A stretch of DNA of 64,000 nt from Fervidobacterium thailandense. Its GTDB lineage: Bacteria > Thermotogota > Thermotogae > Thermotogales > Fervidobacteriaceae. The stretch lies in contig NZ_LWAF01000005.1 in the NCBI RefSeq assembly GCF_001719065.1, forward strand, positions 1 through 64,000. Direction: 5' to 3'. The first letter of the stretch is position 1. Each line of letters starts with the position of its first letter. Of this stretch, positions 1-64,000 are shown piece by piece. Position numbers and translations under genes: made by a program. The notes below the pieces were generated by a model, which was not told the origin of the DNA, ran no database searches, and was given only the letters and a program-made list of their open reading frames with translations.

Positions 1-168
1 GGGTTCAAGAAGTTATCGAACGTGATTGAGTACATCAAAGCGTTTGTTGTGCTCCACAACATCAAACGGAAGTTGAGAATGCAAGAGCCGGGAGACTGGG
101 TGAAGATACAAAGACCGCTGGTGGAGTACCTGGTGAATCATTTTGAAGAGCTATTTGCGTTTGGCTGA
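1..168 (+). mobile_element. Transposase C-terminal fragment (cut by window edge)
   Basis: An open frame enters at base 1 and ends at a TGA at 166–168, giving 55 residues. The text contains 'EYIKAFVVLHNIKRK' followed by a charged segment and a short hydrophobic end, the style of a DDE transposase C-terminus, but I cannot name the IS family from so short a tail. The following 200 bases contain no gene. The rest of the element, if intact, lies outside the window. The call rests on general resemblance only. Confidence 0.45.
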
Positions 169-372
169 GTTGTGGAGCGTGTTGAGTAAATGAAAGTGGA
201 ATACAGAAGAAGTCAAGCTGCGAGAGCAGTAAGGGTGATGTTTTGTTAAAGCTGAGAAAAACAGTGTTTTTGCGAGCCGAAGGATGATTTCAAAGACCGA
301 GATTTCTGTTTAAGGCCGAGGGGTATACCCTCTATCAGCAAACTCTAATCATATCGTCGAACAGACTCAAAT
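169..372. other. Intergenic stretch after the transposase tail
   Basis: No gene is seen here. The stretch presumably contains the outer end of the mobile element and the 3' end of the transcript of the convergent gene at 373–1047. A purine-rich region with a 'ggccgaggggtataccctct' hairpin around 313–332 could act as a weak terminator. Confidence 0.3.
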
Positions 373-1047
373 TCACTTGAGACTTCTTAAATACTCGTAC
401 ATAGCTTGTATCCCGTTTGCAACCGCTTTTGCGGAAATTGTCGCGTAGCTCATAACATCGGCAACGAGTATAAAACCCTGTTTCTTGGCTTCTTCTTCGT
501 CAAAGGTTGGTGGAAACTGTTCGAGATCCAGTTTCAGGCCATTCTCCAGGCCACTCTGAGGAATATTGTAAAAACGGCTTTGAAAGTCCTCGTTCAAAAC
601 ATTCTTTCCTAATCCATCCGTCTCATCCTTGGCTTCCAGAACTTTTATTTTCCAAAGGTGAACGGATCCGTCTAGCTCACGGTTGAAAAGTGCCATTACC
701 TTAATCCAACCACCGTAACCTTTTGAATCGGCTAAGAGTACGTAAAACTTTCGGTTATCCACTGTGAATTCGCAATGAGGTAGGTACAACCTCACGTTAC
801 CAGTTCCGAATGATTTTTCTTCTTGCAGGCACAGCTGCTTTTCAAGGATATGAACAACGTCCCTCTCTGATAATATAAGTTTTCCAGAATCGTCTGTTAG
901 CAATTCCAACATGGGGTCCAACTTCGCTTTGAACGCTTGACGGAATTTTTGCTCTTCCGCGTAGTTTACGATCATCACAACAGCCAACGTAGAAACTATC
1001 AGGAAAACTGAAATTTGGATCACTCTTTTCAAAAACAAATCATACAC
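373..1047 (-). CDS. Membrane-anchored FMN-binding domain protein (RnfG/NqrC-like)
   Basis: This 224-residue protein has one N-terminal membrane segment (about residues 8–28) followed by an exported domain. The domain carries the marks of the covalent-FMN family: an 'ETDGLGKNV' stretch corresponding to the family's ETPGLG, and 'SYATISAKAV' corresponding to the SGAT flavinylation motif, with the acceptor threonine kept but the usual SGAT read as SYAT. In the Rnf and Nqr families this subunit carries FMN on the outer face of an ion-pumping electron-transfer complex. No other rnf or nqr subunit is nearby, so the partner is unknown. A clear promoter lies upstream (1104–1132), and the ATG is preceded by a GGGGGTG ribosome site. 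Confidence 0.72.
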   Translation of the reverse strand: MYDLFLKRVIQISVFLIVSTLAVVMIVNYAEEQKFRQAFKAKLDPMLELLTDDSGKLILSERDVVHILEKQLCLQEEKSFGTGNVRLYLPHCEFTVDNRKFYVLLADSKGYGGWIKVMALFNRELDGSVHLWKIKVLEAKDETDGLGKNVLNEDFQSRFYNIPQSGLENGLKLDLEQFPPTFDEEEAKKQGFILVADVMSYATISAKAVANGIQAMYEYLRSLK

Positions 1048-1103
1048 CCCCAGTACTTAGTCGACGATCCTATTCTAACATTCTTGCTAAAGTTTTCACA
1101 TTT

Positions 1104-1132
1104 ATTCTACAGGACGCTGTTTTCATTGTCAA
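1104..1132 (-). promoter_or_regulatory. Promoter of the FMN-binding protein gene
   Basis: On the minus strand TTGACA (1127–1132) and TAGAAT (1104–1109) are separated by exactly 17 bases, a near-consensus housekeeping sigma promoter about 60 bases upstream of the ATG at 1047. Confidence 0.7.
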
Positions 1133-1207
1133 ACTTCGGAATTACGGTTTTTCGAGTATAAAATACCTAAATTGGCATCGTTCCGACTAAATTAACCTTC
1201 TTCCACC

Positions 1208-1236
1208 TTTACACATAGTACAGGATGTGGTATAAT
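1208..1236 (+). promoter_or_regulatory. Promoter of the hydrogenase-maturation operon
   Basis: TTTACA (1208–1213) and TATAAT (1231–1236) are 17 bases apart, and the -10 box is preceded by TGG (extended -10). It would start a transcript near 1243, leaving a leader of about 200 bases before the first gene at 1448. Confidence 0.75.
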
Positions 1237-1243
1237 ATATTCA

Positions 1244-1430
1244 GCAAGTATGAGAATTAATTCACTAACTTTTGGTTTTTGGGCTTCTGAGGTGGAGGAC
1301 TCAACGTCTGACACCGAGGAAGAGGGGTAAGTTTAAGCCGATAAGTTTAAGCCGACTTGAGTTATCCTGTTTGCGTTGCTAATGGTATCCCCTTTTCCCG
1401 GTGCTCAGGCGGGAAAAGGGGATTTTATTT
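1244..1430 (+). promoter_or_regulatory. Structured leader with terminator/antiterminator, candidate riboswitch
   Basis: A 14-bp perfect hairpin (1387–1400 with 1410–1423) followed by a T-rich run sits between the promoter and the first gene, as an intrinsic terminator would. The sequence GGAAGAGGGG at 1318–1327 is complementary over 10 pairs (one G·U) to CCCCTTTTCC at 1389–1398 in the terminator's 5' arm, so it can act as an antiterminator. The same GAAG (1319–1322) can instead close an upstream stem with CTTC (1284–1287), stacked on GGTG/CACC (1291–1294, 1312–1315). ACTCAA (1299–1304) can pair at long range with TTGAGT (1357–1362). A 14-bp tandem repeat lies at 1328–1341 and 1342–1355. It does not match any riboswitch consensus I know. 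Confidence 0.6.
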
Positions 1431-1447
1431 TTGGGAGGAAAGATAAG

Positions 1448-1705
1448 ATGGATAACTCTTCCAGTGCCGAAAGGTACTATACCATCGATATCATTGTAAC
1501 CGACAGGGAGAATGCCTATTCCAAGGTGAACGAGTTACTCCACGAATACTCCGATATCATCAAGCTCAGGGTGGGTTACCCGGTTCCAGATGCAAATATT
1601 GCTATAGTCTTCTTGATCGTTAAGACGACCAATGACAGAATGGGGGCCTTTACCGGAAAGCTTGGCAAGATCTCCGGTGTGAAGGTCAAAAGTATAGCGA
1701 TATGA
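1448..1705 (+). CDS. TM1266-type putative iron-only hydrogenase system regulator
   Basis: The small protein (85 residues) has the ferredoxin-like/ACT-like fold pattern of the TM1266 family. It alternates strand and helix, with 'RVGYPV' and a C-terminal 'GKLGKISGVKVKS' close to the Thermotoga protein as I recall it. The ATG at 1448 was chosen because GGGAGGAAAG lies just upstream and an earlier in-frame start would fall inside the terminator hairpin. It is first in the operon, 25 bases before hydG. Family members are annotated as regulators of hydrogenase assembly, but their biochemical activity is not established. Confidence 0.75.
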   Translation: MDNSSSAERYYTIDIIVTDRENAYSKVNELLHEYSDIIKLRVGYPVPDANIAIVFLIVKTTNDRMGAFTGKLGKISGVKVKSIAI

Positions 1706-1730
1706 AACGAGTAGTGGGAAGGTGAGAGGT

Positions 1731-3140
1731 ATGTACGTGTTTGTAAAAGAACTCGATACCGAAAAGACATTTATTCCCGAGGGAGAGATTCACTCGCTAC
1801 TTGAGGAGACGAAGAATCCGGACAAAAAGTTCGTACGTGAGATTCTTCAGAAGTCCTTGGAGAAAAACCGACTCGAGCCAGTTGAAGTGGCGACGCTGCT
1901 AAACGTTGAGGATCCAGAACTCATCGAGGAAATTTTCGCGGCTGCGCGTACCTTGAAGGAGAAGATTTACGGTAACCGAATCGTACTCTTTGCACCACTC
2001 TACATCGGAAACGATTGTGTCAATGACTGTGTCTACTGTGGATTTCGAAGTTCCAATCCAGAAGTCTACCGCAAAACACTCACGTTCGACGAGCTGAGAA
2101 AAGAAGTTGAAGCACTGGTAAAACGCGGGCATAAACGCTTGATAGTGGTCTACGGCGAGCATCCACGTTACAGTCCGCAGTTCATTGCCGAAACGATAAG
2201 GATCATCTACGAAACGAAGGTGGGTAATGGAGAAATCAGACGTGTCAACGTCAACGCGGCACCTCAAACGGTGGATGGTTACAAGGTTATCAAGGAAGCG
2301 GGTATAGGCACTTTCCAGATCTTCCAGGAAACGTACCATCAGCCAACTTACAAAAAACTCCATCCACGCGGTCCGAAATCCAACTACGCGTGGAGACTTT
2401 ACGGACTGGATCGCGCGATGATCGCTGGTATTGACGATGTGGGAATTGGAGCCCTCTTTGGACTTTACAACTGGAAATTCGAAGTGATGGGCTTGATTTA
2501 CCACACCATTCATCTGGAGGAAAGGTTTGGTGTAGGGCCACACACGATTTCCTTCCCGCGTATCGAACCTGCTATTGGGAGCGAAATTTCCTACAATCCA
2601 CCGTATAAGGTCAGCGATGAGGAATTCAAACGTCTCGTAGCTATTATAAGATTGGCTGTGCCGTACACGGGCATGATCCTAACGGCGCGCGAGCCCGCGG
2701 AACTGCGCAGGGAAGTTCTGAAGCTTGGTGTTTCACAAATCGACGGTGGTTCGAGCATCGGTATAGGCTCGTACTCGCAGGATGATCCAGAGAAGGTTAG
2801 AAAGAGTCAGTTCATCCTCGGTGACAACAGGAGCTTGGAGGAAGTCATTCGGGACTTGCTTAGGGAAGGGTATATCCCATCTTTTTGTACGGCATGCTAT
2901 CGCATGGGTAGGACCGGGGAACACTTCATGGAATTCGCAATACCAGGTTTTGTGAAGAGGTTCTGCACACCGAACGCACTGTTCACACTGAAAGAGTATC
3001 TAAACGACTACGCTTCGGAAGAGACCAGGAGGCTTGGTGAGGAACTAATAAAGATGGAACTTGAGAGAATTGAGAAGCGCGAACTCGTCGAGAAATACTT
3101 AGAGCGCATAGACCGTGGTGAGCGTGATGTCAGATTTTGA
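1731..3140 (+). CDS. hydG: [FeFe]-hydrogenase maturase HydG (radical SAM tyrosine lyase)
   Basis: HydG cleaves tyrosine to p-cresol and dehydroglycine to supply the CO and CN ligands of the hydrogenase H-cluster. The protein (469 residues) shows the radical SAM motif as CVNDCVYC near residue 100. The HydG-specific C-terminal cluster site is present: CTAC, then 22 residues, then C in 'VKRFC'. Both sites separate it from the related ThiH. I chose the ATG at 1731, preceded by GGAAGGTGAG; a GTG nine bases earlier is possible. Its 3' end overlaps the next gene. The order regulator–hydG–small protein–hydE matches Thermotoga maritima TM1266–TM1269 as I recall it. Confidence 0.95.
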   Translation: MYVFVKELDTEKTFIPEGEIHSLLEETKNPDKKFVREILQKSLEKNRLEPVEVATLLNVEDPELIEEIFAAARTLKEKIYGNRIVLFAPLYIGNDCVNDCVYCGFRSSNPEVYRKTLTFDELRKEVEALVKRGHKRLIVVYGEHPRYSPQFIAETIRIIYETKVGNGEIRRVNVNAAPQTVDGYKVIKEAGIGTFQIFQETYHQPTYKKLHPRGPKSNYAWRLYGLDRAMIAGIDDVGIGALFGLYNWKFEVMGLIYHTIHLEERFGVGPHTISFPRIEPAIGSEISYNPPYKVSDEEFKRLVAIIRLAVPYTGMILTAREPAELRREVLKLGVSQIDGGSSIGIGSYSQDDPEKVRKSQFILGDNRSLEEVIRDLLREGYIPSFCTACYRMGRTGEHFMEFAIPGFVKRFCTPNALFTLKEYLNDYASEETRRLGEELIKMELERIEKRELVEKYLERIDRGERDVRF

Positions 3141-3378
3141 AAGGCTCAGCGAGATTCTAAAGCCATACGCGGAAATATTAAACACCAAAATATGGTTGTG
3201 TGAGAAAATTGGAAAGCGCTTGTCGTGCATAGCACGCGCTGGAGAGGAGACGTATTCAGAATCCTACGTCGTCTACGAGGATCAAAAGTACGTACTCTTT
3301 GCCGAGCGTGAGCTTTCGGATGATGAAAAAGTGAAAGCTGAAGAGATCATACGTGCCGTCGAAAAGGCACGAGGGTAG
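3127..3378 (+). CDS. Small conserved protein between hydG and hydE (TM1268 position)
   Basis: The gene encodes 83 residues from the ATG at 3127 and overlaps the end of hydG by 14 bases, which indicates translational coupling. The text is charged, with two cysteines (in WLCEK and LSCIA) and a central β-rich segment. I recognise no domain. Its position between hydG and hydE is the same as TM1268 in T. maritima, so a role in hydrogenase maturation is a fair inference, but no activity can be read from the sequence. Confidence 0.7.
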   Translation: MSDFERLSEILKPYAEILNTKIWLCEKIGKRLSCIARAGEETYSESYVVYEDQKYVLFAERELSDDEKVKAEEIIRAVEKARG

Positions 3379-3394
3379 TGGGTTGGTGAATTAG

Positions 3395-4423
3395 ATGTTG
3401 GAAATTTCGAAGATCCGGAATGTTGACCTGGATTATCTTACCTATTTGCTCACCACATCCGAACACGACGAGGAAATTTTCGCTACGGCGGACGAGATGA
3501 GGCGAAAGTACGTGGGTGATGAAGTTTACCTCAGGGCGATAATCGAATTTTCGAACGTCTGTACTCAAAATTGCCTCTATTGCGGATTGAGGGCACAGAA
3601 TTCTTCGGTAAGACGCTATAGGATGTCAGTTCAAGAGATAGTGGAACGAGCCGAATTTATCGCAAAGCTTGGTGTTATCGGCACTGTGGTCCTGCAATCA
3701 GGAGAGGATCCCTACTACGACACCAAGATGGTGACTGAAGTCATCATGCGTATAAAGTCACTTGGGCTTGCAATAACGCTTAGTCTGGGAGAGCGATCAT
3801 TCGAAGAGTACCGAGTCTGGAAAGAAGCTGGTGCGGATCGCTACTTACTCAAGCATGAAACAGCTTCTCCACAACTTTACGCTCGTTTGCATCCCGGTGA
3901 CAGCTTAGAAAGTCGGAAGGCGCACCTTTTGGAGCTTAAGCGGCTTGGTTATGAAACGGGAACGGGCTGCATGGTGGGACTACCAGGCCAAACTCCATAC
4001 GACCTTGCGCTCGATTTGGCATTCTTCAGGGAGTTGGATGCCGATATGGTTGGGATCGGGCCGTTCATTCCCCACCCCGGTACTCCACTCGCGCACTCGA
4101 AGGGTGGAGACGTGAAAACAACACTAAAAATGGTAGCACTCACAAGAATCATATTACCGGATGCGAACATACCCGCAACCACGGCGCTCGGGTCCATAGA
4201 CAAAGACGGAAGGTTACTTGCTCTCAAGTGTGGTGCAAATGTAATAATGCCGAACCTGACACCAAATGTGTATCGGGATAAATATGAAATATATCCCGGA
4301 AAATCAAGTTTTTATGATACCGACCTTGAAGCCGTTCAAAAAGCTCTAAAAACAATTGAGGCGGCTGGGCTTCGTTTAGGCAGAGGGCCTGGCGGAAGGA
4401 GACGAATCGAAGCTTTAGTTTAA
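3395..4423 (+). CDS. hydE: [FeFe]-hydrogenase maturase HydE (radical SAM)
   Basis: HydE is the second radical SAM enzyme of H-cluster assembly and acts in making the dithiolate-bridged diiron precursor. The protein has 342 residues, typical of the family, with CTQNCLYC near residue 55 binding the SAM [4Fe-4S] cluster. 'SGEDP' follows, as in BioB/HydE relatives, and 'GCMVGLPGQT' further on. The ATG at 3395 follows a weak ribosome site (GGGTTGGTGA). It is the last gene of the operon. A hairpin directly after it serves mainly the convergent gene. Confidence 0.93.
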   Translation: MLEISKIRNVDLDYLTYLLTTSEHDEEIFATADEMRRKYVGDEVYLRAIIEFSNVCTQNCLYCGLRAQNSSVRRYRMSVQEIVERAEFIAKLGVIGTVVLQSGEDPYYDTKMVTEVIMRIKSLGLAITLSLGERSFEEYRVWKEAGADRYLLKHETASPQLYARLHPGDSLESRKAHLLELKRLGYETGTGCMVGLPGQTPYDLALDLAFFRELDADMVGIGPFIPHPGTPLAHSKGGDVKTTLKMVALTRIILPDANIPATTALGSIDKDGRLLALKCGANVIMPNLTPNVYRDKYEIYPGKSSFYDTDLEAVQKALKTIEAAGLRLGRGPGGRRRIEALV

Positions 4424-4452
4424 AAACAAAGCCCACCGTCATTCGGTGGGCT
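4421..4452 (-). terminator. Intrinsic terminator of the convergent TM1266-like gene
   Basis: Perfect 9-bp stem (4430–4438 with 4444–4452), followed on the minus strand by TTTGTTTTTA. It ends the gene at 4484–4756. On the plus strand the stem has no T-run, so it may stop hydE transcripts only weakly. Confidence 0.75.
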
Positions 4453-4483
4453 ACAGTTGGTCTACTAAATTCTCTGTTCAAGC

Positions 4484-4756
4484 TCACGAATCGAGCTCAA
4501 GACGCATGTACTTGGCCTTAACTCCGTCGATTTGGTTCAGTTTCTGGCAGAGTTCTTCATGTTTGGTCTCGTCATCAACCAATTCGAGGATGATGAGACC
4601 GACTGGTGAGCAGTATTGTCCAGCACCTTCGTGGAGTCCGAGCCTGGTTTTAATGTAGCAACCGTACTCCGTTAGTAGTTTTTGAACCTCGACGGCTGCT
4701 TGTTCTCTCTTGTCAACCAAAACGGCCATGACCGTGCGTACCGTGATATCGCGCAT
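4484..4756 (-). CDS. Second TM1266-family small regulator-like protein
   Basis: A 90-residue protein beginning 'MRDITVRTVMAVLVDKREQA' has the same small ACT/ferredoxin-like pattern as the protein at 1448–1705 (a duplicated β-α-β layout ending 'QIDGVKAKYM'), although overall identity is low. It contains 'GAGQYCSPVG', so one cysteine lies where a metal or effector could bind. It is transcribed against hydGE with its own terminator. A paralogous hydrogenase-system regulator is the best guess. What it binds is unknown. Confidence 0.65.
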   Translation of the reverse strand: MRDITVRTVMAVLVDKREQAAVEVQKLLTEYGCYIKTRLGLHEGAGQYCSPVGLIILELVDDETKHEELCQKLNQIDGVKAKYMRLELDS

Positions 4757-4939
4757 GAGTCATCCCCCTTTCAAAATAGGCTCTAGCCCTGTACTGGGCT
4801 TAGTTTATGGATAGTTTGTGGATAATGTGAAAAATGTGTACAAGGTCTACATAAATAATTATACCAGAAATTTCAAATTTCTTGCAAGAAAATTTAAGCT
4901 CAACTTCTTTGACGAGTTCGAGCTGAAAGGGAGTGTTTC
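4757..4939. other. Divergent intergenic region
   Basis: The region separates the minus-strand small regulator from the plus-strand ABC importer and is AT-rich. I see no riboswitch motif and no confident -35/-10 pair, although 'ttataccag' at about 4859 (minus-strand TGGTATAA) could be an extended -10 element for the regulator gene. Confidence 0.3.
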
Positions 4940-5680
4940 ATGAGAAAAAATTATCTTGTTGGGTTTCTCCTGCTACTGGGCTTTTGGTTGATCATCTCGT
5001 TGCTGGTCGGATCAGACTTGATACTTCCAACTCCCATAACGGTCTTCAACACACTCGTGGTACTGCTGAAAGACCCAAGGACGTACCAGGCCATTTTGAG
5101 TACGTTGACCAAGATATTGGTAGTACTCATCGCAACACTTACCGTTGGTGTGTCGCTGGGGTTCATCATTGGTCTGAGTGATAAAATCTATCAGCTTTTC
5201 CGACCCGCTATCTTGGTAATTCAGGCGGTACCGATTATCACCTGGCTGGCACTCGTGATGTTCGCTTTCGGGATCGGCTGGCTTGGACCTGTTGTGGTGA
5301 GTGTGCTCTCGCTCTTTCCGCACGTGCTGCTTACAACCGCCGTTGGCGTGAGATCCACGGACGTGAAACTTAAGGAGATGGCTATGATTTACAATGTTCC
5401 AAAGTGGAAGATAGTCCGGGATATTTACCTTGGGTCCGTGATTCCGCAGATGGTTGCCGCGTTGCAGGTTGTCATGGGGAACGTGTGGAAAGTTGTCGTC
5501 GTTGCCGAGTACATGTGCGGTGACCGTGGGATAGGGGTCATGATCGCTTGGGCACGACAATCGGTTGCGGTGGACAGGGTTTACGCTTACACGGCCATAA
5601 CAGTGATCGTGGGTCTTGTTGCGGAAAACATTTTGAACAGGTACACGCGAGCGTTGCTAAAGGAATGGGAGATCGCATGA
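4940..5680 (+). CDS. ABC importer permease (SsuC/TauC/ThiX-like)
   Basis: This integral membrane permease (246 residues) has about six transmembrane segments and an EAA-type loop near 'EMAMIYNVPKWKIVRDIYLGSV'. That places it with the nitrate/sulfonate/taurine/thiamin-precursor importers. The ATG follows AAAGGGAG. It overlaps the ATPase gene by four bases (ATGA). The transporter sits between hydE and hydF and upstream of the thiamin genes, so a pyrimidine or thiazole precursor, or a sulfur compound for cluster assembly, are possible cargoes. The sequence does not decide. Confidence 0.85.
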   Translation: MRKNYLVGFLLLLGFWLIISLLVGSDLILPTPITVFNTLVVLLKDPRTYQAILSTLTKILVVLIATLTVGVSLGFIIGLSDKIYQLFRPAILVIQAVPIITWLALVMFAFGIGWLGPVVVSVLSLFPHVLLTTAVGVRSTDVKLKEMAMIYNVPKWKIVRDIYLGSVIPQMVAALQVVMGNVWKVVVVAEYMCGDRGIGVMIAWARQSVAVDRVYAYTAITVIVGLVAENILNRYTRALLKEWEIA

Positions 5681-6363
5681 AGCTCAGAGTTACCAATCTT
5701 TCGAAGAATTTTGGGAAGCTGGAGGTTCTCAGGTGCATTTCTTTTGAGGTATCCGAGGGCGAGTCGATCGCTCTGCTCGGCCCATCAGGTTGTGGAAAAA
5801 CGACTATTTTGAGGATAGTGGCGGGACTTGAGCATGAAACAAGGGGGTACGTGGAACGTAACTTCTCGAGGCTTGCTTACGTTTTCCAGGAACCGAGACT
5901 GATTCCCTGGAAGACCGTCAGGGAGAATTTGAGGTTCGTCGTCGAGGACGACGAAAAAATCACAAAAATTCTGAGCGTACTCAGACTCAGCGGTTTTGAG
6001 GAGTTCAAACCCGCAAAACTCAGTGGTGGGATGCGGCAAAGGGTTAACCTTGCACGTGCTTTCTTGGTGGAACCCGATTTGATACTGATGGACGAGCCTT
6101 TTTCATCACTGGATCTTCACACGAAGTTGTCAATAATTCAAGATGTCAACAAGCGACGAGAAGAGGTAAGTTTTTCAATGGTGCTCGTTACCCACGACAT
6201 CAGGGAAGCGTTGCTACTTGCCGACAGAATTATTCTGCTCACCGACAAACCGTGCGTGGTTAGGAAGGAATACGATGTAACAAACGTTCCAAAGGATATC
6301 TTCGATCCACGCTTTACGGAAGTGGAGCGACTCATACTGGCTGATATCACAAACGCTCCGTAA
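5677..6363 (+). CDS. ABC importer ATP-binding protein
   Basis: The 228-residue ATPase starts at the ATG that overlaps the permease stop. It has Walker A 'GPSGCGKTT', the Q-loop 'VFQEPRLIPW', a signature 'LSGGMRQR', Walker B 'LILMDEPFSSLD' and the switch histidine in 'VTHDIREA'. The wording is that of the SsuB/TauB group. It forms the energising subunit for the permease at 4940–5680 and works with the binding protein at 6420–7340. Confidence 0.9.
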   Translation: MKLRVTNLSKNFGKLEVLRCISFEVSEGESIALLGPSGCGKTTILRIVAGLEHETRGYVERNFSRLAYVFQEPRLIPWKTVRENLRFVVEDDEKITKILSVLRLSGFEEFKPAKLSGGMRQRVNLARAFLVEPDLILMDEPFSSLDLHTKLSIIQDVNKRREEVSFSMVLVTHDIREALLLADRIILLTDKPCVVRKEYDVTNVPKDIFDPRFTEVERLILADITNAP

Positions 6364-6419
6364 ATTCATAACCTGGTCAGCGTTCAACAGGAAAAACGGA
6401 TGTCTGGAGGTGGATAGGT

Positions 6420-7340
6420 ATGAAAAGAACACTCGTTCTGACTGTTACCTTACTTGCGGTTTTAGTGCACGCTGTGGTGTTCATCAACCCGTTCGGCCCG
6501 ACGATCTTCCCGATAGCAGGACTTTTGTCGAAAGAAGTAAAAACCGAGATGGCGTTGGATATCAAGTTTTGGCGCACTCTTGATGAAGCTACCGCTTACA
6601 TCGTTTCAAAGAAGGTGAATTTCGCGGCGTTACCGGTGACTTTCGGTGCGAATCTTTACACCAAAGGTATCGATGTGAGGTTGATAGGTGTTTACAGCTG
6701 GCGACTCTTTTACGTCGTTGCCCAGCAGGATTTTGAGTTCAAAGGATATCAGAGTTTTAAAGGAGAGCAAATTTACACGGCTCATGCACGCGGTCAAACG
6801 GCTGACGTGGTGCTCAGGTACTTGTTGGTAAAGAACGGACTTGAACCTGACAAAGACGTGCGATTTGCTTACGCGCAACCGCAGGAGATTGTCTCACTTT
6901 TCAACGCAGGTAAGATAAAGCTCGCAGCCGTTCCAGAACCTTTCGTTACAATGATGCTATCGAAAGGGAAAATAATACTGGACCTTCAGGAGGAGTGGAA
7001 CAGGGCGAGCGGTACCAAGTACGGCATACCGATCACGGGGCTGTTCGTTACAGGAAAGTTAGCCGATTACGCTGGAACAGTTAGACTCTTCGAAAGATCC
7101 TTCGTAAAATCACTGAACTGGTCGTACCAAAATCTTGACAAAGCTGTTGATATTACGAGTAAGCAACTCGGTATTCCAGTTGCTGTGTTGAAGACCTCGT
7201 TGCAAAGAAGTCAATACAACTACCTCTCCGCGAAAGATTGTAAAGACGAGGTGTTGCATTACTTGAAGAAACTGAACGAACTCTATCCGGAAGGACTTCC
7301 AAAGGTTCCGGACGAGAAGTTCTTTTTCGTGAACTTCTGA
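6420..7340 (+). CDS. ABC importer substrate-binding protein (NMT1/THI5-like or TauA-like)
   Basis: The 306-residue protein has an N-terminal signal peptide (hydrophobic residues about 5–20) and a periplasmic binding fold of the nitrate/sulfonate/NMT1 class. The pattern '[15 protein letters not shown]' followed by '[15 protein letters not shown]' is typical of that class. No lipobox cysteine is seen. A 56-base gap separates it from the ATPase, with a ribosome site GGAGGTGG. The ligand is unknown; the gene neighbourhood makes a thiamin precursor one candidate, but the TPP riboswitch lies downstream and not in front of this operon. Confidence 0.8.
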
Positions 7341-7371
7341 AAATTGGAAAGTTTATGTAAGGAGGAAGAAA

Positions 7372-8592
7372 ATGCTCCCTACGAGCGGGTTTAGAAAGTT
7401 CATCTCGATAGTGGGACGTAGAAACGTGGGGAAATCATCGTTCATGAACGCACTCATCGGGCAAGACATCTCCATCGTGAGTGATACCCCTGGAACAACG
7501 ACTGATCCAGTCCACAAGGCGATGGAGCTCCACCCACTCGGTCCGGTCACACTCATCGACACCCCTGGACTTGACGATGTGGGCGAGCTTGGAGAAAAGC
7601 GTATCCAGAAGGCGATTAAGTCGTTCTACAAGTCCGACGCGGGGATTCTCGTGGTGGACGATGAACCTGGAGAGTACGAAAGGCGCATCGATGAACTCTT
7701 CAGAAAACTGGAGATTCCGTATATTGTTGCCGTGAACAAGGCGGATGTTCTTGGAAACCGGGCTTTTCACATTGCCGAACTCTACCGCTCCGAGTTCGGG
7801 GTGGAAGTTGCCGTCGTAAGTTCTGCTAAGAAAGAAGGTTTTGAGAAGATTCCGGAGTTATTGAGTCGCATAATGCCGGAGGATACGGAGATTCCGTTCA
7901 TTCCGGATTTTGTGAGCGTTGGTGACACGGTCGTTCTCGTCGTTCCCATAGATTCCGGTGCGCCGAAAGGACGGTTGATAATGCCACAGGTGCACGCAAT
8001 CAGGGAAGTGATCGACAGGCAAGCCTTCGCGTACGTTGTCAAGGAACATCAAGTTTGGGAAGCAATTTCGAGACTCAACGCAAAACCCGTACTTGTTGTC
8101 ACCGACTCGCAGGCGATTATGAAAGTTGCCCCACAGGTGCCGGAAGATGTATATCTGACAACATTTTCTATCCTCGAAGCACGCTACCGCGGGGATATCG
8201 AATATTTCGTTGAAAGCGTAACGGCGATAGAGGAACTGAAGGACGGCGACACAGTCCTCATCATGGAAGGGTGCACGCACAGACCACTTTCGGAGGATAT
8301 CGGACGCGTCAAAATTCCAAACTGGCTAACGAAACACACCGGTGCAAAGTTGAACTTTAGAGTCTGGGCTGGTGTGGAAATGCCCGAGTACGAAGAGGTC
8401 GCGGATGCGAAGCTCGTTATCCACTGTGGGGGATGTGTGAACACGAGAACTCAAATCATGCGACGTGTCAGGATGTTCAAAAGGCTTGGGATTCCCATGA
8501 CAAATTACGGGATAGTTATATCCTACCTCCACGGAGTCCTGGACAGAGCACTTAAACCTCTGGGATTGACATTTAAAATGGACAGGGTATAA
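7372..8592 (+). CDS. hydF: [FeFe]-hydrogenase maturation GTPase/scaffold HydF
   Basis: HydF is the GTPase scaffold on which the diiron subcluster is built before transfer to the hydrogenase. The 406-residue protein has an N-terminal GTPase with G1 'GRRNVGKSS', G3 'DTPGLDD' and G4 'NKAD', then a dimerisation domain. The C-terminal cluster domain has the family's ligand pattern: CTH near residue 302, then HCGGC about 50 residues later. The ATG has a perfect GGAGGAAG site. Separation from hydGE by an importer is unusual enough to suggest that the importer serves the same process. Confidence 0.95.
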
Positions 8593-8611
8593 TTTTAGTG
8601 AAAAGTGAATA

Positions 8612-8718
8612 GATCGACCCGAAGGGGAGCTCCTACGGTGCGGGGCTGAGAGGAGGGAGGCAATCCCTCGACCCTTGGAACCTGATCCGGGTAATACCGG
8701 CGGAGGGATTCGGGTCGA
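8612..8718 (+). promoter_or_regulatory. TPP riboswitch (THI element)
   Basis: The conserved TPP aptamer core is present: 'GGGGCTGAGA' at about 8642, then 'ACCCTTGGAACCTGATC' and 'GGTAATACCGGCGGAGGGA'. The ends 'TCGACCCG' and 'CGGGTCGA' form P1. The 3' portion GGCGGAGGGATT (8699–8710) is complementary to AATCCCTCCGC at 8771–8781, the 5' arm of the downstream terminator. This gives a classic choice between antiterminator and aptamer/terminator. It controls thi4–thiC–11 kb gene–thiDN by TPP-dependent transcription termination. Confidence 0.97.
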
Positions 8719-8770
8719 CGTGACGTGGAAACAAAGTATCGCCGAAGTGAAAAGTGAAATCAAATCGTAG

Positions 8771-8803
8771 AATCCCTCCGCGAAAGCGGAGGGATTTATT
8801 TTT
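8771..8803 (+). terminator. TPP-riboswitch-controlled terminator
   Basis: AATCCCTCCGC and GCGGAGGGATT pair around a GAAA tetraloop and are followed by TATTTTTA. The 5' arm can be captured by the aptamer's 3' strand when TPP is absent, so the hairpin forms only when TPP is bound. Confidence 0.92.
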
Positions 8804-8823
8804 AGGTACTCGGAGGTGGAAGG

Positions 8824-9666
8824 ATGTTGAGGAAAGACACGCTCATTTCCCGTTTGATAGTCGAAAGTTTTTTCAAGAAGCTCGGCGAGGCTCTGGTACT
8901 CGATGTTGCCGTAGCGGGAGCAGGTCCAAGTGCGCTCGCACTGGGTATCGAACTTGCGAAAAAGGGATGGAAAGTTGCTCTCTTTGAGGCAAAGAACGAA
9001 CCCGGTGGTGGTATCTGGGGCGGCGGAATGATGTTCAACGAACTCGTTGTAGAGGCCGAGCTGGAGGAGTACTTAAAAGAATTGGACGTGAGGTACAGAA
9101 AAGTGGATGATTTAATCGTGATCGACTCGGTACATTTTGCATCGGCGCTGCTGTACCACGCAACGAAGAATGGCGCGTTACTTTTCAACAACGTTTATGT
9201 GGAGGACCTCGTGATGTACGACGGAAAGGTTTCGGGAGTGGTCGTCAACTGGACACCGACGGTGCGCGAGAGGTTACATGTTGATCCCATAACGATCGTT
9301 GCGAAGTACGTCGTCGATGCAACGGGACATCCAGCCAACCTCGTGCGATTTCTGGTTCGAAGGGGTGTGATCAAACTCGAGAACTTCAGAGTTGACGGCG
9401 GAGTGAAGATCGCTGGTGAGCCGGGTAACGAATTCCTAATGGACGCGGAAAACGGAGAGCGTTTCGTAGTTGAGCATACAAAAGAAATTTACCCAGGTTT
9501 GTACGTCATGGGTATGGCGGCTGTTAGCGTCGGTGGTGGTCCGCGGATGGGTCCCATATTCGGCGGTATGGTACTCTCCGGCCTAAAAGCAGCGCAACTT
9601 ATTCACGAAAAACTCATCTTGGAAACCTCCAACAGAGATGAGACAAACGAGAAGGTGAGAGTATGA
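8824..9666 (+). CDS. thi4: Thiazole synthase Thi4 (archaeal-type, sulfide-using)
   Basis: Thi4 makes the adenylated thiazole of thiamin from NAD and glycine. The 280-residue protein has an FAD/NAD-type dinucleotide fold '[10 protein letters not shown]' and '[10 protein letters not shown]'. At about residue 152 it reads 'LHVDPITI', with histidine where the suicidal yeast enzyme has its sulfur-donating cysteine. Histidine here marks the catalytic, sulfide-dependent archaeal form. The gene follows the TPP switch with a GGAGGTGGAAGG site and overlaps thiC by four bases. Its NAD need fits the nad genes downstream. Confidence 0.92.
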
Positions 9667-10940
9667 CGCAGATGGAACTTGCCAGGATCGGACGGGTCTC
9701 CGAGGAAATGAGGAAAGTAGCCGTTCAGGAGGGCGTTGATGAAAAACTCGTACTTGATAAACTTGCGAGCGGTCGTGCCGTGCTACCGAAGAATGTACTT
9801 CACAACATCGAACGGCCTGTGATAATCGGAGAGGGATTTTCCGTAAAAGTGAACGCTAACATCGGAACTTCGATGGGGTATTCATCCCTTGAAGAGGAAA
9901 TGGAAAAACTGAAGGTGGCGCTTGAGGTTGGAACTGACACGGTGATGGTACTTTCCACGTGGGGACCGCTACGCGAGATGAGACGACTGATAGTTCAAAA
10001 CAGCCCAGTTCCTGTGGGTTCGGTCCCAATCTACGATTCCGCTGTGAAAGCGTACGCGGAGAGGAAAAACGTGGTTGACTTCTCGGAAAGAGACTTCATT
10101 GAGATGTTCGAGGAACACGCGGAGGATGGAATTGACTTCATGACCATCCACGTGGGGATAACTAAGCGTGTACTCGAGAAGATCAGAAACTCGAAACGTG
10201 TACTGAAGATCGTCAGTCGCGGTGGTGCGATAATTGCCGGTTGGATGATCAAAAACAATAAAGAAAATCCGTTTTACGAACACTTCGATGAGATACTCGA
10301 CATCGCGAGGGAATACGATGTTACATTGAGCCTGGGAGACGGGATGCGGCCGGGTGCTCTCGTGGATGCAACAGATCCCCAGCAACTCGAGGAACTCTTC
10401 GAGATGAGAGAGCTCGTTGAACGGGCACACGAGAAAGGTGTCCAGGTCATGCTGGAAGGTCCAGGTCACGTTCCACTCAACGAGATCGAGATGAATGTGA
10501 AGCTGATGAAGAAGGTTGGTAAAGGTGCCCCAATATTCCTCCTCGGTCCGCTTCCGACGGACAGGGGCGTTGGCTACGACCACATCGTTTCCGCGGTTGG
10601 TGGTGCGTTGGCTGGGTATTTTGGTTGTGACTTTCTGTGCTACGTTACTCCAGCCGAACATGTATCGTTGCCGACGGTTGAAGACGTTCGCGAGGGTGTC
10701 ATAGCAGCAAAAATTGCCGCAACGATCGCGGATGTTGCCCGTGGCAACGCGAAGGCTCTCAAGTTAGAGCGTGAAATGGCCATCGCGCGTGCGAACTTCG
10801 ATTGGGAACGGATGTTCCAACTTGCCATTGCACCGGAAAGGGCCAGACAAAAGTACAACGCGCGTCCGTATGAAGAAAAGGGGTGCTCCATGTGTGGACC
10901 GTTCTGCGCGATTAGGATAGCTCAAGAGGTGTCTGGATGA
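9663..10940 (+). CDS. thiC: Phosphomethylpyrimidine synthase ThiC
   Basis: ThiC rearranges aminoimidazole ribotide to HMP phosphate, the pyrimidine half of thiamin, by radical SAM chemistry. The 425-residue protein has the typical length and carries the family's C-terminal cluster motif C-x2-C-x4-C in 'GCSMCGPFC'. '[14 protein letters not shown]' and '[10 protein letters not shown]' are strongly conserved ThiC signatures. It overlaps thi4 and the next gene by four bases each, showing tight coupling. Confidence 0.97.
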
Positions 10941-11725
10941 GTACAAGAAGAGTTAAGAGAGAACGGAGAAAGATTGTTTCTACCAGCTTGATAAGGGCTA
11001 ACGCGGAACGATTGGAGACGTTGCCACAATCCGAGTTTTACGAACTGACGTTTTTCAGACCGGATGACCTTGAGAAAGTGTTGAATTTTTTGAAAGCCAG
11101 AAATGCACGTTTTGGCGTCCATTGTCCGTTCATCTACAGGTACGCTGCGGTGCACCCGAATCCCACATCGTTGGATGAGACTCTCAGGAAAGACACTTTT
11201 GAAAAGAACGAGCTCTGCGCGGGTCTTTCAAGAAAAATCGGGGCAGAGTACATGGTACTGCACTTTCCAAACGCACACCAGAAAGAGAGTTGGAAAAAGG
11301 ACGAGAAAATTATATCCGAAGTTTTGGAGCATATCGCTACGTTGAACCAGTTGATTGAAATCAGACTTGAGAACGTTTACGGAAACGACGATTTTCACAC
11401 ACCCGAAGATTACATTTGGCTTGCAAAAGAGACCGGTGCAACGCTTTGTATTGACGTTGGACACTTGTTACTTGACTCTGAAATCTATGGGATACGACCT
11501 GTAGATTTCATCCTGAAGTGTGAGCCATACATCTCAGAAGTACACCTGTACTACGCTGACATCGAAACCTACAGACGTTGCCATCACGCACCCTGGGGAA
11601 ATTCGAAAGGCTTTTTCGAGGTTTTGGATGTTGTGAAAGAGCTAAGTTGTGACATCACACTGGAAGCTGGGCCGGACTGTTCCGAAGGTTTGGATCACCT
11701 ACTTGAGTTCTTCGAAAGTTTGTAA
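10937..11725 (+). CDS. AP-endonuclease-2/xylose-isomerase-like TIM-barrel protein in the thiamin operon
   Basis: The 262-residue protein starts on the ATG overlapping the thiC stop. It has the look of a TIM-barrel sugar-phosphate isomerase/endonuclease IV relative: strand ends with possible metal ligands 'FGVHCPF', 'MVLHFPNAH', 'IRLENVYG', '[10 protein letters not shown]', 'EVHLYYAD' and 'ITLEAGPD'. No known thiamin enzyme has this fold combination that I can name. The TPP switch upstream and thiDN downstream say it is co-expressed with thiamin synthesis. Hydrolysis or isomerisation of a phosphorylated intermediate, or salvage of a damaged one, are guesses. Confidence 0.75.
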
Positions 11726-11753
11726 CTGAAGTTTCTCGGGCGAGGTGAGTGAT

Positions 11754-13028
11754 ATGGTGATGGTGCTGTCTGGATTTGATCCTTCCGCTGGGGCCGGGAT
11801 TTTGCAGGACATAAAGTCCTTGGCGGTGTTGGGAATAACGGCCAGTGGAGTGGTTACCACCTATACGGTCCAGAATACCCAGCGCGTATTTTCCGTAACG
11901 TTCAGGCGCTGGGAGGAGATCGACAGGGAACTGAGCGTCTTGGAACATCCAAGGTACATAAAGATAGGACTTATTACTCCCGAATTCGTCCGACTGGTCA
12001 GGGAGAAATATCCGGATGCGGTCATCGTGTGGAACGTGATACTGAGTTCGAGTTCGGGTCATTTTTTCGAGTCAGAGACGGAAGTACTGAAAAACATCAA
12101 GTACGCGGATTTCGTCGTACTCAACAATGAAGAGGCCGAGAAACTTGGACTTCGCCCGAACGAGAAGTGCGTTGTTACGTGCGGGCATAGAGAAGGCAAG
12201 GATATCAAGGTGCTCTACAAGGACCTGGAATTTTCAATTCCAAGGGTTTACGGAAAGAACGGTACAAAGTTCCACGGCACCGGATGCGCGTTCTCAAGTT
12301 TGTTCACAGGGTTCCTGTCATTCGGCTACAAGCCGGAGGAAGCTATTAGAGCGGCGATGGAGGTCTTGAAGAAAGTTCTCGAACGCTCGGAGGTTGCCCA
12401 AGTTCAGACGGAGAAACTCGCACGTGATTGGTTCTCGATGGAAGCTATCAGAAAGCTTGAAGCGATTGTACCGGAGCTTGAGAGGATAGGGTCACATACC
12501 GTTCCGGAGGTGGGACAGAACGTTTCATTCGCGCTTCCTTGGTCCAAAAGCGAAGAAGAAGTTGCAAAATTTCCCGGACGGATCAGATTAAAAGAAGGTA
12601 GACCCGTTTTCGTATCCGGTCCTTCGTTTAAGGATAAATCCCACACCGCGCGAATGGCAATCACCGCAAAAGAATTTTCTCCACACATCCGGTGCGTTTC
12701 GAACGTGAGATACGATAAAAGTTATGTGGAAAATGCCGTTCGTGCCGGTTTGAAGGTCTTCAAATACGACCGTTCCAAGGAGCCACCGGAAGTTGCGGAA
12801 GTAGATGGCCAATCGATGCAGTGGATGATAAAAACCGCTTACGAGACATTTGGAGAAATTCCAGATATCATTTACGACGAGGGATGGTTCGGCAAAGAAG
12901 CGATGATCAGAGTTTTCGGTAGGGATCCAGAGGATGTAATCAGGAAAATTAAAGTCATCATCGGATTTGATTTACATAAATTGACAGAAGAAGAATATAG
13001 ATGTAAAATAGAGTCGACGAGTTATTGA
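11754..13028 (+). CDS. thiDN: Bifunctional ThiD–ThiN: HMP(-P) kinase and thiamin-phosphate synthase
   Basis: The first 250 or so residues form a ThiD ribokinase-fold kinase ('[16 protein letters not shown]' near the start, 'GTGCAFSS' anion hole near residue 185), which phosphorylates HMP and HMP-P. The last 170 residues match ThiN, the non-ThiE thiamin-phosphate synthase ('[18 protein letters not shown]' and later '[13 protein letters not shown]'), which joins thiazole and pyrimidine. The fused form is known in Thermotoga and archaea. I preferred the ATG at 11754 after GGCGAGGTGAG. No thiE is present, so this single protein closes the pathway. Confidence 0.92.
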
Positions 13029-13074
13029 GAGATTTTTCACAAAACTTGAGAAGCTTGAGAAGGTGGATGGTGAT

Positions 13075-13815
13075 ATGAAGGTTTTCTTCATTGGTGGAGG
13101 GAACATCACACGTATCGTTCTTGAGAAACTCGGTGACCGTATCGAGCGATGCTGGTATTACGACCTGGAAAAGAAAGACATACCGTGCCAGTTCATAGGT
13201 GATAAATTCTACATCCCTTCGGAGGCGGACGTCGTTGTTGAAGCAGCGAGCGTTGAAGCGGTGAAGACTTTCGGTATCGATGTGCTCAAGAGCGGTAAAG
13301 ATTTTTATGTGATAAGTTCCGGAGCATTTGCTGATGAAGAATTCACACGCAGATTCGCTGAGGAGTTGAAAAATTCCACATCCAAAGTTTTCGTGCCCTC
13401 GGGTGCGGTTGGTGGTATCGATATAATATGTGCGCTGGAAGGTTATTTGGAGACCGTAAAGCTGAGAACGAGGAAACCACCTGCAGCGTTCGGTATGGAT
13501 GCAGGTTCGATCTCAGAACCACGTGTCGTGTTCTCCGGAAGTGTCTACGATGCTATACGCAACTTCCCGCAGAACATCAACGTTGCAGTTACTCTGGCGC
13601 TTGCCGCGAAAGACTTTAACAAAGTTAACGTGGAAATGCTCGCGGATCCATCGATTTCTCAGAACATCCACGAGGTGGAGATAAGTTCTTCGGTGGGGAA
13701 TTACAAACTCGTACTCCAGAACAAACCTTCTCCGAATCCTAAGACCAGCTACTTGGCACCACTTTCACTGGTGGCGGCGCTGAAGAAGAGAATCGAGAAG
13801 TTCGTCGTTGGGTGA
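13075..13815 (+). CDS. nadX: L-aspartate dehydrogenase NadX
   Basis: The enzyme oxidises aspartate to iminoaspartate for quinolinate synthesis and replaces NadB in anaerobes. The 246-residue protein has an N-terminal Rossmann motif 'FFIGGGNITR' and the conserved 'SGAVGGID' stretch, and resembles T. maritima TM1643. The ATG at 13075 has AAGGTGG upstream; an ATG 12 bases earlier is less well placed. It lies directly before nadA. Confidence 0.9.
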   Translation: MKVFFIGGGNITRIVLEKLGDRIERCWYYDLEKKDIPCQFIGDKFYIPSEADVVVEAASVEAVKTFGIDVLKSGKDFYVISSGAFADEEFTRRFAEELKNSTSKVFVPSGAVGGIDIICALEGYLETVKLRTRKPPAAFGMDAGSISEPRVVFSGSVYDAIRNFPQNINVAVTLALAAKDFNKVNVEMLADPSISQNIHEVEISSSVGNYKLVLQNKPSPNPKTSYLAPLSLVAALKKRIEKFVVG

Positions 13816-13835
13816 ACAACTGGGAGGGATGTACC

Positions 13836-14786
13836 GTGAAAACTGAAAGGATGCCGTACGTCGTTGAACCGGAAATGCTACGGCAGTTAGCTAAGGAAAA
13901 AGGATACCTGATCATGGCACACAACTACCAGATTCCCGAGTTACAACGGATAGCCGACTTTGTCGGTGACTCCCTCCAGCTGGCACGACAGGCCATGGAG
14001 ACGAATGCCGAGAGAATCCTATTCCTCGGAGTTGACTTCATGGCTGAGACGGTGAAGGCACTTAATCCGGAGAAGAAAGTCGTCGTTCCGGTTCTTTGCG
14101 CTACCTGTCCGATGGCTAACAGCCTAACTGAGGAGGAGATCGCAAAAGCAAAGGAAAAGTACGACGCACCGTTCGTTGTTTACGTCAACAGTACGGCAAG
14201 AACAAAGTTCTTGGCCGATTATTTATGTACATCGGCAAACGCTGTTGATGTGGTGCGAAACGTGCCGAGTGACACTGTTCTGTTCGGACCGGACAAAAAT
14301 CTTGCAAGTTACGTAGCGGAAAAGACGGGAAAGCGTGTGATCCCGATTCCAGGGGAACTCGGTTACTGTCATGTGCATAACTTCGTTACCACAGCACAAG
14401 TCCGAAAGTTGCTCGAGAAGTATCCCGATGCAGAGGTTATGGTACATCCTGAGGTTCCGGAGCAAGTTCGGAAGATTGCGCACTTTGTCGGTAGCACCGC
14501 ACAGATGGAAAAATACCCGATGGCTTCGAGTGCGAAGACTTTCATCGTGGTAACGGAAGTTGGGATGGCTGAGAAACTGAGAGCACTTTACCCGGATAGA
14601 ACTTTCCTGACCATAGATTCCATGGTGTGCTACAATATGAAAAAGAACAATCTCAGGAATACCTACCGTGCGTTGTTGAGCGACGGACCGGAGGTCGTGC
14701 TGGATGAACGACTGGGGGAGAAGATTAGAAAGCTCGTCGAAGATATGCTTAAACTCACGGCTTCAACGCACGTGGGCAAAAAATAG
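13836..14786 (+). CDS. nadA: Quinolinate synthase NadA
   Basis: NadA condenses iminoaspartate with dihydroxyacetone phosphate to quinolinate using a [4Fe-4S] cluster. Cluster cysteines are seen in 'LCATCPMAN', 'DYLCTS' and 'SMVCYNMKKN'. The length of 316 residues assumes the GTG at 13836, which follows GGGAGGG at good spacing; earlier in-frame starts would overlap nadX. 'MAHNYQ' near the start is a family hallmark. Confidence 0.93.
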   Translation: MKTERMPYVVEPEMLRQLAKEKGYLIMAHNYQIPELQRIADFVGDSLQLARQAMETNAERILFLGVDFMAETVKALNPEKKVVVPVLCATCPMANSLTEEEIAKAKEKYDAPFVVYVNSTARTKFLADYLCTSANAVDVVRNVPSDTVLFGPDKNLASYVAEKTGKRVIPIPGELGYCHVHNFVTTAQVRKLLEKYPDAEVMVHPEVPEQVRKIAHFVGSTAQMEKYPMASSAKTFIVVTEVGMAEKLRALYPDRTFLTIDSMVCYNMKKNNLRNTYRALLSDGPEVVLDERLGEKIRKLVEDMLKLTASTHVGKK

Positions 14787-14815
14787 TGTTTCGAACTCCA
14801 TCGAGGTGGTTTAAG

Positions 14816-15658
14816 TTGTACGAAAGGATCGTTGAAGAGATCGTGAAACTGATAAGGGACGATGAGTACTTCATCGATTTTGCTTCCTACCCGTTAAGGG
14901 GAACGGTCGCAAAAGGAAATATACTCCTGAAATCGGAATGGGCGGTTTTGTCCGGAACAGAGATTGTCGAGAAGGTACTGGAGCGGTTCGATGTAAAGGT
15001 CAAATTTTTCCACCGCGATGGTGAGTGCGCGGAAAGAGGTGTGGTTGCAACACTCGAAGGTGACGCATACAACGTACTTGTTTGCGAGCGAACGATTCTC
15101 AACGTCTTATCATTCATGAGCTCGATAGCGACAAAGACAAGGATACTCGTTGAAAGACTTAGGCAGAAGGGAGTTCACACGAAAATCGCGGCAACGAGAA
15201 AAACGATACCATTTACCGCTATGCTCCAAAAAATTGCCGTCATCCATGGTGGCGGGGATACTCACCGTTTAAACCTTTCGGACATGGTTATGATAAAGGA
15301 CAACCACATTGCGCTCTACGGGTGCGTCTCGGAAGCTGTGCGCAAGGTGAAAGAAATGGCGAGTTTCAGTAAGAAGATAGAAATCGAAGTGGAAGACGAG
15401 GACACAGCCTTCGAGGCCGCGAATGCCGGTGTGGACGTATTGATGCTCGACAACATGCCCGTGGAACATGCCTGCGAACTTGCCGGTAGGTTAAAACGTG
15501 CCTTCCCACACATCATCATCGAATATTCCGGGGGCGTCGATCCGAACAACATAGAAAAGTACGCTTGTGAGTATTTCGACGTCATCTCCGTGGGTAGACT
15601 CACGAGCGAGGTTTCGTACGTGGACTTTTCGCTTGAGGTTTCAAGGTCTGAGCCCTGA
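14816..15658 (+). CDS. nadC: Nicotinate-nucleotide pyrophosphorylase NadC
   Basis: NadC converts quinolinate and PRPP to nicotinate mononucleotide. Conserved patterns include 'ATRKTIP' with the catalytic arginine/lysine, 'HGGGDTHRLNLSDMVMIKDNH' split over the active site, and 'EVEVED' variants near residue 195. I chose the TTG at 14816, after GAGGTGG with seven-base spacing, giving 280 residues; a GTG at 14786 overlapping the nadA stop is an alternative. It closes the NAD branch that supplies Thi4. Confidence 0.93.
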   Translation: MYERIVEEIVKLIRDDEYFIDFASYPLRGTVAKGNILLKSEWAVLSGTEIVEKVLERFDVKVKFFHRDGECAERGVVATLEGDAYNVLVCERTILNVLSFMSSIATKTRILVERLRQKGVHTKIAATRKTIPFTAMLQKIAVIHGGGDTHRLNLSDMVMIKDNHIALYGCVSEAVRKVKEMASFSKKIEIEVEDEDTAFEAANAGVDVLMLDNMPVEHACELAGRLKRAFPHIIIEYSGGVDPNNIEKYACEYFDVISVGRLTSEVSYVDFSLEVSRSEP

Positions 15659-15757
15659 GTCTTGAACATACGTGTGCATACCGATGAAACGGGCAATTTT
15701 AAGAAGCTAACTTGAGGTAAGTGTGACGCATTCCTCAGTTTTAGTGGAAAAGTTTCT

Positions 15758-15785
15758 TTGAAAAGTTTTGAATGCGTGCTAAAAT
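15758..15785 (+). promoter_or_regulatory. Promoter of the first B12-switched operon
   Basis: TTGAAA (15758–15763) and TAAAAT (15780–15785) are separated by 16 bases, about 50 bases before the cobalamin aptamer. Confidence 0.55.
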
Positions 15786-15835
15786 GTAAATGATGAAAGG
15801 ATAATTCGAAAGGCTGAAAAAGTGAATATCCCCAA

Positions 15836-15994
15836 CCGCAAAGGTGCGACGAGCTTAAAAGGGAACTCCGGTGAAAGTCCGGGACGGTCGGGCCACCGTG
15901 AGTGGGGACGAAACCCGCAAGAAGCCACTGGCCAAGCGGCTGGGAAGGCGCGGGGAGTAGGATGATCCACGAGTCGGGAGACCTGCCTTTGCGG
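15836..15994 (+). promoter_or_regulatory. Cobalamin riboswitch (B12 box) before sucC-like gene
   Basis: The consensus parts of the cobalamin aptamer are in order: 'AAAAGGGAACTCCGGTGAAAGTCCGG' split over J/P3, 'GTGGGGACGAAACCCGC', the B12 box 'AAGCCACTGG', 'GGGAAGGCG', 'GTAGGATGATCC' and 'AGTCGGGAGACCTGCC'. P1 forms between CCGCAAAGG (15837–15845) and CCTTTGCGG (15986–15994). A terminator follows directly, so B12 should reduce expression of the sucC/sucD-like genes. Confidence 0.95.
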
Positions 15995-15996
15995 GA

Positions 15997-16033
15997 TGGT
16001 TTTCCCAAAAACCATCGATTTTTGGGGAAATTT
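15997..16033 (+). terminator. B12-riboswitch expression-platform hairpin
   Basis: GATGGTTTT and AAAACCATC form a hairpin followed by GATTTTTG. The alternative pairing CCCAAAAA with TTTTTGGG overlaps it, so two exclusive folds exist, as expected for an attenuator. Confidence 0.75.
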
Positions 16034-16055
16034 TGTTTTTAAAGGGGGAGACTGT

Positions 16056-17108
16056 ATGAAGGTTCAAGAGTACGTGGCTAAGCGGATTTTGGACAAACAC
16101 GGCTTGCGGGTTCCAAAGTCTATTTTTGTAACGAGCTACAACGAAGAGGTGGAGAAAGGTCTACTCAAGCTCGGTTTTCCGGTGGTACTCAAATCTCAAG
16201 TACTCGTCGGGGGAAGGATGAAGGCAGGCGGGGTACTCTTTGCCCACACGCTCGAGGAAGCCAAGGAGGGAATCGAGCACTTACTCTCAAAACCTATAAA
16301 GGGAGAACTTCCCGAAGGTGTGCTTGTTGAGGAACTGGTGGAACACGATGAAGAGTGGTACATTTCACTGTCGGTGGATAGAACACTTCGTGACATCCTG
16401 TTCATCTTTTCGAAATTTGGAGGAGTGGATATTGAGGAAATTTCCACCAGGGAACCGGAGAAGGTTATCAAAACAACGGATATTACGAACCTTCCAAGAG
16501 TCGTCCAACCACTTGCCAAAACCCTCCTTGAGATATTCCTGGAATACGATCTAACCCTGCTCGAAATCAATCCGATAGGAGTCTCAAACGGTATACTTTA
16601 CATGCTTGACGCGGTGTTCCACGTCGATGAAAACGCACTGTTTCGGCAAACGTGGGTTAAGAAAGATGGTGCAGAACACTTCGTTCGACTCGATGGGGAT
16701 ATCGGTGTCATAGGATGCGGTGCTGGCATCGTCATGGCAACTATCGATGTTTTAAAAGAACACGGTCTTGAGCCGGCGAACTTCTACGATATCGGCGGTG
16801 GAGCAAGCAGGGAGGAATTACTGAAAGCGTTGGATACCGTATGTGGTTTTTCAAATATTGTTGTATTAAACATCTTCGGTGGAATAACCGATACGTTGGA
16901 AGTAGCCAAAGGTATCGTTGAATTCTCGAAATCCAACCCACAGGTTCAACTTTTTGTTAGACTTTCAGGTACACACGAGGATGAAGCAAGAAAATACCTG
17001 CTCGAGAACGGAATTACTTGTGCATCTGACATGAAAGAACTAATGGCCCAACTCCTGCAGTGGAAGGAAGGAAAGGTCGGTGAGAGTCATGTTCTCGAGG
17101 CAAGATAA
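16056..17108 (+). CDS. sucC: Succinyl-CoA synthetase beta-subunit-like protein (ADP-forming, ATP-grasp)
   Basis: The 350-residue protein matches SucC. It has an N-terminal ATP-grasp domain ('VPKSIFVTS', 'FPVVLKSQVLVGGRMKAGG'), 'LTLLEINPIGV' with the metal ligands near residue 180, and the C-terminal CoA-ligase domain 'NFYDIGGGAS' and 'VLNIFGGIT'. The family joins a CoA thioester with ADP phosphorylation. Thermotogales lack a complete TCA cycle, so the physiological thioester is open. Control by a cobalamin switch suggests a link to a B12-dependent route such as methylmalonyl-CoA mutase. Confidence 0.87.
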   Translation: MKVQEYVAKRILDKHGLRVPKSIFVTSYNEEVEKGLLKLGFPVVLKSQVLVGGRMKAGGVLFAHTLEEAKEGIEHLLSKPIKGELPEGVLVEELVEHDEEWYISLSVDRTLRDILFIFSKFGGVDIEEISTREPEKVIKTTDITNLPRVVQPLAKTLLEIFLEYDLTLLEINPIGVSNGILYMLDAVFHVDENALFRQTWVKKDGAEHFVRLDGDIGVIGCGAGIVMATIDVLKEHGLEPANFYDIGGGASREELLKALDTVCGFSNIVVLNIFGGITDTLEVAKGIVEFSKSNPQVQLFVRLSGTHEDEARKYLLENGITCASDMKELMAQLLQWKEGKVGESHVLEAR

Positions 17109-17943
17109 GGTGTGCGTGTACGGGATAACGGGACGATACGGTAGTTTTCACACCAAGCGTATGATTGAATACGGAACGCAAGTTGTCTGTGGTGTGAGTA
17201 AAAACAAGGAGATAAAAGAAGTGCATGGTGTTCCTGTTTACTATTCGTTAAAGGACTTTGTCGAGAAACATGGAAAGGTTGACACAGCGATTTTCTTTGT
17301 ACCGGCACAGCACGTCTGTGAAGCATTTGATGATGCACTATTGGCCGGTGTCGAAAAATTTGTGATAATCACCGAACACGTTCCGATCCACGATACACTC
17401 GAAATGGTGAAAGCTGCAAAACGCGAACGTAGGATCTTGATTGGCCCGAACTGTCCGGGGATAATTTATCCGCAGGAACGCTTAAAGGTCGGTATCATGC
17501 CGGAGAAGTACTTCAAGCCTGGTCAGTTTGCCATCATTTCCAGAAGCGGTACGCTCATGTACGAAATGGCCAAGATACTTAGCGAAGGGCCAGGTGTTGG
17601 ATTGTGCCTTGGACTTGGAGGAGATCCAATTGTTGGGACAAACGTCGCTGAGGCATTTGAAATCATCAAGGAACATGGGTTTGAAAAGGTATTGGTTATT
17701 GGAGAGATCGGTGGAGAGGATGAAGTTCGCGGTGTGGAATATGCGTTGAAAATTGGATTCCAGCCATTGAACATATACGCATTTTTTGCCGGAAGACACG
17801 CGCCGGAAGGCAAAAGGATGGGGCACGCTGGTGCCATTGTCGAAGGTGAAAAGGGAAAGGTTCTGTACAAGGAGCGTGCGATGATGCAAATGGGTGTTAA
17901 GGTGGTGAGATTACCGTGGGAATTAGAAAGACTGGTAAGCTGA
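17089..17943 (+). CDS. sucD: Succinyl-CoA synthetase alpha-subunit-like protein
   Basis: The 284-residue partner starts at an ATG 20 bases inside sucC. It has a CoA-binding Rossmann domain ('VYGITGRYGSFHTKR'), 'GPNCPGII' and the phospho-acceptor histidine in 'MGHAGAI', which is needed for catalysis, so the pair should be active. The substrate is uncertain as for the beta subunit. A GTG at 17080 is a possible earlier start. Confidence 0.87.
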   Translation: MFSRQDKVCVYGITGRYGSFHTKRMIEYGTQVVCGVSKNKEIKEVHGVPVYYSLKDFVEKHGKVDTAIFFVPAQHVCEAFDDALLAGVEKFVIITEHVPIHDTLEMVKAAKRERRILIGPNCPGIIYPQERLKVGIMPEKYFKPGQFAIISRSGTLMYEMAKILSEGPGVGLCLGLGGDPIVGTNVAEAFEIIKEHGFEKVLVIGEIGGEDEVRGVEYALKIGFQPLNIYAFFAGRHAPEGKRMGHAGAIVEGEKGKVLYKERAMMQMGVKVVRLPWELERLVS

Positions 17944-18776
17944 TAGCCAAAGAGTACTTTCTTTCATCCTTTGGCGTGTTGTTAACCGCGCTGGGACTGG
18001 CAATTTTTCTGATACCCAACAATATTGCGGCAGGTGGTGCGTCGGGGCTTGCAATAGTTTTGAATCGGTTTATCAACCTGTCGGTTGGTGTGTGGATGTA
18101 CATCATCAACATCACACTCTTTGCCATTGCGTTCATATTGGTTGGATTCGATTTCAGCTTTAAAACAATTTATTGTACGTTTCTTTTGAACTTTCTGATC
18201 GACTTGTTCGATAGAATCTTCCCGATTTTCAAATACACAGGTGACACCATCGTAGCCGTCTTTTTCGGCAACCTCCTAACAGCTGTCGGAATGGCCCTTG
18301 CCTTTTCACAGAACGCATCCACAGGTGGTACGGACATCCTCGCTAAGATACTCAACAAGTTCTTCGGGGCACCGATGGGTATGTCGATACTCTTCCTGGA
18401 CTTTTCCATCGGTGTAATGGCTGGCTTGGCTTACGATTTGAACACAGGGATGTACTCGGTACTCTCCATCGTTCTGAACGGTACGATGATCGACTTTGTT
18501 CTAAAAGGTTTGGAACTGTCTGTTAATGTCTGGATAATCTCGGATAAGTACGAGGAAATAAAAGATTTCGTTTTAAACGAGCTTGAAAGAGGTGTCACGA
18601 TACTCGACGTAACCGGTGGTTACACGGGTCAGAAGCGTCGCATGTTGCTTGTAGCACTGAAGCGAAGGGAACTTCACGAATTAGTTTCGAACATCAAACG
18701 GATCGATCCACACGCGTTCTTTATCGTTAACGAAGCGAGAAACGTGTACGGAGAGGGATTTAAAGAACTGATTTAG
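17916..18776 (+). CDS. YitT-family membrane protein with DUF2179 domain
   Basis: The 286-residue protein has five to six membrane segments (residues about 15–210), with the glycine-rich 'NNIAAGGASGLAIVLN' and 'QNASTGGTDILAKIL' repeats of the YitT/DUF161 family. A soluble C-terminal DUF2179 domain ends 'RIDPHAFFIVNEARNVYGEGF'. The GTG start overlaps sucD by 28 bases and has AAGGTGGTGAG upstream. Function of the family is not established; transport of a small solute is often suggested. Confidence 0.85.
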   Translation: MGIRKTGKLIAKEYFLSSFGVLLTALGLAIFLIPNNIAAGGASGLAIVLNRFINLSVGVWMYIINITLFAIAFILVGFDFSFKTIYCTFLLNFLIDLFDRIFPIFKYTGDTIVAVFFGNLLTAVGMALAFSQNASTGGTDILAKILNKFFGAPMGMSILFLDFSIGVMAGLAYDLNTGMYSVLSIVLNGTMIDFVLKGLELSVNVWIISDKYEEIKDFVLNELERGVTILDVTGGYTGQKRRMLLVALKRRELHELVSNIKRIDPHAFFIVNEARNVYGEGFKELI

Positions 18777-18829
18777 AAAAGTTAAATTGAATTTAGTGTT
18801 TATGCAACCGTTAAGATTTTGGGGGGTGA

Positions 18830-18835
18830 TATAAT
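18830..18835 (+). promoter_or_regulatory. Probable -10 box before the HD-GYP gene
   Basis: TATAAT at 18830–18835, preceded by a G-run and TGA, lies about 45 bases before the ATG at 18878. No convincing -35 box is seen. Confidence 0.4.
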
Positions 18836-18877
18836 CGTCTGAGGAATTTAACACAAGTTTCAGGAGGATTTGAGGGG

Positions 18878-20011
18878 ATGAACAGACGCGAGATTGCCGA
18901 AAAATTAATCAACGTCACACCGTTCCGAGAATTCCTGAGACGTTGGACAGCGAAGACTCTCATACTTCTTATTTTACTTCTTGGGTTGAACGTTGTTGCA
19001 GGATTCTACTTGTCAAAGACGAATTTTCGACGATTTGTATTGTTCAGCTTTGTACTGATTGTTATCGAAAGCTTTATTATCAAAGAGTACTTTTTCTCTC
19101 GAAAATCCATGCTTATGAAGAACGTGATAAGTCCGCTTCTGAACCTAACCGATGCTCTTTCAGAACAGATCAGGTCGAATTTACACAGAGGAGATATCAA
19201 CGTTAAATCGGACATCTGGGAAATAAATCGTTTTGCTGAGGATATTAAATACTTCATTGAGAGCTACGTTGAACTTCTTCAAGAAAACGACGCAACCAAA
19301 CAGCAGCTGCAAGCGGTTTACAGTGAGGTGCATCTTGCGTATAGAAATTTCCACGAAGCGTACATCAACTTTGCCAAGCGGCTTTCAATCATAGCCGAAG
19401 CCTACGACGAGCAAACCGGCAACCACATCGAAAGGGTTGGTGTACTCTCCGCGTTCGTAGCAGAGAAGTTGGGGTTGGATGGTAGGATGGTTGAGCTGAT
19501 AAGGAACTTCGCACCGCTCCACGATATAGGCAAGCTCCTGGTCCCCAAAGACATTTTGAACAAGCCTGGTAGGCTAACTCCCGAAGAGTTCGAGGAAGTT
19601 AAGAAACACACACTTTACGGTGCCCAGCTCATAGGTGATGATCCGTTCTTCGAAGTGGCCAGAAACATAGCTCTCTACCATCACGAGAAATTTGATGGTA
19701 GCGGATATCCGTTTGGATTGAAAGGTGACGAAATCCCCATCGAAGCCCAGATCGTGGCCGTTGTTGACGTGTACGATGCACTACGGTCTAGAAGGTCGTA
19801 CAAAAAAGAGCTATCGCACGAGGAAGCGATGGTGGTTTTACTCGGAAAGGACGAACGAACGAGCTTCACACACTTCAACCCTCGCATTCTTTCTATTTTC
19901 GTAAAGTACAGCGAGGAAATCAAAATGCTTTGGGATTCAGTTTCTTTCAGCTCCTCTCAGCTGCTCGATGTGCGCAGGGATGATAGGCTCGATATTTCAA
20001 AAACAAGTTAA
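18878..20011 (+). CDS. HD-GYP domain protein, probable cyclic-di-GMP phosphodiesterase
   Basis: The 377-residue protein has two N-terminal membrane helices (about residues 25–70), a linker with coiled-coil character (about 125–160), and a complete HD-GYP domain. The motifs seen are 'HDIGK' near residue 216, 'HHEKFDGSGYP' near 270 and 'DVYDALRS'. With the GYP triad intact the enzyme should hydrolyse c-di-GMP. The protein has its own -10 box and sits between the sucCD and cobamide genes, perhaps only by chance. No input domain is recognisable between membrane and HD-GYP. Confidence 0.9.
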   Translation: MNRREIAEKLINVTPFREFLRRWTAKTLILLILLLGLNVVAGFYLSKTNFRRFVLFSFVLIVIESFIIKEYFFSRKSMLMKNVISPLLNLTDALSEQIRSNLHRGDINVKSDIWEINRFAEDIKYFIESYVELLQENDATKQQLQAVYSEVHLAYRNFHEAYINFAKRLSIIAEAYDEQTGNHIERVGVLSAFVAEKLGLDGRMVELIRNFAPLHDIGKLLVPKDILNKPGRLTPEEFEEVKKHTLYGAQLIGDDPFFEVARNIALYHHEKFDGSGYPFGLKGDEIPIEAQIVAVVDVYDALRSRRSYKKELSHEEAMVVLLGKDERTSFTHFNPRILSIFVKYSEEIKMLWDSVSFSSSQLLDVRRDDRLDISKTS

Positions 20012-20019
20012 TTCGGGAC

Positions 20020-20862
20020 ATGGAAGTGGAATTTGTGGCGAAAACGTTGATGATCGTGGGTTCTATGTCCTCCGTTGGAAAAAGCACCTTAGTAACAGGT
20101 CTGTGTAGGATTTTCTCAAACCGTGGCTACAAAGTGGCCCCTTTCAAGGCGCAGAATATGTCCACTTTCTTGACCGAATGTGAACCTGGAACCTTTATCA
20201 GCACCGCACAGTACCTCCAAGCCTTGGCAGCACGCGAAAAGCCATCACACTTGATGAATCCCATCATCCTCAAGCCGTTGGGAAACATGCGTTCGGAGGT
20301 TTACGTTCTTGGAAAACCGTACAGCGTTGCTTCGGTAGGCTCTTACGAATCTTTGAAAGAAAACTTATGGGAAACAGTTAAGTGGGCTTTGGAGCAACTC
20401 CTCGAAAAGTATGATTTGGTGATTATTGAAGGTGCGGGAAGTCCAGTCGAACTGAACTTGAAAGATGGAGACATCGTCAATATGCGGGTTGCAAGTTACG
20501 TTCACGCACCAACCATCATCGTTGGAGACATAGAACGCGGAGGTATTTTTGCTCAGCTCCTCGGGACCTACTGGCTGATGACCGAAGACGAGAGACAATT
20601 AGTAAAGGGGCTGATCGTGAACAAATTTAAGGGGGACGTTTCGCTCTTCACCGACGGGGTGAAGATTTTGGAAGAACGCTCCGGTTTACCGGTCCTGGGA
20701 GTGGTACCGTACTTTGAGACAAATCTACCACCGGAAGACAGTCTCTCGGGAAATTTTGACCGACCGAATGATATCAACGATGCAATTTTTGACCACATTG
20801 CGCGTACATTAGAGAATCATTTGAGCATTGGAAAACTTAAAAGTCTTGTGTTTGAAATGTGA
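20020..20862 (+). CDS. Cobyric acid synthase CbiP-like, ATPase half only
   Basis: CbiP/CobQ amidates adenosyl-cobyrinate diamide to cobyric acid. This 280-residue protein reproduces the N-terminal dethiobiotin-synthetase-like domain: P-loop 'SMSSVGKSTL', 'PFKAQNMSTF', 'IIEGAGSPVE', 'VGDIERGGIFAQLLG' and 'GLIVNKFKGD'. It then stops, so the family's C-terminal glutamine amidotransferase domain (total about 490 residues) is missing. No glutaminase follows. It may use free ammonia, borrow a glutaminase, or have another substrate. The next gene, a Dph6-like ammonia ligase, is suggestive. Confidence 0.82.
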   Translation: MEVEFVAKTLMIVGSMSSVGKSTLVTGLCRIFSNRGYKVAPFKAQNMSTFLTECEPGTFISTAQYLQALAAREKPSHLMNPIILKPLGNMRSEVYVLGKPYSVASVGSYESLKENLWETVKWALEQLLEKYDLVIIEGAGSPVELNLKDGDIVNMRVASYVHAPTIIVGDIERGGIFAQLLGTYWLMTEDERQLVKGLIVNKFKGDVSLFTDGVKILEERSGLPVLGVVPYFETNLPPEDSLSGNFDRPNDINDAIFDHIARTLENHLSIGKLKSLVFEM

Positions 20863-20877
20863 GGAGGACAACGTGTC

Positions 20878-21513
20878 GTGTACTTGAAATTGTCTCAAGA
20901 ACCTCCAAGGATAATTTTTGCGTCGTGGAGTGGAGGGAAGGATAGTGCTCTTGCGTTCTATTTTGCAAGTCAGAAGTTCGGAAAGGTCGATCACATATTC
21001 ACGATGTTTTCTGAAGATTGTGGCAGAACGCGCGCACACGGTCTGAAACTTGAACACATCCGAGCGCAAGCGGAAAGCTTGGGGGCCGAGTTGATTTTTG
21101 CTTGCGCGAGTTGGCAAAGCTACGAAGATGTTTTTTCTATTGTGATTTCTTCGAATTTTGCCGGCGGGCTTGGAGTCTTCGGAGACATCGATATCCAGGA
21201 ACACCTCGATTGGGTGGTTCGCGTGTGTACATCGAACAACGTCGGCGTGTTCGAGCCACTCTGGGGTATGGACAGGGAAGAGGTCCTTGAGAGGTTCATA
21301 AGACTCGGTTTTAGAGCCAAGGTTGTTCGGGTAAAAAAGGGATACGAAGAGCTCCTCGGACGAGAACTCGATGAAGATTTCATCGAATTGGCCAAAAAAC
21401 TCAACATTGACCTTTGCGGTGAACACGGAGAGTACCATACGTTCGTGTACGATGGCCCGATTTTCAAGTTCCCTATTCCGACGGAAGACTTAGAGTACGG
21501 GATTCAGGACTAA
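20878..21513 (+). CDS. PP-loop ATPase, Dph6/diphthine–ammonia-ligase family (COG2102)
   Basis: The 211-residue protein begins with the PP-loop 'ASWSGGKDSALAFYFA' and contains 'EPLWG', 'KVVRVKKGYEELLGREL' and 'GEHGEYHTFVYDGPIF', the signatures of the diphthine–ammonia ligase family. Bacteria do not make diphthamide, so the bacterial members must act elsewhere. It is 15 bases behind the CbiP-like gene and next to the cobamide operon. An amide-forming role in corrinoid metabolism is my inference. It ends nine bases before the convergent btuR. Confidence 0.8.
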   Translation: MYLKLSQEPPRIIFASWSGGKDSALAFYFASQKFGKVDHIFTMFSEDCGRTRAHGLKLEHIRAQAESLGAELIFACASWQSYEDVFSIVISSNFAGGLGVFGDIDIQEHLDWVVRVCTSNNVGVFEPLWGMDREEVLERFIRLGFRAKVVRVKKGYEELLGRELDEDFIELAKKLNIDLCGEHGEYHTFVYDGPIFKFPIPTEDLEYGIQD

Positions 21514-21521
21514 CGCTGAGC

Positions 21522-22031
21522 TCAGAATTCAATCCCTTTTCTTGCGACCACACCTTGCTGGTAGTAATGTTTCACCTCGACCATCTCAGTTACTAAATCC
21601 GCTACCTCTATGATTTCCTTCGGTGCGTACCGACCGGTTAGAATCAGCTCAACGTCGTGAGGTCGATTCGCAATTAGTTCTAATACCTCAGAAACATCGA
21701 GCAACCTGTAGAACAAAGCGACATTTATCTCATCAAGGATAACAATATCGAACGCATTGCTCTCTAAGATTTCGCGTACGCGCTTCAGACCGGTGTGTGC
21801 GAGCTTTACATCCTCCTCGGTTGGTTTTCCACGGATGAAACAACCGCGACCGTACTGTTCGATGAGAAGATTTGGTAGGTATTTAACCGCTTCCAATTCG
21901 CTATAGTGCATGCCCTTTATGAACTGCCCGATGTAGACTTTTTTCCCAGCGCAGATCGCCCTAAGAGCCAGGCCGAGTGCCGCCGTTGTTTTGCCTTTTC
22001 CATTTCCGGTGTAAACATGTACATAGCCCAT
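21522..22031 (-). CDS. btuR: Cob(I)alamin adenosyltransferase BtuR/CobA
   Basis: The enzyme attaches the adenosyl group to reduced corrinoids. The 169-residue protein has the CobA P-loop 'TGNGKGKTTAALG', 'FIKGMHYSE' and 'DIVILDEINVAL', all typical. I prefer the ATG at 22031 because the GGGGG ribosome site is then about ten bases away; an ATG at 22040 is too close to it. It is last in the minus-strand cobamide operon. Confidence 0.92.
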   Translation of the reverse strand: MGYVHVYTGNGKGKTTAALGLALRAICAGKKVYIGQFIKGMHYSELEAVKYLPNLLIEQYGRGCFIRGKPTEEDVKLAHTGLKRVREILESNAFDIVILDEINVALFYRLLDVSEVLELIANRPHDVELILTGRYAPKEIIEVADLVTEMVEVKHYYQQGVVARKGIEF

Positions 22032-22059
22032 CTTCAGCATACCCCCGTCAAATTTCTTT

Positions 22060-23082
22060 CTAACAAAGAGTGCGATTTGAATAATAACACTCAAGAAATT
22101 CCATTAGCTTCGAATTCGTTACCTCATCTTTCAACCCCACACGCACACATTCTGGAAGTCCAAAATCCTCCATGCGGCGGAAGTGCATTCTCTTGGCATG
22201 TGCTTCCGTGAGAAACTTATCCACATCCCCCACTGAAAGTACGAAATAATTCGTCTTGGAGTTAAAGCAGGCGAATTTGGAAAACATTGCCCTCTGCGTT
22301 TCGAAGAAAGAAGCACTCTCCTTCAGAAAGGTTTTGAACGACTCATAATTCTCCAAAATTTGCTCTATCAGAGCAAATCCGTCTGCTCCTATCGCCCATG
22401 GCATCCTGTAGTGTTCAACGAGTTTGCTCAGACTTCCGGTAACGTACCCCACCCTTATACCAGGTAGCCCGAGGATCTTGGTAAACGTTCTCACCAACGT
22501 TAGGTTTGAAAGACAGGATGTTGAAAGTTCCTCCCTCTCAAGCTGTGGAACAAAATCAATAAACGCCTCGTCGATAATGAATTCTACTTGATTATCCAGT
22601 TCTTCAGCAATATGCTGGATGAATAGCGCAAGCGGTTTGTATATTCCCGTTGGATTGTTTGGGTTGCCCAGGAGAACGAAAATTTTCTCACCTCGTAAAA
22701 CTTCGCTGTAAATCACGCCTCGCAGGATATCAAGATTCAGCTGTCCTTCTTCAAGAATCCAAGGAGTTAAGACTTTGGATGCGGTAAACTTCGCGACCCT
22801 TTCGTATTCTGAATACGCTGGTCGTGGGATGATAACAGTTGCGCCTTTGAACACGGTCCATCCGAAGATGTGTAGTGCTTCCGTGGCACCGGCCACTATC
22901 ACGGCATCGTCCCCGAAAAATTTTCTGAAGTCTTGTTCGAGCCACTCAGCGTAGTTGTACCTTTTAACGTAACGTTGAACTTTCTTTTCAAGTTCTTTCA
23001 GAAAACTGGGAACAAATGGGTTCACGGATATCGAGAAATCGATCAACGTTTCGTCACGGACGCCACCGTGCAACGTCAACAC
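22060..23082 (-). CDS. cobD: CobD-like L-threonine-O-3-phosphate decarboxylase (PLP)
   Basis: This fold-type I aminotransferase-like protein (340 residues) opens with 'LHGGVRDETLIDFSISVNPF', which is the CobD/CobC style. It has 'LLGNPNNPTG', the PLP aspartate in 'FIIDEAFIDF', and the lysine in 'TFTKILGLPGIRVGY'. CobD makes aminopropanol phosphate for the nucleotide loop. Histidinol-phosphate aminotransferase is the close alternative, but the neighbours cbiB and cobS favour CobD. Confidence 0.85.
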   Translation of the reverse strand: MLTLHGGVRDETLIDFSISVNPFVPSFLKELEKKVQRYVKRYNYAEWLEQDFRKFFGDDAVIVAGATEALHIFGWTVFKGATVIIPRPAYSEYERVAKFTASKVLTPWILEEGQLNLDILRGVIYSEVLRGEKIFVLLGNPNNPTGIYKPLALFIQHIAEELDNQVEFIIDEAFIDFVPQLEREELSTSCLSNLTLVRTFTKILGLPGIRVGYVTGSLSKLVEHYRMPWAIGADGFALIEQILENYESFKTFLKESASFFETQRAMFSKFACFNSKTNYFVLSVGDVDKFLTEAHAKRMHFRRMEDFGLPECVRVGLKDEVTNSKLMEFLECYYSNRTLC

Positions 23083-23100
23083 CTCGCAATTTTTTAGACG

Positions 23101-23997
23101 TCATGAGATTACCGCAAGTAGTAAAAGTGTGAAAGCTGCTAAGATGAGAACCGTTACCTTGCAAAATAAGCTCAGCGCTCTTTTCAAATCTTCAACGGTT
23201 GGGAGTGGACCTTCGAATTTGTAGTACCCAAGTTTTTCAAGACCAATCCCCAGTACACCGGCAAACGCACTCATCGGGTAGGTTGCGTTGATTTTAAGAT
23301 GACCGTATTTCTTAATGTAGCTCAATGCACGGGATGGGTTGAAGAGCATGATAAAGAGTGTGGATATCCGAGCCGGTACGAAGTTAAGGACATCATCCAA
23401 CCTTGCGGGAAATTTTCCAAACCACTCGTACTTCTCGTTTCGGTAACCAAACAGCGCATCGTACGTGTTGACAACTCGGTAAACGACCGCCCCGGGGAGA
23501 CCAAAGAGCAAGTAGTAAAACATCGGTCCGACGTAGCTGTCGTGTATGTTCTCCGATAAACTCTCTATGGCTGCTGAGTACAGATGTTGATGGTCAAGCT
23601 TAGAGGTGTCGCGTGATACAATCATCGACACGTTTTTCCTGAGTTGCTCGATATCGCTTGTGAGGCATTTGGCAACGTGTTCGTAGAGTCCTCGAATTGA
23701 GAATGTTGATTTGAAAATCAATGCTGACAGAATAATCATTAGGACCTTGCTTTTGACGGATTCAACTAGCGTGGCGACGGTTATCCACAGCAAACTTTCA
23801 CCCACGAGGGCTGAAAATCCCAGCATGAACTCTATAAAACTTCTCCTACCCCTTCCGAGTTTGCTTCTCACTTGATCAAAAATTTTACCCAGCCGTCCCA
23901 TGTACACAACTGGATGAAGTTTAGATGGATATTCGCCCAGTAGTAAGTCAATTGCGATAGCGATTAGGAAAACGATCAGCCTTTCCTTGAAATCCAA
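23101..23997 (-). CDS. cbiB: Adenosylcobinamide-phosphate synthase CbiB/CobD-type membrane protein
   Basis: CbiB joins cobyric acid with aminopropanol phosphate. The protein (298 residues) has several membrane spans and the family stretches 'LLLGEYPSKLHPVVYMG', 'RDTSKLDHQHLYSAAIESLSEN' split across two loops, and 'APARISTL'-like text near residue 215. The start is most likely a TTG at 23997, placed eight bases after AAAGGTGGG; the longer open frame has no such signal. Confidence 0.92.
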   Translation of the reverse strand: MDFKERLIVFLIAIAIDLLLGEYPSKLHPVVYMGRLGKIFDQVRSKLGRGRRSFIEFMLGFSALVGESLLWITVATLVESVKSKVLMIILSALIFKSTFSIRGLYEHVAKCLTSDIEQLRKNVSMIVSRDTSKLDHQHLYSAAIESLSENIHDSYVGPMFYYLLFGLPGAVVYRVVNTYDALFGYRNEKYEWFGKFPARLDDVLNFVPARISTLFIMLFNPSRALSYIKKYGHLKINATYPMSAFAGVLGIGLEKLGYYKFEGPLPTVEDLKRALSLFCKVTVLILAAFTLLLLAVIS

Positions 23998-24014
23998 TCT
24001 TTCGTTCCCACCTT

Positions 24015-24776
24015 TCAGGATACCAAATAACCAACCAGCAGGACACACAGTTGGCCTATCAAGCAACTTCCACCAAGTACATCTCCCGTTACTCCGCCTA
24101 TTTTCATCCTTGATACAATCGACACCAATACACCCACGCAGATGGAAATGGCAAACAAGTAAACGAACAAAGAACGATTCAGAAACATTAACGGTAAGGT
24201 GAACATTCCGGATATCAGAGGTCCCAATTTGTCGGTTGGAAAGAGCATAGCTCCCAGTCCCGTTTGCTTGGCTGGTTTTGATAATACCAACACCCAGTTC
24301 ATCGTGAGACGTCCGAATACGCTTGAAAATATCAGTACGGTTGGTCCGACAGTTCTGAAGAGTTCAAAGAAGACCAGGATAAATAGCGTCCCGTAGAAAA
24401 CGGCAAACGGTCCAACGTTTCCCTTCGACATAATCTCGAGGCGTCTTTCCTTGGAAGATTGGTTCAAAAAACCATCGAACATATCCAAAAGACCGTCGAA
24501 GTGGAAAAGATCGAAAAAATAGAAGCCCAATGACAACCCCGCGACCGTGATTACGAATCCCCACTTACTACCAACGTTCCCAGCTGTCCAACGCGTGGAA
24601 GCATAAAGCGCACCGGGTAGATACCCCACGAGTGTGAAAAAACGTGGGGATTTTTTGAACCGCTCTTCCCAATCCTCGCCGAAGTTGACATTGATTGGGA
24701 GCCTTGTCAGGAGCGATAACGTTGCCAGAAAGATTTCAAACTCACGTTTGATGTGTTTGAGTGGTCCGTTCCGCAT
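24015..24776 (-). CDS. cobS: Adenosylcobinamide-GDP ribazoletransferase CobS
   Basis: CobS joins the lower-ligand riboside to cobinamide-GDP at the membrane. The 253-residue protein has four to six hydrophobic segments and the active-site pattern 'DLFHFDGLLDMFDGF' with the acidic residues of the CDP-alcohol-transferase-like family, plus 'LLTRLPI' near the start. The ATG at 24776 lies within the end of the preceding gene, an overlap of 35 bases. Confidence 0.92.
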   Translation of the reverse strand: MRNGPLKHIKREFEIFLATLSLLTRLPINVNFGEDWEERFKKSPRFFTLVGYLPGALYASTRWTAGNVGSKWGFVITVAGLSLGFYFFDLFHFDGLLDMFDGFLNQSSKERRLEIMSKGNVGPFAVFYGTLFILVFFELFRTVGPTVLIFSSVFGRLTMNWVLVLSKPAKQTGLGAMLFPTDKLGPLISGMFTLPLMFLNRSLFVYLFAISICVGVLVSIVSRMKIGGVTGDVLGGSCLIGQLCVLLVGYLVS

Positions 24777-25428
24777 TGTTTTTCCACCACTCCCAAAGTC
24801 TAACGGATTCGATAAGCTCGTAAAGATCGAATATCTCAAAACAAACAAACTCGGTCGTAAAAAGTCTATCGCCCAGTATTTTCCACACCGACTCCAGGGT
24901 TGGAATATTTAACCTCACATGGTCACGCCCGTTCGCAATTCCCATCAAGTGGATTTCAACGACATTTTCGATGAAACTTTCGTCCACATTAACACCGAGT
25001 AGGTGATGACCCACGTCGAATACTGTTCTCTGGTGCAATACATATCGTTCAGCAAGGTTTTCCACCGAGACCTTCGCAGCGGAACTGACGAATTTGTGAA
25101 ACCTTGGATCTCGATACGGATGGAGAACGTAATTAACCACCGAGAGTTTGTGGGACAACCCTTCGAAGTAATCGTACACCCTTAAGACCTCATCGAAGTT
25201 GTTGGTTGGTAAGTGGACGGTGTAGAGCAAACCGTATCTTTCGTGTAACGCGATGAGTTTGTCCTTTTCAGCTTCAAAAAGCTCCTTAGTTTCCTTGTCC
25301 CATTGGTAAACCAACAATTCGACAAAGTCGAATGACTGTGCAATTAACCTGGCGTTCTCGTAGTAAGTTCCAGGCACAAGCCACGACGTTGTACCGATGA
25401 ATTGTTTCTTGTTCGCTTTTACGCTCAT
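24742..25428 (-). CDS. cbiR: CbiR-like cobamide-remodelling enzyme (AP-endonuclease-2 fold)
   Basis: This 228-residue TIM-barrel protein has 'GLLYTVHLP', 'VNYVLHPYRDP', 'VSVENLAE', 'FDVGHHLLG' and 'VEIHLMGIANGRDH', the metal-ligand pattern of AP-endonuclease-2-type barrels. CbiR, described from Akkermansia, belongs to that superfamily and opens the nucleotide loop of cobamides so the lower ligand can be exchanged. The position between cobU and cobS strongly supports this role, overlapping cobU by four bases. If correct, the organism can remodel imported cobamides. An unrelated sugar isomerase is the alternative. Confidence 0.72.
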   Translation of the reverse strand: MSVKANKKQFIGTTSWLVPGTYYENARLIAQSFDFVELLVYQWDKETKELFEAEKDKLIALHERYGLLYTVHLPTNNFDEVLRVYDYFEGLSHKLSVVNYVLHPYRDPRFHKFVSSAAKVSVENLAERYVLHQRTVFDVGHHLLGVNVDESFIENVVEIHLMGIANGRDHVRLNIPTLESVWKILGDRLFTTEFVCFEIFDLYELIESVRLWEWWKNNAERTTQTHQT

Positions 25429-25922
25429 CTAATTCGCACTCCAATCCCACTAACGACAAGGTAGACTTCCCTTGCGATTTTTGCGAGTCGGCTGTTCCAC
25501 CTTCCGAGGAGTTCGACGTATCTTCTTGCCAAGTTATTCTCGGGAATGATTCCCCAACCGACTTCGTTCGTTACAACGACGAGCTCTGAGCTCATCCCCT
25601 CTACGACGTCAACGAGCATATTGAATCGACTTTCTACGTCTTCGTTGTAATGCAACAAATTACCAAGGTACGTTGTTAGGCACTCGAGGATTATAACATC
25701 GTACTTTCCGTCCAGCTCCCGCAAAACGTTTGCAACATCAACAGGCTCCTCGTACGTGTCAAAGAGGTCTTTCCTCTCTTCTTTGTGTTTTCTGATGCGC
25801 TCTTTCATCTCGTCGTCGAACGGTACACCAGTTGCCACGAATGCGCGCTTTTCGTACTTCAAGGCTAAGGAAAGTGCGAATGTGCTCTTTCCAGATTTCA
25901 CACCACCCGTGACGAGTATCAT
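25425..25922 (-). CDS. cobU: Cobinamide kinase / cobinamide-phosphate guanylyltransferase CobU
   Basis: CobU phosphorylates cobinamide and transfers GMP to form cobinamide-GDP. The 165-residue protein opens with 'MILVTGGVKSGKSTFA' (P-loop), contains 'ECLTTYLGNLLHY' and 'VVTNEVGWGIIPENNLARRY', and ends with 'VSGIGVRI', all CobU hallmarks. It overlaps its neighbours by four bases on both sides. Confidence 0.95.
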   Translation of the reverse strand: MILVTGGVKSGKSTFALSLALKYEKRAFVATGVPFDDEMKERIRKHKEERKDLFDTYEEPVDVANVLRELDGKYDVIILECLTTYLGNLLHYNEDVESRFNMLVDVVEGMSSELVVVTNEVGWGIIPENNLARRYVELLGRWNSRLAKIAREVYLVVSGIGVRIR

Positions 25923-26962
25923 ATTTGATCCGTCCCTTTTGAAACACCCGCACTCTCAAACGTGGCCATCTCTCTGATCATCTTTATTGCCGCCTCGATG
26001 ATAGTCATTGCCAGTACAGCACCTGTACCCTCTCCAAGTCTCATATCCAGGTCCAGGATCGGTCGAAGTCCGAGTTTGTTCAATATGACCCCGTGCCCTT
26101 TAACCTTCGACCTATGACCAGCGAACACGTAATCGAGAACCTTAGGATTCATTTTCCATGCGATCAAAAGTCCAGCCGTTGTCGGAAATCCGTCGATAAC
26201 CACAGGAATCTTCTGCTCAAAGGCCTCGAGAATGAATCCTGCCATCTGACCTATACAGTAACCTCCAACTTTCGTCAGAATGTCGATCGGATCGTTCGGA
26301 TCCGGCCTGTTCACTTTGAGAGCCATCAGTACGGCTTCGCGTTTCCTTTTCAAGCCTTCCGCGTCAAGTGGTGTGCCAATGTCGAGGATTTCGTCTATAT
26401 CAAACCCCATAGCGCAAGCGATTGCCGTTGCCGTAGTCGTGTTTCCTATTCCCATGTCACCGATTGCAAGCAAATCTGCTCCTTCACTGATCGCTCTTTT
26501 TGCGATTCCCCTACCGAGTTCGATACACCTTTCGGCTTCCTCGCGGGTCATCGCCGGTCCTTCGGTAAAGTCTCGTGTCCCGTAGTTTACCTTCGCACCT
26601 ATGAATTTCGGATGCTCTATGTTAAAATCACCGTCGACACCCGAGTCCACAACGTACACATCCGCACCCACGTGCCTTGAGAAAACGTTAATCGCCGCTC
26701 CGCCGTTAAGAAAGTTCAGTACCATCTGGTAGGTAACCTCTTTTGGGTAAGCGGACACACCTTTTGCCGTAACCCCGTGGTCGGAGACGAAAACGTAAAC
26801 ACGCTTGTCCCTCGGTAATTCGGGAATAACCCGTTCTTGGATAAGTCCCATCTTGAGGGCAATCTCTTCCAAATATCCGAGACTTCCAACCGGCTTTGTC
26901 AAGTTGTTCAGTCTGTCAACGATACGACTTCTCAGTTCGGTAAGCTCCAGCTTTTGACTCAT
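25919..26962 (-). CDS. cobT: Nicotinate-nucleotide–dimethylbenzimidazole phosphoribosyltransferase CobT
   Basis: CobT activates the lower-ligand base as its riboside phosphate. The 347-residue protein shows 'KPVGSLGYLEEIA', 'VSDHGVTAKGVSAYP', 'GDMGIGNTTTATA' and a catalytic-region glutamate near the end ('LGEGTGAVLA'). The ATG at 26962 follows GAGGGGGGC. It is the first gene of the operon and lies directly behind the second cobalamin riboswitch. Confidence 0.95.
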   Translation of the reverse strand: MSQKLELTELRSRIVDRLNNLTKPVGSLGYLEEIALKMGLIQERVIPELPRDKRVYVFVSDHGVTAKGVSAYPKEVTYQMVLNFLNGGAAINVFSRHVGADVYVVDSGVDGDFNIEHPKFIGAKVNYGTRDFTEGPAMTREEAERCIELGRGIAKRAISEGADLLAIGDMGIGNTTTATAIACAMGFDIDEILDIGTPLDAEGLKRKREAVLMALKVNRPDPNDPIDILTKVGGYCIGQMAGFILEAFEQKIPVVIDGFPTTAGLLIAWKMNPKVLDYVFAGHRSKVKGHGVILNKLGLRPILDLDMRLGEGTGAVLAMTIIEAAIKMIREMATFESAGVSKGTDQI

Positions 26963-27014
26963 CGCTTAGCCCCCCTCGTGTCGCAGTTTTCAAGATTCCA
27001 ACTATATAAATCAA

Positions 27015-27052
27015 ACAAACAATTTCCCGACAAGCCCGAGCTTGCGGGAAAT
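27015..27052 (-). terminator. Terminator of the cobT-operon B12 riboswitch
   Basis: On the minus strand TTTCCCG-CAAGC and GCTTG-T-CGGGAAA form a long stem followed by TTGTTTG. It sits between the aptamer and cobT, where ligand binding would favour termination. Confidence 0.8.
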
Positions 27053-27057
27053 ACATA

Positions 27058-27213
27058 CCCTCAAGGCCGGTCTCCCGGCTCGCGGATCATCCTACTCCCC
27101 ACGCCTTCCCAGCCAGTTGGCCAGTGGCATACTGTGGGTTTCGTCCCCGCTCACGGTTGCTGGGCAGCCCCGGACTTTCACCGGTGTTCCCGCTTGATGA
27201 CACCTTGAGGGGA
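27058..27213 (-). promoter_or_regulatory. Cobalamin riboswitch before the cobT operon
   Basis: Read on the minus strand the aptamer shows 'AAGCGGGAACACCGGTG', 'AAAGTCCGGGGCTGCC', 'GAGCGGGGACGAAACCC', the B12 box 'ATGCCACTGG', 'GGGAAGGCG' and 'GTAGGATGATCC'. P1 pairs CCCTCAAGG with CCTTGAGGG. Its target is the cobamide salvage operon itself, the usual feedback arrangement. Confidence 0.95.
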
Positions 27214-27238
27214 AGTTCTATCATTATTTTTCGATTTC

Positions 27239-27244
27239 ATTATA
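27239..27244 (-). promoter_or_regulatory. Extended -10 promoter of the cobT operon
   Basis: TATAAT on the minus strand is preceded by TGG, the same TGGTATAAT context seen at 1228–1236 and 34626–34633. A good -35 box at 17 bases is not seen. Confidence 0.5.
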
Positions 27245-27346
27245 CCACAACCTGGTGCTGACAAAGCATTGATTCACTAAAACTTCCCGACGTGTTATAA
27301 TCGTATCGAAAAATTGAGAGTCGATGGAAAATAGAGGTAAGAAACC

Positions 27347-28363
27347 ATGCCCGAATTAGTGAGTATCGTTGTTCCAGTGTACAACGTTGAAGATTACCTT
27401 TCCAGATGTGTCGAATCCCTTTTGAGGCAGACTTATAGTTCGATAGAAATCATACTTGTTGACGACGGTTCTACGGATTCGTCCGGGAGCATTTGTGATA
27501 CGTTTGCCAAGATCGATAAACGCGTTAAGGTCATCCACAAACCGAATGGAGGTTTGTCCGATGCCAGGAACTCTGGGTTGCAGGTGGCAAGAGGTGGGTT
27601 CGTTACCTTCGTCGACGGGGACGATGTCGTCTCAGAAAAGTACGTAGAAACTTTGCTTGAAAACGCCCAACGTTTCGAGGCAGATATCAGTATCTGTAAC
27701 TTTAGAAGGTTTCACGATGAGTCAGAACTCCTGGTGCGCAACAGAACCGTGGAACCTGTTATGAAGGTTTTAAATAACGTTGATGCCCTTTTGGAACTTT
27801 ACGGTCCGCTGTACGTACAGTTCACAGTCTCTTGGGGCAAGTTGTACAGGAGAGCTCTTTGGGAAGATGTGAGATTTCCCGTCGGTAAGTTACACGAAGA
27901 CGAGTTTACAACGTATAAATTACTGTGGAAAGCAAGAAAGGTTGTCTACACGGGTGAGGAGCTTTACTTTTATAGACAGCGCTCAGGTAGTATCATGCGC
28001 TCGTTTGATTCAAAAAGGATATGCGACATCGTTGGAGCGCTGAAGGAACGTGCGCAGTTCTTTAAAGAAAATAACCTAAAGCATCTTAACGAACTCACGG
28101 AAAAGAGACTGTTCTGGACCATTTTGGCTAACCTCAGCAAAATTTCGGAAAAGGAAACACTGGCAGATGGAAACCAAATTCGTTTTTTGAGGAAAGAATT
28201 GATCAATCTGGTTAGACATACCAGTATTCGCGATCCCTTGTTCAGATTGCTGATGTTCTTGTCAGTTCCATTTCATAATTTTGTGTACCGTGCTTACCGT
28301 GTTTACAACAACCTGGTACTGAAGTTTGGGAGTAGAAACTCCAAGGTGAGAGGATTGATATGA
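27347..28363 (+). CDS. Family 2 glycosyltransferase
   Basis: The 338-residue protein starts with the GT-A fold text 'VSIVVPVYNVEDYLSRCVESL', then 'LVDDGSTDSSG' (nucleotide-sugar aspartates), 'NGGLSDARNSGL' and the DXD-type 'FVDGDD'. A C-terminal helical region follows. Such enzymes add sugars to exopolysaccharide, capsule or O-antigen chains. The acceptor is unknown. It opens a four-gene cluster with overlapping ends and is preceded by a TATAAT at 27296–27301. Confidence 0.9.
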   Translation: MPELVSIVVPVYNVEDYLSRCVESLLRQTYSSIEIILVDDGSTDSSGSICDTFAKIDKRVKVIHKPNGGLSDARNSGLQVARGGFVTFVDGDDVVSEKYVETLLENAQRFEADISICNFRRFHDESELLVRNRTVEPVMKVLNNVDALLELYGPLYVQFTVSWGKLYRRALWEDVRFPVGKLHEDEFTTYKLLWKARKVVYTGEELYFYRQRSGSIMRSFDSKRICDIVGALKERAQFFKENNLKHLNELTEKRLFWTILANLSKISEKETLADGNQIRFLRKELINLVRHTSIRDPLFRLLMFLSVPFHNFVYRAYRVYNNLVLKFGSRNSKVRGLI

Positions 28364-29499
28364 AGTATTTTAAAACTTTCAAAAACAAGCTTGGAGCCAA
28401 AATTTATTACTCCCGACGAACCTTTGAAGTTCTCAGGGACATCCGAAACTTGAAGGAAAATGAACTCTTTCTGGTGTTACTGAACACGCCCGAGCATTCA
28501 AATCTTGGAGATCACGCGATAGCGCTCGGTGAACTTTATTTTCTTAAGGACAGGTTTCGGGATACGAGCGTTTTTGAAATAACCGGTCACCACTGGAGAT
28601 TCGATAAGAGACGGCTTGTCAAATTGTTGGAAAAGCAAGACGTCATTTTGGTACACGGTGGAGGATACTTGGGAACCTTATGGATGGACGAAGAAGAGGT
28701 CTTTCGTGAAATAATTAAAAGGTTCGGTGATAAGAAAATTTTCGTGTTCCCACAAACTGTTTATTTTGATGAAACTCGAGAGGGTGAGGAAGAAAAATCA
28801 ATATCGAGGAATATCTACACTTCCCATCGAATGATTAATTTTCTTGTTCGGGAGAAACGGTCGTTTGAGCTTCTGAAAGAGGAGTTTAAACTGGAGAATG
28901 TCCACCTTATGCCGGATATGGCACTTTACCTAGCCTTTAGGGAAGGTTTACTCCCGCAAGGCAAATTGAGAGAAAACAAAGTGATTCTCTGTATGAGGAA
29001 CGATAAGGAGAAAATTTCAGGTGAAGCAATTCGCGTTGAAATAGAAAGCATAGTGAAACGAAATGGATTCGAGGTTATGTACACCGACACCGTGGTAACT
29101 GGAATGGTCAGACCTCACGAAAGGGAGAAGTATCTGCACGAGATCTTAAGAAATTTCTCCGAAAGCAGGTTGATAATCACCGACAGGTTGCACGGGATGA
29201 TATTTTCGTTCATAACGGGAACGCCGTGTGTTGCGATGAACAACCTCAGTGGAAAGGTTATGGGATTCTACGAAACTTGGTTCAGGGATGTCAACTTCAT
29301 CAAACTTGCGTCCAGTTTTAAAGATCTTGAGGAAAACGTGGAACTGTTGATGAAACTAAGCGAAGAAGACATCAAGCGAGAGAGGGATGTTGCAAAGGAA
29401 CGTCTAAAACCTTATTTTGACGAGCTTGGCTCTTTACTCTACCACGAAATACACGGTGGTGACTCAAGAGTTGAACGTCTACAAAAAATTGATGTTTAA
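28360..29499 (+). CDS. Polysaccharide pyruvyl transferase family protein
   Basis: The 379-residue protein has 'TPEHSNLGDHAIALGE' near residue 45, 'ILVHGGGYLGTLW', 'FPQTVYF' and a C-terminal 'SRLIITDRLHGMIFS', the hallmark patterns of the CsaB/WcaK-type pyruvyltransferase family. Members ketalise pyruvate onto sugars of surface polymers. It overlaps the preceding gene by four bases (ATGA) and the flippase start by 41 bases. Confidence 0.87.
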   Translation: MKYFKTFKNKLGAKIYYSRRTFEVLRDIRNLKENELFLVLLNTPEHSNLGDHAIALGELYFLKDRFRDTSVFEITGHHWRFDKRRLVKLLEKQDVILVHGGGYLGTLWMDEEEVFREIIKRFGDKKIFVFPQTVYFDETREGEEEKSISRNIYTSHRMINFLVREKRSFELLKEEFKLENVHLMPDMALYLAFREGLLPQGKLRENKVILCMRNDKEKISGEAIRVEIESIVKRNGFEVMYTDTVVTGMVRPHEREKYLHEILRNFSESRLIITDRLHGMIFSFITGTPCVAMNNLSGKVMGFYETWFRDVNFIKLASSFKDLEENVELLMKLSEEDIKRERDVAKERLKPYFDELGSLLYHEIHGGDSRVERLQKIDV

Positions 29500-30880
29500 C
29501 ACTTTCCTTTTCGCACTGGGTAACTTCAGTTCCAGGGCTATCAATTTTCTGTTGCTCCCCGTCTACACCAGGTTTTTGACACCGGCCGACTATGGCAGGC
29601 TCGATTTGATCAGTACGACCGTCTCATTGCTTTTTCCGTTTGTCACGCTCCAAATCTTCGATGCACTCTTCCGCTACAGTTCCGAACTCAAGTCCAGCGA
29701 ATACAGGAAAGTGGTTTTCTCTTCTTCACTTATTTTTTCCCTTATCTCAGTCTCCTTGCTAATCCCATTTTACCCAATCTTTGCGCGTTGGAGAATTTTT
29801 TCGAACGCAACGCTTTACCTTTACCTGATGATTCTTTTCTCAATACTTCTCTCCGGCTCGAAACAGTACCTTCGAGCGACAGATCGCGTTTCCCTGTTTG
29901 CGATATCGGACATTCTTTATTCCCTATCCCTGGCAGGGTTCAATCTTCTCTTTTTAGTTGGCCTGAGGAAAGGGGTTACCGGATACCTACAATCAACGAT
30001 ACTGGCCCAAGTTCTCACCTTCTTATTCCTTTTCTTCAAGGCTAAGCTCTACAAAGAATTCCGGCTGTACGTTGATATGCGAACTGTGAAGCACATGCTT
30101 CGCTATTCCATCCCACTCGTTCCCAACAGCTTGATGTGGTGGGTTGTGAACGTTTCCGATCGTTATGTACTCACATATTTTCTCGGAATCGAGGCTACTG
30201 GGTACTACTCTGTTTCCGCACGCTTTCCTTCGCTACTAACCATGATGTATGGTGTTTTCTTTCAAGCATGGCAAATCTCAGCTGTCGAAGAGTACGGTAA
30301 AGATTCCTACTCCGAAGTTTTCAAGAAAACATTCGAGGTTGTTTCAGCTGCTCTGTTTATCGTCACATCTCTGTTTTTGGTGTCTTTACGGTGGATAGTA
30401 CGTCTACTTGTCTCCGAAGCGTACTACCAGTCGTGGCAGTTTGTTCCATTCCTCTTACTCGGTGTGGTGTACCAGGCATTTTCGAGCTTCTACGGGGTCA
30501 ACTATATAGCTTCAAAAAAGACCGCTGGAGTTTTTTCAACATCGCTTGTCGCAGCTATCGTAAACTTCGGTATAAACGTTGCTTTAGTTAAGTCTCTCGG
30601 AATCCAAGCCGCCTCGTTTTCAACTTACATAGCTTACTTGATCATGTGGTTACTACGTGTTCGGGAAAGTTCAAAAGTCGCGAACCTAAAGATAAATCTG
30701 AAGAAAACCTTCATTTCGTCTGTGCTTTTGCTCTTTCAAACACTTTTCACCCTGTGCTTACAAAACTACGTCGGGTTTACACTTTCCCTTGCTACCTCGG
30801 TAATTGTGCTGATTGCGTATAGAAAAGATTTTGCGAGAGTGATAAGCTTCATTTCAAAGAGGGGTGAAAGAAGTCGGTGA
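29459..30880 (+). CDS. Oligosaccharide-lipid flippase (Wzx/MATE-like)
   Basis: The protein, 473 residues if the GTG at 29459 is used, has about 12–14 membrane segments and the N-terminal pattern 'LFALGNFSSRAINFLLLPVYTRFLTPADYG', here only partly quoted, of polysaccharide-biosynthesis flippases. It would move lipid-linked sugar units outward across the membrane. The start is uncertain; an ATG at 29492 without a ribosome site is the alternative. It ends in a GTGA overlap with the next glycosyltransferase. Confidence 0.88.
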   Translation: MTQELNVYKKLMFNTFLFALGNFSSRAINFLLLPVYTRFLTPADYGRLDLISTTVSLLFPFVTLQIFDALFRYSSELKSSEYRKVVFSSSLIFSLISVSLLIPFYPIFARWRIFSNATLYLYLMILFSILLSGSKQYLRATDRVSLFAISDILYSLSLAGFNLLFLVGLRKGVTGYLQSTILAQVLTFLFLFFKAKLYKEFRLYVDMRTVKHMLRYSIPLVPNSLMWWVVNVSDRYVLTYFLGIEATGYYSVSARFPSLLTMMYGVFFQAWQISAVEEYGKDSYSEVFKKTFEVVSAALFIVTSLFLVSLRWIVRLLVSEAYYQSWQFVPFLLLGVVYQAFSSFYGVNYIASKKTAGVFSTSLVAAIVNFGINVALVKSLGIQAASFSTYIAYLIMWLLRVRESSKVANLKINLKKTFISSVLLLFQTLFTLCLQNYVGFTLSLATSVIVLIAYRKDFARVISFISKRGERSR

Positions 30881-31935
30881 AACCATTTGTTTCCTTCATT
30901 ATTCCGACGTACAACGTTGCTGGATACGTTGAGAAAACGATTGAAAGTTTACTGAAACAAACGAGCAAGAACTTTGAGGTCGTACTGATCGATGATAACT
31001 CAACGGACGATACCGTTCATGTGGTTGAGCAGATTCTGACCAACCAGAACGAAATCCAGTGGACTTTACTACGAAATTCCGCTAACTCCGGCCCAGGAGC
31101 AAGTCGGAATTTGGGAATCGAGCAAGCAAGGGGAGATTACTTAATTTTCCTTGATGGTGACGACAGGGTTGAAAGTACGCTGGTTGAAAGGTTGGAAAGT
31201 GCAAAGCGGGATTTCAAGGTTGAGAAAGATATCGACGTCTTTGTGTGGAAATACGTCGAACTTTCAGCTGACGGGACACAAAACATTCCCCGGTCACCTT
31301 TCACCGGCGTGGTACCGAATGTGGTAACAAGTGGTACAAAGATCCTTCAGGCAATGCTAATAGAACGCTGTTTTCACATCTGGACCACGAGTTTTGCCGT
31401 AAACAGAAAGCTGGTAAGTGAAAAAAGATTGCGATTCCCGGAAGAGTGCCGAAAAGGCGAGGATCTCACATTCATACTTCAAGTTCTTGCCAATGCTCGT
31501 TACGTGCTTTTCTTGGATTCTGTGCTGAGCTACTATCTACAACGGAAAACCTCCATTTCCAGGACGTTTTCAGCCAAAGACTTGCAAGTTTACAACTGTT
31601 TAATTCAAGCTTGTGGTGCGTTGCTTAACGCAACCGACGATAACAAACTCTTTGGTGCTTGCGAAGAGTTCGCCTTTTACAGGTTTTTGAATTACTTTGA
31701 AGCACTTACAGTCAAGTGGAAGGATGCTTGGAATTGGTCAACATTCGTCTCCAAGTTGGATTCGGAGTTTGGTATTGGTGGAGAAGTTGAAAAGTTAATT
31801 AATTCGGTGCACCACCGAATTTCTCGGAGGAAAAAATTAATTTCAAAACGCTGCCTGAGTGAACGCGTAAAATTCGCGCTGTTCAAGCTCTCACCACGAT
31901 TTTACTGGTTCCTCTACAGACTCAAATCGCTATGA
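30877..31935 (+). CDS. Family 2 glycosyltransferase
   Basis: The 352-residue protein has the same GT-A architecture as the first gene of the cluster ('VSFIIPTYNVAGYVEKTIESL', 'LIDDNSTDDT', 'NSGPGASRNLGI', 'FLDGDD'), but with a different C-terminal half, so it probably has another specificity. The GTG start overlaps the flippase stop. It ends eight bases before a convergent chemoreceptor gene. Confidence 0.9.
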   Translation: MKPFVSFIIPTYNVAGYVEKTIESLLKQTSKNFEVVLIDDNSTDDTVHVVEQILTNQNEIQWTLLRNSANSGPGASRNLGIEQARGDYLIFLDGDDRVESTLVERLESAKRDFKVEKDIDVFVWKYVELSADGTQNIPRSPFTGVVPNVVTSGTKILQAMLIERCFHIWTTSFAVNRKLVSEKRLRFPEECRKGEDLTFILQVLANARYVLFLDSVLSYYLQRKTSISRTFSAKDLQVYNCLIQACGALLNATDDNKLFGACEEFAFYRFLNYFEALTVKWKDAWNWSTFVSKLDSEFGIGGEVEKLINSVHHRISRRKKLISKRCLSERVKFALFKLSPRFYWFLYRLKSL

Positions 31936-31943
31936 AACGGTGC

Positions 31944-32786
31944 TTACAGTTTGAGTTCCTTGAGTTTCGTCTGTGCCTTAACGATCGAAGATATAACCCT
32001 CGAAAGTGTTTCAAACTTTTCAATGGCGGTACTCATCACCTCTGAAGCCACCGTACAACTTTCGGCTTCTTCCTTCAATTCATCACGCGTTTCTATAAGT
32101 AATCTGGAGACGTGCGATAAGAGTGACGAGTTGGTTTGTAGGAAAGCAAGAAGTTGCTGGAGCGAATTTTGAACCGTGACGAATATTTCCCCCACAAGTT
32201 GTATACTCTCCAAAGCCTGCTTTACCGACGAAGATAGTTCCTTAACCTGGTTCGTTATGTCTTTTGCAACGCTGTTTGATTCGTTTGCGAGTTTCTGAAC
32301 TTCACTTGCGACAACTGCGAACCCTTTGCCAAATTCTCCGGCCCTCGCTGCTTCAATTGAAGCGTTCAGAGCGAGGAGATTCGTTTGTTTCGCAATCTTT
32401 GTTATTTGTGTAACCATCTCCTCGATGGCAGAGAACTTGCTTAGCGTTTCAGAAGTCTGATGGACGGAATTCTGCACGATGTCGTTTATACGTTCTATAT
32501 CTGCACCGGATTTCCTCAGCTCTTCGATTATCTCATTCGTCACCTTCTGGGATTCAATTACCGACTTGTCGAGTTCCGCACTCTCCCTTTCGAAGCGTTC
32601 CGAGATTTGAACGATTCTCCTATGCATCTCTTCGAACTTCTGCTCGAGCTCCGCGATACTTTTTTGAACTTCCCTTACCCTCGAAATCAACGCTTCATCA
32701 AGCTGGGCTATGAAAGATGTCATCAGATTTTCCGCAAAGAACGCCGAGGACATCCTTTCTAAGGCTTCATGATCAAGTCTTGGCAT
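31944..32786 (-). CDS. Soluble methyl-accepting chemotaxis signalling protein
   Basis: The 280-residue protein lacks membrane segments and consists of a short N-terminal part followed by an all-helical signalling domain. The MCP tip is clear: '[21 protein letters not shown]' (partly quoted) and '[13 protein letters not shown]'. I placed the start at the ATG at 32786, which follows TAGGTGAT; the frame stays open upstream to 32813. It lies seven bases behind an oxygen-binding di-iron protein. ODP–MCP pairs of this type sense oxygen in Treponema and Thermotoga, so this is probably the cytoplasmic receptor for ODP. Confidence 0.9.
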
Positions 32787-32793
32787 AATACGA

Positions 32794-33570
32794 TCACCTA
32801 CCGTATATTTCATCTATAATGTCAATTCCGCATTTTAACGTTTTGAACCAGTCAAATAGCTTTTTCACGTTCTCTCCTTTGAATATGGCTCCGTGCTGAG
32901 GTGCAACGATTTCAATTTCTTTCTTTTCCACGATACTGAGCCACTTCTTCAAAGCGATGCTTGATGTAATGTACCTTTTGTGAAATCCCTCCATCAGTTT
33001 GACATGTTCGTTGAAGTTCTCAACAAACACGTATCTTTGACCTTTTGGAAACACCGCAACCCCCAGATCCCCGGAGAAGAGAATCTTTGCACGTGGATCG
33101 TAAAGTGTGAAGTTTCCGGTGGAATGGAGATAATGCGTTGGGATGAATTCAAGTTCAGTTCCAGATTGGAGTCGCAACTTCTCTCCCTTATCCGGGAGTG
33201 CAACGACTCTTCGCTGGTCGTAAATTCCAAAGTGTGGGAGGAACCTGGTCCACAGGGCTGAGATGTAAATTTTCGCGTTTTCCGCGATCGAGAGCCACAA
33301 CGTGATTCCAGAGGTAACATCCGGATCCTGGTGTGTGAAAAAGATGTACTTAATCTTGCTCGGTTCGATAATCTCAGAAACGTTTGCGAGGACCCGCGGA
33401 AAAACATGTGCACCACCTGGATCCAACAGCATCGCCTCGTTGCCGTCCACGATTAGGTACTGGTTCGTCTGGACAATCCCCTCTTCCTCCTTCTCTTCCC
33501 ACGCGAGGAAAATAAACTTGTGCACACCATCGTCGTAGAGTGTTATATTCTCCGTCCCGGTTTGAAGCAT
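32794..33570 (-). CDS. Oxygen-binding di-iron protein (ODP), flavoprotein-A-like β-lactamase fold
   Basis: The 258-residue protein has the metallo-β-lactamase fold of flavodiiron proteins without a flavodoxin domain. Iron ligands are suggested by '[10 protein letters not shown]', '[10 protein letters not shown]', 'FSGDLG' and 'APQHGAI'; the first site has glutamine where hydrolases have histidine, as in the ODP group. ODP binds oxygen at its di-iron centre and signals to a partner receptor. The ATG at 33570 follows GGAGGTGAAAAC. It lies between msrA and the MCP, making an oxygen-response operon. Confidence 0.87.
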
Positions 33571-33590
33571 GTTTTCACCTCCACAATTTA

Positions 33591-34235
33591 TCAAAAGACT
33601 TTTCTTCTGTAGTGGCAGTACGGAACCTTACCCGTTCGTTCGTAATAGTCCTGGTGATAGTCCTCGGCAAGCCAAAATTCGCTCGCACGTTTCAGTTTAG
33701 TCGCAACCGGAAATCTTTCTCTAAGCTCTGAGATGATACGCTCCGCAATTTCCCGTTGCCTTTCGTTCGTGTAAAATATCACGCTCTTGTACTGCTCACC
33801 AATATCGGGACCTTGACCGTTCTCCTGAGTGAAGTCGTGTATTTCAAAGAAATACTTGATGAGATCCTCTTCACTAACTATTTTTGGATCGAAGATAACC
33901 TCCACTGTCTCGTAATGGCCAGTGAGTCCGGTACAAACCTGTTCGTAAGTTGGATTTTTGACGTGGCCTCCCATGTATCCAACACGCGTGTCGACTATCC
34001 CATGAAGTTGCTTGAATAAGTGCTCAACTCCCCAAAAGCATCCTCCGGCAAAAAACATACGATCTATAGAGGGCTTTTCACCATGGGGAATAAAGCGAAG
34101 CGAAACGGAATTCACGCAATAACGAACGTTCTTGGGTGTGAAACCGTTATCTTGATCCCTTGCCACACTGAAGTGTGAGAATTCTTTACAAGGTCCAGAA
34201 ATCGAACAATAAAAGTTCCGGTTAACTCTATCCAT
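33591..34235 (-). CDS. msrA: Peptide methionine sulfoxide reductase MsrA, preceded in frame by an MsrB C-terminal remnant
   Basis: The MsrA domain (about residues 57–214) is complete, with the catalytic 'GGCFWGVEHLF', 'GYMGGHV', 'YEQVCTGLTGH' and a C-terminal 'YHQDYYERTG'. Before it, about residues 33–52 read 'FTPKNVRYCVNSVSLRFIP', the last strand of MsrB with its catalytic cysteine. The gene is therefore the tail of an msrB–msrA fusion. Residues 1–32 do not fit MsrB well. The N-terminal part of msrB lies at 43055–43282 in the same orientation. MsrA itself should still work, but its start and promoter are uncertain. Confidence 0.88.
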   Translation of the reverse strand: MDRVNRNFYCSISGPCKEFSHFSVARDQDNGFTPKNVRYCVNSVSLRFIPHGEKPSIDRMFFAGGCFWGVEHLFKQLHGIVDTRVGYMGGHVKNPTYEQVCTGLTGHYETVEVIFDPKIVSEEDLIKYFFEIHDFTQENGQGPDIGEQYKSVIFYTNERQREIAERIISELRERFPVATKLKRASEFWLAEDYHQDYYERTGKVPYCHYRRKVF

Positions 34236-34323
34236 ACGTACTTATACTTGATCCTGTTTAATTTAAATTTCGAGCAAGGAAGTCATTTTTGAGCCTACCT
34301 GCAAGTTTGTGTTTGCCCCCACC

Positions 34324-34338
34324 GTTCTTCTACGCTTT
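34324..34338 (+). repeat. Left copy of a 15-bp direct repeat flanking the defence genes
   Basis: GTTCTTCTACGCTTT occurs here and again, identically and in the same orientation, at 41743–41757. The two copies enclose the helicase and methylase genes and nothing else. Confidence 0.65.
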
Positions 34339-34605
34339 ATAGTTAGCAACATTACAAAGTTTGCAAGCCAAGCACGGTAGATGGCCGAGGAATGATGGCA
34401 AGCATTTTGCTAATTTTCAACATCAACATAATATTATATCACTTTTCACTATCTTGATGGCACTGTACTCCTGTATTGGGGTACAAGATTTTGGACCCCT
34501 GGATTCTATAAAAGAAAGTTGGCAAATCCCTTCGCCTTTTCTTCGAAGATTCTGACCGAGTAGAGATCAAGCTTTGAGCTCAAAGGTATGCATTTTGTCA
34601 GAAAA

Positions 34606-34633
34606 TTGCAAAAGCCAACACACATGGTATAAT
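34606..34633 (+). promoter_or_regulatory. Promoter of the helicase–methylase operon
   Basis: TTGCAA (34606–34611) and TATAAT (34628–34633) are 16 bases apart, with TGG before the -10 box. The leader to the GTG start at 34763 is about 120 bases. Confidence 0.6.
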
Positions 34634-34762
34634 TATCTCAGACAACCATTTTTAAAACCTCGCATACTTATCTTAATGTTATTCCAGATGTGATTCAGTT
34701 TGGTTGAAAAAAGAATCTCGAAAGGGATTCACGAAATCTAAGCAGTCACGCGGGGTGAAGTC

Positions 34763-37700
34763 GTGACAAATTTCATAACAAACACACAAACAAAACAATT
34801 AAAAAAGAGGTTAGCAGAGCTCATTTCTGGGAGCGACGAGCTGAAATTCCTCGTTGGTTTCTTCTATTTTTCCGGTTTACGCGAGCTATACGAAGCACTC
34901 AAGAACAATCCACATGTAGTGATGAAAGTCCTCGTTGGACTCCAAGTTGACAGGACTATTTTTGGACTTATCGAACACCCAGGGATCGATGGTAAACCTT
35001 CCTTCGGAGAACTCCAACGTGCCTATCTTCAGTCTCTTAGGAACTCGCTCAACTCCGAGGATTTCGACACGAGAGATTTCTACGAACAGGCCAAATTTTT
35101 CATTGACCTACTCAAAAGTGGCAGACTCGTGATCAGAAAGACGAGAGAACCAAACCATGCAAAGCTCTACATCTTCAATTTGTCCAAGACCCAGATCGTG
35201 AGGAACAAAGTCTTCATCACGGGGAGTAGCAACCTCACGTCGGCTGGTCTATCACACCAGAGTGAATTCAACGTTGAGATAAGTGATTACGGAACGGACG
35301 AAGCGGAGGAGTATTTTGACTCACTCTGGTCTGAGGCTATTCCGATCACCGAAGACGATATAACAAGACAAAAACTAATCGAGACGCTTGAAAAAGAAAC
35401 GCTCATCAGAGAGATCACGCCATTCGAGGCTTATGTGCTAGTCCTGAGCTCCTACATCGAATCGTTTAGTGGTAAAGATATCAGCCAGCGTGTTGTCGAG
35501 GTGCTTGCGGAGAATGGATACCGTCAGTACCGGTACCAGCTCGACGCTGTACGTCAGGCGCTTTCGATCATCGAACAGAACAACGGTGTCATCATAGCAG
35601 ACGTTGTTGGGTTGGGTAAGACGATTATCGCGTGTGCGACGGCTCTTGAACTCAAGAAAAGGGGCATTGTCATCGCTCCCCCGGGCCTTATCGGAGACGA
35701 CACCCACACCGAAGGCTGGAACAAATACCTCGAAGAATTCCATCTCACAAAGATGGGATGGAAAGCATTCTCCGTAGGAAAACTTGATGAAGTGCTGGAG
35801 TACCTCGATAAGACTAAAGATATTGAAGTCGTTATTGTTGATGAAGCACACCGTTTTAGAAACGAAAACACGAAGAGTTACGAACTACTTAAAAACATTT
35901 GTCGCGGCCGAACTGTGATCTTACTAACCGCAACACCGTTCAACAACAAACCGTCCGACATTTTCTCACTTCTAAAGCTTTTTATTACCCCGAAGAAGTC
36001 CACAATAACGCTAACCGACGATCTTGAAGGCAAATTTGAATCGTTTATGAACGATTTCGATAAGCTCTCGTACATCAAACGTTACTGGAACTCTCCAGAC
36101 GTAAAAAAAGCAGAAAGGGCAAAAAAATACTACGAGTATCTCTTCGGATCAGGGAACATAGACATTGCGAATGTAAAGAAGCGTGCCCACGAGCTGGCCA
36201 GACAGATCAAGACTACTATCGAGCCAGTTACAATTAGACGTAACAGACTCGACCTCCTGCTAAACCCGCACTACAAGAGCGAGATAGGCGAACTACCAAA
36301 ACTCGAAGATCCGCAGGAATGGTTTTTCGAACTGACGCCTGAACAATCCGCATTTTACGACAGGGTGATTAATTCCTACTTCGCCCTTCCGGAGGATGGG
36401 GGAAAGTTCAAGGGTGCAATCTATCGTCCCTTTGCCTACAAGCTGGGACTTGATGAGTCACAACCAGATAGTGATCAGACCTTGCAGAAGGAAGAAAACT
36501 TCCGGTATCTCCAGCAGTTCAACCTCTACGATTTCATGAGGCGGTTACTCGTAAAAAGGTTCGAAAGCTCGTTTGGTGCGTTCAAACGGAGTCTCGAAAA
36601 GTTTAGAGAAATTACAGAAGTTGCACTACGGTTTATTGAAAAAACTGGTAAATACATCCTTGATCGTAGGTTACTTGAGAAGATCTACGAACTCGACGTC
36701 GACGAGATAGAAGAATACCTCATTGAATACAAAAAAGAACTCGAGGAAGGCAAGCACAAGCAATACCACGAGGTGTACGAAGTTAAGGAGTTCAAAGCCC
36801 GCGAGAAATTTTTAGCTGACATAGAATCGGACAAACGATTATTCGAAATGATACTTGAAGAAATGCATGAGATCGGACTCGACAAGCGTGATCCGAAAGC
36901 CGAAAAACTCATAGAGCGGGTGAAGGATCTTCTCAAAAGAGAACCTGACCGGAAAGTTGTGATCTTCTCTGAATACGTTGACACTGTTAGGTACTTGGAA
37001 CCAATTCTCACGGAGGCTTTTGGTGGGAGGGTACTTGCCGTTGCGGGCAACCTAACTAAAGAGAAATGCAAAGAGCTTTACCGTAACTTCGACGCATCGT
37101 ACCCGAAGGAAAAGCAGGAGAACAAATACGACATCTTACTGACCAGCGATAAACTCTCGGAAGGTTTCAACCTGAATCGTGCTGGTGTTGTTATAAACTA
37201 CGACATCCCGTGGAACCCGGTGAGGGTTATCCAAAGGGTTGGGCGGATCAACAGGATAAGCAAGAAAGTTTTCGATAAACTGTACATTGTCAACTTTTTC
37301 CCAACCGAGCAGGGTGCTGACCTTGTGAAGAGCAGGGAGATAGCCCAGAGTAAGATGTTCCTCATCCACAATGCTCTTGGCGAAGATTCCAAGATATTCG
37401 ATATCGACGAAGAGCCTTCGCCGTCGGAGCTTTACAGAAAACTTCAGCAAAACCCGGACCTACTTGAGGAGGAAAGTCTCTATACGAAAATACTGAAAGA
37501 GCTGGAAGAAATAAAACAAAAATATCCCGGAATAGTTGAAGCTGTTAAGAAATTTCCACCCAGGGTGAAAGTTGCGAAACAATCGAACAGGGACGAGCTT
37601 TTCGTATTTATCAAGAAAGGAAAGGTCTACACATTCTTCCACAATTATCTCACTGGTGAGACCGGCCTTGTTGATTTTGAAGAAGCGATCGAACGGATCA

Positions 37701-38167
37701 AACCCTCGTCATTTGACGAGCCAGCAGTGCCTTTGAGTGAGAAGTTCTGGGATGTTTACGAATTGGTGAAATCTTACAACGAAGTCCGAAAGTCGCGGAT
37801 AGTAGAGCACAGCGTTAAACAGAAAGCCATCAACACTCTAAAAACACTCCTGAGAAGCGGCCAAGGCCATCAAATGTACGATGACAAGCTTAGAAGATTC
37901 ATCGAAATGCTCCTCGAAGATATCTTCGACTACTCAACCTTACCTGATTACACTTTGAGGAGAATAGCGCAACTTGGAAATGACCTATCGAGCGAAAGAA
38001 AAGTCCAGAAGGCTCTCGAAGAGCTGAAGAAACTGAAAACCGAGCTCGGAGAAGACTACCTTGAAAGAGAGAAAGAACGCCTCAAAAAGCTTACCAAAGA
38101 AATTATTGTCGCTATCGAAAACAGGCGGCTGGAGGTTGGTATGGATGGGCAGCAGTGCTCCGGCTGA
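34763..38167 (+). CDS. PLD-nuclease-domain SNF2-type helicase (defence-associated)
   Basis: The 1134-residue protein begins with a phospholipase-D-type nuclease domain: 'NHAKLYIF' near residue 134 and 'GSSNLTSAGL' near 158, a single HKD-like active site. An SF2/SNF2 helicase follows, with motif I 'DVVGLGKTIIA' near 280, 'VDEAHRFRN' near 362, 'LLTATPFNN', and a C-terminal RecA domain with 'VIFSEYVDT' near 735, 'LLTSDKLSEGFNL' and 'QRVGRINRI'. The GTG follows GGGGTGAAG. It overlaps the methylase gene by 23 bases. PLD-helicase plus adenine methylase pairs are found in defence islands, and the content recalls a reduced DISARM. Confidence 0.88.
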   Translation: MTNFITNTQTKQLKKRLAELISGSDELKFLVGFFYFSGLRELYEALKNNPHVVMKVLVGLQVDRTIFGLIEHPGIDGKPSFGELQRAYLQSLRNSLNSEDFDTRDFYEQAKFFIDLLKSGRLVIRKTREPNHAKLYIFNLSKTQIVRNKVFITGSSNLTSAGLSHQSEFNVEISDYGTDEAEEYFDSLWSEAIPITEDDITRQKLIETLEKETLIREITPFEAYVLVLSSYIESFSGKDISQRVVEVLAENGYRQYRYQLDAVRQALSIIEQNNGVIIADVVGLGKTIIACATALELKKRGIVIAPPGLIGDDTHTEGWNKYLEEFHLTKMGWKAFSVGKLDEVLEYLDKTKDIEVVIVDEAHRFRNENTKSYELLKNICRGRTVILLTATPFNNKPSDIFSLLKLFITPKKSTITLTDDLEGKFESFMNDFDKLSYIKRYWNSPDVKKAERAKKYYEYLFGSGNIDIANVKKRAHELARQIKTTIEPVTIRRNRLDLLLNPHYKSEIGELPKLEDPQEWFFELTPEQSAFYDRVINSYFALPEDGGKFKGAIYRPFAYKLGLDESQPDSDQTLQKEENFRYLQQFNLYDFMRRLLVKRFESSFGAFKRSLEKFREITEVALRFIEKTGKYILDRRLLEKIYELDVDEIEEYLIEYKKELEEGKHKQYHEVYEVKEFKAREKFLADIESDKRLFEMILEEMHEIGLDKRDPKAEKLIERVKDLLKREPDRKVVIFSEYVDTVRYLEPILTEAFGGRVLAVAGNLTKEKCKELYRNFDASYPKEKQENKYDILLTSDKLSEGFNLNRAGVVINYDIPWNPVRVIQRVGRINRISKKVFDKLYIVNFFPTEQGADLVKSREIAQSKMFLIHNALGEDSKIFDIDEEPSPSELYRKLQQNPDLLEEESLYTKILKELEEIKQKYPGIVEAVKKFPPRVKVAKQSNRDELFVFIKKGKVYTFFHNYLTGETGLVDFEEAIERIKPSSFDEPAVPLSEKFWDVYELVKSYNEVRKSRIVEHSVKQKAINTLKTLLRSGQGHQMYDDKLRRFIEMLLEDIFDYSTLPDYTLRRIAQLGNDLSSERKVQKALEELKKLKTELGEDYLEREKERLKKLTKEIIVAIENRRLEVGMDGQQCSG

Positions 38168-41100
38168 CATAGTTGGAGAAATTCTTAAAGAACTCGCCTT
38201 CAATTACAGTAACGAAAGGCTTGCGAAATTTCTTAGCCTTAAAGCCAAAAACTTTTACGAAACGAACGAACCATCGCCAGAGTACGACGATGAGAATTTC
38301 AAGAATGGTCGATTCATAGGTGAAATACGCCTAAGCCAAGTTGAACGGTTGGTTGTTTACTCTTTCGAAACCACCCGTGCCCTTTCTGAGCGTTCAAGCA
38401 GAAAACTGCAGTTTGAGAAGGGCAAGAAAATTTTGAAAGACACAGCTTCCGATGCTGGAATCTTTGTATTTTATGATACAGCCAGGCGTTTTCGATTCTC
38501 GCTTATCACTGTTGAGTACGTTGGTGCGAAAAGGCGCTTTAGTCCGTACAAGCGCTTCACTTATTTCGTCAGTCCTGACGAGACCAACAAAACCTTTATT
38601 CGCAGGCTGAGCGAAGCAGACTTCTCGAGTATAGATGCACTCAAAGAAGCGTTCTCCGTGGACAAAGTTACGAAAGAGTTCTACCAGGAACTTGCAAACT
38701 GGTACTTCTGGGCACTGAAGGTGGTGCGCTTCCCGCCGGACGCTGAGAGTGAGCCTGGCGGAAGGAACGTGGCGCTCATAAGGCTCGTCACCCGTTTGAT
38801 GTTCGTGTGGTTCATGAGGGAAAAGGGCATCGTTCGCAAAGAGCTGTTTGACAAAAAGTTTTTGGAAAAAGTCTTGGTTGATCTTTCTGACAACGAGAGC
38901 ACGTACTACAAGGCGATACTCCAGAACCTCTTCTTCGCCACGCTCAACACACCGAGAGACAAAAGACGCTTCAGACGTGAGGAACGCTTCAAGAACTACA
39001 TCAACGGAGACTACATGAACCATTCGAGGTACCGTTATCACGAACTATTCAAAGACCCTGAGCAGATTGTTGAGCTTTTCAATGACATCCCGTTCCTGAA
39101 CGGTGGTTTGTTTGAGTGCTTGGACAAACGCAAAGACGACGAGTCCAACGAACTCGGTCGAGAAGTCAGAATAGACGGTTTCTCCGACGTCCCAAGCAAA
39201 CAACCTTATGTGCCGAACTTTCTCTTTTTCTCCGACGAACGGGAAGTCGATTTAAATGATGACTACGGAACCAGGAACAAAAAATACAAAGTTCGTGGAC
39301 TCATAAACATCCTCAACTCATACAACTTCACAATCGACGAGAACACACCAGTTGACGAGGAAGTTGCCCTTGATCCGGAGCTTTTGGGAAAAGTCTTCGA
39401 GAATCTACTGGCAAGCTACAATCCGGAGACATCGGAGACCGCACGCAAAGCGACCGGAAGTTACTACACGCCCAGAGAGATAGTTGATTTCATGGTTAGG
39501 ACATCACTGAAGGAGTATCTCATTTCAAAAGTGCCAGAAATAGACCCCGAAAAGCTTGACGAGCTTTTTAGCTATGGAAGTGACGATAACCCATTTGACG
39601 AAGAGACGACGGAAAGGCTGATAAGGGCGATAAACGAGCTGAAAGTACTCGATCCAGCGGTGGGTTCTGGTGCATTCCTGATGGGTATGCTCCACACCCT
39701 TGTGCATGTTCTTCACAAACTCGATCCGGGCAACGAACGTTGGAAGGCAGAGCAGCTAAAGGTGGCAAGTAAAATTAGTGACCCAAGACTGAGGCAAAGG
39801 GTAATTAAAGAAATAGAGGAAAGCTTTGAAGACAACGAGCTTGACTACGGTCGTAAACTTTACCTAATTCAGAATTGTCTGTACGGTGTCGACATACAAC
39901 CGATAGCGATCCAGATAGCGAAGCTGAGGTTCTTCATATCACTACTTGTCGACGAGAAAATTGACAGGACAAAGGAGAACTTTGGCATTCAGCCGTTACC
40001 GAACCTTGAGACAAAGTTGATAGCTGCAGACAGTTTGATCCCGCTTACTGTTGGAAATCAGCTAGCCATGAAAGACCCTGAAATAATCAAACTTGAGGAA
40101 CAGCTAATGGAAGTAAGGGAACAATATTTCTCGGCAACGTTGCCATCAGAAAAAGAAAAGTTAAAGAAAATGGACAAAGAGTTGAGGAGCAAACTTGTCG
40201 AATTAATGGAGCAACGTAATGTTTTCTCACCAGCCTCAGCCAAAAAACTTGCAAAGTGGGACCCGTACGAGACGAACAAAGCGGCGGAGTGGTTTGATCC
40301 GGAATGGATGTTTGGCGTACGGGATGGATTTGACATAGTAATAGGCAATCCGCCGTACATCCAGCTTCAGAAGAACGGGGGTGCGTTGGCGGAGAGGTAC
40401 AAGGGGATTGGTTACGAGACATTCGACAGGATGGGCGACGTGTACGTGCTATTCTACGAGCGGGGTATAAATTTACTCAAAGAAGGGGGACATCTTTGCT
40501 ACATAACGAGTAACAAATGGATGAGGGCGGGGTATGGCGAGAAGCTGAGGAAATATCTTTTAAAATTCAACCCGAAACTCTTAGTAGACCTTGGGTCGGA
40601 AGTATTTGAAAGTGCGACGGTGAACACATGCGTGCTGTTAGTGCAAAAGAGCGCAAACGAGCGGAAGACAGTGGGAGTGACATTAGAGAGAGAAAGGGAT
40701 GTTGTGATTGAAGAACAGCTGACAAGGAAAGGTGTACTGCTCGATAAACTAACGAAAGAGGTTTGGTTCATAGGGGACAACAGAGAGCGGAAGTTGAAGG
40801 AGAAAATAGAATCTGTTGGCAAGCCGCTTCGCGACTGGAACGTGACGATATATCGTGGTGTTGTCACAGGTTTGAATGAGGCGTTCATAATCGACAGTGT
40901 GAAGAGAGAGGAGATCCTGAGGGCATGCAAAACGGAGGAAGAGAGGAGACGGACGGAGGAACTTCTTAAACCGGTTCTCAGGGGAAGGGATATTGGGCGG
41001 TACTATTACGAGTGGAAAGGGTTGTGGCTTATATACATTCCTTGGCACTTCCCATTGCATGAAGATAAACAAATAGAGGGGGCTAGTGCGGAAGCGGAGG

Positions 41101-41669
41101 CGCTTTTCTCACAACAGTTCCCAGCACTATACAAATATCTACTGAATTACAGAGCGCAGCTTCTTGCACGTAACAAGGAGGAAACGGGTATCAGATACGA
41201 ATGGTACGCGTTGCAACGCTGTGCGGCAAGTTACAAAGAGGAATTTGAAAAAGAAAAGTTGGTGTGGACTCCCGTCGATTCTGAGTACAAGTTTACAGTC
41301 TTACCAGCTAGGATTTACTTTCCAAATTCGGTCTTTATGATCACCGGTTGTCCCTTATATTCATGGTGTGGCATTTTCAATTCAAAGCTTATAAGAAAAT
41401 ACCTTTCGTTCCTTTTATCACACGAGAGCGAGTATACCTATGGTTCAAAAAAGGTTATAAGTAATGTTCCAATACCATTCATCCGCGAACATCGCGGTTC
41501 AGTTTACTCCGAGATTGAAGAACTCGTCAAGGAAGTCCTTAAGGCAAAACAAGCAGATAAAAACGCCAACACTATCGATTTCGAAAAAGAGATAGACTCA
41601 CTCGTTTACAAGCTCTACGAACTAACCGACGAGGAAATAGCTCTCGTTGAAAAGATGGCTGGTAAGTAA
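38145..41669 (+). CDS. Eco57I/TaqI-like N6-adenine DNA methyltransferase with specificity domain
   Basis: The 1174-residue protein has an uncharacterised N-terminal region (about 1–400), then the methylase core with SAM motif 'LDPAVGSGAF' near residue 505 and the catalytic 'NPPYIQL' near 737, an N6-adenine type. The C-terminal third resembles the TaqI-type target-recognition domain ('LLKPVLRGRDIGRYY', 'KLVWTPVDSEY'). No PD-(D/E)XK nuclease motif is obvious, so cleavage is probably left to the PLD-helicase partner. The ATG at 38145 follows GGAGGTTGGT within the helicase gene, indicating coupling. Confidence 0.88.
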   Translation: MGSSAPADIVGEILKELAFNYSNERLAKFLSLKAKNFYETNEPSPEYDDENFKNGRFIGEIRLSQVERLVVYSFETTRALSERSSRKLQFEKGKKILKDTASDAGIFVFYDTARRFRFSLITVEYVGAKRRFSPYKRFTYFVSPDETNKTFIRRLSEADFSSIDALKEAFSVDKVTKEFYQELANWYFWALKVVRFPPDAESEPGGRNVALIRLVTRLMFVWFMREKGIVRKELFDKKFLEKVLVDLSDNESTYYKAILQNLFFATLNTPRDKRRFRREERFKNYINGDYMNHSRYRYHELFKDPEQIVELFNDIPFLNGGLFECLDKRKDDESNELGREVRIDGFSDVPSKQPYVPNFLFFSDEREVDLNDDYGTRNKKYKVRGLINILNSYNFTIDENTPVDEEVALDPELLGKVFENLLASYNPETSETARKATGSYYTPREIVDFMVRTSLKEYLISKVPEIDPEKLDELFSYGSDDNPFDEETTERLIRAINELKVLDPAVGSGAFLMGMLHTLVHVLHKLDPGNERWKAEQLKVASKISDPRLRQRVIKEIEESFEDNELDYGRKLYLIQNCLYGVDIQPIAIQIAKLRFFISLLVDEKIDRTKENFGIQPLPNLETKLIAADSLIPLTVGNQLAMKDPEIIKLEEQLMEVREQYFSATLPSEKEKLKKMDKELRSKLVELMEQRNVFSPASAKKLAKWDPYETNKAAEWFDPEWMFGVRDGFDIVIGNPPYIQLQKNGGALAERYKGIGYETFDRMGDVYVLFYERGINLLKEGGHLCYITSNKWMRAGYGEKLRKYLLKFNPKLLVDLGSEVFESATVNTCVLLVQKSANERKTVGVTLERERDVVIEEQLTRKGVLLDKLTKEVWFIGDNRERKLKEKIESVGKPLRDWNVTIYRGVVTGLNEAFIIDSVKREEILRACKTEEERRRTEELLKPVLRGRDIGRYYYEWKGLWLIYIPWHFPLHEDKQIEGASAEAEALFSQQFPALYKYLLNYRAQLLARNKEETGIRYEWYALQRCAASYKEEFEKEKLVWTPVDSEYKFTVLPARIYFPNSVFMITGCPLYSWCGIFNSKLIRKYLSFLLSHESEYTYGSKKVISNVPIPFIREHRGSVYSEIEELVKEVLKAKQADKNANTIDFEKEIDSLVYKLYELTDEEIALVEKMAGK

Positions 41670-41723
41670 GTCCTACGTCATAGTAGGCGCGTCCTGAAAG
41701 ATTCTAACTCCTAAAAGTTAATG

Positions 41724-41774
41724 AACTGGAGCGAGAAGTTTTGTTCTTCTACGCTTTCACTCCAGTTTGTTTTT
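41724..41774 (+). terminator. Terminator of the helicase–methylase operon
   Basis: AACTGGAG (41724–41731) pairs with CTCCAGTT (41760–41767), with an inner AGAAG/CTTCT stem, and TGTTTTT follows. The loop side contains the right copy of the 15-bp direct repeat. Confidence 0.65.
41743..41757 (+). repeat. Right copy of the 15-bp direct repeat
   Basis: Identical to 34324–34338 in sequence and orientation, 7.4 kb downstream, 73 bases after the methylase stop. Confidence 0.65.
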
Positions 41775-41816
41775 AAGCAAAGGAACCCACAAGTTCATTC
41801 TTTCTGTGCCTTGGTC

Positions 41817-42241
41817 TTAGCTTCCGGGAGTACTATCGTATAATCTCTTCAAATTCGCCATTTCCGAAGCGGCCATTGCCGCTTTGAACCCATTGTTCCC
41901 GGATTTTATACCAGCCCTATTGAGCGCATGCTCGACAGTTACAGTCGCGAGCACATCGAAACTAATTGCCACGCTCCCAGTTAAATTCGCTTGCGCTACA
42001 TACAGCCTTCTCGATCTCGTCTGCTACTATGTTGAACTGGTACGTCTCACTGTGTATGACAGCCGCAAGCACTATGAGAGCGTTATACCTCTCACCCCGT
42101 TTGTTCATCATATTAAGTACGAAAAAGTAGCCTCCACACTCCCAGAAACCAAGATAACATCTACGTCTTCTCGGTCATCGTGCTGTTGAATCTCGAGGCG
42201 ATGATCTCAAACCTCGGTCCTTTTTCGTCAAATACGTTTAC
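41817..42241 (-). pseudogene. ribH: Degenerate 6,7-dimethyl-8-ribityllumazine synthase (ribH) remnant
   Basis: Lumazine synthase can be followed through three reading frames on the minus strand. 'FDEKGPRFEIIASRFNST' gives the N-terminus, then a stop. After a deletion of about 14 codons and a frameshift comes 'DVDVILVSGSVEAT' and 'GERYNALIVLAAVIHSETY', followed by 'FNIVADEIEKAV'. A further frameshift leads to 'LTGSVAISFDVLATVTVEHA', then 'AGIKSGNNGFKAA' and 'ASEMANL'. These match the order of RibH (SRFN, GAFE, ALGAVIRGET, TTDTVEQA, AGNKGFEAA). It is plainly dead. It lies between the defence operon and the msrB N-terminal fragment. Confidence 0.87.
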
Positions 42242-43054
42242 CTCTTGTCTTAATGGAAAAGTAAGAGCGGTGCTAACTGTTCGAACACTGAGCTTGTTGC
42301 GTTGTTCAAGACGTCCATGGTTTCACAGCCAGAAAATTCTGAATAAAAACGAATTCGAGGACTGTGGGTATACTTAGAGCTACAATCAGGCAAAAGGACT
42401 TTCGTATTTTGATGCAAAGCTTTTACAAATCAGCGGCGTCAAACTACTGCAGCTGAAATCATTACCGCTCTACATCTGTAATGTCGAGGACGGTTTCTCT
42501 AAGAGTTCTTGCACAGAGATTGTCAATGAAAAATCCAGGATACAGTCGTACATAAGGAATATTTCGCTCAGTAAGAATATTTTGAGCGTGCTGCTCAGAG
42601 GAAGAAATTTCAGAAAGAGTATCTTTAGTTTTTGTGAGATTTCAAGAGCCGGGGAAAGCATAGGATCAACATCAAATTCGTCATAACATTGCGAATGTTG
42701 ATCTGTTTGAGATATTGCGAGCTCATCGCGAATGACGACCCTAAAGTAACAGTCCAGATTGCTAAAAACTTAGAATTCCTTGGAATTCCAGAGATTCGGG
42801 TGTTTTTAAAACCGGTAGGCTCTTTTAACCAGCGTTGGCGAAGGTTTTTAAACAGCTATGGAATTGCTTCAAGAGTCTTTAAAGTTTTCGCTTCAGGTGT
42901 GTTGAATGTCAAAGAGATCTCTGCCAGAGTTTTCAGATTTTGTTTCCATTTCTTTGTGCAGGCTTCTGACGACAACACAATCGTATACCCCATGCACAAT
43001 AAGTTCATCAACAACGGCACCGACAGTAGTTACTACAAGAGGCAATATAGCTTA
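42242..43054 (-). pseudogene. Decayed coding DNA, parent genes not identified
   Basis: No intact gene is seen. On the minus strand short coding-like stretches appear in changing frames, for example 'AQNILTERNIPYVRLYPG' around 42500–42570 and 'TVGAVVDELIVHG' around 42980–43040. Intervening stops and frame changes indicate decay, as in the adjacent ribH remnant. Other riboflavin genes (ribD, ribE, ribBA) would be expected upstream of ribH, but I could not align these pieces with them. Open frames on the plus strand here look like antisense shadows. Confidence 0.4.
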
Positions 43055-43282
43055 TTACTTGGATATGGCTCCGGATAACTCATCGTCGAACGCTGGCCAT
43101 CCACAACCGGAGTGGAACTTATCTTTTGAGTTAAACAGCGGTATTCCACAGTTTTTACAAACGTAAATCCCATTCGCAAAGTGATTCTCGTACTCGCCGC
43201 TGAACGGTGGTTCGGTTCCTTTCTCGAAAAGGACGAACCTTTCGAATTCACTCAGGTTGGGGTTTCTTGGTGGTTTTTTCAT
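43055..43282 (-). pseudogene. msrB: N-terminal fragment of methionine-(R)-sulfoxide reductase MsrB
   Basis: The frame gives 75 residues: 'GTEPPFSGEYENHF', 'GIYVCKNCGIPLF' with the first zinc CxxC, and 'FHSGCGWPAFDDELSGAISK', then two stops. A complete MsrB needs about 50 more residues, including the second CxxC and the catalytic cysteine 'RYCVNS'. That catalytic part is found in frame with msrA at 33591–34235. The fragment has its own ATG, a GGGAGG site and an extended -10 box, so it was the start of an msrBA(-odp-mcp) transcription unit that is now interrupted. Confidence 0.88.
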
Positions 43283-43309
43283 TTTATTTGATTTCCTCCC
43301 TTCTAAACA

Positions 43310-43315
43310 ATTATA
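43310..43315 (-). promoter_or_regulatory. Extended -10 box of the original msrBA operon
   Basis: Minus-strand TATAAT, preceded by TGG and about 30 bases upstream of the msrB ATG. It presumably once served msrBA, ODP and the chemoreceptor. Confidence 0.5.
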
Positions 43316-43328
43316 CCATGTCCACTAA

Positions 43329-43355
43329 ATAAAAAACTCCCGGTCAGAACCGGGG
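43329..43355 (-). terminator. Terminator after glpK
   Basis: On the minus strand CCCGGT and ACCGGG pair around a four-base loop and are followed by AGTTTTTTATTT, a standard intrinsic terminator about 60 bases after the glpK stop. Confidence 0.85.
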
Positions 43356-43413
43356 TAGATACTTAAGCTGCCCGCATCGTTGGTTTGTGTGTTTGGATGA
43401 ATCTAAACTTATG

Positions 43414-44928
<1,515 letters not shown>

Positions 44929-44961
44929 TCACAGTACCTCCCACTCAATTCTTGATATAGT

Positions 44962-46203
44962 TCATGCCTCGATAACTTCGACAACAATGTTGCCGACTCC
45001 GATCTTTGGTTCCGGGATTCTCACGTTGATCATTTCACTGGGCATTAAATTTGCGTGCAGTTTGTTGTACAGAAGATTGTTCCTCTGTTTAACTCTCACT
45101 ATACCCCGTTCCATCGGTTTCTTCACCCTGAGGTAAAGACTAAGGTTCGTCCCCTCCTCGTAGTAATTCGGGAAGAGAATACCAATATTTTGCCCCTTCT
45201 CCACAGGAAACCTTGCCATCTCATGCTCTTTCTTCACGAAAAACGCGGCATACTTCCCAGCCTTTTCTCCTTCTTCGGTAACCCAATCAACAAGATCGTA
45301 AATTACCGTGCAGTTCCCCGCGGCAAAGATCCAGTTCATCGATGTCCTACCGGAGCTTGTACACATGATTCCCTTAGTCCATGGATCTGTCTGGAGAAAG
45401 TCCTTGAAAAGGTTTGTCTGCGGGATCAAACCAACGGATAGCACAAGTGTATCTACTTTGAAAACTTTTTCCGTTCCAGCTATCGGCTTGAAGTTGTCGT
45501 CCAACTCTGCGATAACCACTTCCTCGACGCGATCTTTACCACGTACTTCTATAACTGTGTGACTTAGATAGAGTGGTATATCGAAATCCTTTAGACATTG
45601 ACGAATGTTTCGTTCCAGTCCTCCCGGATACGGCATCCTTTCGACAACTGCTTCGACCTTTATGCCTTCGAGTGTAAGCCTTCTGGCCATTATCAACCCA
45701 ATGTCGCCTGAACCAATTATAACCGCTCGGTTACCCGGTTTTCTGTTCTCCAGGTTTATCCACCTCTGGGCAACACCGGCGGTGAAGATACCAGCCGGTC
45801 TTGTACCGGGCAGTAAAATCCCACCCATCGGTCTTTCACGTGCACCAGTAGCAACTATGAGTGTCTTTGGTTTGTACAACACGATCCCTTCTCTCGAAAC
45901 AACAACCACAGTTTTGTTTTTATAATCTATTTGTTTCACAAATTGTTCACCTTTAAACTCAACATTTTCGTAGTCTCTTAAAATTGATCTGATCCTTTCC
46001 GCGTACTCCGGTCCGGTTAACTCTTCCCTGAAGTAGTGCAAACCAAATCCGTTGTGGATACATTGGTTTAAGATCCCTCCGCTCCTATCTTCACGTTCTA
46101 TAACAACTACTTTCTGAACCCCTTCACGAGCCGCACCCAGTGCAGCTCCCATACCCGCAGCTCCGGCACCGATGATTAAGACATCAACAGGTATTTCCCT
46201 CAT
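44962..46203 (-). CDS. FAD/NAD-dependent oxidoreductase of the glycerol operon (TM1433-like)
   Basis: The 413-residue protein is a two-dinucleotide-domain reductase: FAD site 'VDVLIIGAGAAGMGAALGAA', 'NQCIHNGFG', NAD site 'AVIIGSGDIGLIMARRL', and 'FAAGNC' near the end. No redox-active CxxC is seen in the usual disulfide place. In Thermotoga a protein of this type lies beside the glycerol-3-phosphate dehydrogenase and probably passes electrons onward. Start ATG overlaps the upstream gene by four bases. Confidence 0.85.
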   Translation of the reverse strand: MREIPVDVLIIGAGAAGMGAALGAAREGVQKVVVIEREDRSGGILNQCIHNGFGLHYFREELTGPEYAERIRSILRDYENVEFKGEQFVKQIDYKNKTVVVVSREGIVLYKPKTLIVATGARERPMGGILLPGTRPAGIFTAGVAQRWINLENRKPGNRAVIIGSGDIGLIMARRLTLEGIKVEAVVERMPYPGGLERNIRQCLKDFDIPLYLSHTVIEVRGKDRVEEVVIAELDDNFKPIAGTEKVFKVDTLVLSVGLIPQTNLFKDFLQTDPWTKGIMCTSSGRTSMNWIFAAGNCTVIYDLVDWVTEEGEKAGKYAAFFVKKEHEMARFPVEKGQNIGILFPNYYEEGTNLSLYLRVKKPMERGIVRVKQRNNLLYNKLHANLMPSEMINVRIPEPKIGVGNIVVEVIEA

Positions 46204-47642
46204 GTTCTCACCTTGCCGTACAGTATTTTTGTTTGTTCGTTGCGTAGGACTATATCGCTCACGTCAACTCCTAGTTCTCTGGCCAAAATTTTCATTATCT
46301 TGTGACCACAAAATCCTCCCTGACAACTTCCAAACATGGCTCTAGTTCGAAATTTCACACCATCCACTGTACGTGCACCACGCTTTATGGCCTCGACGAT
46401 CTCACGTTCTGTTACCTTGTTACAGGAGCATACGATATTCCCAGCCAACGGATCTTCTTTGATGATTTTGTCCCATTCATCCAACGGTAATTGAACATAG
46501 CTTCTAATGCGCTTACGTATCGGGTTAAAGTTGTCCTTTCTAATGAAAGTTACCCCCATCGCCTCCTGGATTTCTTCGACCATAAAACTGGCTATTGCTG
46601 GTGCGGCAGTGAGGCCAGGTGACCTTGTTCCTATTGCGTTAAAGAACCCTTCAACTCTTGTTCGGCCAACGATAAAATCTTTGATAGGTGTTTCAGGCCT
46701 TAATCCGGCAAATGTCTTGATGGAGGAACGAAAGTCAATGTTCGGCGTCATTTTGAAAGCTTTTGCCATTAGAAATTCAAAGCCCTGGATTGTTGTGGAT
46801 GTATCTTCTCTAAACTTTCGTTCTCCGGGTAGGTCAACAGCCGTCGGACCTACCAGTATACCACCGTCTATCGTTGGAGTTACCAGAGTACCTTTTCCAA
46901 GCGTTGAAGGTGTCGGAAAGAGCACACTCTTCACAAACCCACCAAACTCTTCTTTATCAAGGAGGATGTATTCTCCTTTTCTCGGATGAATTGGAAGAGT
47001 TTCGACACCGGCCATCTTTGAAACGTAATCCCCGTATAGTCCAGCTGCATTCACCAAAACGTCCAACTCAAATTCACCTCGATTGGTAACAACGCGTCTA
47101 ACGTGGTTGTGTTCAACGATGATATCTTTAACTTCGGTGTTTAGGAATAGTTTCGCACCGTTTTCGACGGCGTTTTCAACGGCGGCAATCGCAATCATCC
47201 ATGGCTCGATGATACCAGCCGTTGGAGCCCACAACGCAGCCAGAACTTCCTGGTTTACGTTTGGCTCGTGTGCAAGAATCTTGTCTCTATCCCAAATTTC
47301 CAAACCGGGAACACCGTTTTCGAGTCCTCGCTTGTACAGCTCTTCAATCACTCTTAGTTCTGTGTCCGAAAAAGCCAACACCAAAGAGCCGATACGTTTA
47401 AAGTCGATGTCAAGTTCCTTCGACAATGTGGTGTACATTTCGTTACCTTTCGCACAGAACTTTGCCCTTACTGTTCCAGGTTCGTCGTCGTAACCAGCGT
47501 GTATTATTGCAGAATTTGCTTTAGTGACTCCCATTCCAACGTCGAATTCTTTCTCGAACACGTACACTTCCACATCATACTTACTCAATTCTCGTGCGAT
47601 GAGAGCACCTACAGCACCAGCACCCACAATTCCTATGCGCAT
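46200..47642 (-). CDS. FAD-dependent glycerol-3-phosphate dehydrogenase-like protein (GlpA type) with BFD-like [2Fe-2S] domain
   Basis: The 480-residue protein has an N-terminal FAD motif 'IGIVGAGAVGALIARELS', a DAO-type catalytic body ('ANSAIIHAGYDD', 'GIRSPGLTAAPAIA'-like text), and a C-terminal BFD-type domain with 'CSCNKVTE' and 'CQGGFC', four cysteines for an Fe–S cluster. It should oxidise glycerol 3-phosphate to dihydroxyacetone phosphate. It is first in the operon. A minus-strand TATAAT is visible about 130 bases upstream. Confidence 0.87.
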   Translation of the reverse strand: MRIGIVGAGAVGALIARELSKYDVEVYVFEKEFDVGMGVTKANSAIIHAGYDDEPGTVRAKFCAKGNEMYTTLSKELDIDFKRIGSLVLAFSDTELRVIEELYKRGLENGVPGLEIWDRDKILAHEPNVNQEVLAALWAPTAGIIEPWMIAIAAVENAVENGAKLFLNTEVKDIIVEHNHVRRVVTNRGEFELDVLVNAAGLYGDYVSKMAGVETLPIHPRKGEYILLDKEEFGGFVKSVLFPTPSTLGKGTLVTPTIDGGILVGPTAVDLPGERKFREDTSTTIQGFEFLMAKAFKMTPNIDFRSSIKTFAGLRPETPIKDFIVGRTRVEGFFNAIGTRSPGLTAAPAIASFMVEEIQEAMGVTFIRKDNFNPIRKRIRSYVQLPLDEWDKIIKEDPLAGNIVCSCNKVTEREIVEAIKRGARTVDGVKFRTRAMFGSCQGGFCGHKIMKILARELGVDVSDIVLRNEQTKILYGKVRT

Positions 47643-47966
47643 ATTTTTAACCCCTTTCTGACTTTAGGTCTATCGAATGAAAAAGAGGTTTGGCACAACT
47701 ATTCCCAGCATCGTCTGTACAAACTTTGTTTAATTAATATTAGGTTCAAGATTAGCTGATTTCCACCACGATTATATCATGAGCTTATATCCAAACCAAA
47801 AGACCTTGAATGTTTACCTTAGATGCTGAAACTTTGGAGTTCAAGATCGTGCAAGGAACCTTACGTGAAGCTCGCTGTTTCACCGTCTGTCTTTTAAAAT
47901 CTCGATTTAAGTTCACATGTTTTTAAAAGCGATAGTCATATTATAATATCACTGGGAGGGATTACC
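47643..47966. other. Divergent promoter region
   Basis: No gene is seen in these 324 bases between the glycerol operon and the GNAT gene. There is a TATAAT-like box for each direction: on the minus strand near 47773, and on the plus strand near 47940. No riboswitch-like structure was recognised. Confidence 0.4.
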
Positions 47967-48404
47967 TTGGGCCTAAAATTGCTCATTCATGAAGGTCAAA
48001 AAGAGTTTGATATCCTTGATGTCGAAGACAGTTACACATTATCCGAGAGAAGAGTTCTCAGAGTTCCACCCGTGACTTTAGAGTTCTACGATGCTGGGCG
48101 TTTCGTAGGCTTTGTAGAGCTCGACATTAGAGTCTTCAACAGGAATGCTTATATTACATTCTACGTTCCACGGGAAGAAAGGGGAAAGGGTTATGGGAAA
48201 ATGATTCTACAGTTGGCACTTGAGCACGCCCGCAACGAAATGAACCTCCACAGGCTGACTGCAGAGGTGTACGAGTACAACATCCCGTCTATAAAGATTC
48301 TCGAATCGATTGGCTTCGAGCTTGAAGGAAGGTTGAAGGAGGCAAAGTATCACAGCGGTAGGTATTGGGATATCCTGGTCTTCGGGAAAATCCTGAATCC
48401 TTGA
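47967..48404 (+). CDS. GNAT-family N-acetyltransferase (RimJ/RimL-like)
   Basis: The 145-residue protein carries the acetyl-CoA pyrophosphate loop 'VPREERGKGYGKMIL' and the C-terminal 'NIPSIKILESIGFELEGRLKEA', typical of RimJ/RimL-type protein or small-molecule acetyltransferases. The start is a TTG at 47967 after GGGAGGG. It has a probable -10 box at about 47940. Substrate unknown. Confidence 0.87.
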   Translation: MGLKLLIHEGQKEFDILDVEDSYTLSERRVLRVPPVTLEFYDAGRFVGFVELDIRVFNRNAYITFYVPREERGKGYGKMILQLALEHARNEMNLHRLTAEVYEYNIPSIKILESIGFELEGRLKEAKYHSGRYWDILVFGKILNP

Positions 48405-48457
48405 TGAAGTTTTACTGAAAAATGCTTTGGATTTCGGTGAGGGAAGGGGGAGCGCGC

Positions 48458-49723
48458 ATGGAGGTTAAGAGGCCGAGTTTTTTGAAGCTTTTCTTGCTCG
48501 GATTTGGTTTCTTTGGTATTAGTGTCGTTTGGCCTTTGTACAACGCTTACGTGCCCATCTTCTTAAAAGACTTCAAGCTCTCTTCAACGACCATCGGATT
48601 CGTCATGACCATCGACAACCTCTTTGCGATCGTCATGTTGCCACTTATCGGTGTGCTGAGCGACCAAACAAGAACAAGACTCGGACGACGGATGCCCTAC
48701 ATTCTTGTGGGAGCACCACTTGCGGCATTAACCTTCGCACTTATCCCGGTCACAAGAGCTTTTCAACTTCTGGCTCTGATGATGTTGAACATCGTGTTTA
48801 TGAACTTCTTCATGGCACTGTTCAGATCCCCAGTTATTGCGTTGATGCCCGACATCACACCACCTGAGTACAGGAGCCAGGCTAACGGGGTTATAAACTT
48901 CATGGGCGGTTTGGGAGCACTCCTCGCATACTTTGCTGGAAAGCCGCTTTACGATAAGCACTACAGCCTCCCGTTCTACGCTGGAGCGCTCTTGATGCTT
49001 GTAGCACAAATCTTAGTGGTCCTTTTCATCAAAGAAGATGAGAAATACAAAGTTAAAGCTGGTGAACGAATAAAATTTGAAAACGTGTACAAGAAAACGT
49101 TCGAAGAACTCAAAGGTAACCTTGTCGATGTCTTTAAGAGCCGGGAAAAGAGTCTTTTAATGATGTTATTGTCTATACTGTTTTGGTTCATAGGCTACAA
49201 CGCAATCGAGACGTTCTTCACCAGCTACGCGAAGTTCAGAATCGGCATATCCGAGAGTACCGGGGCACTAATACTGGGGTTCTTTTCCCTCTCGTTCATG
49301 TTATTCGCAATCCCGGCTGGATTTATAGGCTCAAAGATTGGAAGGCGTAAAACGATGACCACGGGATTGATTATCGTTTCGGTGGTGATACTACTCACAC
49401 TCCTCGGTGCTTTGACAATTGGAAATAAAGACGCGATAATTCGGCTTTTCTTCGTGCTCTTTGCAATTGGTGGCCTTGGATGGTCCATGGTGAACGTGAA
49501 CTCTTTGCCGACGATTGTAGACATGACGAGTGAAGAAAAGGTCGGAGGTTACACAGGTCTTTACTATTTCTTCTCCATGAGTGCCAACATTATCGCACCG
49601 CCACTTGCCGGCTTTTTCATCGACAAGTTGGGTTACGATTCCTTACTCGTTCTGTCCATAGTTTTCTTCATCCTTTCGCTGATAACCGTTCAGCGAGTTC
49701 GACGGGGGGATGTTAAGAGATAG
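48458..49723 (+). CDS. MFS transporter, SLC45/sugar-type
   Basis: The 421-residue protein has twelve hydrophobic segments. Motif-A-like texts occur after helix 2 ('GVLSDQTRTRLGRRMPYI') and in the second half ('GFIGSKIGRRKT'). The RTRLGRR form is typical of the glycoside/sucrose-type branch. It probably takes up a sugar or disaccharide with cations. The ATG at 48458 follows GGGAAGGGGGAG. Confidence 0.85.
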   Translation: MEVKRPSFLKLFLLGFGFFGISVVWPLYNAYVPIFLKDFKLSSTTIGFVMTIDNLFAIVMLPLIGVLSDQTRTRLGRRMPYILVGAPLAALTFALIPVTRAFQLLALMMLNIVFMNFFMALFRSPVIALMPDITPPEYRSQANGVINFMGGLGALLAYFAGKPLYDKHYSLPFYAGALLMLVAQILVVLFIKEDEKYKVKAGERIKFENVYKKTFEELKGNLVDVFKSREKSLLMMLLSILFWFIGYNAIETFFTSYAKFRIGISESTGALILGFFSLSFMLFAIPAGFIGSKIGRRKTMTTGLIIVSVVILLTLLGALTIGNKDAIIRLFFVLFAIGGLGWSMVNVNSLPTIVDMTSEEKVGGYTGLYYFFSMSANIIAPPLAGFFIDKLGYDSLLVLSIVFFILSLITVQRVRRGDVKR

Positions 49724-49734
49724 GTTTTCCAAAT

Positions 49735-50451
49735 CCGTATCAACATCATCGCATGACTATTTTGGCAGTTGATGAAGACATATTTACCAGTTAATTTATT
49801 GAAAAGATAATACAAGCTCCCTACCTTCCTGAATACCTCCTCAATTAGTAACACAGGATATTCGTACACATGTCCTGATACCATTAATTTTGCTTTCTCT
49901 GAATTTTTCATATGGCGTCATTCCTTTCATCCCTTTCCCGTTGTTCGGTCTGGCTTTGTTCCATGTGTCTTGCCATCTTTGCGCCTTGTCTAAAAATTCT
50001 TCCTTTCTCCTACATCTTTCCGCATGGATCATCAAAAAGTATTCATCATCCGCTCTGTGCGTGTTTTCTATTACCCCCATCAAATGTTTTGCCTTCGGTG
50101 GTATTTGGCCGATTTTATTGTGTTTTCACTTATCACAAGCCCATATTTCTTCTGCAAATACGTAGACAATCTTCTGTATCTAAATCCTGTCCTCTTTGCT
50201 TCTTCAACGATTATGTCTTCAAACTCTGATTTTAGCTTCTTAGGAGAGTTTTTCGGCCTTCTTGACTTATCTTCCAAACAATCGTACACAGCTCTTCTTA
50301 CTGTTGCTCTTGCGATACCTAATATCTTTGCAGTCTTTGATACATTCCGGTTATTAGCTTCAAAGACCTTACGAACAACTTCTCTTGCTTTTTGAGGGGA
50401 TATTTTTCTTAGCTCGTGGTATGATATAATATTCATGGGCTGACCTCCCAT
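49735..50451 (-). pseudogene. IS481-type transposase relic with internal deletion
   Basis: The N-terminal helix-turn-helix part is well kept ('SKTAKILGIARATVRRAVYD', 'LEDKSRRP', 'EEAKRTGFRYRRLSTYL', 'ISENTIKS'). It then jumps, with a frameshift near 50100, to the extreme C-terminal part of the integrase core ('IENTHRADDEYF', 'RWQDTWNKARPN', 'GMTPYEKF'). A second frameshift near 49890 leads to 'YPVLLIEEVFRKVGS'. The catalytic aspartates are therefore lost. It is inactive. No intact terminal repeats were identified. Confidence 0.82.
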
Positions 50452-50617
50452 CCTGGAAGGAATTTGGTAGTACGATAAAAGGGGATGTTACACGTTTTAA
50501 TTATATCAAACAGGATGGAGGCAGCCTCTATTCTTTTTAGAGCCCCATCTGTATTGTTTTGTTTTTCTACCTGGTAAGTATGTCCATACCTATTCGTGGA
50601 CTCGGTAGAAAATCCTC

Positions 50618-50646
50618 TTGACACGTTTTGGAGTGTGTGGTAATAT
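50618..50646 (+). promoter_or_regulatory. Promoter of the tRNA operon
   Basis: TTGACA (50618–50623), 17 bases, TAATAT (50641–50646), about 30 bases before the first tRNA. This is the strongest -35/-10 pair seen for a stable-RNA operon here. Confidence 0.8.
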
Positions 50647-50675
50647 TCATATCGGCACTGATAAAGGGCCTGGGT

Positions 50676-50751
50676 GACCTGGTAGCTCAGCAGGTAGAGC
50701 ACCTGACTTTTAATCAGGGGGTCGCGGGTTCGAATCCCGCCCGGGTCACCA
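50676..50751 (+). tRNA. tRNA-Lys (anticodon TTT)
   Basis: Acceptor GACCTGG pairs with CCGGGTC. The anticodon stem CCTGA/TCAGG encloses CTTTTAA (anticodon TTT). The T arm is GCGGG-TTCGAAT-CCCGC and CCA is encoded. It is first of four tRNAs in one operon. Confidence 0.96.
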
Positions 50752-50759
50752 GTAGCGGT

Positions 50760-50848
50760 GCGAGAGTGGCGGAACTGGCAGACGCGCTGGACTTAGAATC
50801 CAGTGGGGCCAAACCCCCGTGAGGGTTCAAATCCCTCCTCTCGCACCA
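50760..50848 (+). tRNA. tRNA-Leu (anticodon TAG)
   Basis: Acceptor GCGAGAG pairs with CTCTCGC. The anticodon stem CTGGA/TCCAG encloses CTTAGAA (anticodon TAG). The long class II variable arm of leucine tRNAs is present and CCA is encoded. Confidence 0.95.
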
Positions 50849-50868
50849 AACGGGAAGGTAATAATTGG

Positions 50869-50943
50869 GCGGGTGTAGCTCAGCGGTAGAGCACTTGCTT
50901 GCCAAGCAAGGGGTCGCGGGTTCGAAACCCGTCACCCGCTCCA
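50869..50943 (+). tRNA. tRNA-Gly (anticodon GCC)
   Basis: Acceptor GCGGGTG pairs with CACCCGC. The anticodon stem CTTGC/GCAAG encloses TTGCCAA (anticodon GCC). The T loop is TTCGAAA and CCA is encoded. Confidence 0.95.
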
Positions 50944-50952
50944 GAAGAGAGT

Positions 50953-51040
50953 GCCGAGGTGGCGGAATTGGCAGACGCACATGGTTGAGGGCCATGCGGC
51001 CATTGGGGCCGTGCGGGTTCAAGTCCCGCCCTCGGCACCA
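50953..51040 (+). tRNA. tRNA-Leu (anticodon GAG)
   Basis: Acceptor GCCGAGG pairs with CCTCGGC. The anticodon stem CATGG/CCATG encloses TTGAGGG (anticodon GAG). A class II variable arm is present and CCA is encoded. A terminator follows. Confidence 0.95.
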
Positions 51041-51045
51041 GCGAT

Positions 51046-51072
51046 GGACGATGGGTTTCCATCGTCCTTTTT
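51046..51072 (+). terminator. Terminator of the tRNA operon
   Basis: GGACGATGG and CCATCGTCC pair around GTTT and are followed by five T residues, directly after the fourth tRNA. Confidence 0.93.
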
Positions 51073-51153
51073 GTTCGATAATCAGCTCCTCCGCTTCGAA
51101 CGTTTCGAGAGAATGAGTGGTCTAAATTAATGAGAGGTGCAAAAAATCTTCGA

Positions 51154-51515
51154 GGGGGCGAACGGTTTCGACGGGGGTAGGCCTCCTCGGGAAGCGAGCC
51201 GAGGTTGCCTGCCGTCCTCGTAAAAAAACGGCAGGGAAAAGATAAGTGCCAACGAATACGTTCCTCTCGCTGCCTAATTAGTTAAGGCAGCCGTCCACCA
51301 CGAGGGTTGGCTGGCCCCTTGTGGTTGGGCGTGACCCAGCCAGCCAGGTAACCGGACTGCGCCTCACGGTCCGAGTTACCTTAGCCAGTGAGGCTGGTCA
51401 CAACGGAGCCTGTCTGTGGGCGCCGTTGTGGCGAGAACTAAAACACAGACTGCGCTCGGAGATGCCCGAGGGGACTTACTTTCGGACGCGGGTTCGATTC
51501 CCGCCGCCTCCACCA
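51154..51515 (+). ncRNA. ssrA: Transfer-messenger RNA (tmRNA)
   Basis: The 5' end GGGGGCG pairs with CGCCTCC before an encoded ACCA at the 3' end, and the T arm GCGGG-TTCGATT-CCCGC is intact, forming the tRNA-like domain. The start 'GGGGGCGAACGGTTTCGACG' is a standard tmRNA opening. The tag frame at 51248–51277 reads ANEYVPLAA and then TAA, with the usual AA proteolysis end. Several GC-rich pseudoknot stems fill the rest. It rescues stalled ribosomes with SmpB. Confidence 0.97.
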
Positions 51516-51592
51516 GAAGGTTATAACGTTACCTTGCGGGATTTCCTCCTTCCGATTCGCCCGCCTGAATAAATTGAGCTGGAGGAAGAGTT

Positions 51593-52543
51593 ATGCGGCA
51601 ACGACCGAAGAACATAGAGTACGAGATTACGACCGCATGTAACTATACATGCGCGCATTGCTATTGCAACGCAGGAAAGAAATCGCGCGTTGAACTCTCA
51701 ACGGAGGAAATTAAAAGCGTTATAGATCAACTTGTTGAGGCTGAAGCCGAGATTTTGGATATCGTTGGCGGCGAACCGATGTTGAGACCTGATCTACTTG
51801 ATATCTTGGCTTATGGTAAGGCCAAAGGATTGCAAATGATGATGAATACCAACGCGTCGCTCGCGACAAAGGAATACGTCTCGAAAATTAAAGAGGTCAT
51901 CCCTGAGTTGTTGATAGGTGTTTCGTTGGATGGCCCCGTTGCAGAAATACATGAAGCGGTCAGGGGAAAAGGGACTTTTGAAAGAACTTACCGTGGTATT
52001 ATGAACTTCTTGGAAGCGGGGTTTGATGTAACTTTACTGTTTGTCGTAAACAAGATCAATTACTCTTACATCGAAGATATGTTATCTTTAGCCAAAGAAC
52101 TTGGCACCGGTTTGTACGTGGACAGGTTTATTCCTGTTGGTAGAGGTTGGTTGAACAGGGAAAAGTTGTTACCCAGTAGGGAAATGGTTGAATTCGTTGC
52201 CCGGAAACTGGAAGAATATCAAGTGAACGGTGGCACCGTGACACTTTATATCGAAGAGAATATCTTGGGTGAGGAATGCACCGCTGGTAAGACGCACGCC
52301 TCGATCCTTGTGGATGGGAACGTTGTCCCGTGTGGTCACTTCAGATACAATCCGGAGTTCTTCATGGGTAACGTTAAAAATGAGCGATTTAAGGAAATCT
52401 GGGAAAGGTTCAACAGTGAAAGTTTACTTCCACTGAAATGTCAGCAGTGCTCGTTGAGAAACGTCTCGTGCATGTCCGGTTGCTTGGCTCAGGCGTACTT
52501 CGATGAGAAAAAAGTTGACTCGCTTGTTTGTAAACTCGTTTAA
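51593..52543 (+). CDS. Radical SAM protein with SPASM-type C-terminal cluster region
   Basis: The 316-residue protein has the radical SAM motif CNYTCAHC near residue 20, 'DIVGGEPMLRPDL' and 'SLDGP'. C-terminal cysteines ('GEECTAGK', 'VVPCGHF', 'KCQQCSLRNVSCMSGC') form a SPASM/twitch-like auxiliary cluster site. Such proteins modify peptides, proteins or cofactors (PqqE, AnSME, heme d1 types). I see no small precursor-peptide gene beside it, so the substrate is open. The ATG follows GGAGGAAG. It overlaps the convergent MutS-like gene by four bases. Confidence 0.88.
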   Translation: MRQRPKNIEYEITTACNYTCAHCYCNAGKKSRVELSTEEIKSVIDQLVEAEAEILDIVGGEPMLRPDLLDILAYGKAKGLQMMMNTNASLATKEYVSKIKEVIPELLIGVSLDGPVAEIHEAVRGKGTFERTYRGIMNFLEAGFDVTLLFVVNKINYSYIEDMLSLAKELGTGLYVDRFIPVGRGWLNREKLLPSREMVEFVARKLEEYQVNGGTVTLYIEENILGEECTAGKTHASILVDGNVVPCGHFRYNPEFFMGNVKNERFKEIWERFNSESLLPLKCQQCSLRNVSCMSGCLAQAYFDEKKVDSLVCKLV

Positions 52544-54024
52544 GACTCAAAGATCCGTTTGTACAGTTCAACAGCGTAACTCGTGAACGTTGGGTGACTT
52601 TCGATAATTTTAAAGGTTCTCTCTCCGTTTTCCCGTCTTTCGGCCTCGAGAAAGAGCACCTCCGTAGAGTTTTTGAAACGGGATGCGAAATCGTACATGT
52701 GTGTGACGTAAAACACGGTTACGTTGTTTTCCATCAGAGCTGTGACGATTTGATAGGCTATTTCGGAAGCCTCGTATTCGTTCGTTGAGGAAAATGACTC
52801 GTTCATTAATAAGAGGCTGTGAGGGCTCATGTCATCCAGTACCGTCCTCATACGCACAAGTTCTTCCTCGAATTTCCCAGCCTGCAGTTTCCTGTCCTCT
52901 TCCCTCCGAAAGTGGGTGAACACACCGTAGCACACCGGGGCCGTAAAATAGCTGGCAGGGACGAACATTCCCGCCTGCATCATCAGAAACGCGATGCCCA
53001 CACTCCTGAGAAATACGGTCTTGCCTCCTTTATTAGCTCCCATGATCACGAACAACCGCTTACCAATTCCCCTAAGGGTATTTGGTACCACCGATGTGTT
53101 TGAAATCAGTGCGAGGCTTAGGTTGTAGAGGTTTTCAAACTCAAAATGGTCGCTGTCGGCTTGTAAGGGCTCCGGGAACGTTAGTGGCAAACCAAGTTCC
53201 TTCATTTTGTCCGCGAGGTTTATACATGCAAGGTAAAAGGCCGTTTCGTACTGGAGCTTCATAAAGAATTTTTCGATGAATTCAGCCGCGCATGCCGTTG
53301 CTTGCGCAACAGTCTGTAGGCTAATGTTTCGAAGTTCCTCAAGGAAGTTTAACCCAGCATCGTCTCGAGGATTTAACTTAATCGTATAGCTCTTTGGGCG
53401 CTTGAGCAACTTCTTCAACCCTCCAACTTTGTTGGGAGTGGCTAAGGTGTAGCCGGTTCCTTCGCAACCCGGACCAAGGTACGATATTACCCGAACACCA
53501 CCGGTGAATTTGAGGTTTTCCAGGTGGTTCCGTAAGGACGTTAAATAATGGTCGTTGAGTTCGTTCTTGATCATCTTAAAGAAGTTCTTGAAAGCGGTCG
53601 ACTCAAAGCTCGCGGCGTGCGTATCGGCCAGGTTTCGTAACTCGGTCAGTCCGTCGACGAGTATTTCCAAATAGTTCCTGGCACCGTGGAGTACGTTCGA
53701 TGGGGTTTTAACCCCAAGAATTCCAAGCCAGTTTTTACGTTTGAGTTCTCTGATTTTAATCGGTATTTCGTACAACCTCCTTACTACGTCTCTGTTCTTA
53801 AGCGCATCCTTGAGTGCCTGTTGACGGTAGATTATGGCTTGAGGATCTATCAACGGTGTCGAAAGGACTTCGGTGACGACCGTCCTGAAATAATGGTCGC
53901 CGTCACTCATGACGTCGATGATGGGTTCCAGTCCCAAGTCGGTGACAAGGTCAAGCCAATTCGAGCAGTGGATAAACTTTTGACCTTGGTCAACTGACTC
54001 TACGTTCAGCAACTGAACTTTCAT
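52540..54024 (-). CDS. MutS-family ATPase without mismatch-recognition domain (second of a pair)
   Basis: The 494-residue protein has a helical lever/clamp-like N-terminal part, then the MutS ATPase: Walker A 'GANKGGKTVFLRSVG' near residue 330, 'LQAGKFEEELVRM', a Walker-B-like 'LLMNESFSSTN' with Asn-Glu where most MutS have Asp-Glu, and 'VFYVTHMYDF'. The mismatch-reading domain I of MutS and the Smr nuclease of MutS2 are absent. It overlaps the upstream paralogue by 35 bases, so the two probably form a heterodimer. A role in DNA repair or recombination is likely but unproven. Confidence 0.87.
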   Translation of the reverse strand: MKVQLLNVESVDQGQKFIHCSNWLDLVTDLGLEPIIDVMSDGDHYFRTVVTEVLSTPLIDPQAIIYRQQALKDALKNRDVVRRLYEIPIKIRELKRKNWLGILGVKTPSNVLHGARNYLEILVDGLTELRNLADTHAASFESTAFKNFFKMIKNELNDHYLTSLRNHLENLKFTGGVRVISYLGPGCEGTGYTLATPNKVGGLKKLLKRPKSYTIKLNPRDDAGLNFLEELRNISLQTVAQATACAAEFIEKFFMKLQYETAFYLACINLADKMKELGLPLTFPEPLQADSDHFEFENLYNLSLALISNTSVVPNTLRGIGKRLFVIMGANKGGKTVFLRSVGIAFLMMQAGMFVPASYFTAPVCYGVFTHFRREEDRKLQAGKFEEELVRMRTVLDDMSPHSLLLMNESFSSTNEYEASEIAYQIVTALMENNVTVFYVTHMYDFASRFKNSTEVLFLEAERRENGERTFKIIESHPTFTSYAVELYKRIFES

Positions 54025-55549
54025 TCGAGAACCTCCTCTTTACGTCATCGTAAGTCAGTCCGTACTTCCGTGCGATCGAAATTGCATGGGCACGACCTTT
54101 GACCTTTCTTCTCTCGATTTTGAACGTCCTAATCGAAGGATCCTCCGGTGAGACGAGTGCTACCATACTGACTATCTTTTCGTGTTCAACTTCGGCAAGC
54201 TCGTCGATAAAAGTTACCCAAGCAACGTAGCAGTCTATATCAATCAACTTCTTGAGCAATTCTTTTCCGAGAATCGTGGCATCGTAAAGTGCGGCAGAAG
54301 AGAATATTTCGTTCAGTATTACGACGCTGTTCTGAGTAACATTTTCCAAAATACTCTTAAGCCTAATTAAGTCATCCTCCAGCTTACTCTTCTGACTTTC
54401 GACCTCTTCTTTTCGTTCAAAATGTGTGTATATGCCGTCAGGTAAGAACAATTTTGCCCTGCTTGCTGGGATCGGTAGTCCTAGACCGGCGAGGTAGTGA
54501 AGCAGTCCGTACAAGCGAGCGTAGGTTGTCTTTCCACCTTGATTGGGGCCTGTGATAATCATGAACCGTTCCGCACGTTCCAAGTTTACATCATTCTGGA
54601 CAACATGCTTTCCGGATTTCAACGCAAGTAGCGGGTCGAAAGTGTTCAGTACTATCTCTTCTCTCTCCGTTGTGCTAACTCTGGGGATAGCAAAGGGTAA
54701 ACCACGTTCTTTAAGTTGCTGTAAGAAGCTTAAGTAGCTTGTATAGAAAATCAATTCTTTCGCTACTGAGTCGATGGTATCATCCAAGAAATCGGCGTGA
54801 CGAGTGTAAAAATTGTCGAGCATTTGAAAAGTTTCCGGATAAATAGTTCTCAAGAACTCGACAATTCTGGCTTCAACATGATTCATCCCAGTTGCTTTCC
54901 TCAGGTCAAATCTGTACTTTTCATCGCATTCTGCTTGTTTGAATTTTTCAAAGGTTTTTTCAATGGCACTCGCATACTCTTCCTCATCCTCGTATTCTTT
55001 TACCGTCACCTGACCGGGTTGGAGGATAAGTACGTACTTCAAGCTACTCAGTTCCTTTTTCAGTTGCTCAGCTTCGAACTTTAAAACTCTGAATTTTTCT
55101 GAGGCCACATAATTTGTGACGTACTCACGAAGGTTCATAAGTCCGCTTGAGTCAAATTTTGATCCTTCCAATAGTCCGGATAGTGCTTCTACAGTTTTAC
55201 AGTAGCGAAGCGCGGCCTCCAAAAACCATCCCTTCTTGTTAGTGTCGTAGGTGAGTTCTCTCGTCATTCTGAGGAGTCTGTGAACATCTTCCATCTTCTC
55301 TACGAAAGATTTCAAACCTTCAAGTAAAGTCCGATCCTTCATCAAGTCGTCGAAGATCTCTTGCCTGTAGCGAACGTTGTCCACGTCCCTAAGCGGTTGG
55401 AGGTACCATTTCTTTGCGATTCCTTTTTGGTAATCATTTCTGAGGATCTCTTCGATCAATTCCTCTATCATCAGATCCCGGATACTGTCGCTTGGAACGT
55501 GCATAACCTCACCCACGCCGTGTTTGTAAAGCAGACTGAGCTTTGACAC
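53990..55549 (-). CDS. MutS-family ATPase without mismatch-recognition domain (first of a pair)
   Basis: The 519-residue protein has the same layout as its downstream partner: a helical N-terminal half and a MutS ATPase with 'GPNQGGKTTYARLYG' near residue 337, 'SQKSKLEDDLIRLK', 'VVILNEIFSS' and 'VTFIDELAE'. The GTG start follows GGGAGGTG. It lies directly behind a fluoride riboswitch, an association known for mutS-type genes in the original crcB-motif surveys as I recall them. Pairwise differences suggest functional specialisation, not a recent duplication. Confidence 0.87.
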   Translation of the reverse strand: MSKLSLLYKHGVGEVMHVPSDSIRDLMIEELIEEILRNDYQKGIAKKWYLQPLRDVDNVRYRQEIFDDLMKDRTLLEGLKSFVEKMEDVHRLLRMTRELTYDTNKKGWFLEAALRYCKTVEALSGLLEGSKFDSSGLMNLREYVTNYVASEKFRVLKFEAEQLKKELSSLKYVLILQPGQVTVKEYEDEEEYASAIEKTFEKFKQAECDEKYRFDLRKATGMNHVEARIVEFLRTIYPETFQMLDNFYTRHADFLDDTIDSVAKELIFYTSYLSFLQQLKERGLPFAIPRVSTTEREEIVLNTFDPLLALKSGKHVVQNDVNLERAERFMIITGPNQGGKTTYARLYGLLHYLAGLGLPIPASRAKLFLPDGIYTHFERKEEVESQKSKLEDDLIRLKSILENVTQNSVVILNEIFSSAALYDATILGKELLKKLIDIDCYVAWVTFIDELAEVEHEKIVSMVALVSPEDPSIRTFKIERRKVKGRAHAISIARKYGLTYDDVKRRFSNESSVAERRVS

Positions 55550-55587
55550 TCGAACACCTCCCTTTAAAACGCCCCTTTAACAAAGAT

Positions 55588-55662
55588 GGCCCCTACTGGA
55601 TATCCAGTAGAGGCCATCAGCTCGAAGATTTCGAGCGGTTAAGGGTGAGCCTCATCACCCGG
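55588..55662 (-). promoter_or_regulatory. Fluoride riboswitch (crcB motif) with terminator
   Basis: On the minus strand 'GGGTGATGAGGCTCACCC', then 'TTAACCGCTCG', then 'CGAGCTGATGGCCTCTAC' follow the fluoride-aptamer plan very closely, including the GATGAGGC pseudoknot half and CTGATGGCCTCTAC, as in the Thermotoga petrophila structure. The 3' end continues into the hairpin GGCCTCTACTGG/CCAGTAGGGGCC, which shares aptamer sequence and acts as terminator. Fluoride should therefore promote read-through into the MutS-like pair. Confidence 0.95.
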
Positions 55663-55686
55663 TATATTATCGGTCCTTGCGACTCT

Positions 55687-55715
55687 ATTTTAACCCTGTG
55701 AGCACCCAGTGTCAA
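55687..55715 (-). promoter_or_regulatory. Promoter of the fluoride-switched MutS operon
   Basis: Minus-strand TTGACA (55710–55715), 17 bases, TAAAAT (55687–55692), placing the transcript start about 20 bases before the aptamer. Confidence 0.8.
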
Positions 55716-55749
55716 CAAAACAGAACATTGTTTTCCGAAATTCGGAAAC

Positions 55750-56703
55750 TCAGAACATCTCTGAAAGCTCCTTGTACAACTCGTCGGAGATCTTTTCCTT
55801 AACTTCTATGGCTTTCAGATTCTCTTTTAGTTGGTCAAGTGAGCTCACACCGAGTATCACGCTACTTACGTTGGGATTTTTTAGACACCATGCGATGGAC
55901 AGTTGGGACATGGTTACACCAAGACCGTCGGCAATTTCTTTCAGCCTCTTTAATTTTCTTGTGGTTTCTTCCTCAAAAATTCCACGCTCTTCGAGTAACT
56001 TCCTCAACCACGGCCATCGATCGAGTCTTGAACCTTGTGGGATACCTTCTAAGTACTTTCCCGACAAAACACCGGAAGCCAACGGACTGTAAGTTGTAGT
56101 ACCCATGCCGTACTTTTGGTACAATGGAGCGTATTCTTTTTCCACTCTTTCCTTTACTATCAAGTTATACTGTGGTTGCTCCACAATTGGTGGCATACAA
56201 TTTAGTTCTTTCGCTACTTGATGAGCTCTTTCAATTTCTTCCGCACTCCATTCGCTTGTGCCCCAGTAAAGTGCCAAGCCACTGCGACATATTTGGTCCA
56301 TCGTCCAGACAACTTCTTCCATTGGTACTTCGGGATCAGGCCTATGACAGTAGAGCAAGTCTACGTAATCAAGTTGCAGTCGTTTTAGCGAATTCCACGT
56401 ACCTTCCAACAGGTGCTTTCTGGATAACCCTTTCTGATTTGGTCCATCCCCACCCCAGAAGATTTTTGTGGAAATCACAAGGTCCTCCCTGCGGTACTCT
56501 TTAAGTATCATTCCGAGCATCGATTCGGCGATACCATTTGCGTAGGCCTCAGCCGTATCTATGAAATTCACCCCATTCTCGACAGCGTACCTGACGATCG
56601 CTCGTGTGGCGTTCAAATCCAGTTGATTTCCAAAGGTCAGCCAGCTTCCCAAAGAAAGCTCACTGATTTTCAATCCCCATTTACCCACTTTTCTATAATT
56701 CAC
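55750..56703 (-). CDS. Aldo/keto reductase (Kv-beta-like group)
   Basis: The 317-residue (α/β)8 reductase has 'YRKVGKWGLKISELSLG' at the start, catalytic Asp and Tyr in 'FIDTAEAYANG', Lys in 'VISTKIFWGG', and His in 'LLYCHRPDP'. The pattern is close to the potassium-channel-beta/YghZ group that uses NADPH. The GTG at 56703 follows GGAGGTGG and is the best start. The substrate, perhaps a toxic aldehyde, is unknown. The cupin gene lies just upstream in the same direction. Confidence 0.92.
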   Translation of the reverse strand: MNYRKVGKWGLKISELSLGSWLTFGNQLDLNATRAIVRYAVENGVNFIDTAEAYANGIAESMLGMILKEYRREDLVISTKIFWGGDGPNQKGLSRKHLLEGTWNSLKRLQLDYVDLLYCHRPDPEVPMEEVVWTMDQICRSGLALYWGTSEWSAEEIERAHQVAKELNCMPPIVEQPQYNLIVKERVEKEYAPLYQKYGMGTTTYSPLASGVLSGKYLEGIPQGSRLDRWPWLRKLLEERGIFEEETTRKLKRLKEIADGLGVTMSQLSIAWCLKNPNVSSVILGVSSLDQLKENLKAIEVKEKISDELYKELSEMF

Positions 56704-56741
56704 AGCGGCCACCTCCACCTCAACGGAGGAGTACACCCCCG

Positions 56742-57008
56742 TTAGCCTATGTTATAGTGTTTGAATATCCTCTTCTTAACGTTCCAAGTGCACTTGACTC
56801 CGCCGGCAAACCTGACCATGTCCCCGGCTCCGAAGCTCACAACGGTACCGTCGTCGAGTTTGACCTCAACCTCACCCTCAACAACGTAGAACTGCTCTGG
56901 CTCGTCGTAATACCAGTCGAACACACTCTCTTCCTTACTCCATGTCGGCCACTTTTTGGCTTCCTCGACCTCTTGCGGGGTTGGTTTCCAGATCTTCACC
57001 TTTTCCAC
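56742..57008 (-). CDS. Small single-domain cupin (DUF861, TM1112-like)
   Basis: The 88-residue protein is a minimal cupin: 'KWPTWSKEESVFDWYYDEPEQFYVVEGE' (partly quoted) matches TM1112 of T. maritima closely in layout, with 'GAGDMVRFAGGVKCTWNV' as the second cupin motif. The usual cupin histidines are mostly replaced (Tyr, Gln, Glu), so metal binding is doubtful. A GTG start at 57008 follows GGAGGTGA. An extended -10 box lies at 57084–57089. The function of the family is unknown. Confidence 0.85.
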   Translation of the reverse strand: MEKVKIWKPTPQEVEEAKKWPTWSKEESVFDWYYDEPEQFYVVEGEVEVKLDDGTVVSFGAGDMVRFAGGVKCTWNVKKRIFKHYNIG

Positions 57009-57206
57009 GACAATCACCTCCACGTCCCAGCCTTCTGTGAACTTTCAAGGCCATTCACGGAAATTAATTCGCTGTACAAACATATTATACCACAAACGAT
57101 TAAAAATTCCATCACCATCGCTTACACTTGTTAGTTCGTAGCTTTCGGATCAAATGAGAGTGGTGTAAAATTTGTGTGAGGTTCTACGGCGTAGGAGGGA
57201 GCTGTT

Positions 57207-57848
57207 GTGAGAATACTTGTAACAGGGTTCGAACCTTTCGGGGAAGATACGGTTAATCCCAGTGGCGAGATCGTTAAGAAACTCTCGAAAGATCGCAAGT
57301 TCGCCGAGAAGTACCCTGGTGTCGAATTCGTTTTCAGAGTACTACCCGTGAGCTACGAGAAAAGTATCTCAGCTTTAGAAGAAATTTACTTAACCGGTGA
57401 ATTCGATTTTTCTTTGCACTTGGGGCAAGCCGGTGGGGTAGCGGCTATCACCTTAGAGCGAGTTGCTGTGAACTTGATGGATTCTGAACATCCAGACAAC
57501 GATAACGTCACAAAAGTTGATGAGAAAATAAGTGTCGAATCAGCGGATGCATACCTAACTGTAGTGAACGTGAAAGCTCTTGCCCAGTACCTCAACAAAA
57601 AGAAAATACCCGCGGTAATTTCCTACACCGCGGGCCAGTACATCTGCAACGAAGTTTATTTCTACTCCATGGAACGTTCACGTAGAACAAAGAACCCCAG
57701 ACAATGTCTCTTCGTTCATCTACCGTTCTTACCTGAGCAAGTTGCTCGGAGGTATCCAAAAAACAGGAACTTACCTTCAATGTGCTTTGAACTTCAGTAC
57801 AAAGCGGTACGCGAAATTTTGAACTGGTTGTTGCAAAAAGGACGTTAA
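57207..57848 (+). CDS. pcp: Pyroglutamyl-peptidase I (pyrrolidone-carboxylate peptidase)
   Basis: The enzyme removes N-terminal pyroglutamate from peptides in the cytoplasm. The 213-residue length is standard. It shows 'ILVTGFEPFGEDTVNPS', the glutamate region 'ITLERVAVN', the catalytic cysteine in 'YTAGQYICNEVYFYSM' and the histidine in 'FVHLPFLPEQ'. The GTG start follows GTAGGAGGGA. It is convergent with the sugar operon, 22 bases apart. Confidence 0.95.
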   Translation: MRILVTGFEPFGEDTVNPSGEIVKKLSKDRKFAEKYPGVEFVFRVLPVSYEKSISALEEIYLTGEFDFSLHLGQAGGVAAITLERVAVNLMDSEHPDNDNVTKVDEKISVESADAYLTVVNVKALAQYLNKKKIPAVISYTAGQYICNEVYFYSMERSRRTKNPRQCLFVHLPFLPEQVARRYPKNRNLPSMCFELQYKAVREILNWLLQKGR

Positions 57849-57870
57849 AGTCAAGGCTAAACTTACGCTT

Positions 57871-59289
57871 TTAGTGTATTGCACTTATCAAATCTAAAAA
57901 CCTCTGAACATCTTCTTCGCTGACCGAGACCTTTTCCAATTTGAGGCCTTCACTGATGTACGTCAGGTAGCCTCTTGCCGTATTTTCCCAGGTGTACCTT
58001 TTTGCAAGTTCTAACGAACGTTCCTTTGGAAATTTCTTCAAAGCCACCAGGAGTTTTTCGGCGATGTCTTTCGGATCCTCAGGATCGACCAGGAGTCCTT
58101 CCCCGTTAGCCAGAATCTCGGAAGGGCCACCGTTTTTCGTTGCCACGACCTTCAAACCACACGCGGCTGCCTCAACGATAGCGAGTCCGAACGGTTCGTA
58201 AATGGCTGGTAAGACAAAGACAGAATCGCGTTTCGAAGCTACTCTGTAAAGACTTGCCAGCGACGGTTGGTCCGTTATATTTAGGAAAAACACGCTGCGG
58301 TTGATCTCACCACGTGCTTCGTTGAGTATCTCCCTGACTATTGAAGCCGCTTCGGATTCGCTTTCGTGTGCCCACTTTTCGACGTTTTCTACCCCGCGCA
58401 ACACTATCAGAAGATTTGCGCTGTTTATTAGTTTTTCGTGGTTGATAAACGCGCGGACAACGGAGATATGGTTTTTCTTCCTATCGACCCTGCTTGACAT
58501 GATGATGAACGGAAGTTTATAGCGGCACACGGGAGCTTTGGAGAGTTTTTCGTTCAAGTATTTCTCAATAACTTCATCCAAAGGTCCCGGTGTCGTTGTG
58601 AATATCCTCTGGTTTATCCCCGGTGGGATGAGTTTAAATTTGTGTAGATACGGTAGATGGTTGTAATCTGGATGCGAGTACTGTTGGTTCATCTCCTGTG
58701 AGGTACTGCAGGCAACAAAAGATGCGTACTTTATCGCCATGTTTTCGGCGTAGATTCTAACAGTAAACCTGTACCTTTTTTCAAGTTCCTCCGGGGAAGC
58801 TCCGCTGGCTAAAAGTTTATCCTTTTTCCACGCGCCAAGTGAATGACCTGTGAAAGAGAAAGGTATTCCAGTCCTCTTTAAAAACAGTACCCCGGCCATT
58901 CCACCGTCCGCGTAATGGGTGGTGACAAAGTCGGGAAATTCTCCCTCCGACTCGTAGAACTTGTAGATATTATCGACGTACTCTGGTATGTATGGCCAGA
59001 GATCTTCTTTTCTCAGGAATCTTTCACCACCAAACGGGATACGTACGATCCTCACGTTCGGTGCGTCAGGGTAAAAATCAAACGGTTCGGAGAATTCTGG
59101 CCAATCTGAGTCTACGATAAGTCTCGTGACGATATCGACCTTGATGCCGAGTTCCCCCATCGCTTTCGCAAGTTCCTTGACGTAGACTAATTGGCCCCCA
59201 AAGTCCGGGTGTTCGGTTAAGTGACTGTCGTGACGATCAAAGTTTCCTTGGGGATTGAAGAACGCTACTCTCTTTATACCGACCTCCAT
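57871..59289 (-). CDS. Sucrose-phosphate-synthase-like GT4 glycosyltransferase
   Basis: The 472-residue protein has 'FFNPQGNFD' and 'HPDFGGQLVYVKELAKAMG' at the start, the GGQ donor/acceptor loop of sucrose synthase and sucrose-phosphate synthase, then 'GHSLGAWK' and the C-terminal nucleotide-sugar part 'YEPFGLAIVEAAACG'. No phosphatase domain is fused. It could make sucrose phosphate or a related non-reducing sugar. The preceding PfkB kinase and the sugar importer in the same operon fit sucrose or compatible-solute metabolism. The ATG at 59289 follows GAGGAGGA. Confidence 0.82.
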   Translation of the reverse strand: MEVGIKRVAFFNPQGNFDRHDSHLTEHPDFGGQLVYVKELAKAMGELGIKVDIVTRLIVDSDWPEFSEPFDFYPDAPNVRIVRIPFGGERFLRKEDLWPYIPEYVDNIYKFYESEGEFPDFVTTHYADGGMAGVLFLKRTGIPFSFTGHSLGAWKKDKLLASGASPEELEKRYRFTVRIYAENMAIKYASFVACSTSQEMNQQYSHPDYNHLPYLHKFKLIPPGINQRIFTTTPGPLDEVIEKYLNEKLSKAPVCRYKLPFIIMSSRVDRKKNHISVVRAFINHEKLINSANLLIVLRGVENVEKWAHESESEAASIVREILNEARGEINRSVFFLNITDQPSLASLYRVASKRDSVFVLPAIYEPFGLAIVEAAACGLKVVATKNGGPSEILANGEGLLVDPEDPKDIAEKLLVALKKFPKERSLELAKRYTWENTARGYLTYISEGLKLEKVSVSEEDVQRFLDLISAIH

Positions 59290-59300
59290 AAAGATCCTCC

Positions 59301-60197
59301 TCAAAGTTCGGGCATTATATCCACATCCGCACCGATTTGCGACAAAACTTGCGCGGCTATCTTACTTCCCAGATGACATGCCTCAACGAATGTGCTACCG
59401 TTCAAAATACCGTAGTAAAGTCCCGCCCAGAATCCGTCACCGGCGCCGGTAGCATCGACAACGTTCGTTGCGCATGTTGGTATGTGATGTATCTCCCCGT
59501 TCTCGGAAGCGAAAGCCCCGTAAGGTCCAGCGGTTAACACCACTCTTTTCACTCCACATTTATGGAATTTGTCTATGTAATAATGAACCTTATCTTCCAA
59601 CTTTCCCTCGTATTCTCCGAATAAAGTGATCGCATCGTCTAAAGATGGTTTGGTAATCTCAGTTTTTTCGAGAATTGACAGAACTATCCGAATATCTAAA
59701 CGCCCGCATGTGAATAGTTTTTCCCTGCAGTTCGGATCGAAACCTATCATTACACCAAGCTTTTCTGCCTTTTCCAAGATCTCGAGTGCAGCTTCTCTGA
59801 TGGGTGATACCGTAAACGGCCAACAACTGAAATGCACGATTCTTACACCTTGGAAAATCTCCTCCTTAGGTGGTTCAAGAAACTTATCCGCACCGCGAAC
59901 AACAAAAAAGTCCGGAGTTAATGCTGTTCTTTGCACGAACACCAGTGTCGTACCGTTCACAGCGTCGTACTGTACGTAGGAGGTATCTACTCCCCTTCGT
60001 AACAGACTGTCCACAATTCGTCTTCCAATTGGATCGTTTCCGACCCTTGAAAGTATCCTCGCAGGAACGCCAAGTTGTACGAGGAACTTAGCAATGTTTC
60101 CCGGTGACCCCCCCACCCTTAGTATGAACCGTTCTGCGGTTTCGAAGGGTTCCTCCGTAATCAAATCCGCGAGTAGTTCGCCAACGAAGAGAACCAT
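59301..60197 (-). CDS. PfkB-family sugar kinase (fructokinase-like)
   Basis: The 298-residue ribokinase-fold protein has 'GELLADLI' at the start, 'RVGGSPGNIAKFLVQLG' for sugar binding and 'DATGAGDGFWAGLYYG' with the catalytic aspartate and anion hole. Fructokinases share this GGSPGN form. Operon position between the permeases and a sucrose-phosphate-synthase-like gene supports fructose as substrate, but this is inference. The ATG follows AAAGGAG. Confidence 0.88.
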   Translation of the reverse strand: MVLFVGELLADLITEEPFETAERFILRVGGSPGNIAKFLVQLGVPARILSRVGNDPIGRRIVDSLLRRGVDTSYVQYDAVNGTTLVFVQRTALTPDFFVVRGADKFLEPPKEEIFQGVRIVHFSCWPFTVSPIREAALEILEKAEKLGVMIGFDPNCREKLFTCGRLDIRIVLSILEKTEITKPSLDDAITLFGEYEGKLEDKVHYYIDKFHKCGVKRVVLTAGPYGAFASENGEIHHIPTCATNVVDATGAGDGFWAGLYYGILNGSTFVEACHLGSKIAAQVLSQIGADVDIMPEL

Positions 60198-60246
60198 GAG
60201 TTATTCTCCTTTCAGAACAACGTAACTTTACAATCTTCTAAAAAAA

Positions 60247-61092
60247 CTATCCTTTTACCGCACCGGCACTCAGGCCGGAGATTATTCTGTTCTGGAAAAT
60301 CAGCACCAAGATCACCAACGGAGTTGTTACGATAACCGCTGCGGCCATGAGTTGTCCCCAAGGTTGTTCGTATTGACTCCTACCCGCAAAAAGAGCGATG
60401 GCAACAGGTACTGTGTAGTATTCAGGTTTTTGCATGAACGTGAACGCGAACAAAAATTCATTCCAAGCGGTTATAAACGTCAGCAAGCCTGTTGCAACAA
60501 GTCCGGGTGCGGACATGGGAAAAACTATCTGAAATAGCGTTCGCAAACGTGAACAACCGTCGATAGCGGCTGCTTCTTCAACATCCTTCGGCAAATCTCG
60601 GAAGAAGTTTTGGAGTATCCACGTGGTCAACGGTAACGTAATCGCCACGTACGGTAGGATTAACCCTTGATACGTGTTGATGAAACCAAGTTTTCTCAGG
60701 ATAACGAACAACGAACCAAGGATCGATATCTGTGGGAACATGCTAACCGAGAGTATGAGAGCCATTACGAGAGCCTTTCCACGCATATGCAATCGCGCAA
60801 TTGCGTAACCGGCAAACGAACCGAAAATTAACGTGGTAATGGTGGTTATTCCTGCAACAACGACGCTGTTCCAGATGTTAACGTGGAAAGGCCTCTCCTG
60901 GAATACCTTAATGTAGTTTGAAAATGTCGGTGACTTTGGCCAGAATGTTGGATGTGGATCAAAGAGTTCGACGTTCGGCTTGAGTGACGAAATCACCGCC
61001 CAGTAAAACGGGAATATACACCAGACAAGAACAAAAACAACGGCTATCGCCAAGAGCATCTTGTATAACACCCGTTTAGTACTCATTCCCAT
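60247..61092 (-). CDS. Sugar ABC transporter permease (MalG type)
   Basis: The 281-residue protein has six membrane segments and the EAA loop 'PKDVEEAAAIDGCSRLRTLFQIVFP' (partly quoted), typical of MalG-like CUT1 permeases. It pairs with the MalF-type permease upstream. The ATG at 61092 follows AGGGG at eight bases. No ATPase gene is in the operon, so a shared MsmK-type ATPase encoded elsewhere is expected. Confidence 0.92.
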   Translation of the reverse strand: MGMSTKRVLYKMLLAIAVVFVLVWCIFPFYWAVISSLKPNVELFDPHPTFWPKSPTFSNYIKVFQERPFHVNIWNSVVVAGITTITTLIFGSFAGYAIARLHMRGKALVMALILSVSMFPQISILGSLFVILRKLGFINTYQGLILPYVAITLPLTTWILQNFFRDLPKDVEEAAAIDGCSRLRTLFQIVFPMSAPGLVATGLLTFITAWNEFLFAFTFMQKPEYYTVPVAIALFAGRSQYEQPWGQLMAAAVIVTTPLVILVLIFQNRIISGLSAGAVKG

Positions 61093-61113
61093 TGCGTTCA
61101 CCCCTTATGAACC

Positions 61114-62013
61114 TCAATCAAGTTTCAGTCGCAACGATTTAATGTAAATTATGGCAAAGATAGAAATCAAAGCGAAGATGATTACCGAAAGTGCCGAACC
61201 GTACCCAAACCAAGCGCCCGTGAACGCGCGGTCCATCAGGAGTACACGGTTGTAGACAGCCAAGGTTTCTGTATTTACACTTCCCCGGGTCATTATGAAC
61301 ACAACATCGAACACGCGCAACGCGTCGAGCGTTCTGAAGATGAGAGCCACTGCAATCGTGGAACTGAGCATTGGCAACGTTATTTTAGTGAAACGTTGCC
61401 AAACGTTTGCCCCGTCAATCCTTGCAGCTTCGTAAAGCTCTTCTGGAATGAGTTGAAGACCGGCCAGTATTAGGAGAGCCATGAAGGGAGTTGTTTTCCA
61501 AACGTCAACGGCAATAATCGCCCACATGGCCGTATCGGGAGAACCCAATATTGGGAACCCAGGCTCTATTACCCCAAGTCGCTCTAAGATCTTGGTCACA
61601 ATACCGGATTGATCGTTAAACATCCACTTCCACATTTGTGAGGATATGGCCGTCGGAATAGCCCATGGAATTAACATGGCGGCCCTAACCGCGCCACGGA
61701 ATTTGAACGGTTGGTGAACTATGATTGCTATCAAGAGTCCGAGCACAGTTTCTAAGGCTACTGACACAACAGTGAAGAATATCGTATTTTTTAGTGCCGC
61801 TATGAAACGCGGGTCGTGGACGAAAAGTTCAACATAGTTTTTGAAACCAACGAACTTCCTCGGAAAGTTCGGATTCAATCCGAACTCGAAGAAACTGTCG
61901 TAGAAGGTTTTGAAGAGAGGGAAAAACGCGATGACGGATATCACAAACAGTGCCGGAAACACCATCCACCAGGCAACGACCGTTTCTTTTGTCTTGGCCT
62001 TCAACTCGAACAC
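61114..62013 (-). CDS. Sugar ABC transporter permease (MalF type)
   Basis: The 299-residue protein has six membrane segments and the EAA loop 'IPEELYEAARIDGANVWQRF', standard for CUT1 sugar importers. The listed start is a GTG that sits very close to a GGGGG site; a TTG nine bases later has better spacing. It lies behind a stem-loop that separates it from the binding-protein gene. Confidence 0.92.
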   Translation of the reverse strand: MFELKAKTKETVVAWWMVFPALFVISVIAFFPLFKTFYDSFFEFGLNPNFPRKFVGFKNYVELFVHDPRFIAALKNTIFFTVVSVALETVLGLLIAIIVHQPFKFRGAVRAAMLIPWAIPTAISSQMWKWMFNDQSGIVTKILERLGVIEPGFPILGSPDTAMWAIIAVDVWKTTPFMALLILAGLQLIPEELYEAARIDGANVWQRFTKITLPMLSSTIAVALIFRTLDALRVFDVVFIMTRGSVNTETLAVYNRVLLMDRAFTGAWFGYGSALSVIIFALISIFAIIYIKSLRLKLD

Positions 62014-62032
62014 CCCCGTTCCAACTTTAGAA

Positions 62033-62060
62033 CAAACCGGGGACGTGAGTCCCCGGTTTG
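62033..62060 (-). terminator. Stem-loop between binding-protein and permease genes
   Basis: A perfect 12-bp stem (CAAACCGGGGAC with GTCCCCGGTTTG) around a four-base loop, followed on the minus strand only by TTCT. Such hairpins in sugar operons protect the binding-protein mRNA or partly stop transcription, so that the binding protein is made in excess over the permeases. Confidence 0.75.
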
Positions 62061-62076
62061 CGGTTCGGTACTGAAA

Positions 62077-63327
62077 TTACTTACCGAGAACTCTGCGGAG
62101 TTCCTTGGCCATTTCTTCGATGGCCTTCTGAGCTGTCATCTGCTGGGTTAGTGCTGCGTGGATGTATTTCTGCATAACATCCGAAAGCTCGCTGTACTTG
62201 GCAGTCCTCGGTCTCGGTTCCGCATTGATGAAAACTCCGTACAATTCCACCATGAACGGTGCAGCTTTTTTAAGTTGCGGGTCTTTGTAAACCGCTTCCC
62301 TTGTTGGGTTCTGACCAGCGTTTATAGCTTTGTAAAGTTGTTCGTCGTAGCTTGTCAAGAACTTGATCAACTTCTTCGCAGCTTCTTTTTCTTCCGGTGT
62401 TGCGTTCTTGTTGATTCCGAGCATCCATCCACCGAGTGTTGCTGCTGACCTTCCGGCTGGACCTGCTGGGAGTGGGGCTACACCGACCTTACCAGCAACT
62501 TTCGATTCCTTTGGATCATTCAAAAGTGCCCATGCGTACGGCCAGTTTCTCATGAACACTGCTTGACCGTTTTGGAAGACCCTTCTTGCTTCTTCTTCCA
62601 TGTACGTTGTAACTGCTCTTGGGGAGACATTCTCTTTGTATATGAGGTCGACCATGAACTGAAGAGCTCTGACGGCAGCCGGGCTGTTGATGACCACGTT
62701 ACCAGCTTCATCGAGGACGTCTCCACCAAAGGAAATCAAATATTCCATGAAGTCACAAACAAGTCCTTCATAGCGTGCTCCCTGCCACACAAAACCGTAC
62801 ATGTTCTTCTCTTTTGCGGTAATTGTCTTTGCCATCCTCACGAGTTCATCCCAAGTCTTTGGTGGGTTTTTGAACCCGTACTTTTCAAGAAGGTCTTTTC
62901 GGTAGTAAAGAAGACCAGCGTCGGTAAACCAAGGAATTGCCACTATCCTCCCGTTGACAGTTGCAGATTTCACCGTACCAGGCAGGAACTTGTCGAGTTC
63001 AAAGTAAGCTTTGTCGTTTGTCAAATCCTCGAGGTATGGCGCGAACTCGGCGGGCCAAATAACATCCAACATCAGAACAGTTGGCTCTTTTTCCCCTGCA
63101 GCCAAGTACGTGACATAAAGGTCGTGCCTTTCGGTCGATGAATTTGGCATCGGCATGACGGAAACTTTAATGTCTGGGTTGGCCTTCATGAACCTATCAA
63201 GTTGAGCGTAGAGTACCTCAAGTTCTTTACCTACTGCACCGGCCGTCATCGTGATGGTGACCCTTTTCTGCGCAAAGCTGAATACCGCAAGAACAACCAA
63301 CAAAACAACAAGTAGATACTTCCTCAT
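62077..63327 (-). CDS. Extracellular sugar-binding protein of the ABC importer
   Basis: The 416-residue protein begins with a signal peptide (MRKYLLVVLLVVLAVFSFA) and is a family 1 solute-binding protein ('FMKANPDIKVSVM', 'AIPWFTDAGLLYYRKDLLEKYG', 'GFVWQGARYEGLVCDF'), similar in style to trehalose/maltose-binding proteins. Cleavage after 'SFA' is likely and there is no lipobox. It is first in the operon. The divergent trehalose-synthase-like gene makes trehalose or sucrose plausible ligands. Confidence 0.9.
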   Translation of the reverse strand: MRKYLLVVLLVVLAVFSFAQKRVTITMTAGAVGKELEVLYAQLDRFMKANPDIKVSVMPMPNSSTERHDLYVTYLAAGEKEPTVLMLDVIWPAEFAPYLEDLTNDKAYFELDKFLPGTVKSATVNGRIVAIPWFTDAGLLYYRKDLLEKYGFKNPPKTWDELVRMAKTITAKEKNMYGFVWQGARYEGLVCDFMEYLISFGGDVLDEAGNVVINSPAAVRALQFMVDLIYKENVSPRAVTTYMEEEARRVFQNGQAVFMRNWPYAWALLNDPKESKVAGKVGVAPLPAGPAGRSAATLGGWMLGINKNATPEEKEAAKKLIKFLTSYDEQLYKAINAGQNPTREAVYKDPQLKKAAPFMVELYGVFINAEPRPRTAKYSELSDVMQKYIHAALTQQMTAQKAIEEMAKELRRVLGK

Positions 63328-63645
63328 GGTGACACCTCCCCATCAATGGTGTGGTTCCAAACAGAATACATATGTTTGAATTTCAAATTTAATATACCAC
63401 GCCTTTTGATTTGTTAACAACACATGCATTAAGATGCCGACTGTAGATTTTTTAAGATTTGCAAAGTTTTAAGCTGTTATATGGCTTTGCTCGACATTTT
63501 TACCAATATTTCACCATATATTGGTATCAGAAAGGGTTCGTACGGAGTGATAGAATATTTTCGAAGTTCGAATATAACTGTGGAATTTGGAATTTCAAGT
63601 TAAGCTTGAAAGAACCTATAAAACACGACATGGAGGTGCTCGGAT
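63328..63645. other. Divergent control region between the sugar operon and the TreT-like gene
   Basis: No gene is seen here. It contains a minus-strand promoter (TTGTTA, 18 bases, TATATT), the palindrome TTGTTAACAA at 63411–63420 overlapping its -35 region, and a 9-bp inverted repeat at 63501–63526. A third symmetrical element (ATATTTTCGAAGTTCGAATAT) starts near 63555. Binding by a sugar-responsive repressor is likely. Confidence 0.5.
63501..63526. repeat. Inverted repeat, candidate operator
   Basis: TACCAATAT and ATATTGGTA are perfect 9-bp inverted copies separated by eight bases, in the divergent region. The size and symmetry suit a dimeric regulator. Confidence 0.5.
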
Positions 63646-64000
63646 ATGACAGTAGAGGTACCGGTAAAGAAGCTATCAGACTACGAAAGGTTTTCAAAAG
63701 AAGATGTTGAACGCATCTTAGAACTGGGCAGAGAACTGAAGGGACTGAGGGTTGTTCATGTGAACGCCACGGCTTACGGTGGAGGCGTTGCGGAACTATT
63801 GATGACGATTGTTCCATTGATGAGGGATGCTGGGTTGGATGCTCGCTGGGAAGTGTTGGAAGCACCGATGGAATTCTTTAATGTCACAAAAAAACTACAT
63901 AACACACTTCAAGGAGCTGAAATTGAAATCACAGAAGAAGAGTGGGCCCTTTACGAGAAAGTAAATGAGGAGAACGCTAAGAAGCTGAGTCTTGACGCCG
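63646..64000 (+). CDS. treT: Trehalose-synthase-like glycosyltransferase (TreT type), cut by window end
   Basis: The open frame begins at an ATG after GGAGGTG and runs out of the window; 118 codons are visible. The text 'LKGLRVVHVNATAYGGGVAELL' with 'PLMRDAGLDARWEVLEAP' and 'EFFNVTKKLHNTLQG' matches the N-terminal domain of trehalose glycosyltransferring synthase, which makes trehalose from NDP-glucose and glucose or runs in reverse. It is divergent from the sugar-import operon, as tre genes are in some thermophiles. Confidence 0.82.
   Translation, partial: MTVEVPVKKLSDYERFSKEDVERILELGRELKGLRVVHVNATAYGGGVAELLMTIVPLMRDAGLDARWEVLEAPMEFFNVTKKLHNTLQGAEIEITEEEWALYEKVNEENAKKLSLDA

Follow-up and report, generated by a model that had tools for sequence, protein, structure and literature searches.

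The question raised by this locus is how an RNA leader of about 200 nt, lying between a promoter and a terminator, controls the genes behind it, which run in the order TM1266, hydG, a small ORF and hydE, and what the leader responds to. The control of H-cluster assembly is largely obscure, and TM1266 is annotated as a 'putative regulator' with no mechanism attached. The features concerned lie in the window, by which we mean the whole stretch of 64,000 nucleotides of Fervidobacterium thailandense DNA that was analysed, and are as follows.

1208–1236, + strand: sigma-70-type promoter, TTTACA-17-TATAAT, with a TG extension (extended −10), 11 of 12 matches
1284–1322, + strand: conserved symmetric hairpin (match to covariance model R1, covariation, relatives)
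1312–1327, + strand: 3′ strand of the hairpin and antiterminator strand, CACCGAGGAAGAGGGG, with 15 pairs to 1389–1403 (−26.4 kcal/mol)
1387–1423, + strand: intrinsic terminator, 14-bp stem and 9-nt loop, then a U-rich tract to 1432
1389–1403, + strand: terminator 5′ arm and start of its loop, partner of the antiterminator strand in the pairing computation
1433–1439, + strand: ribosome-binding site of TM1266, GGGAGGA
1448–1705, + strand: TM1266-family protein, the proposed RNA-binding sensor (TIGR03959, PF21699, homologue of PDB 2nzc)
1734–3140, + strand: hydG, H-cluster radical SAM maturase, target gene
3127–3378, + strand: small ORF between hydG and hydE, without Pfam or NCBIfam match
3395–4423, + strand: hydE, H-cluster radical SAM maturase, target gene
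4484–4753, − strand: TM1266 paralogue of the CPF_0552 family, divergent to the ABC transporter
4940–7337, + strand: NMT1-like ABC transporter, between hydE and hydF
8613–8726, + strand: TPP riboswitch (Rfam)
15825–16004, + strand: cobalamin riboswitch (Rfam)
27048–27222, − strand: cobalamin riboswitch (Rfam)
51154–51515, + strand: tmRNA gene (Rfam)
55601–55668, − strand: fluoride riboswitch (Rfam)

The gene for hydF begins at 7372, 3′ of the NMT1-like transporter, which separates it from hydE. Small ORFs of a size like that at 3127–3378 lie between hydG and hydE in several other Thermotogota, and none is seen there in the genus labelled g20.

The leader has the layout of a transcription attenuator, in which a promoter is followed by a terminator ahead of the first gene, and an antiterminator pairing excludes an upstream hairpin. 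The strong promoter and the 14-bp terminator named in the preliminary description are both present, the arms of the terminator stem (1387–1400 and 1410–1423) being perfectly complementary over 14 bp. The pairing of GGAAGAGGGG (1318–1327) with the terminator 5′ arm also holds and proves longer than first described, comprising 15 pairs and one bulge between 1312–1327 and 1389–1403. GAAG (1319–1322) does close the upstream stem with CTTC (1284–1287), and because the same GAAG takes part in the antiterminator pairing the two folds are mutually exclusive. A loop–loop contact that had been suggested stands only in part: ACTCAA (1299–1304) does match TTGAGT (1357–1362), but such matches are not conserved, the longest loop–spacer match averaging 4.4 nt against 4.1 nt in shuffled sequences across 39 leaders, and the contact was rejected as a chance-level one. 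The spacer between hairpin and terminator carries a perfect tandem duplication of 14 nt (1328–1355, two copies of TAAGTTTAAGCCGA) that is missing from the sister genome G001.

The upstream hairpin is 39 nt long and has the consensus (P1) CUGA-GGUG-RAGG, loop, CUGA-CACC-RAGG (P1′), found as one block upstream of TM1266 in most Thermotogota. In the window, P1 is formed by CUUC and GAAG (1284–1287 with 1319–1322) and is followed by U1288·G1318 and a tandem G·A/A·G; the 4-bp P2 is formed by GGUG and CACC (1291–1294 with 1312–1315) and is followed by a tandem G·A/A·G and G1297·U1309; P3, GAC with GUC, is topped by a variable loop. Both internal loops are the same tandem G·A motif and flank P2, giving the hairpin a two-fold pseudo-symmetry.

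Taken as a single sequence, leader and terminator together fold at −66.5 kcal/mol (z = −3.4, an energy matched by 0 of 200 shuffles); a z of only −1.2 remains once the terminator is removed, so that fold energy is no proof of the upstream part, and it is the comparative data that supply it. Among 37 sequences, 93% of cells pair and 8 of the 14 pairs vary on both sides; cells with changes on both sides number 61 against 19 in shuffles, sliding controls being far lower, and the score for covariation reaches 0.336, shuffles giving 0.180 and slid versions 0.237 at most. In P2, GAUG/CAUC occurs naturally in place of GGUG/CACC. With the other hyd sites and distant members added there are 86 such cells against 30 in shuffles, and 31 more pair types. 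The first set was gathered by likeness to the consensus, and conservation of the core is therefore in part a selection effect, which the compensatory changes are not. The unpaired loop residues are near-identical in the 37 divergent sequences and are kept in other phyla as well; the upper loop differs between lineages. With its covarying stems and conserved loop residues, the hairpin has the conserved features expected of a riboswitch aptamer.

R1, a covariance model trained on Thermotogota only, has matches to the element in 64 of 103 Thermotogota genomes (best E 8e-16), so that the conserved pairing in relatives for which a covariance search had been proposed is indeed present; in the window, itself one of the seeds of the model, R1 matches 1277–1327 (54.7 bits, E 3.3e-13). 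At the sites that were read, the genes 3′ of the element are TM1266 (in TM1266-hydG-hydE), hydG, hydE, hydF and hydA. First sites lie ahead of TM1266, hydG (loci L091, L093, L095–L098), hydE (L102) or hydA (L100, L103), and second sites, read one by one, ahead of hydF (L085–L090, L099). In L092 the element precedes an NMT1-like ABC transporter just 3′ of hydA, of the type found between hydE and hydF in the window. The upstream regions of 20 TM1266 paralogues hold no similar element, and the paralogue at 4484–4753 (− strand) was dismissed as an owner of one; in ten distant genomes with TM1266, outside Thermotogota, no element precedes solo hydF either. Variant elements (CUGC-GGU) occur upstream of hydG in L200 (458–590, + strand) and L201 (100–283, − strand), and there the 5′ strand, not the 3′, is complementary to the terminator region that follows (CCUGCGG with CCGCAGG).

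No Rfam 15 family scores above its gathering threshold in the leader, even at permissive settings, and 20 loci of relatives, also searched permissively, contain no known cis-regulatory family, in keeping with the earlier statement that no known riboswitch consensus fits. A match to the Molybdenum cofactor riboswitch (RF01055) in L031 (15.4 bits, E 0.18, cut-off 36) is a chance-level hairpin coincidence: RF01055 resembles the element in being a cis-regulatory RNA of a metal-cofactor biosynthesis operon, but the matched pairs are not those of the element. Matches of microRNA-like families are likewise hairpin coincidences. Literature searches on a hydG riboswitch, TM1266 and hydrogenase leader RNA returned nothing relevant, and no functional paper on TM1266 was found among the literature searched. 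Hydrogenase is absent from the main text of a 26-genome ncRNA survey that includes Thermotogae (PMC8632094), and the main text of a T. maritima transcriptome paper mentions neither TM1266 nor attenuation (PMC3636130). As judged by sequence comparison, the leader is a previously uncatalogued RNA element outside all Rfam families, common to Thermotogota and some other bacteria. That it is an attenuator-type leader ahead of the maturation operon, as was first proposed, is strongly supported by its covariation, its presence in 64 genomes, the hyd genes downstream and the lack of a matching Rfam class.

All 39 Thermotogota leaders compared have this pairing between hairpin 3′ strand and terminator 5′ arm (mean 14 pairs, −26.6 kcal/mol). 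In window RNA made as far as 1404, the antiterminator fold (−45.0 kcal/mol) is better than the hairpin fold (−40.9 kcal/mol) by 4.1 kcal/mol; in the finished leader, hairpin plus terminator reaches −66.5 against −58.4 kcal/mol. These energies suggest that read-through is the default during transcription, and that termination would follow if some factor stabilised the hairpin by a few kcal/mol. No terminator is present in L090 (ahead of hydF) or in L172 and L154 (ahead of TM1266), where the 3′ strand (GAGGAGG, GAGGAG) is the Shine-Dalgarno site itself, so that a formed hairpin would mask the site and turn the gene OFF. Both layouts would predict the same sign, the genes being OFF when the hairpin is formed. 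In L091 and L093 (two genomes of family f5) the element lies within the 300 bases upstream of hydG, and its 3′ strand is the Shine-Dalgarno site of a very short ORF; a terminator comes between this ORF and hydG, as if the element controlled translation of a leader peptide.

All 64 Thermotogota carriers of the element have TM1266. Five HydG+ genomes without TM1266, all of one genus (G064, G068, G075, G077, G079), are without the element; G066, of the same genus, has both TM1266 and the element at a site next to the tmRNA gene, where two of the five TM1266− genomes were read and have no element. Over all 70 HydG+ Thermotogota the association of element and TM1266 gives a Fisher p of 5e-7, which overstates its independence since the five losses may be one event. 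Among ∼290 genomes of other phyla, R1 was run on the TM1266+ ones and places the element directly upstream of TM1266 in G138 (8e-9), G220 (2e-4), G227 and G379 and of hydG in G243; two adjacent matches are weak (E ∼0.24 per genome), and by our estimate the chance of a weak match falling within ∼300 nt of these genes is of the order of 1e-4 or less each. G243, which is not among the seeds of the model R2, is found by R2 as well, with E 9e-5 when the short loci are searched and 0.0046 genome-wide. R2 has seven seeds from distant genomes, for which its E-values are circular; G147, G165 and G242 served as R2 seeds. Most other TM1266+ genomes of these phyla (G117/G264, G119/G266, G147, G165, G176/G318, G180, G194/G332, G217, G242, G279, G342, G380) have divergent versions ahead of TM1266 or hydG, recognised by eye or from weak scores. 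G048 has no element near either gene, and G240, G296, G337 and G360 have no convincing one. In none of 49 HydG+ TM1266− genomes of other phyla does R1 have a match adjoining hydG, an absence that is weak case by case since R1 misses most TM1266+ outgroup genomes.

Ten genomes from several families carry TM1266 and the element together though unlinked (G049, G056, G058, G061, G063, G070, G071, G080, G243, G380); in G063, TM1266 lies at 650 kb, and hydF and hydG have their elements at 1,492 kb and 1,911 kb, respectively. Linkage is thus no explanation of the association, which points to action in trans, and the element accompanies TM1266 as a protein-responsive attenuator read by TM1266 should, also when the two are apart. 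Across these genomes the distribution of the element is that of TM1266 and not that of the H-cluster pathway, which makes a protein-responsive attenuator more likely than direct ligand sensing. Its restriction to TM1266 carriers suggests that TM1266 acts by binding RNA.

The TM1266-family protein of the window (85 aa) is 58% identical to 2nzc, which is T. maritima TM1266, a solved member of the family. Its predicted model (pLDDT 93) is a beta-alpha-beta-beta-alpha-beta sandwich, and the nearest folds to this model are the NikR C-domain (2bj3_A, TMq 0.81) and ACT domains (3ibw_A, 0.77). The NikR C-domain senses nickel, and both it and the ACT domains are oligomeric ligand sensors. NikR controls DNA through an RHH domain, whereas TM1266 has neither this nor any other DNA-binding domain. 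In 21 diverse TM1266 members R41, G43, G70, G73, V78 and K81 are invariant and K71 is nearly so. It seems reasonable to regard a stand-alone, oligomerising sensor domain, as modelled here, as a plausible reader of a two-fold symmetric RNA. The literature searched records no RNA role for a NikR-C/ACT-like fold; if TM1266 binds RNA, such a role would be added to this sensor fold.

The computations establish the element with its base pairing, the two exclusive folds, the genes targeted and the co-occurrence with TM1266; from these we infer TM1266 binding and the OFF sign. The sensor element would be the 39-nt pseudo-symmetric hairpin of a transcription attenuator. By default its 3′ strand would pair with the terminator 5′ arm, giving antitermination (ON); a stabilised hairpin would let the terminator form and turn the TM1266-hydG-hydE operon OFF. 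The stabilising factor is most likely TM1266 itself, which would bind, probably in dimeric form, to both of the identical tandem-GA loops. TM1266 would thereby act as a repressor of the operon that encodes it and of further hyd transcripts (hydF, hydA, hydG, hydE), and the repression would respond to a signal such as a metal, a cofactor or an amino acid. We put the probability of this reading, an attenuator whose hairpin is stabilised by TM1266 binding and which represses hyd transcripts, at about 60%. With slightly less confidence, though still on the favourable side of even, we suggest that TM1266 founds a new class of RNA-binding regulators, stand-alone NikR-C/ACT-like sensors reading a symmetric tandem-GA hairpin, and that attenuation and Shine-Dalgarno masking control the whole [FeFe]-hydrogenase assembly regulon in several phyla. 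The proposal names a specific RNA target, lists the genes that would be controlled and predicts the sign of the control; the preliminary interpretation as a whole is partly supported.

The main rival is a true riboswitch, in which the hairpin binds a small molecule directly, probably in two copies, and turns the genes off. Candidate ligands would be an H-cluster precursor, an iron species, tyrosine or cysteine, or a SAM-related compound, and TM1266 would be one of the controlled genes or handle the same compound. Such a reading fits the conserved unpaired GA/RA loops in a short attenuator, the conservation across phyla ahead of one pathway, with the same OFF logic in transcriptional and translational layouts, and the element ahead of the transporter in L092, a kind of gene that riboswitch regulons often include. 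However, pathway intermediates would be expected in the HydG+ TM1266− genomes (5 Thermotogota, 49 others) in which the element was not found, a variable upper loop is unusual for a binding pocket, and Rfam offers no similarity; the loss of TM1266 together with the element argues against TM1266 as a mere regulated gene of a riboswitch. We consider direct ligand binding unlikely, but should TM1266 not bind RNA, the element would become a candidate for a new riboswitch of hydrogenase assembly.

Tandem-GA loops are commonly recognised by proteins, and the hairpin might be bound by another RNA-binding protein, either a general factor or the product of the small ORF at 3127–3378, with TM1266 co-occurring incidentally. 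That ORF is present in several of these operons; L104 has no such ORF between hydG and hydE, nor, by coordinates, do g20 genomes with both element and TM1266, and it was discarded as the partner since element-positive genomes lack it. No other family among those scanned was found to track the element, and a different binder appears improbable. Least probable of all is a constitutive or temperature-dependent leader with a fixed level of read-through and no specific sensor. The balance between the folds is only ∼4 kcal/mol and most Thermotogota considered here are thermophiles, both of which would suit it, but a passive leader would not need unpaired loop residues that are near-identical in 37 divergent sequences and kept in other phyla. 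In T. neapolitana under CO2, TM1266, hydE and hydG rise 6.0-, 7.5- and 6.4-fold (PMC7039931, Table 3), and this 6–7-fold change, which shows strong regulation of the operon but not its route, also speaks against a fixed level. The hydF gene of T. neapolitana changes only 1.28-fold, though hydF genes of that order carry the element, and this counts against our proposal of TM1266-mediated repression.

The proposed TM1266-dependent attenuator can be set beside two known types. PyrR sites (RF00515) and other protein-controlled attenuators have a protein-stabilised hairpin that excludes an antiterminator and turns OFF the operon encoding the protein, the same logic of stabilisation and autoregulation that we propose here. 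The PyrR site has a sub-threshold match in one relative only (28.0 bits, cut-off 54) and none in the window, and TM1266 is not a PyrR. The RAT of LicT/SacY (BglG family) is a short hairpin, pseudo-symmetric like the element, in which the two internal loops resemble each other and to which a dimeric protein binds; it also shares one strand with an intrinsic terminator. It differs in sequence and loops, and RAT binding turns genes ON, whereas the hairpin of the element would predict OFF. Its reader is a CAT/PRD protein, to which the NikR/ACT-like TM1266 is unrelated, and none of the operon products (TM1266, HydG, HydE, the ORFs) has a CAT domain. By analogy, the leader would work like a protein-controlled attenuator such as those of PyrR and LicT, as a member of neither group.

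The compound carried by the NMT1-like transporter may be connected with hydrogenase assembly or with the signal. A search of a plasmid collection at the DNA level gave no match; a similar arrangement is seen on the Vescimonas fastidiosa plasmid pMM35_01, where an ABC transporter, including its substrate-binding protein, is encoded behind a gene of the TM1266 family. In several genomes of family f9 (L049, L051, L206, L207) the hyd locus lies directly 3′ of the tmRNA gene.
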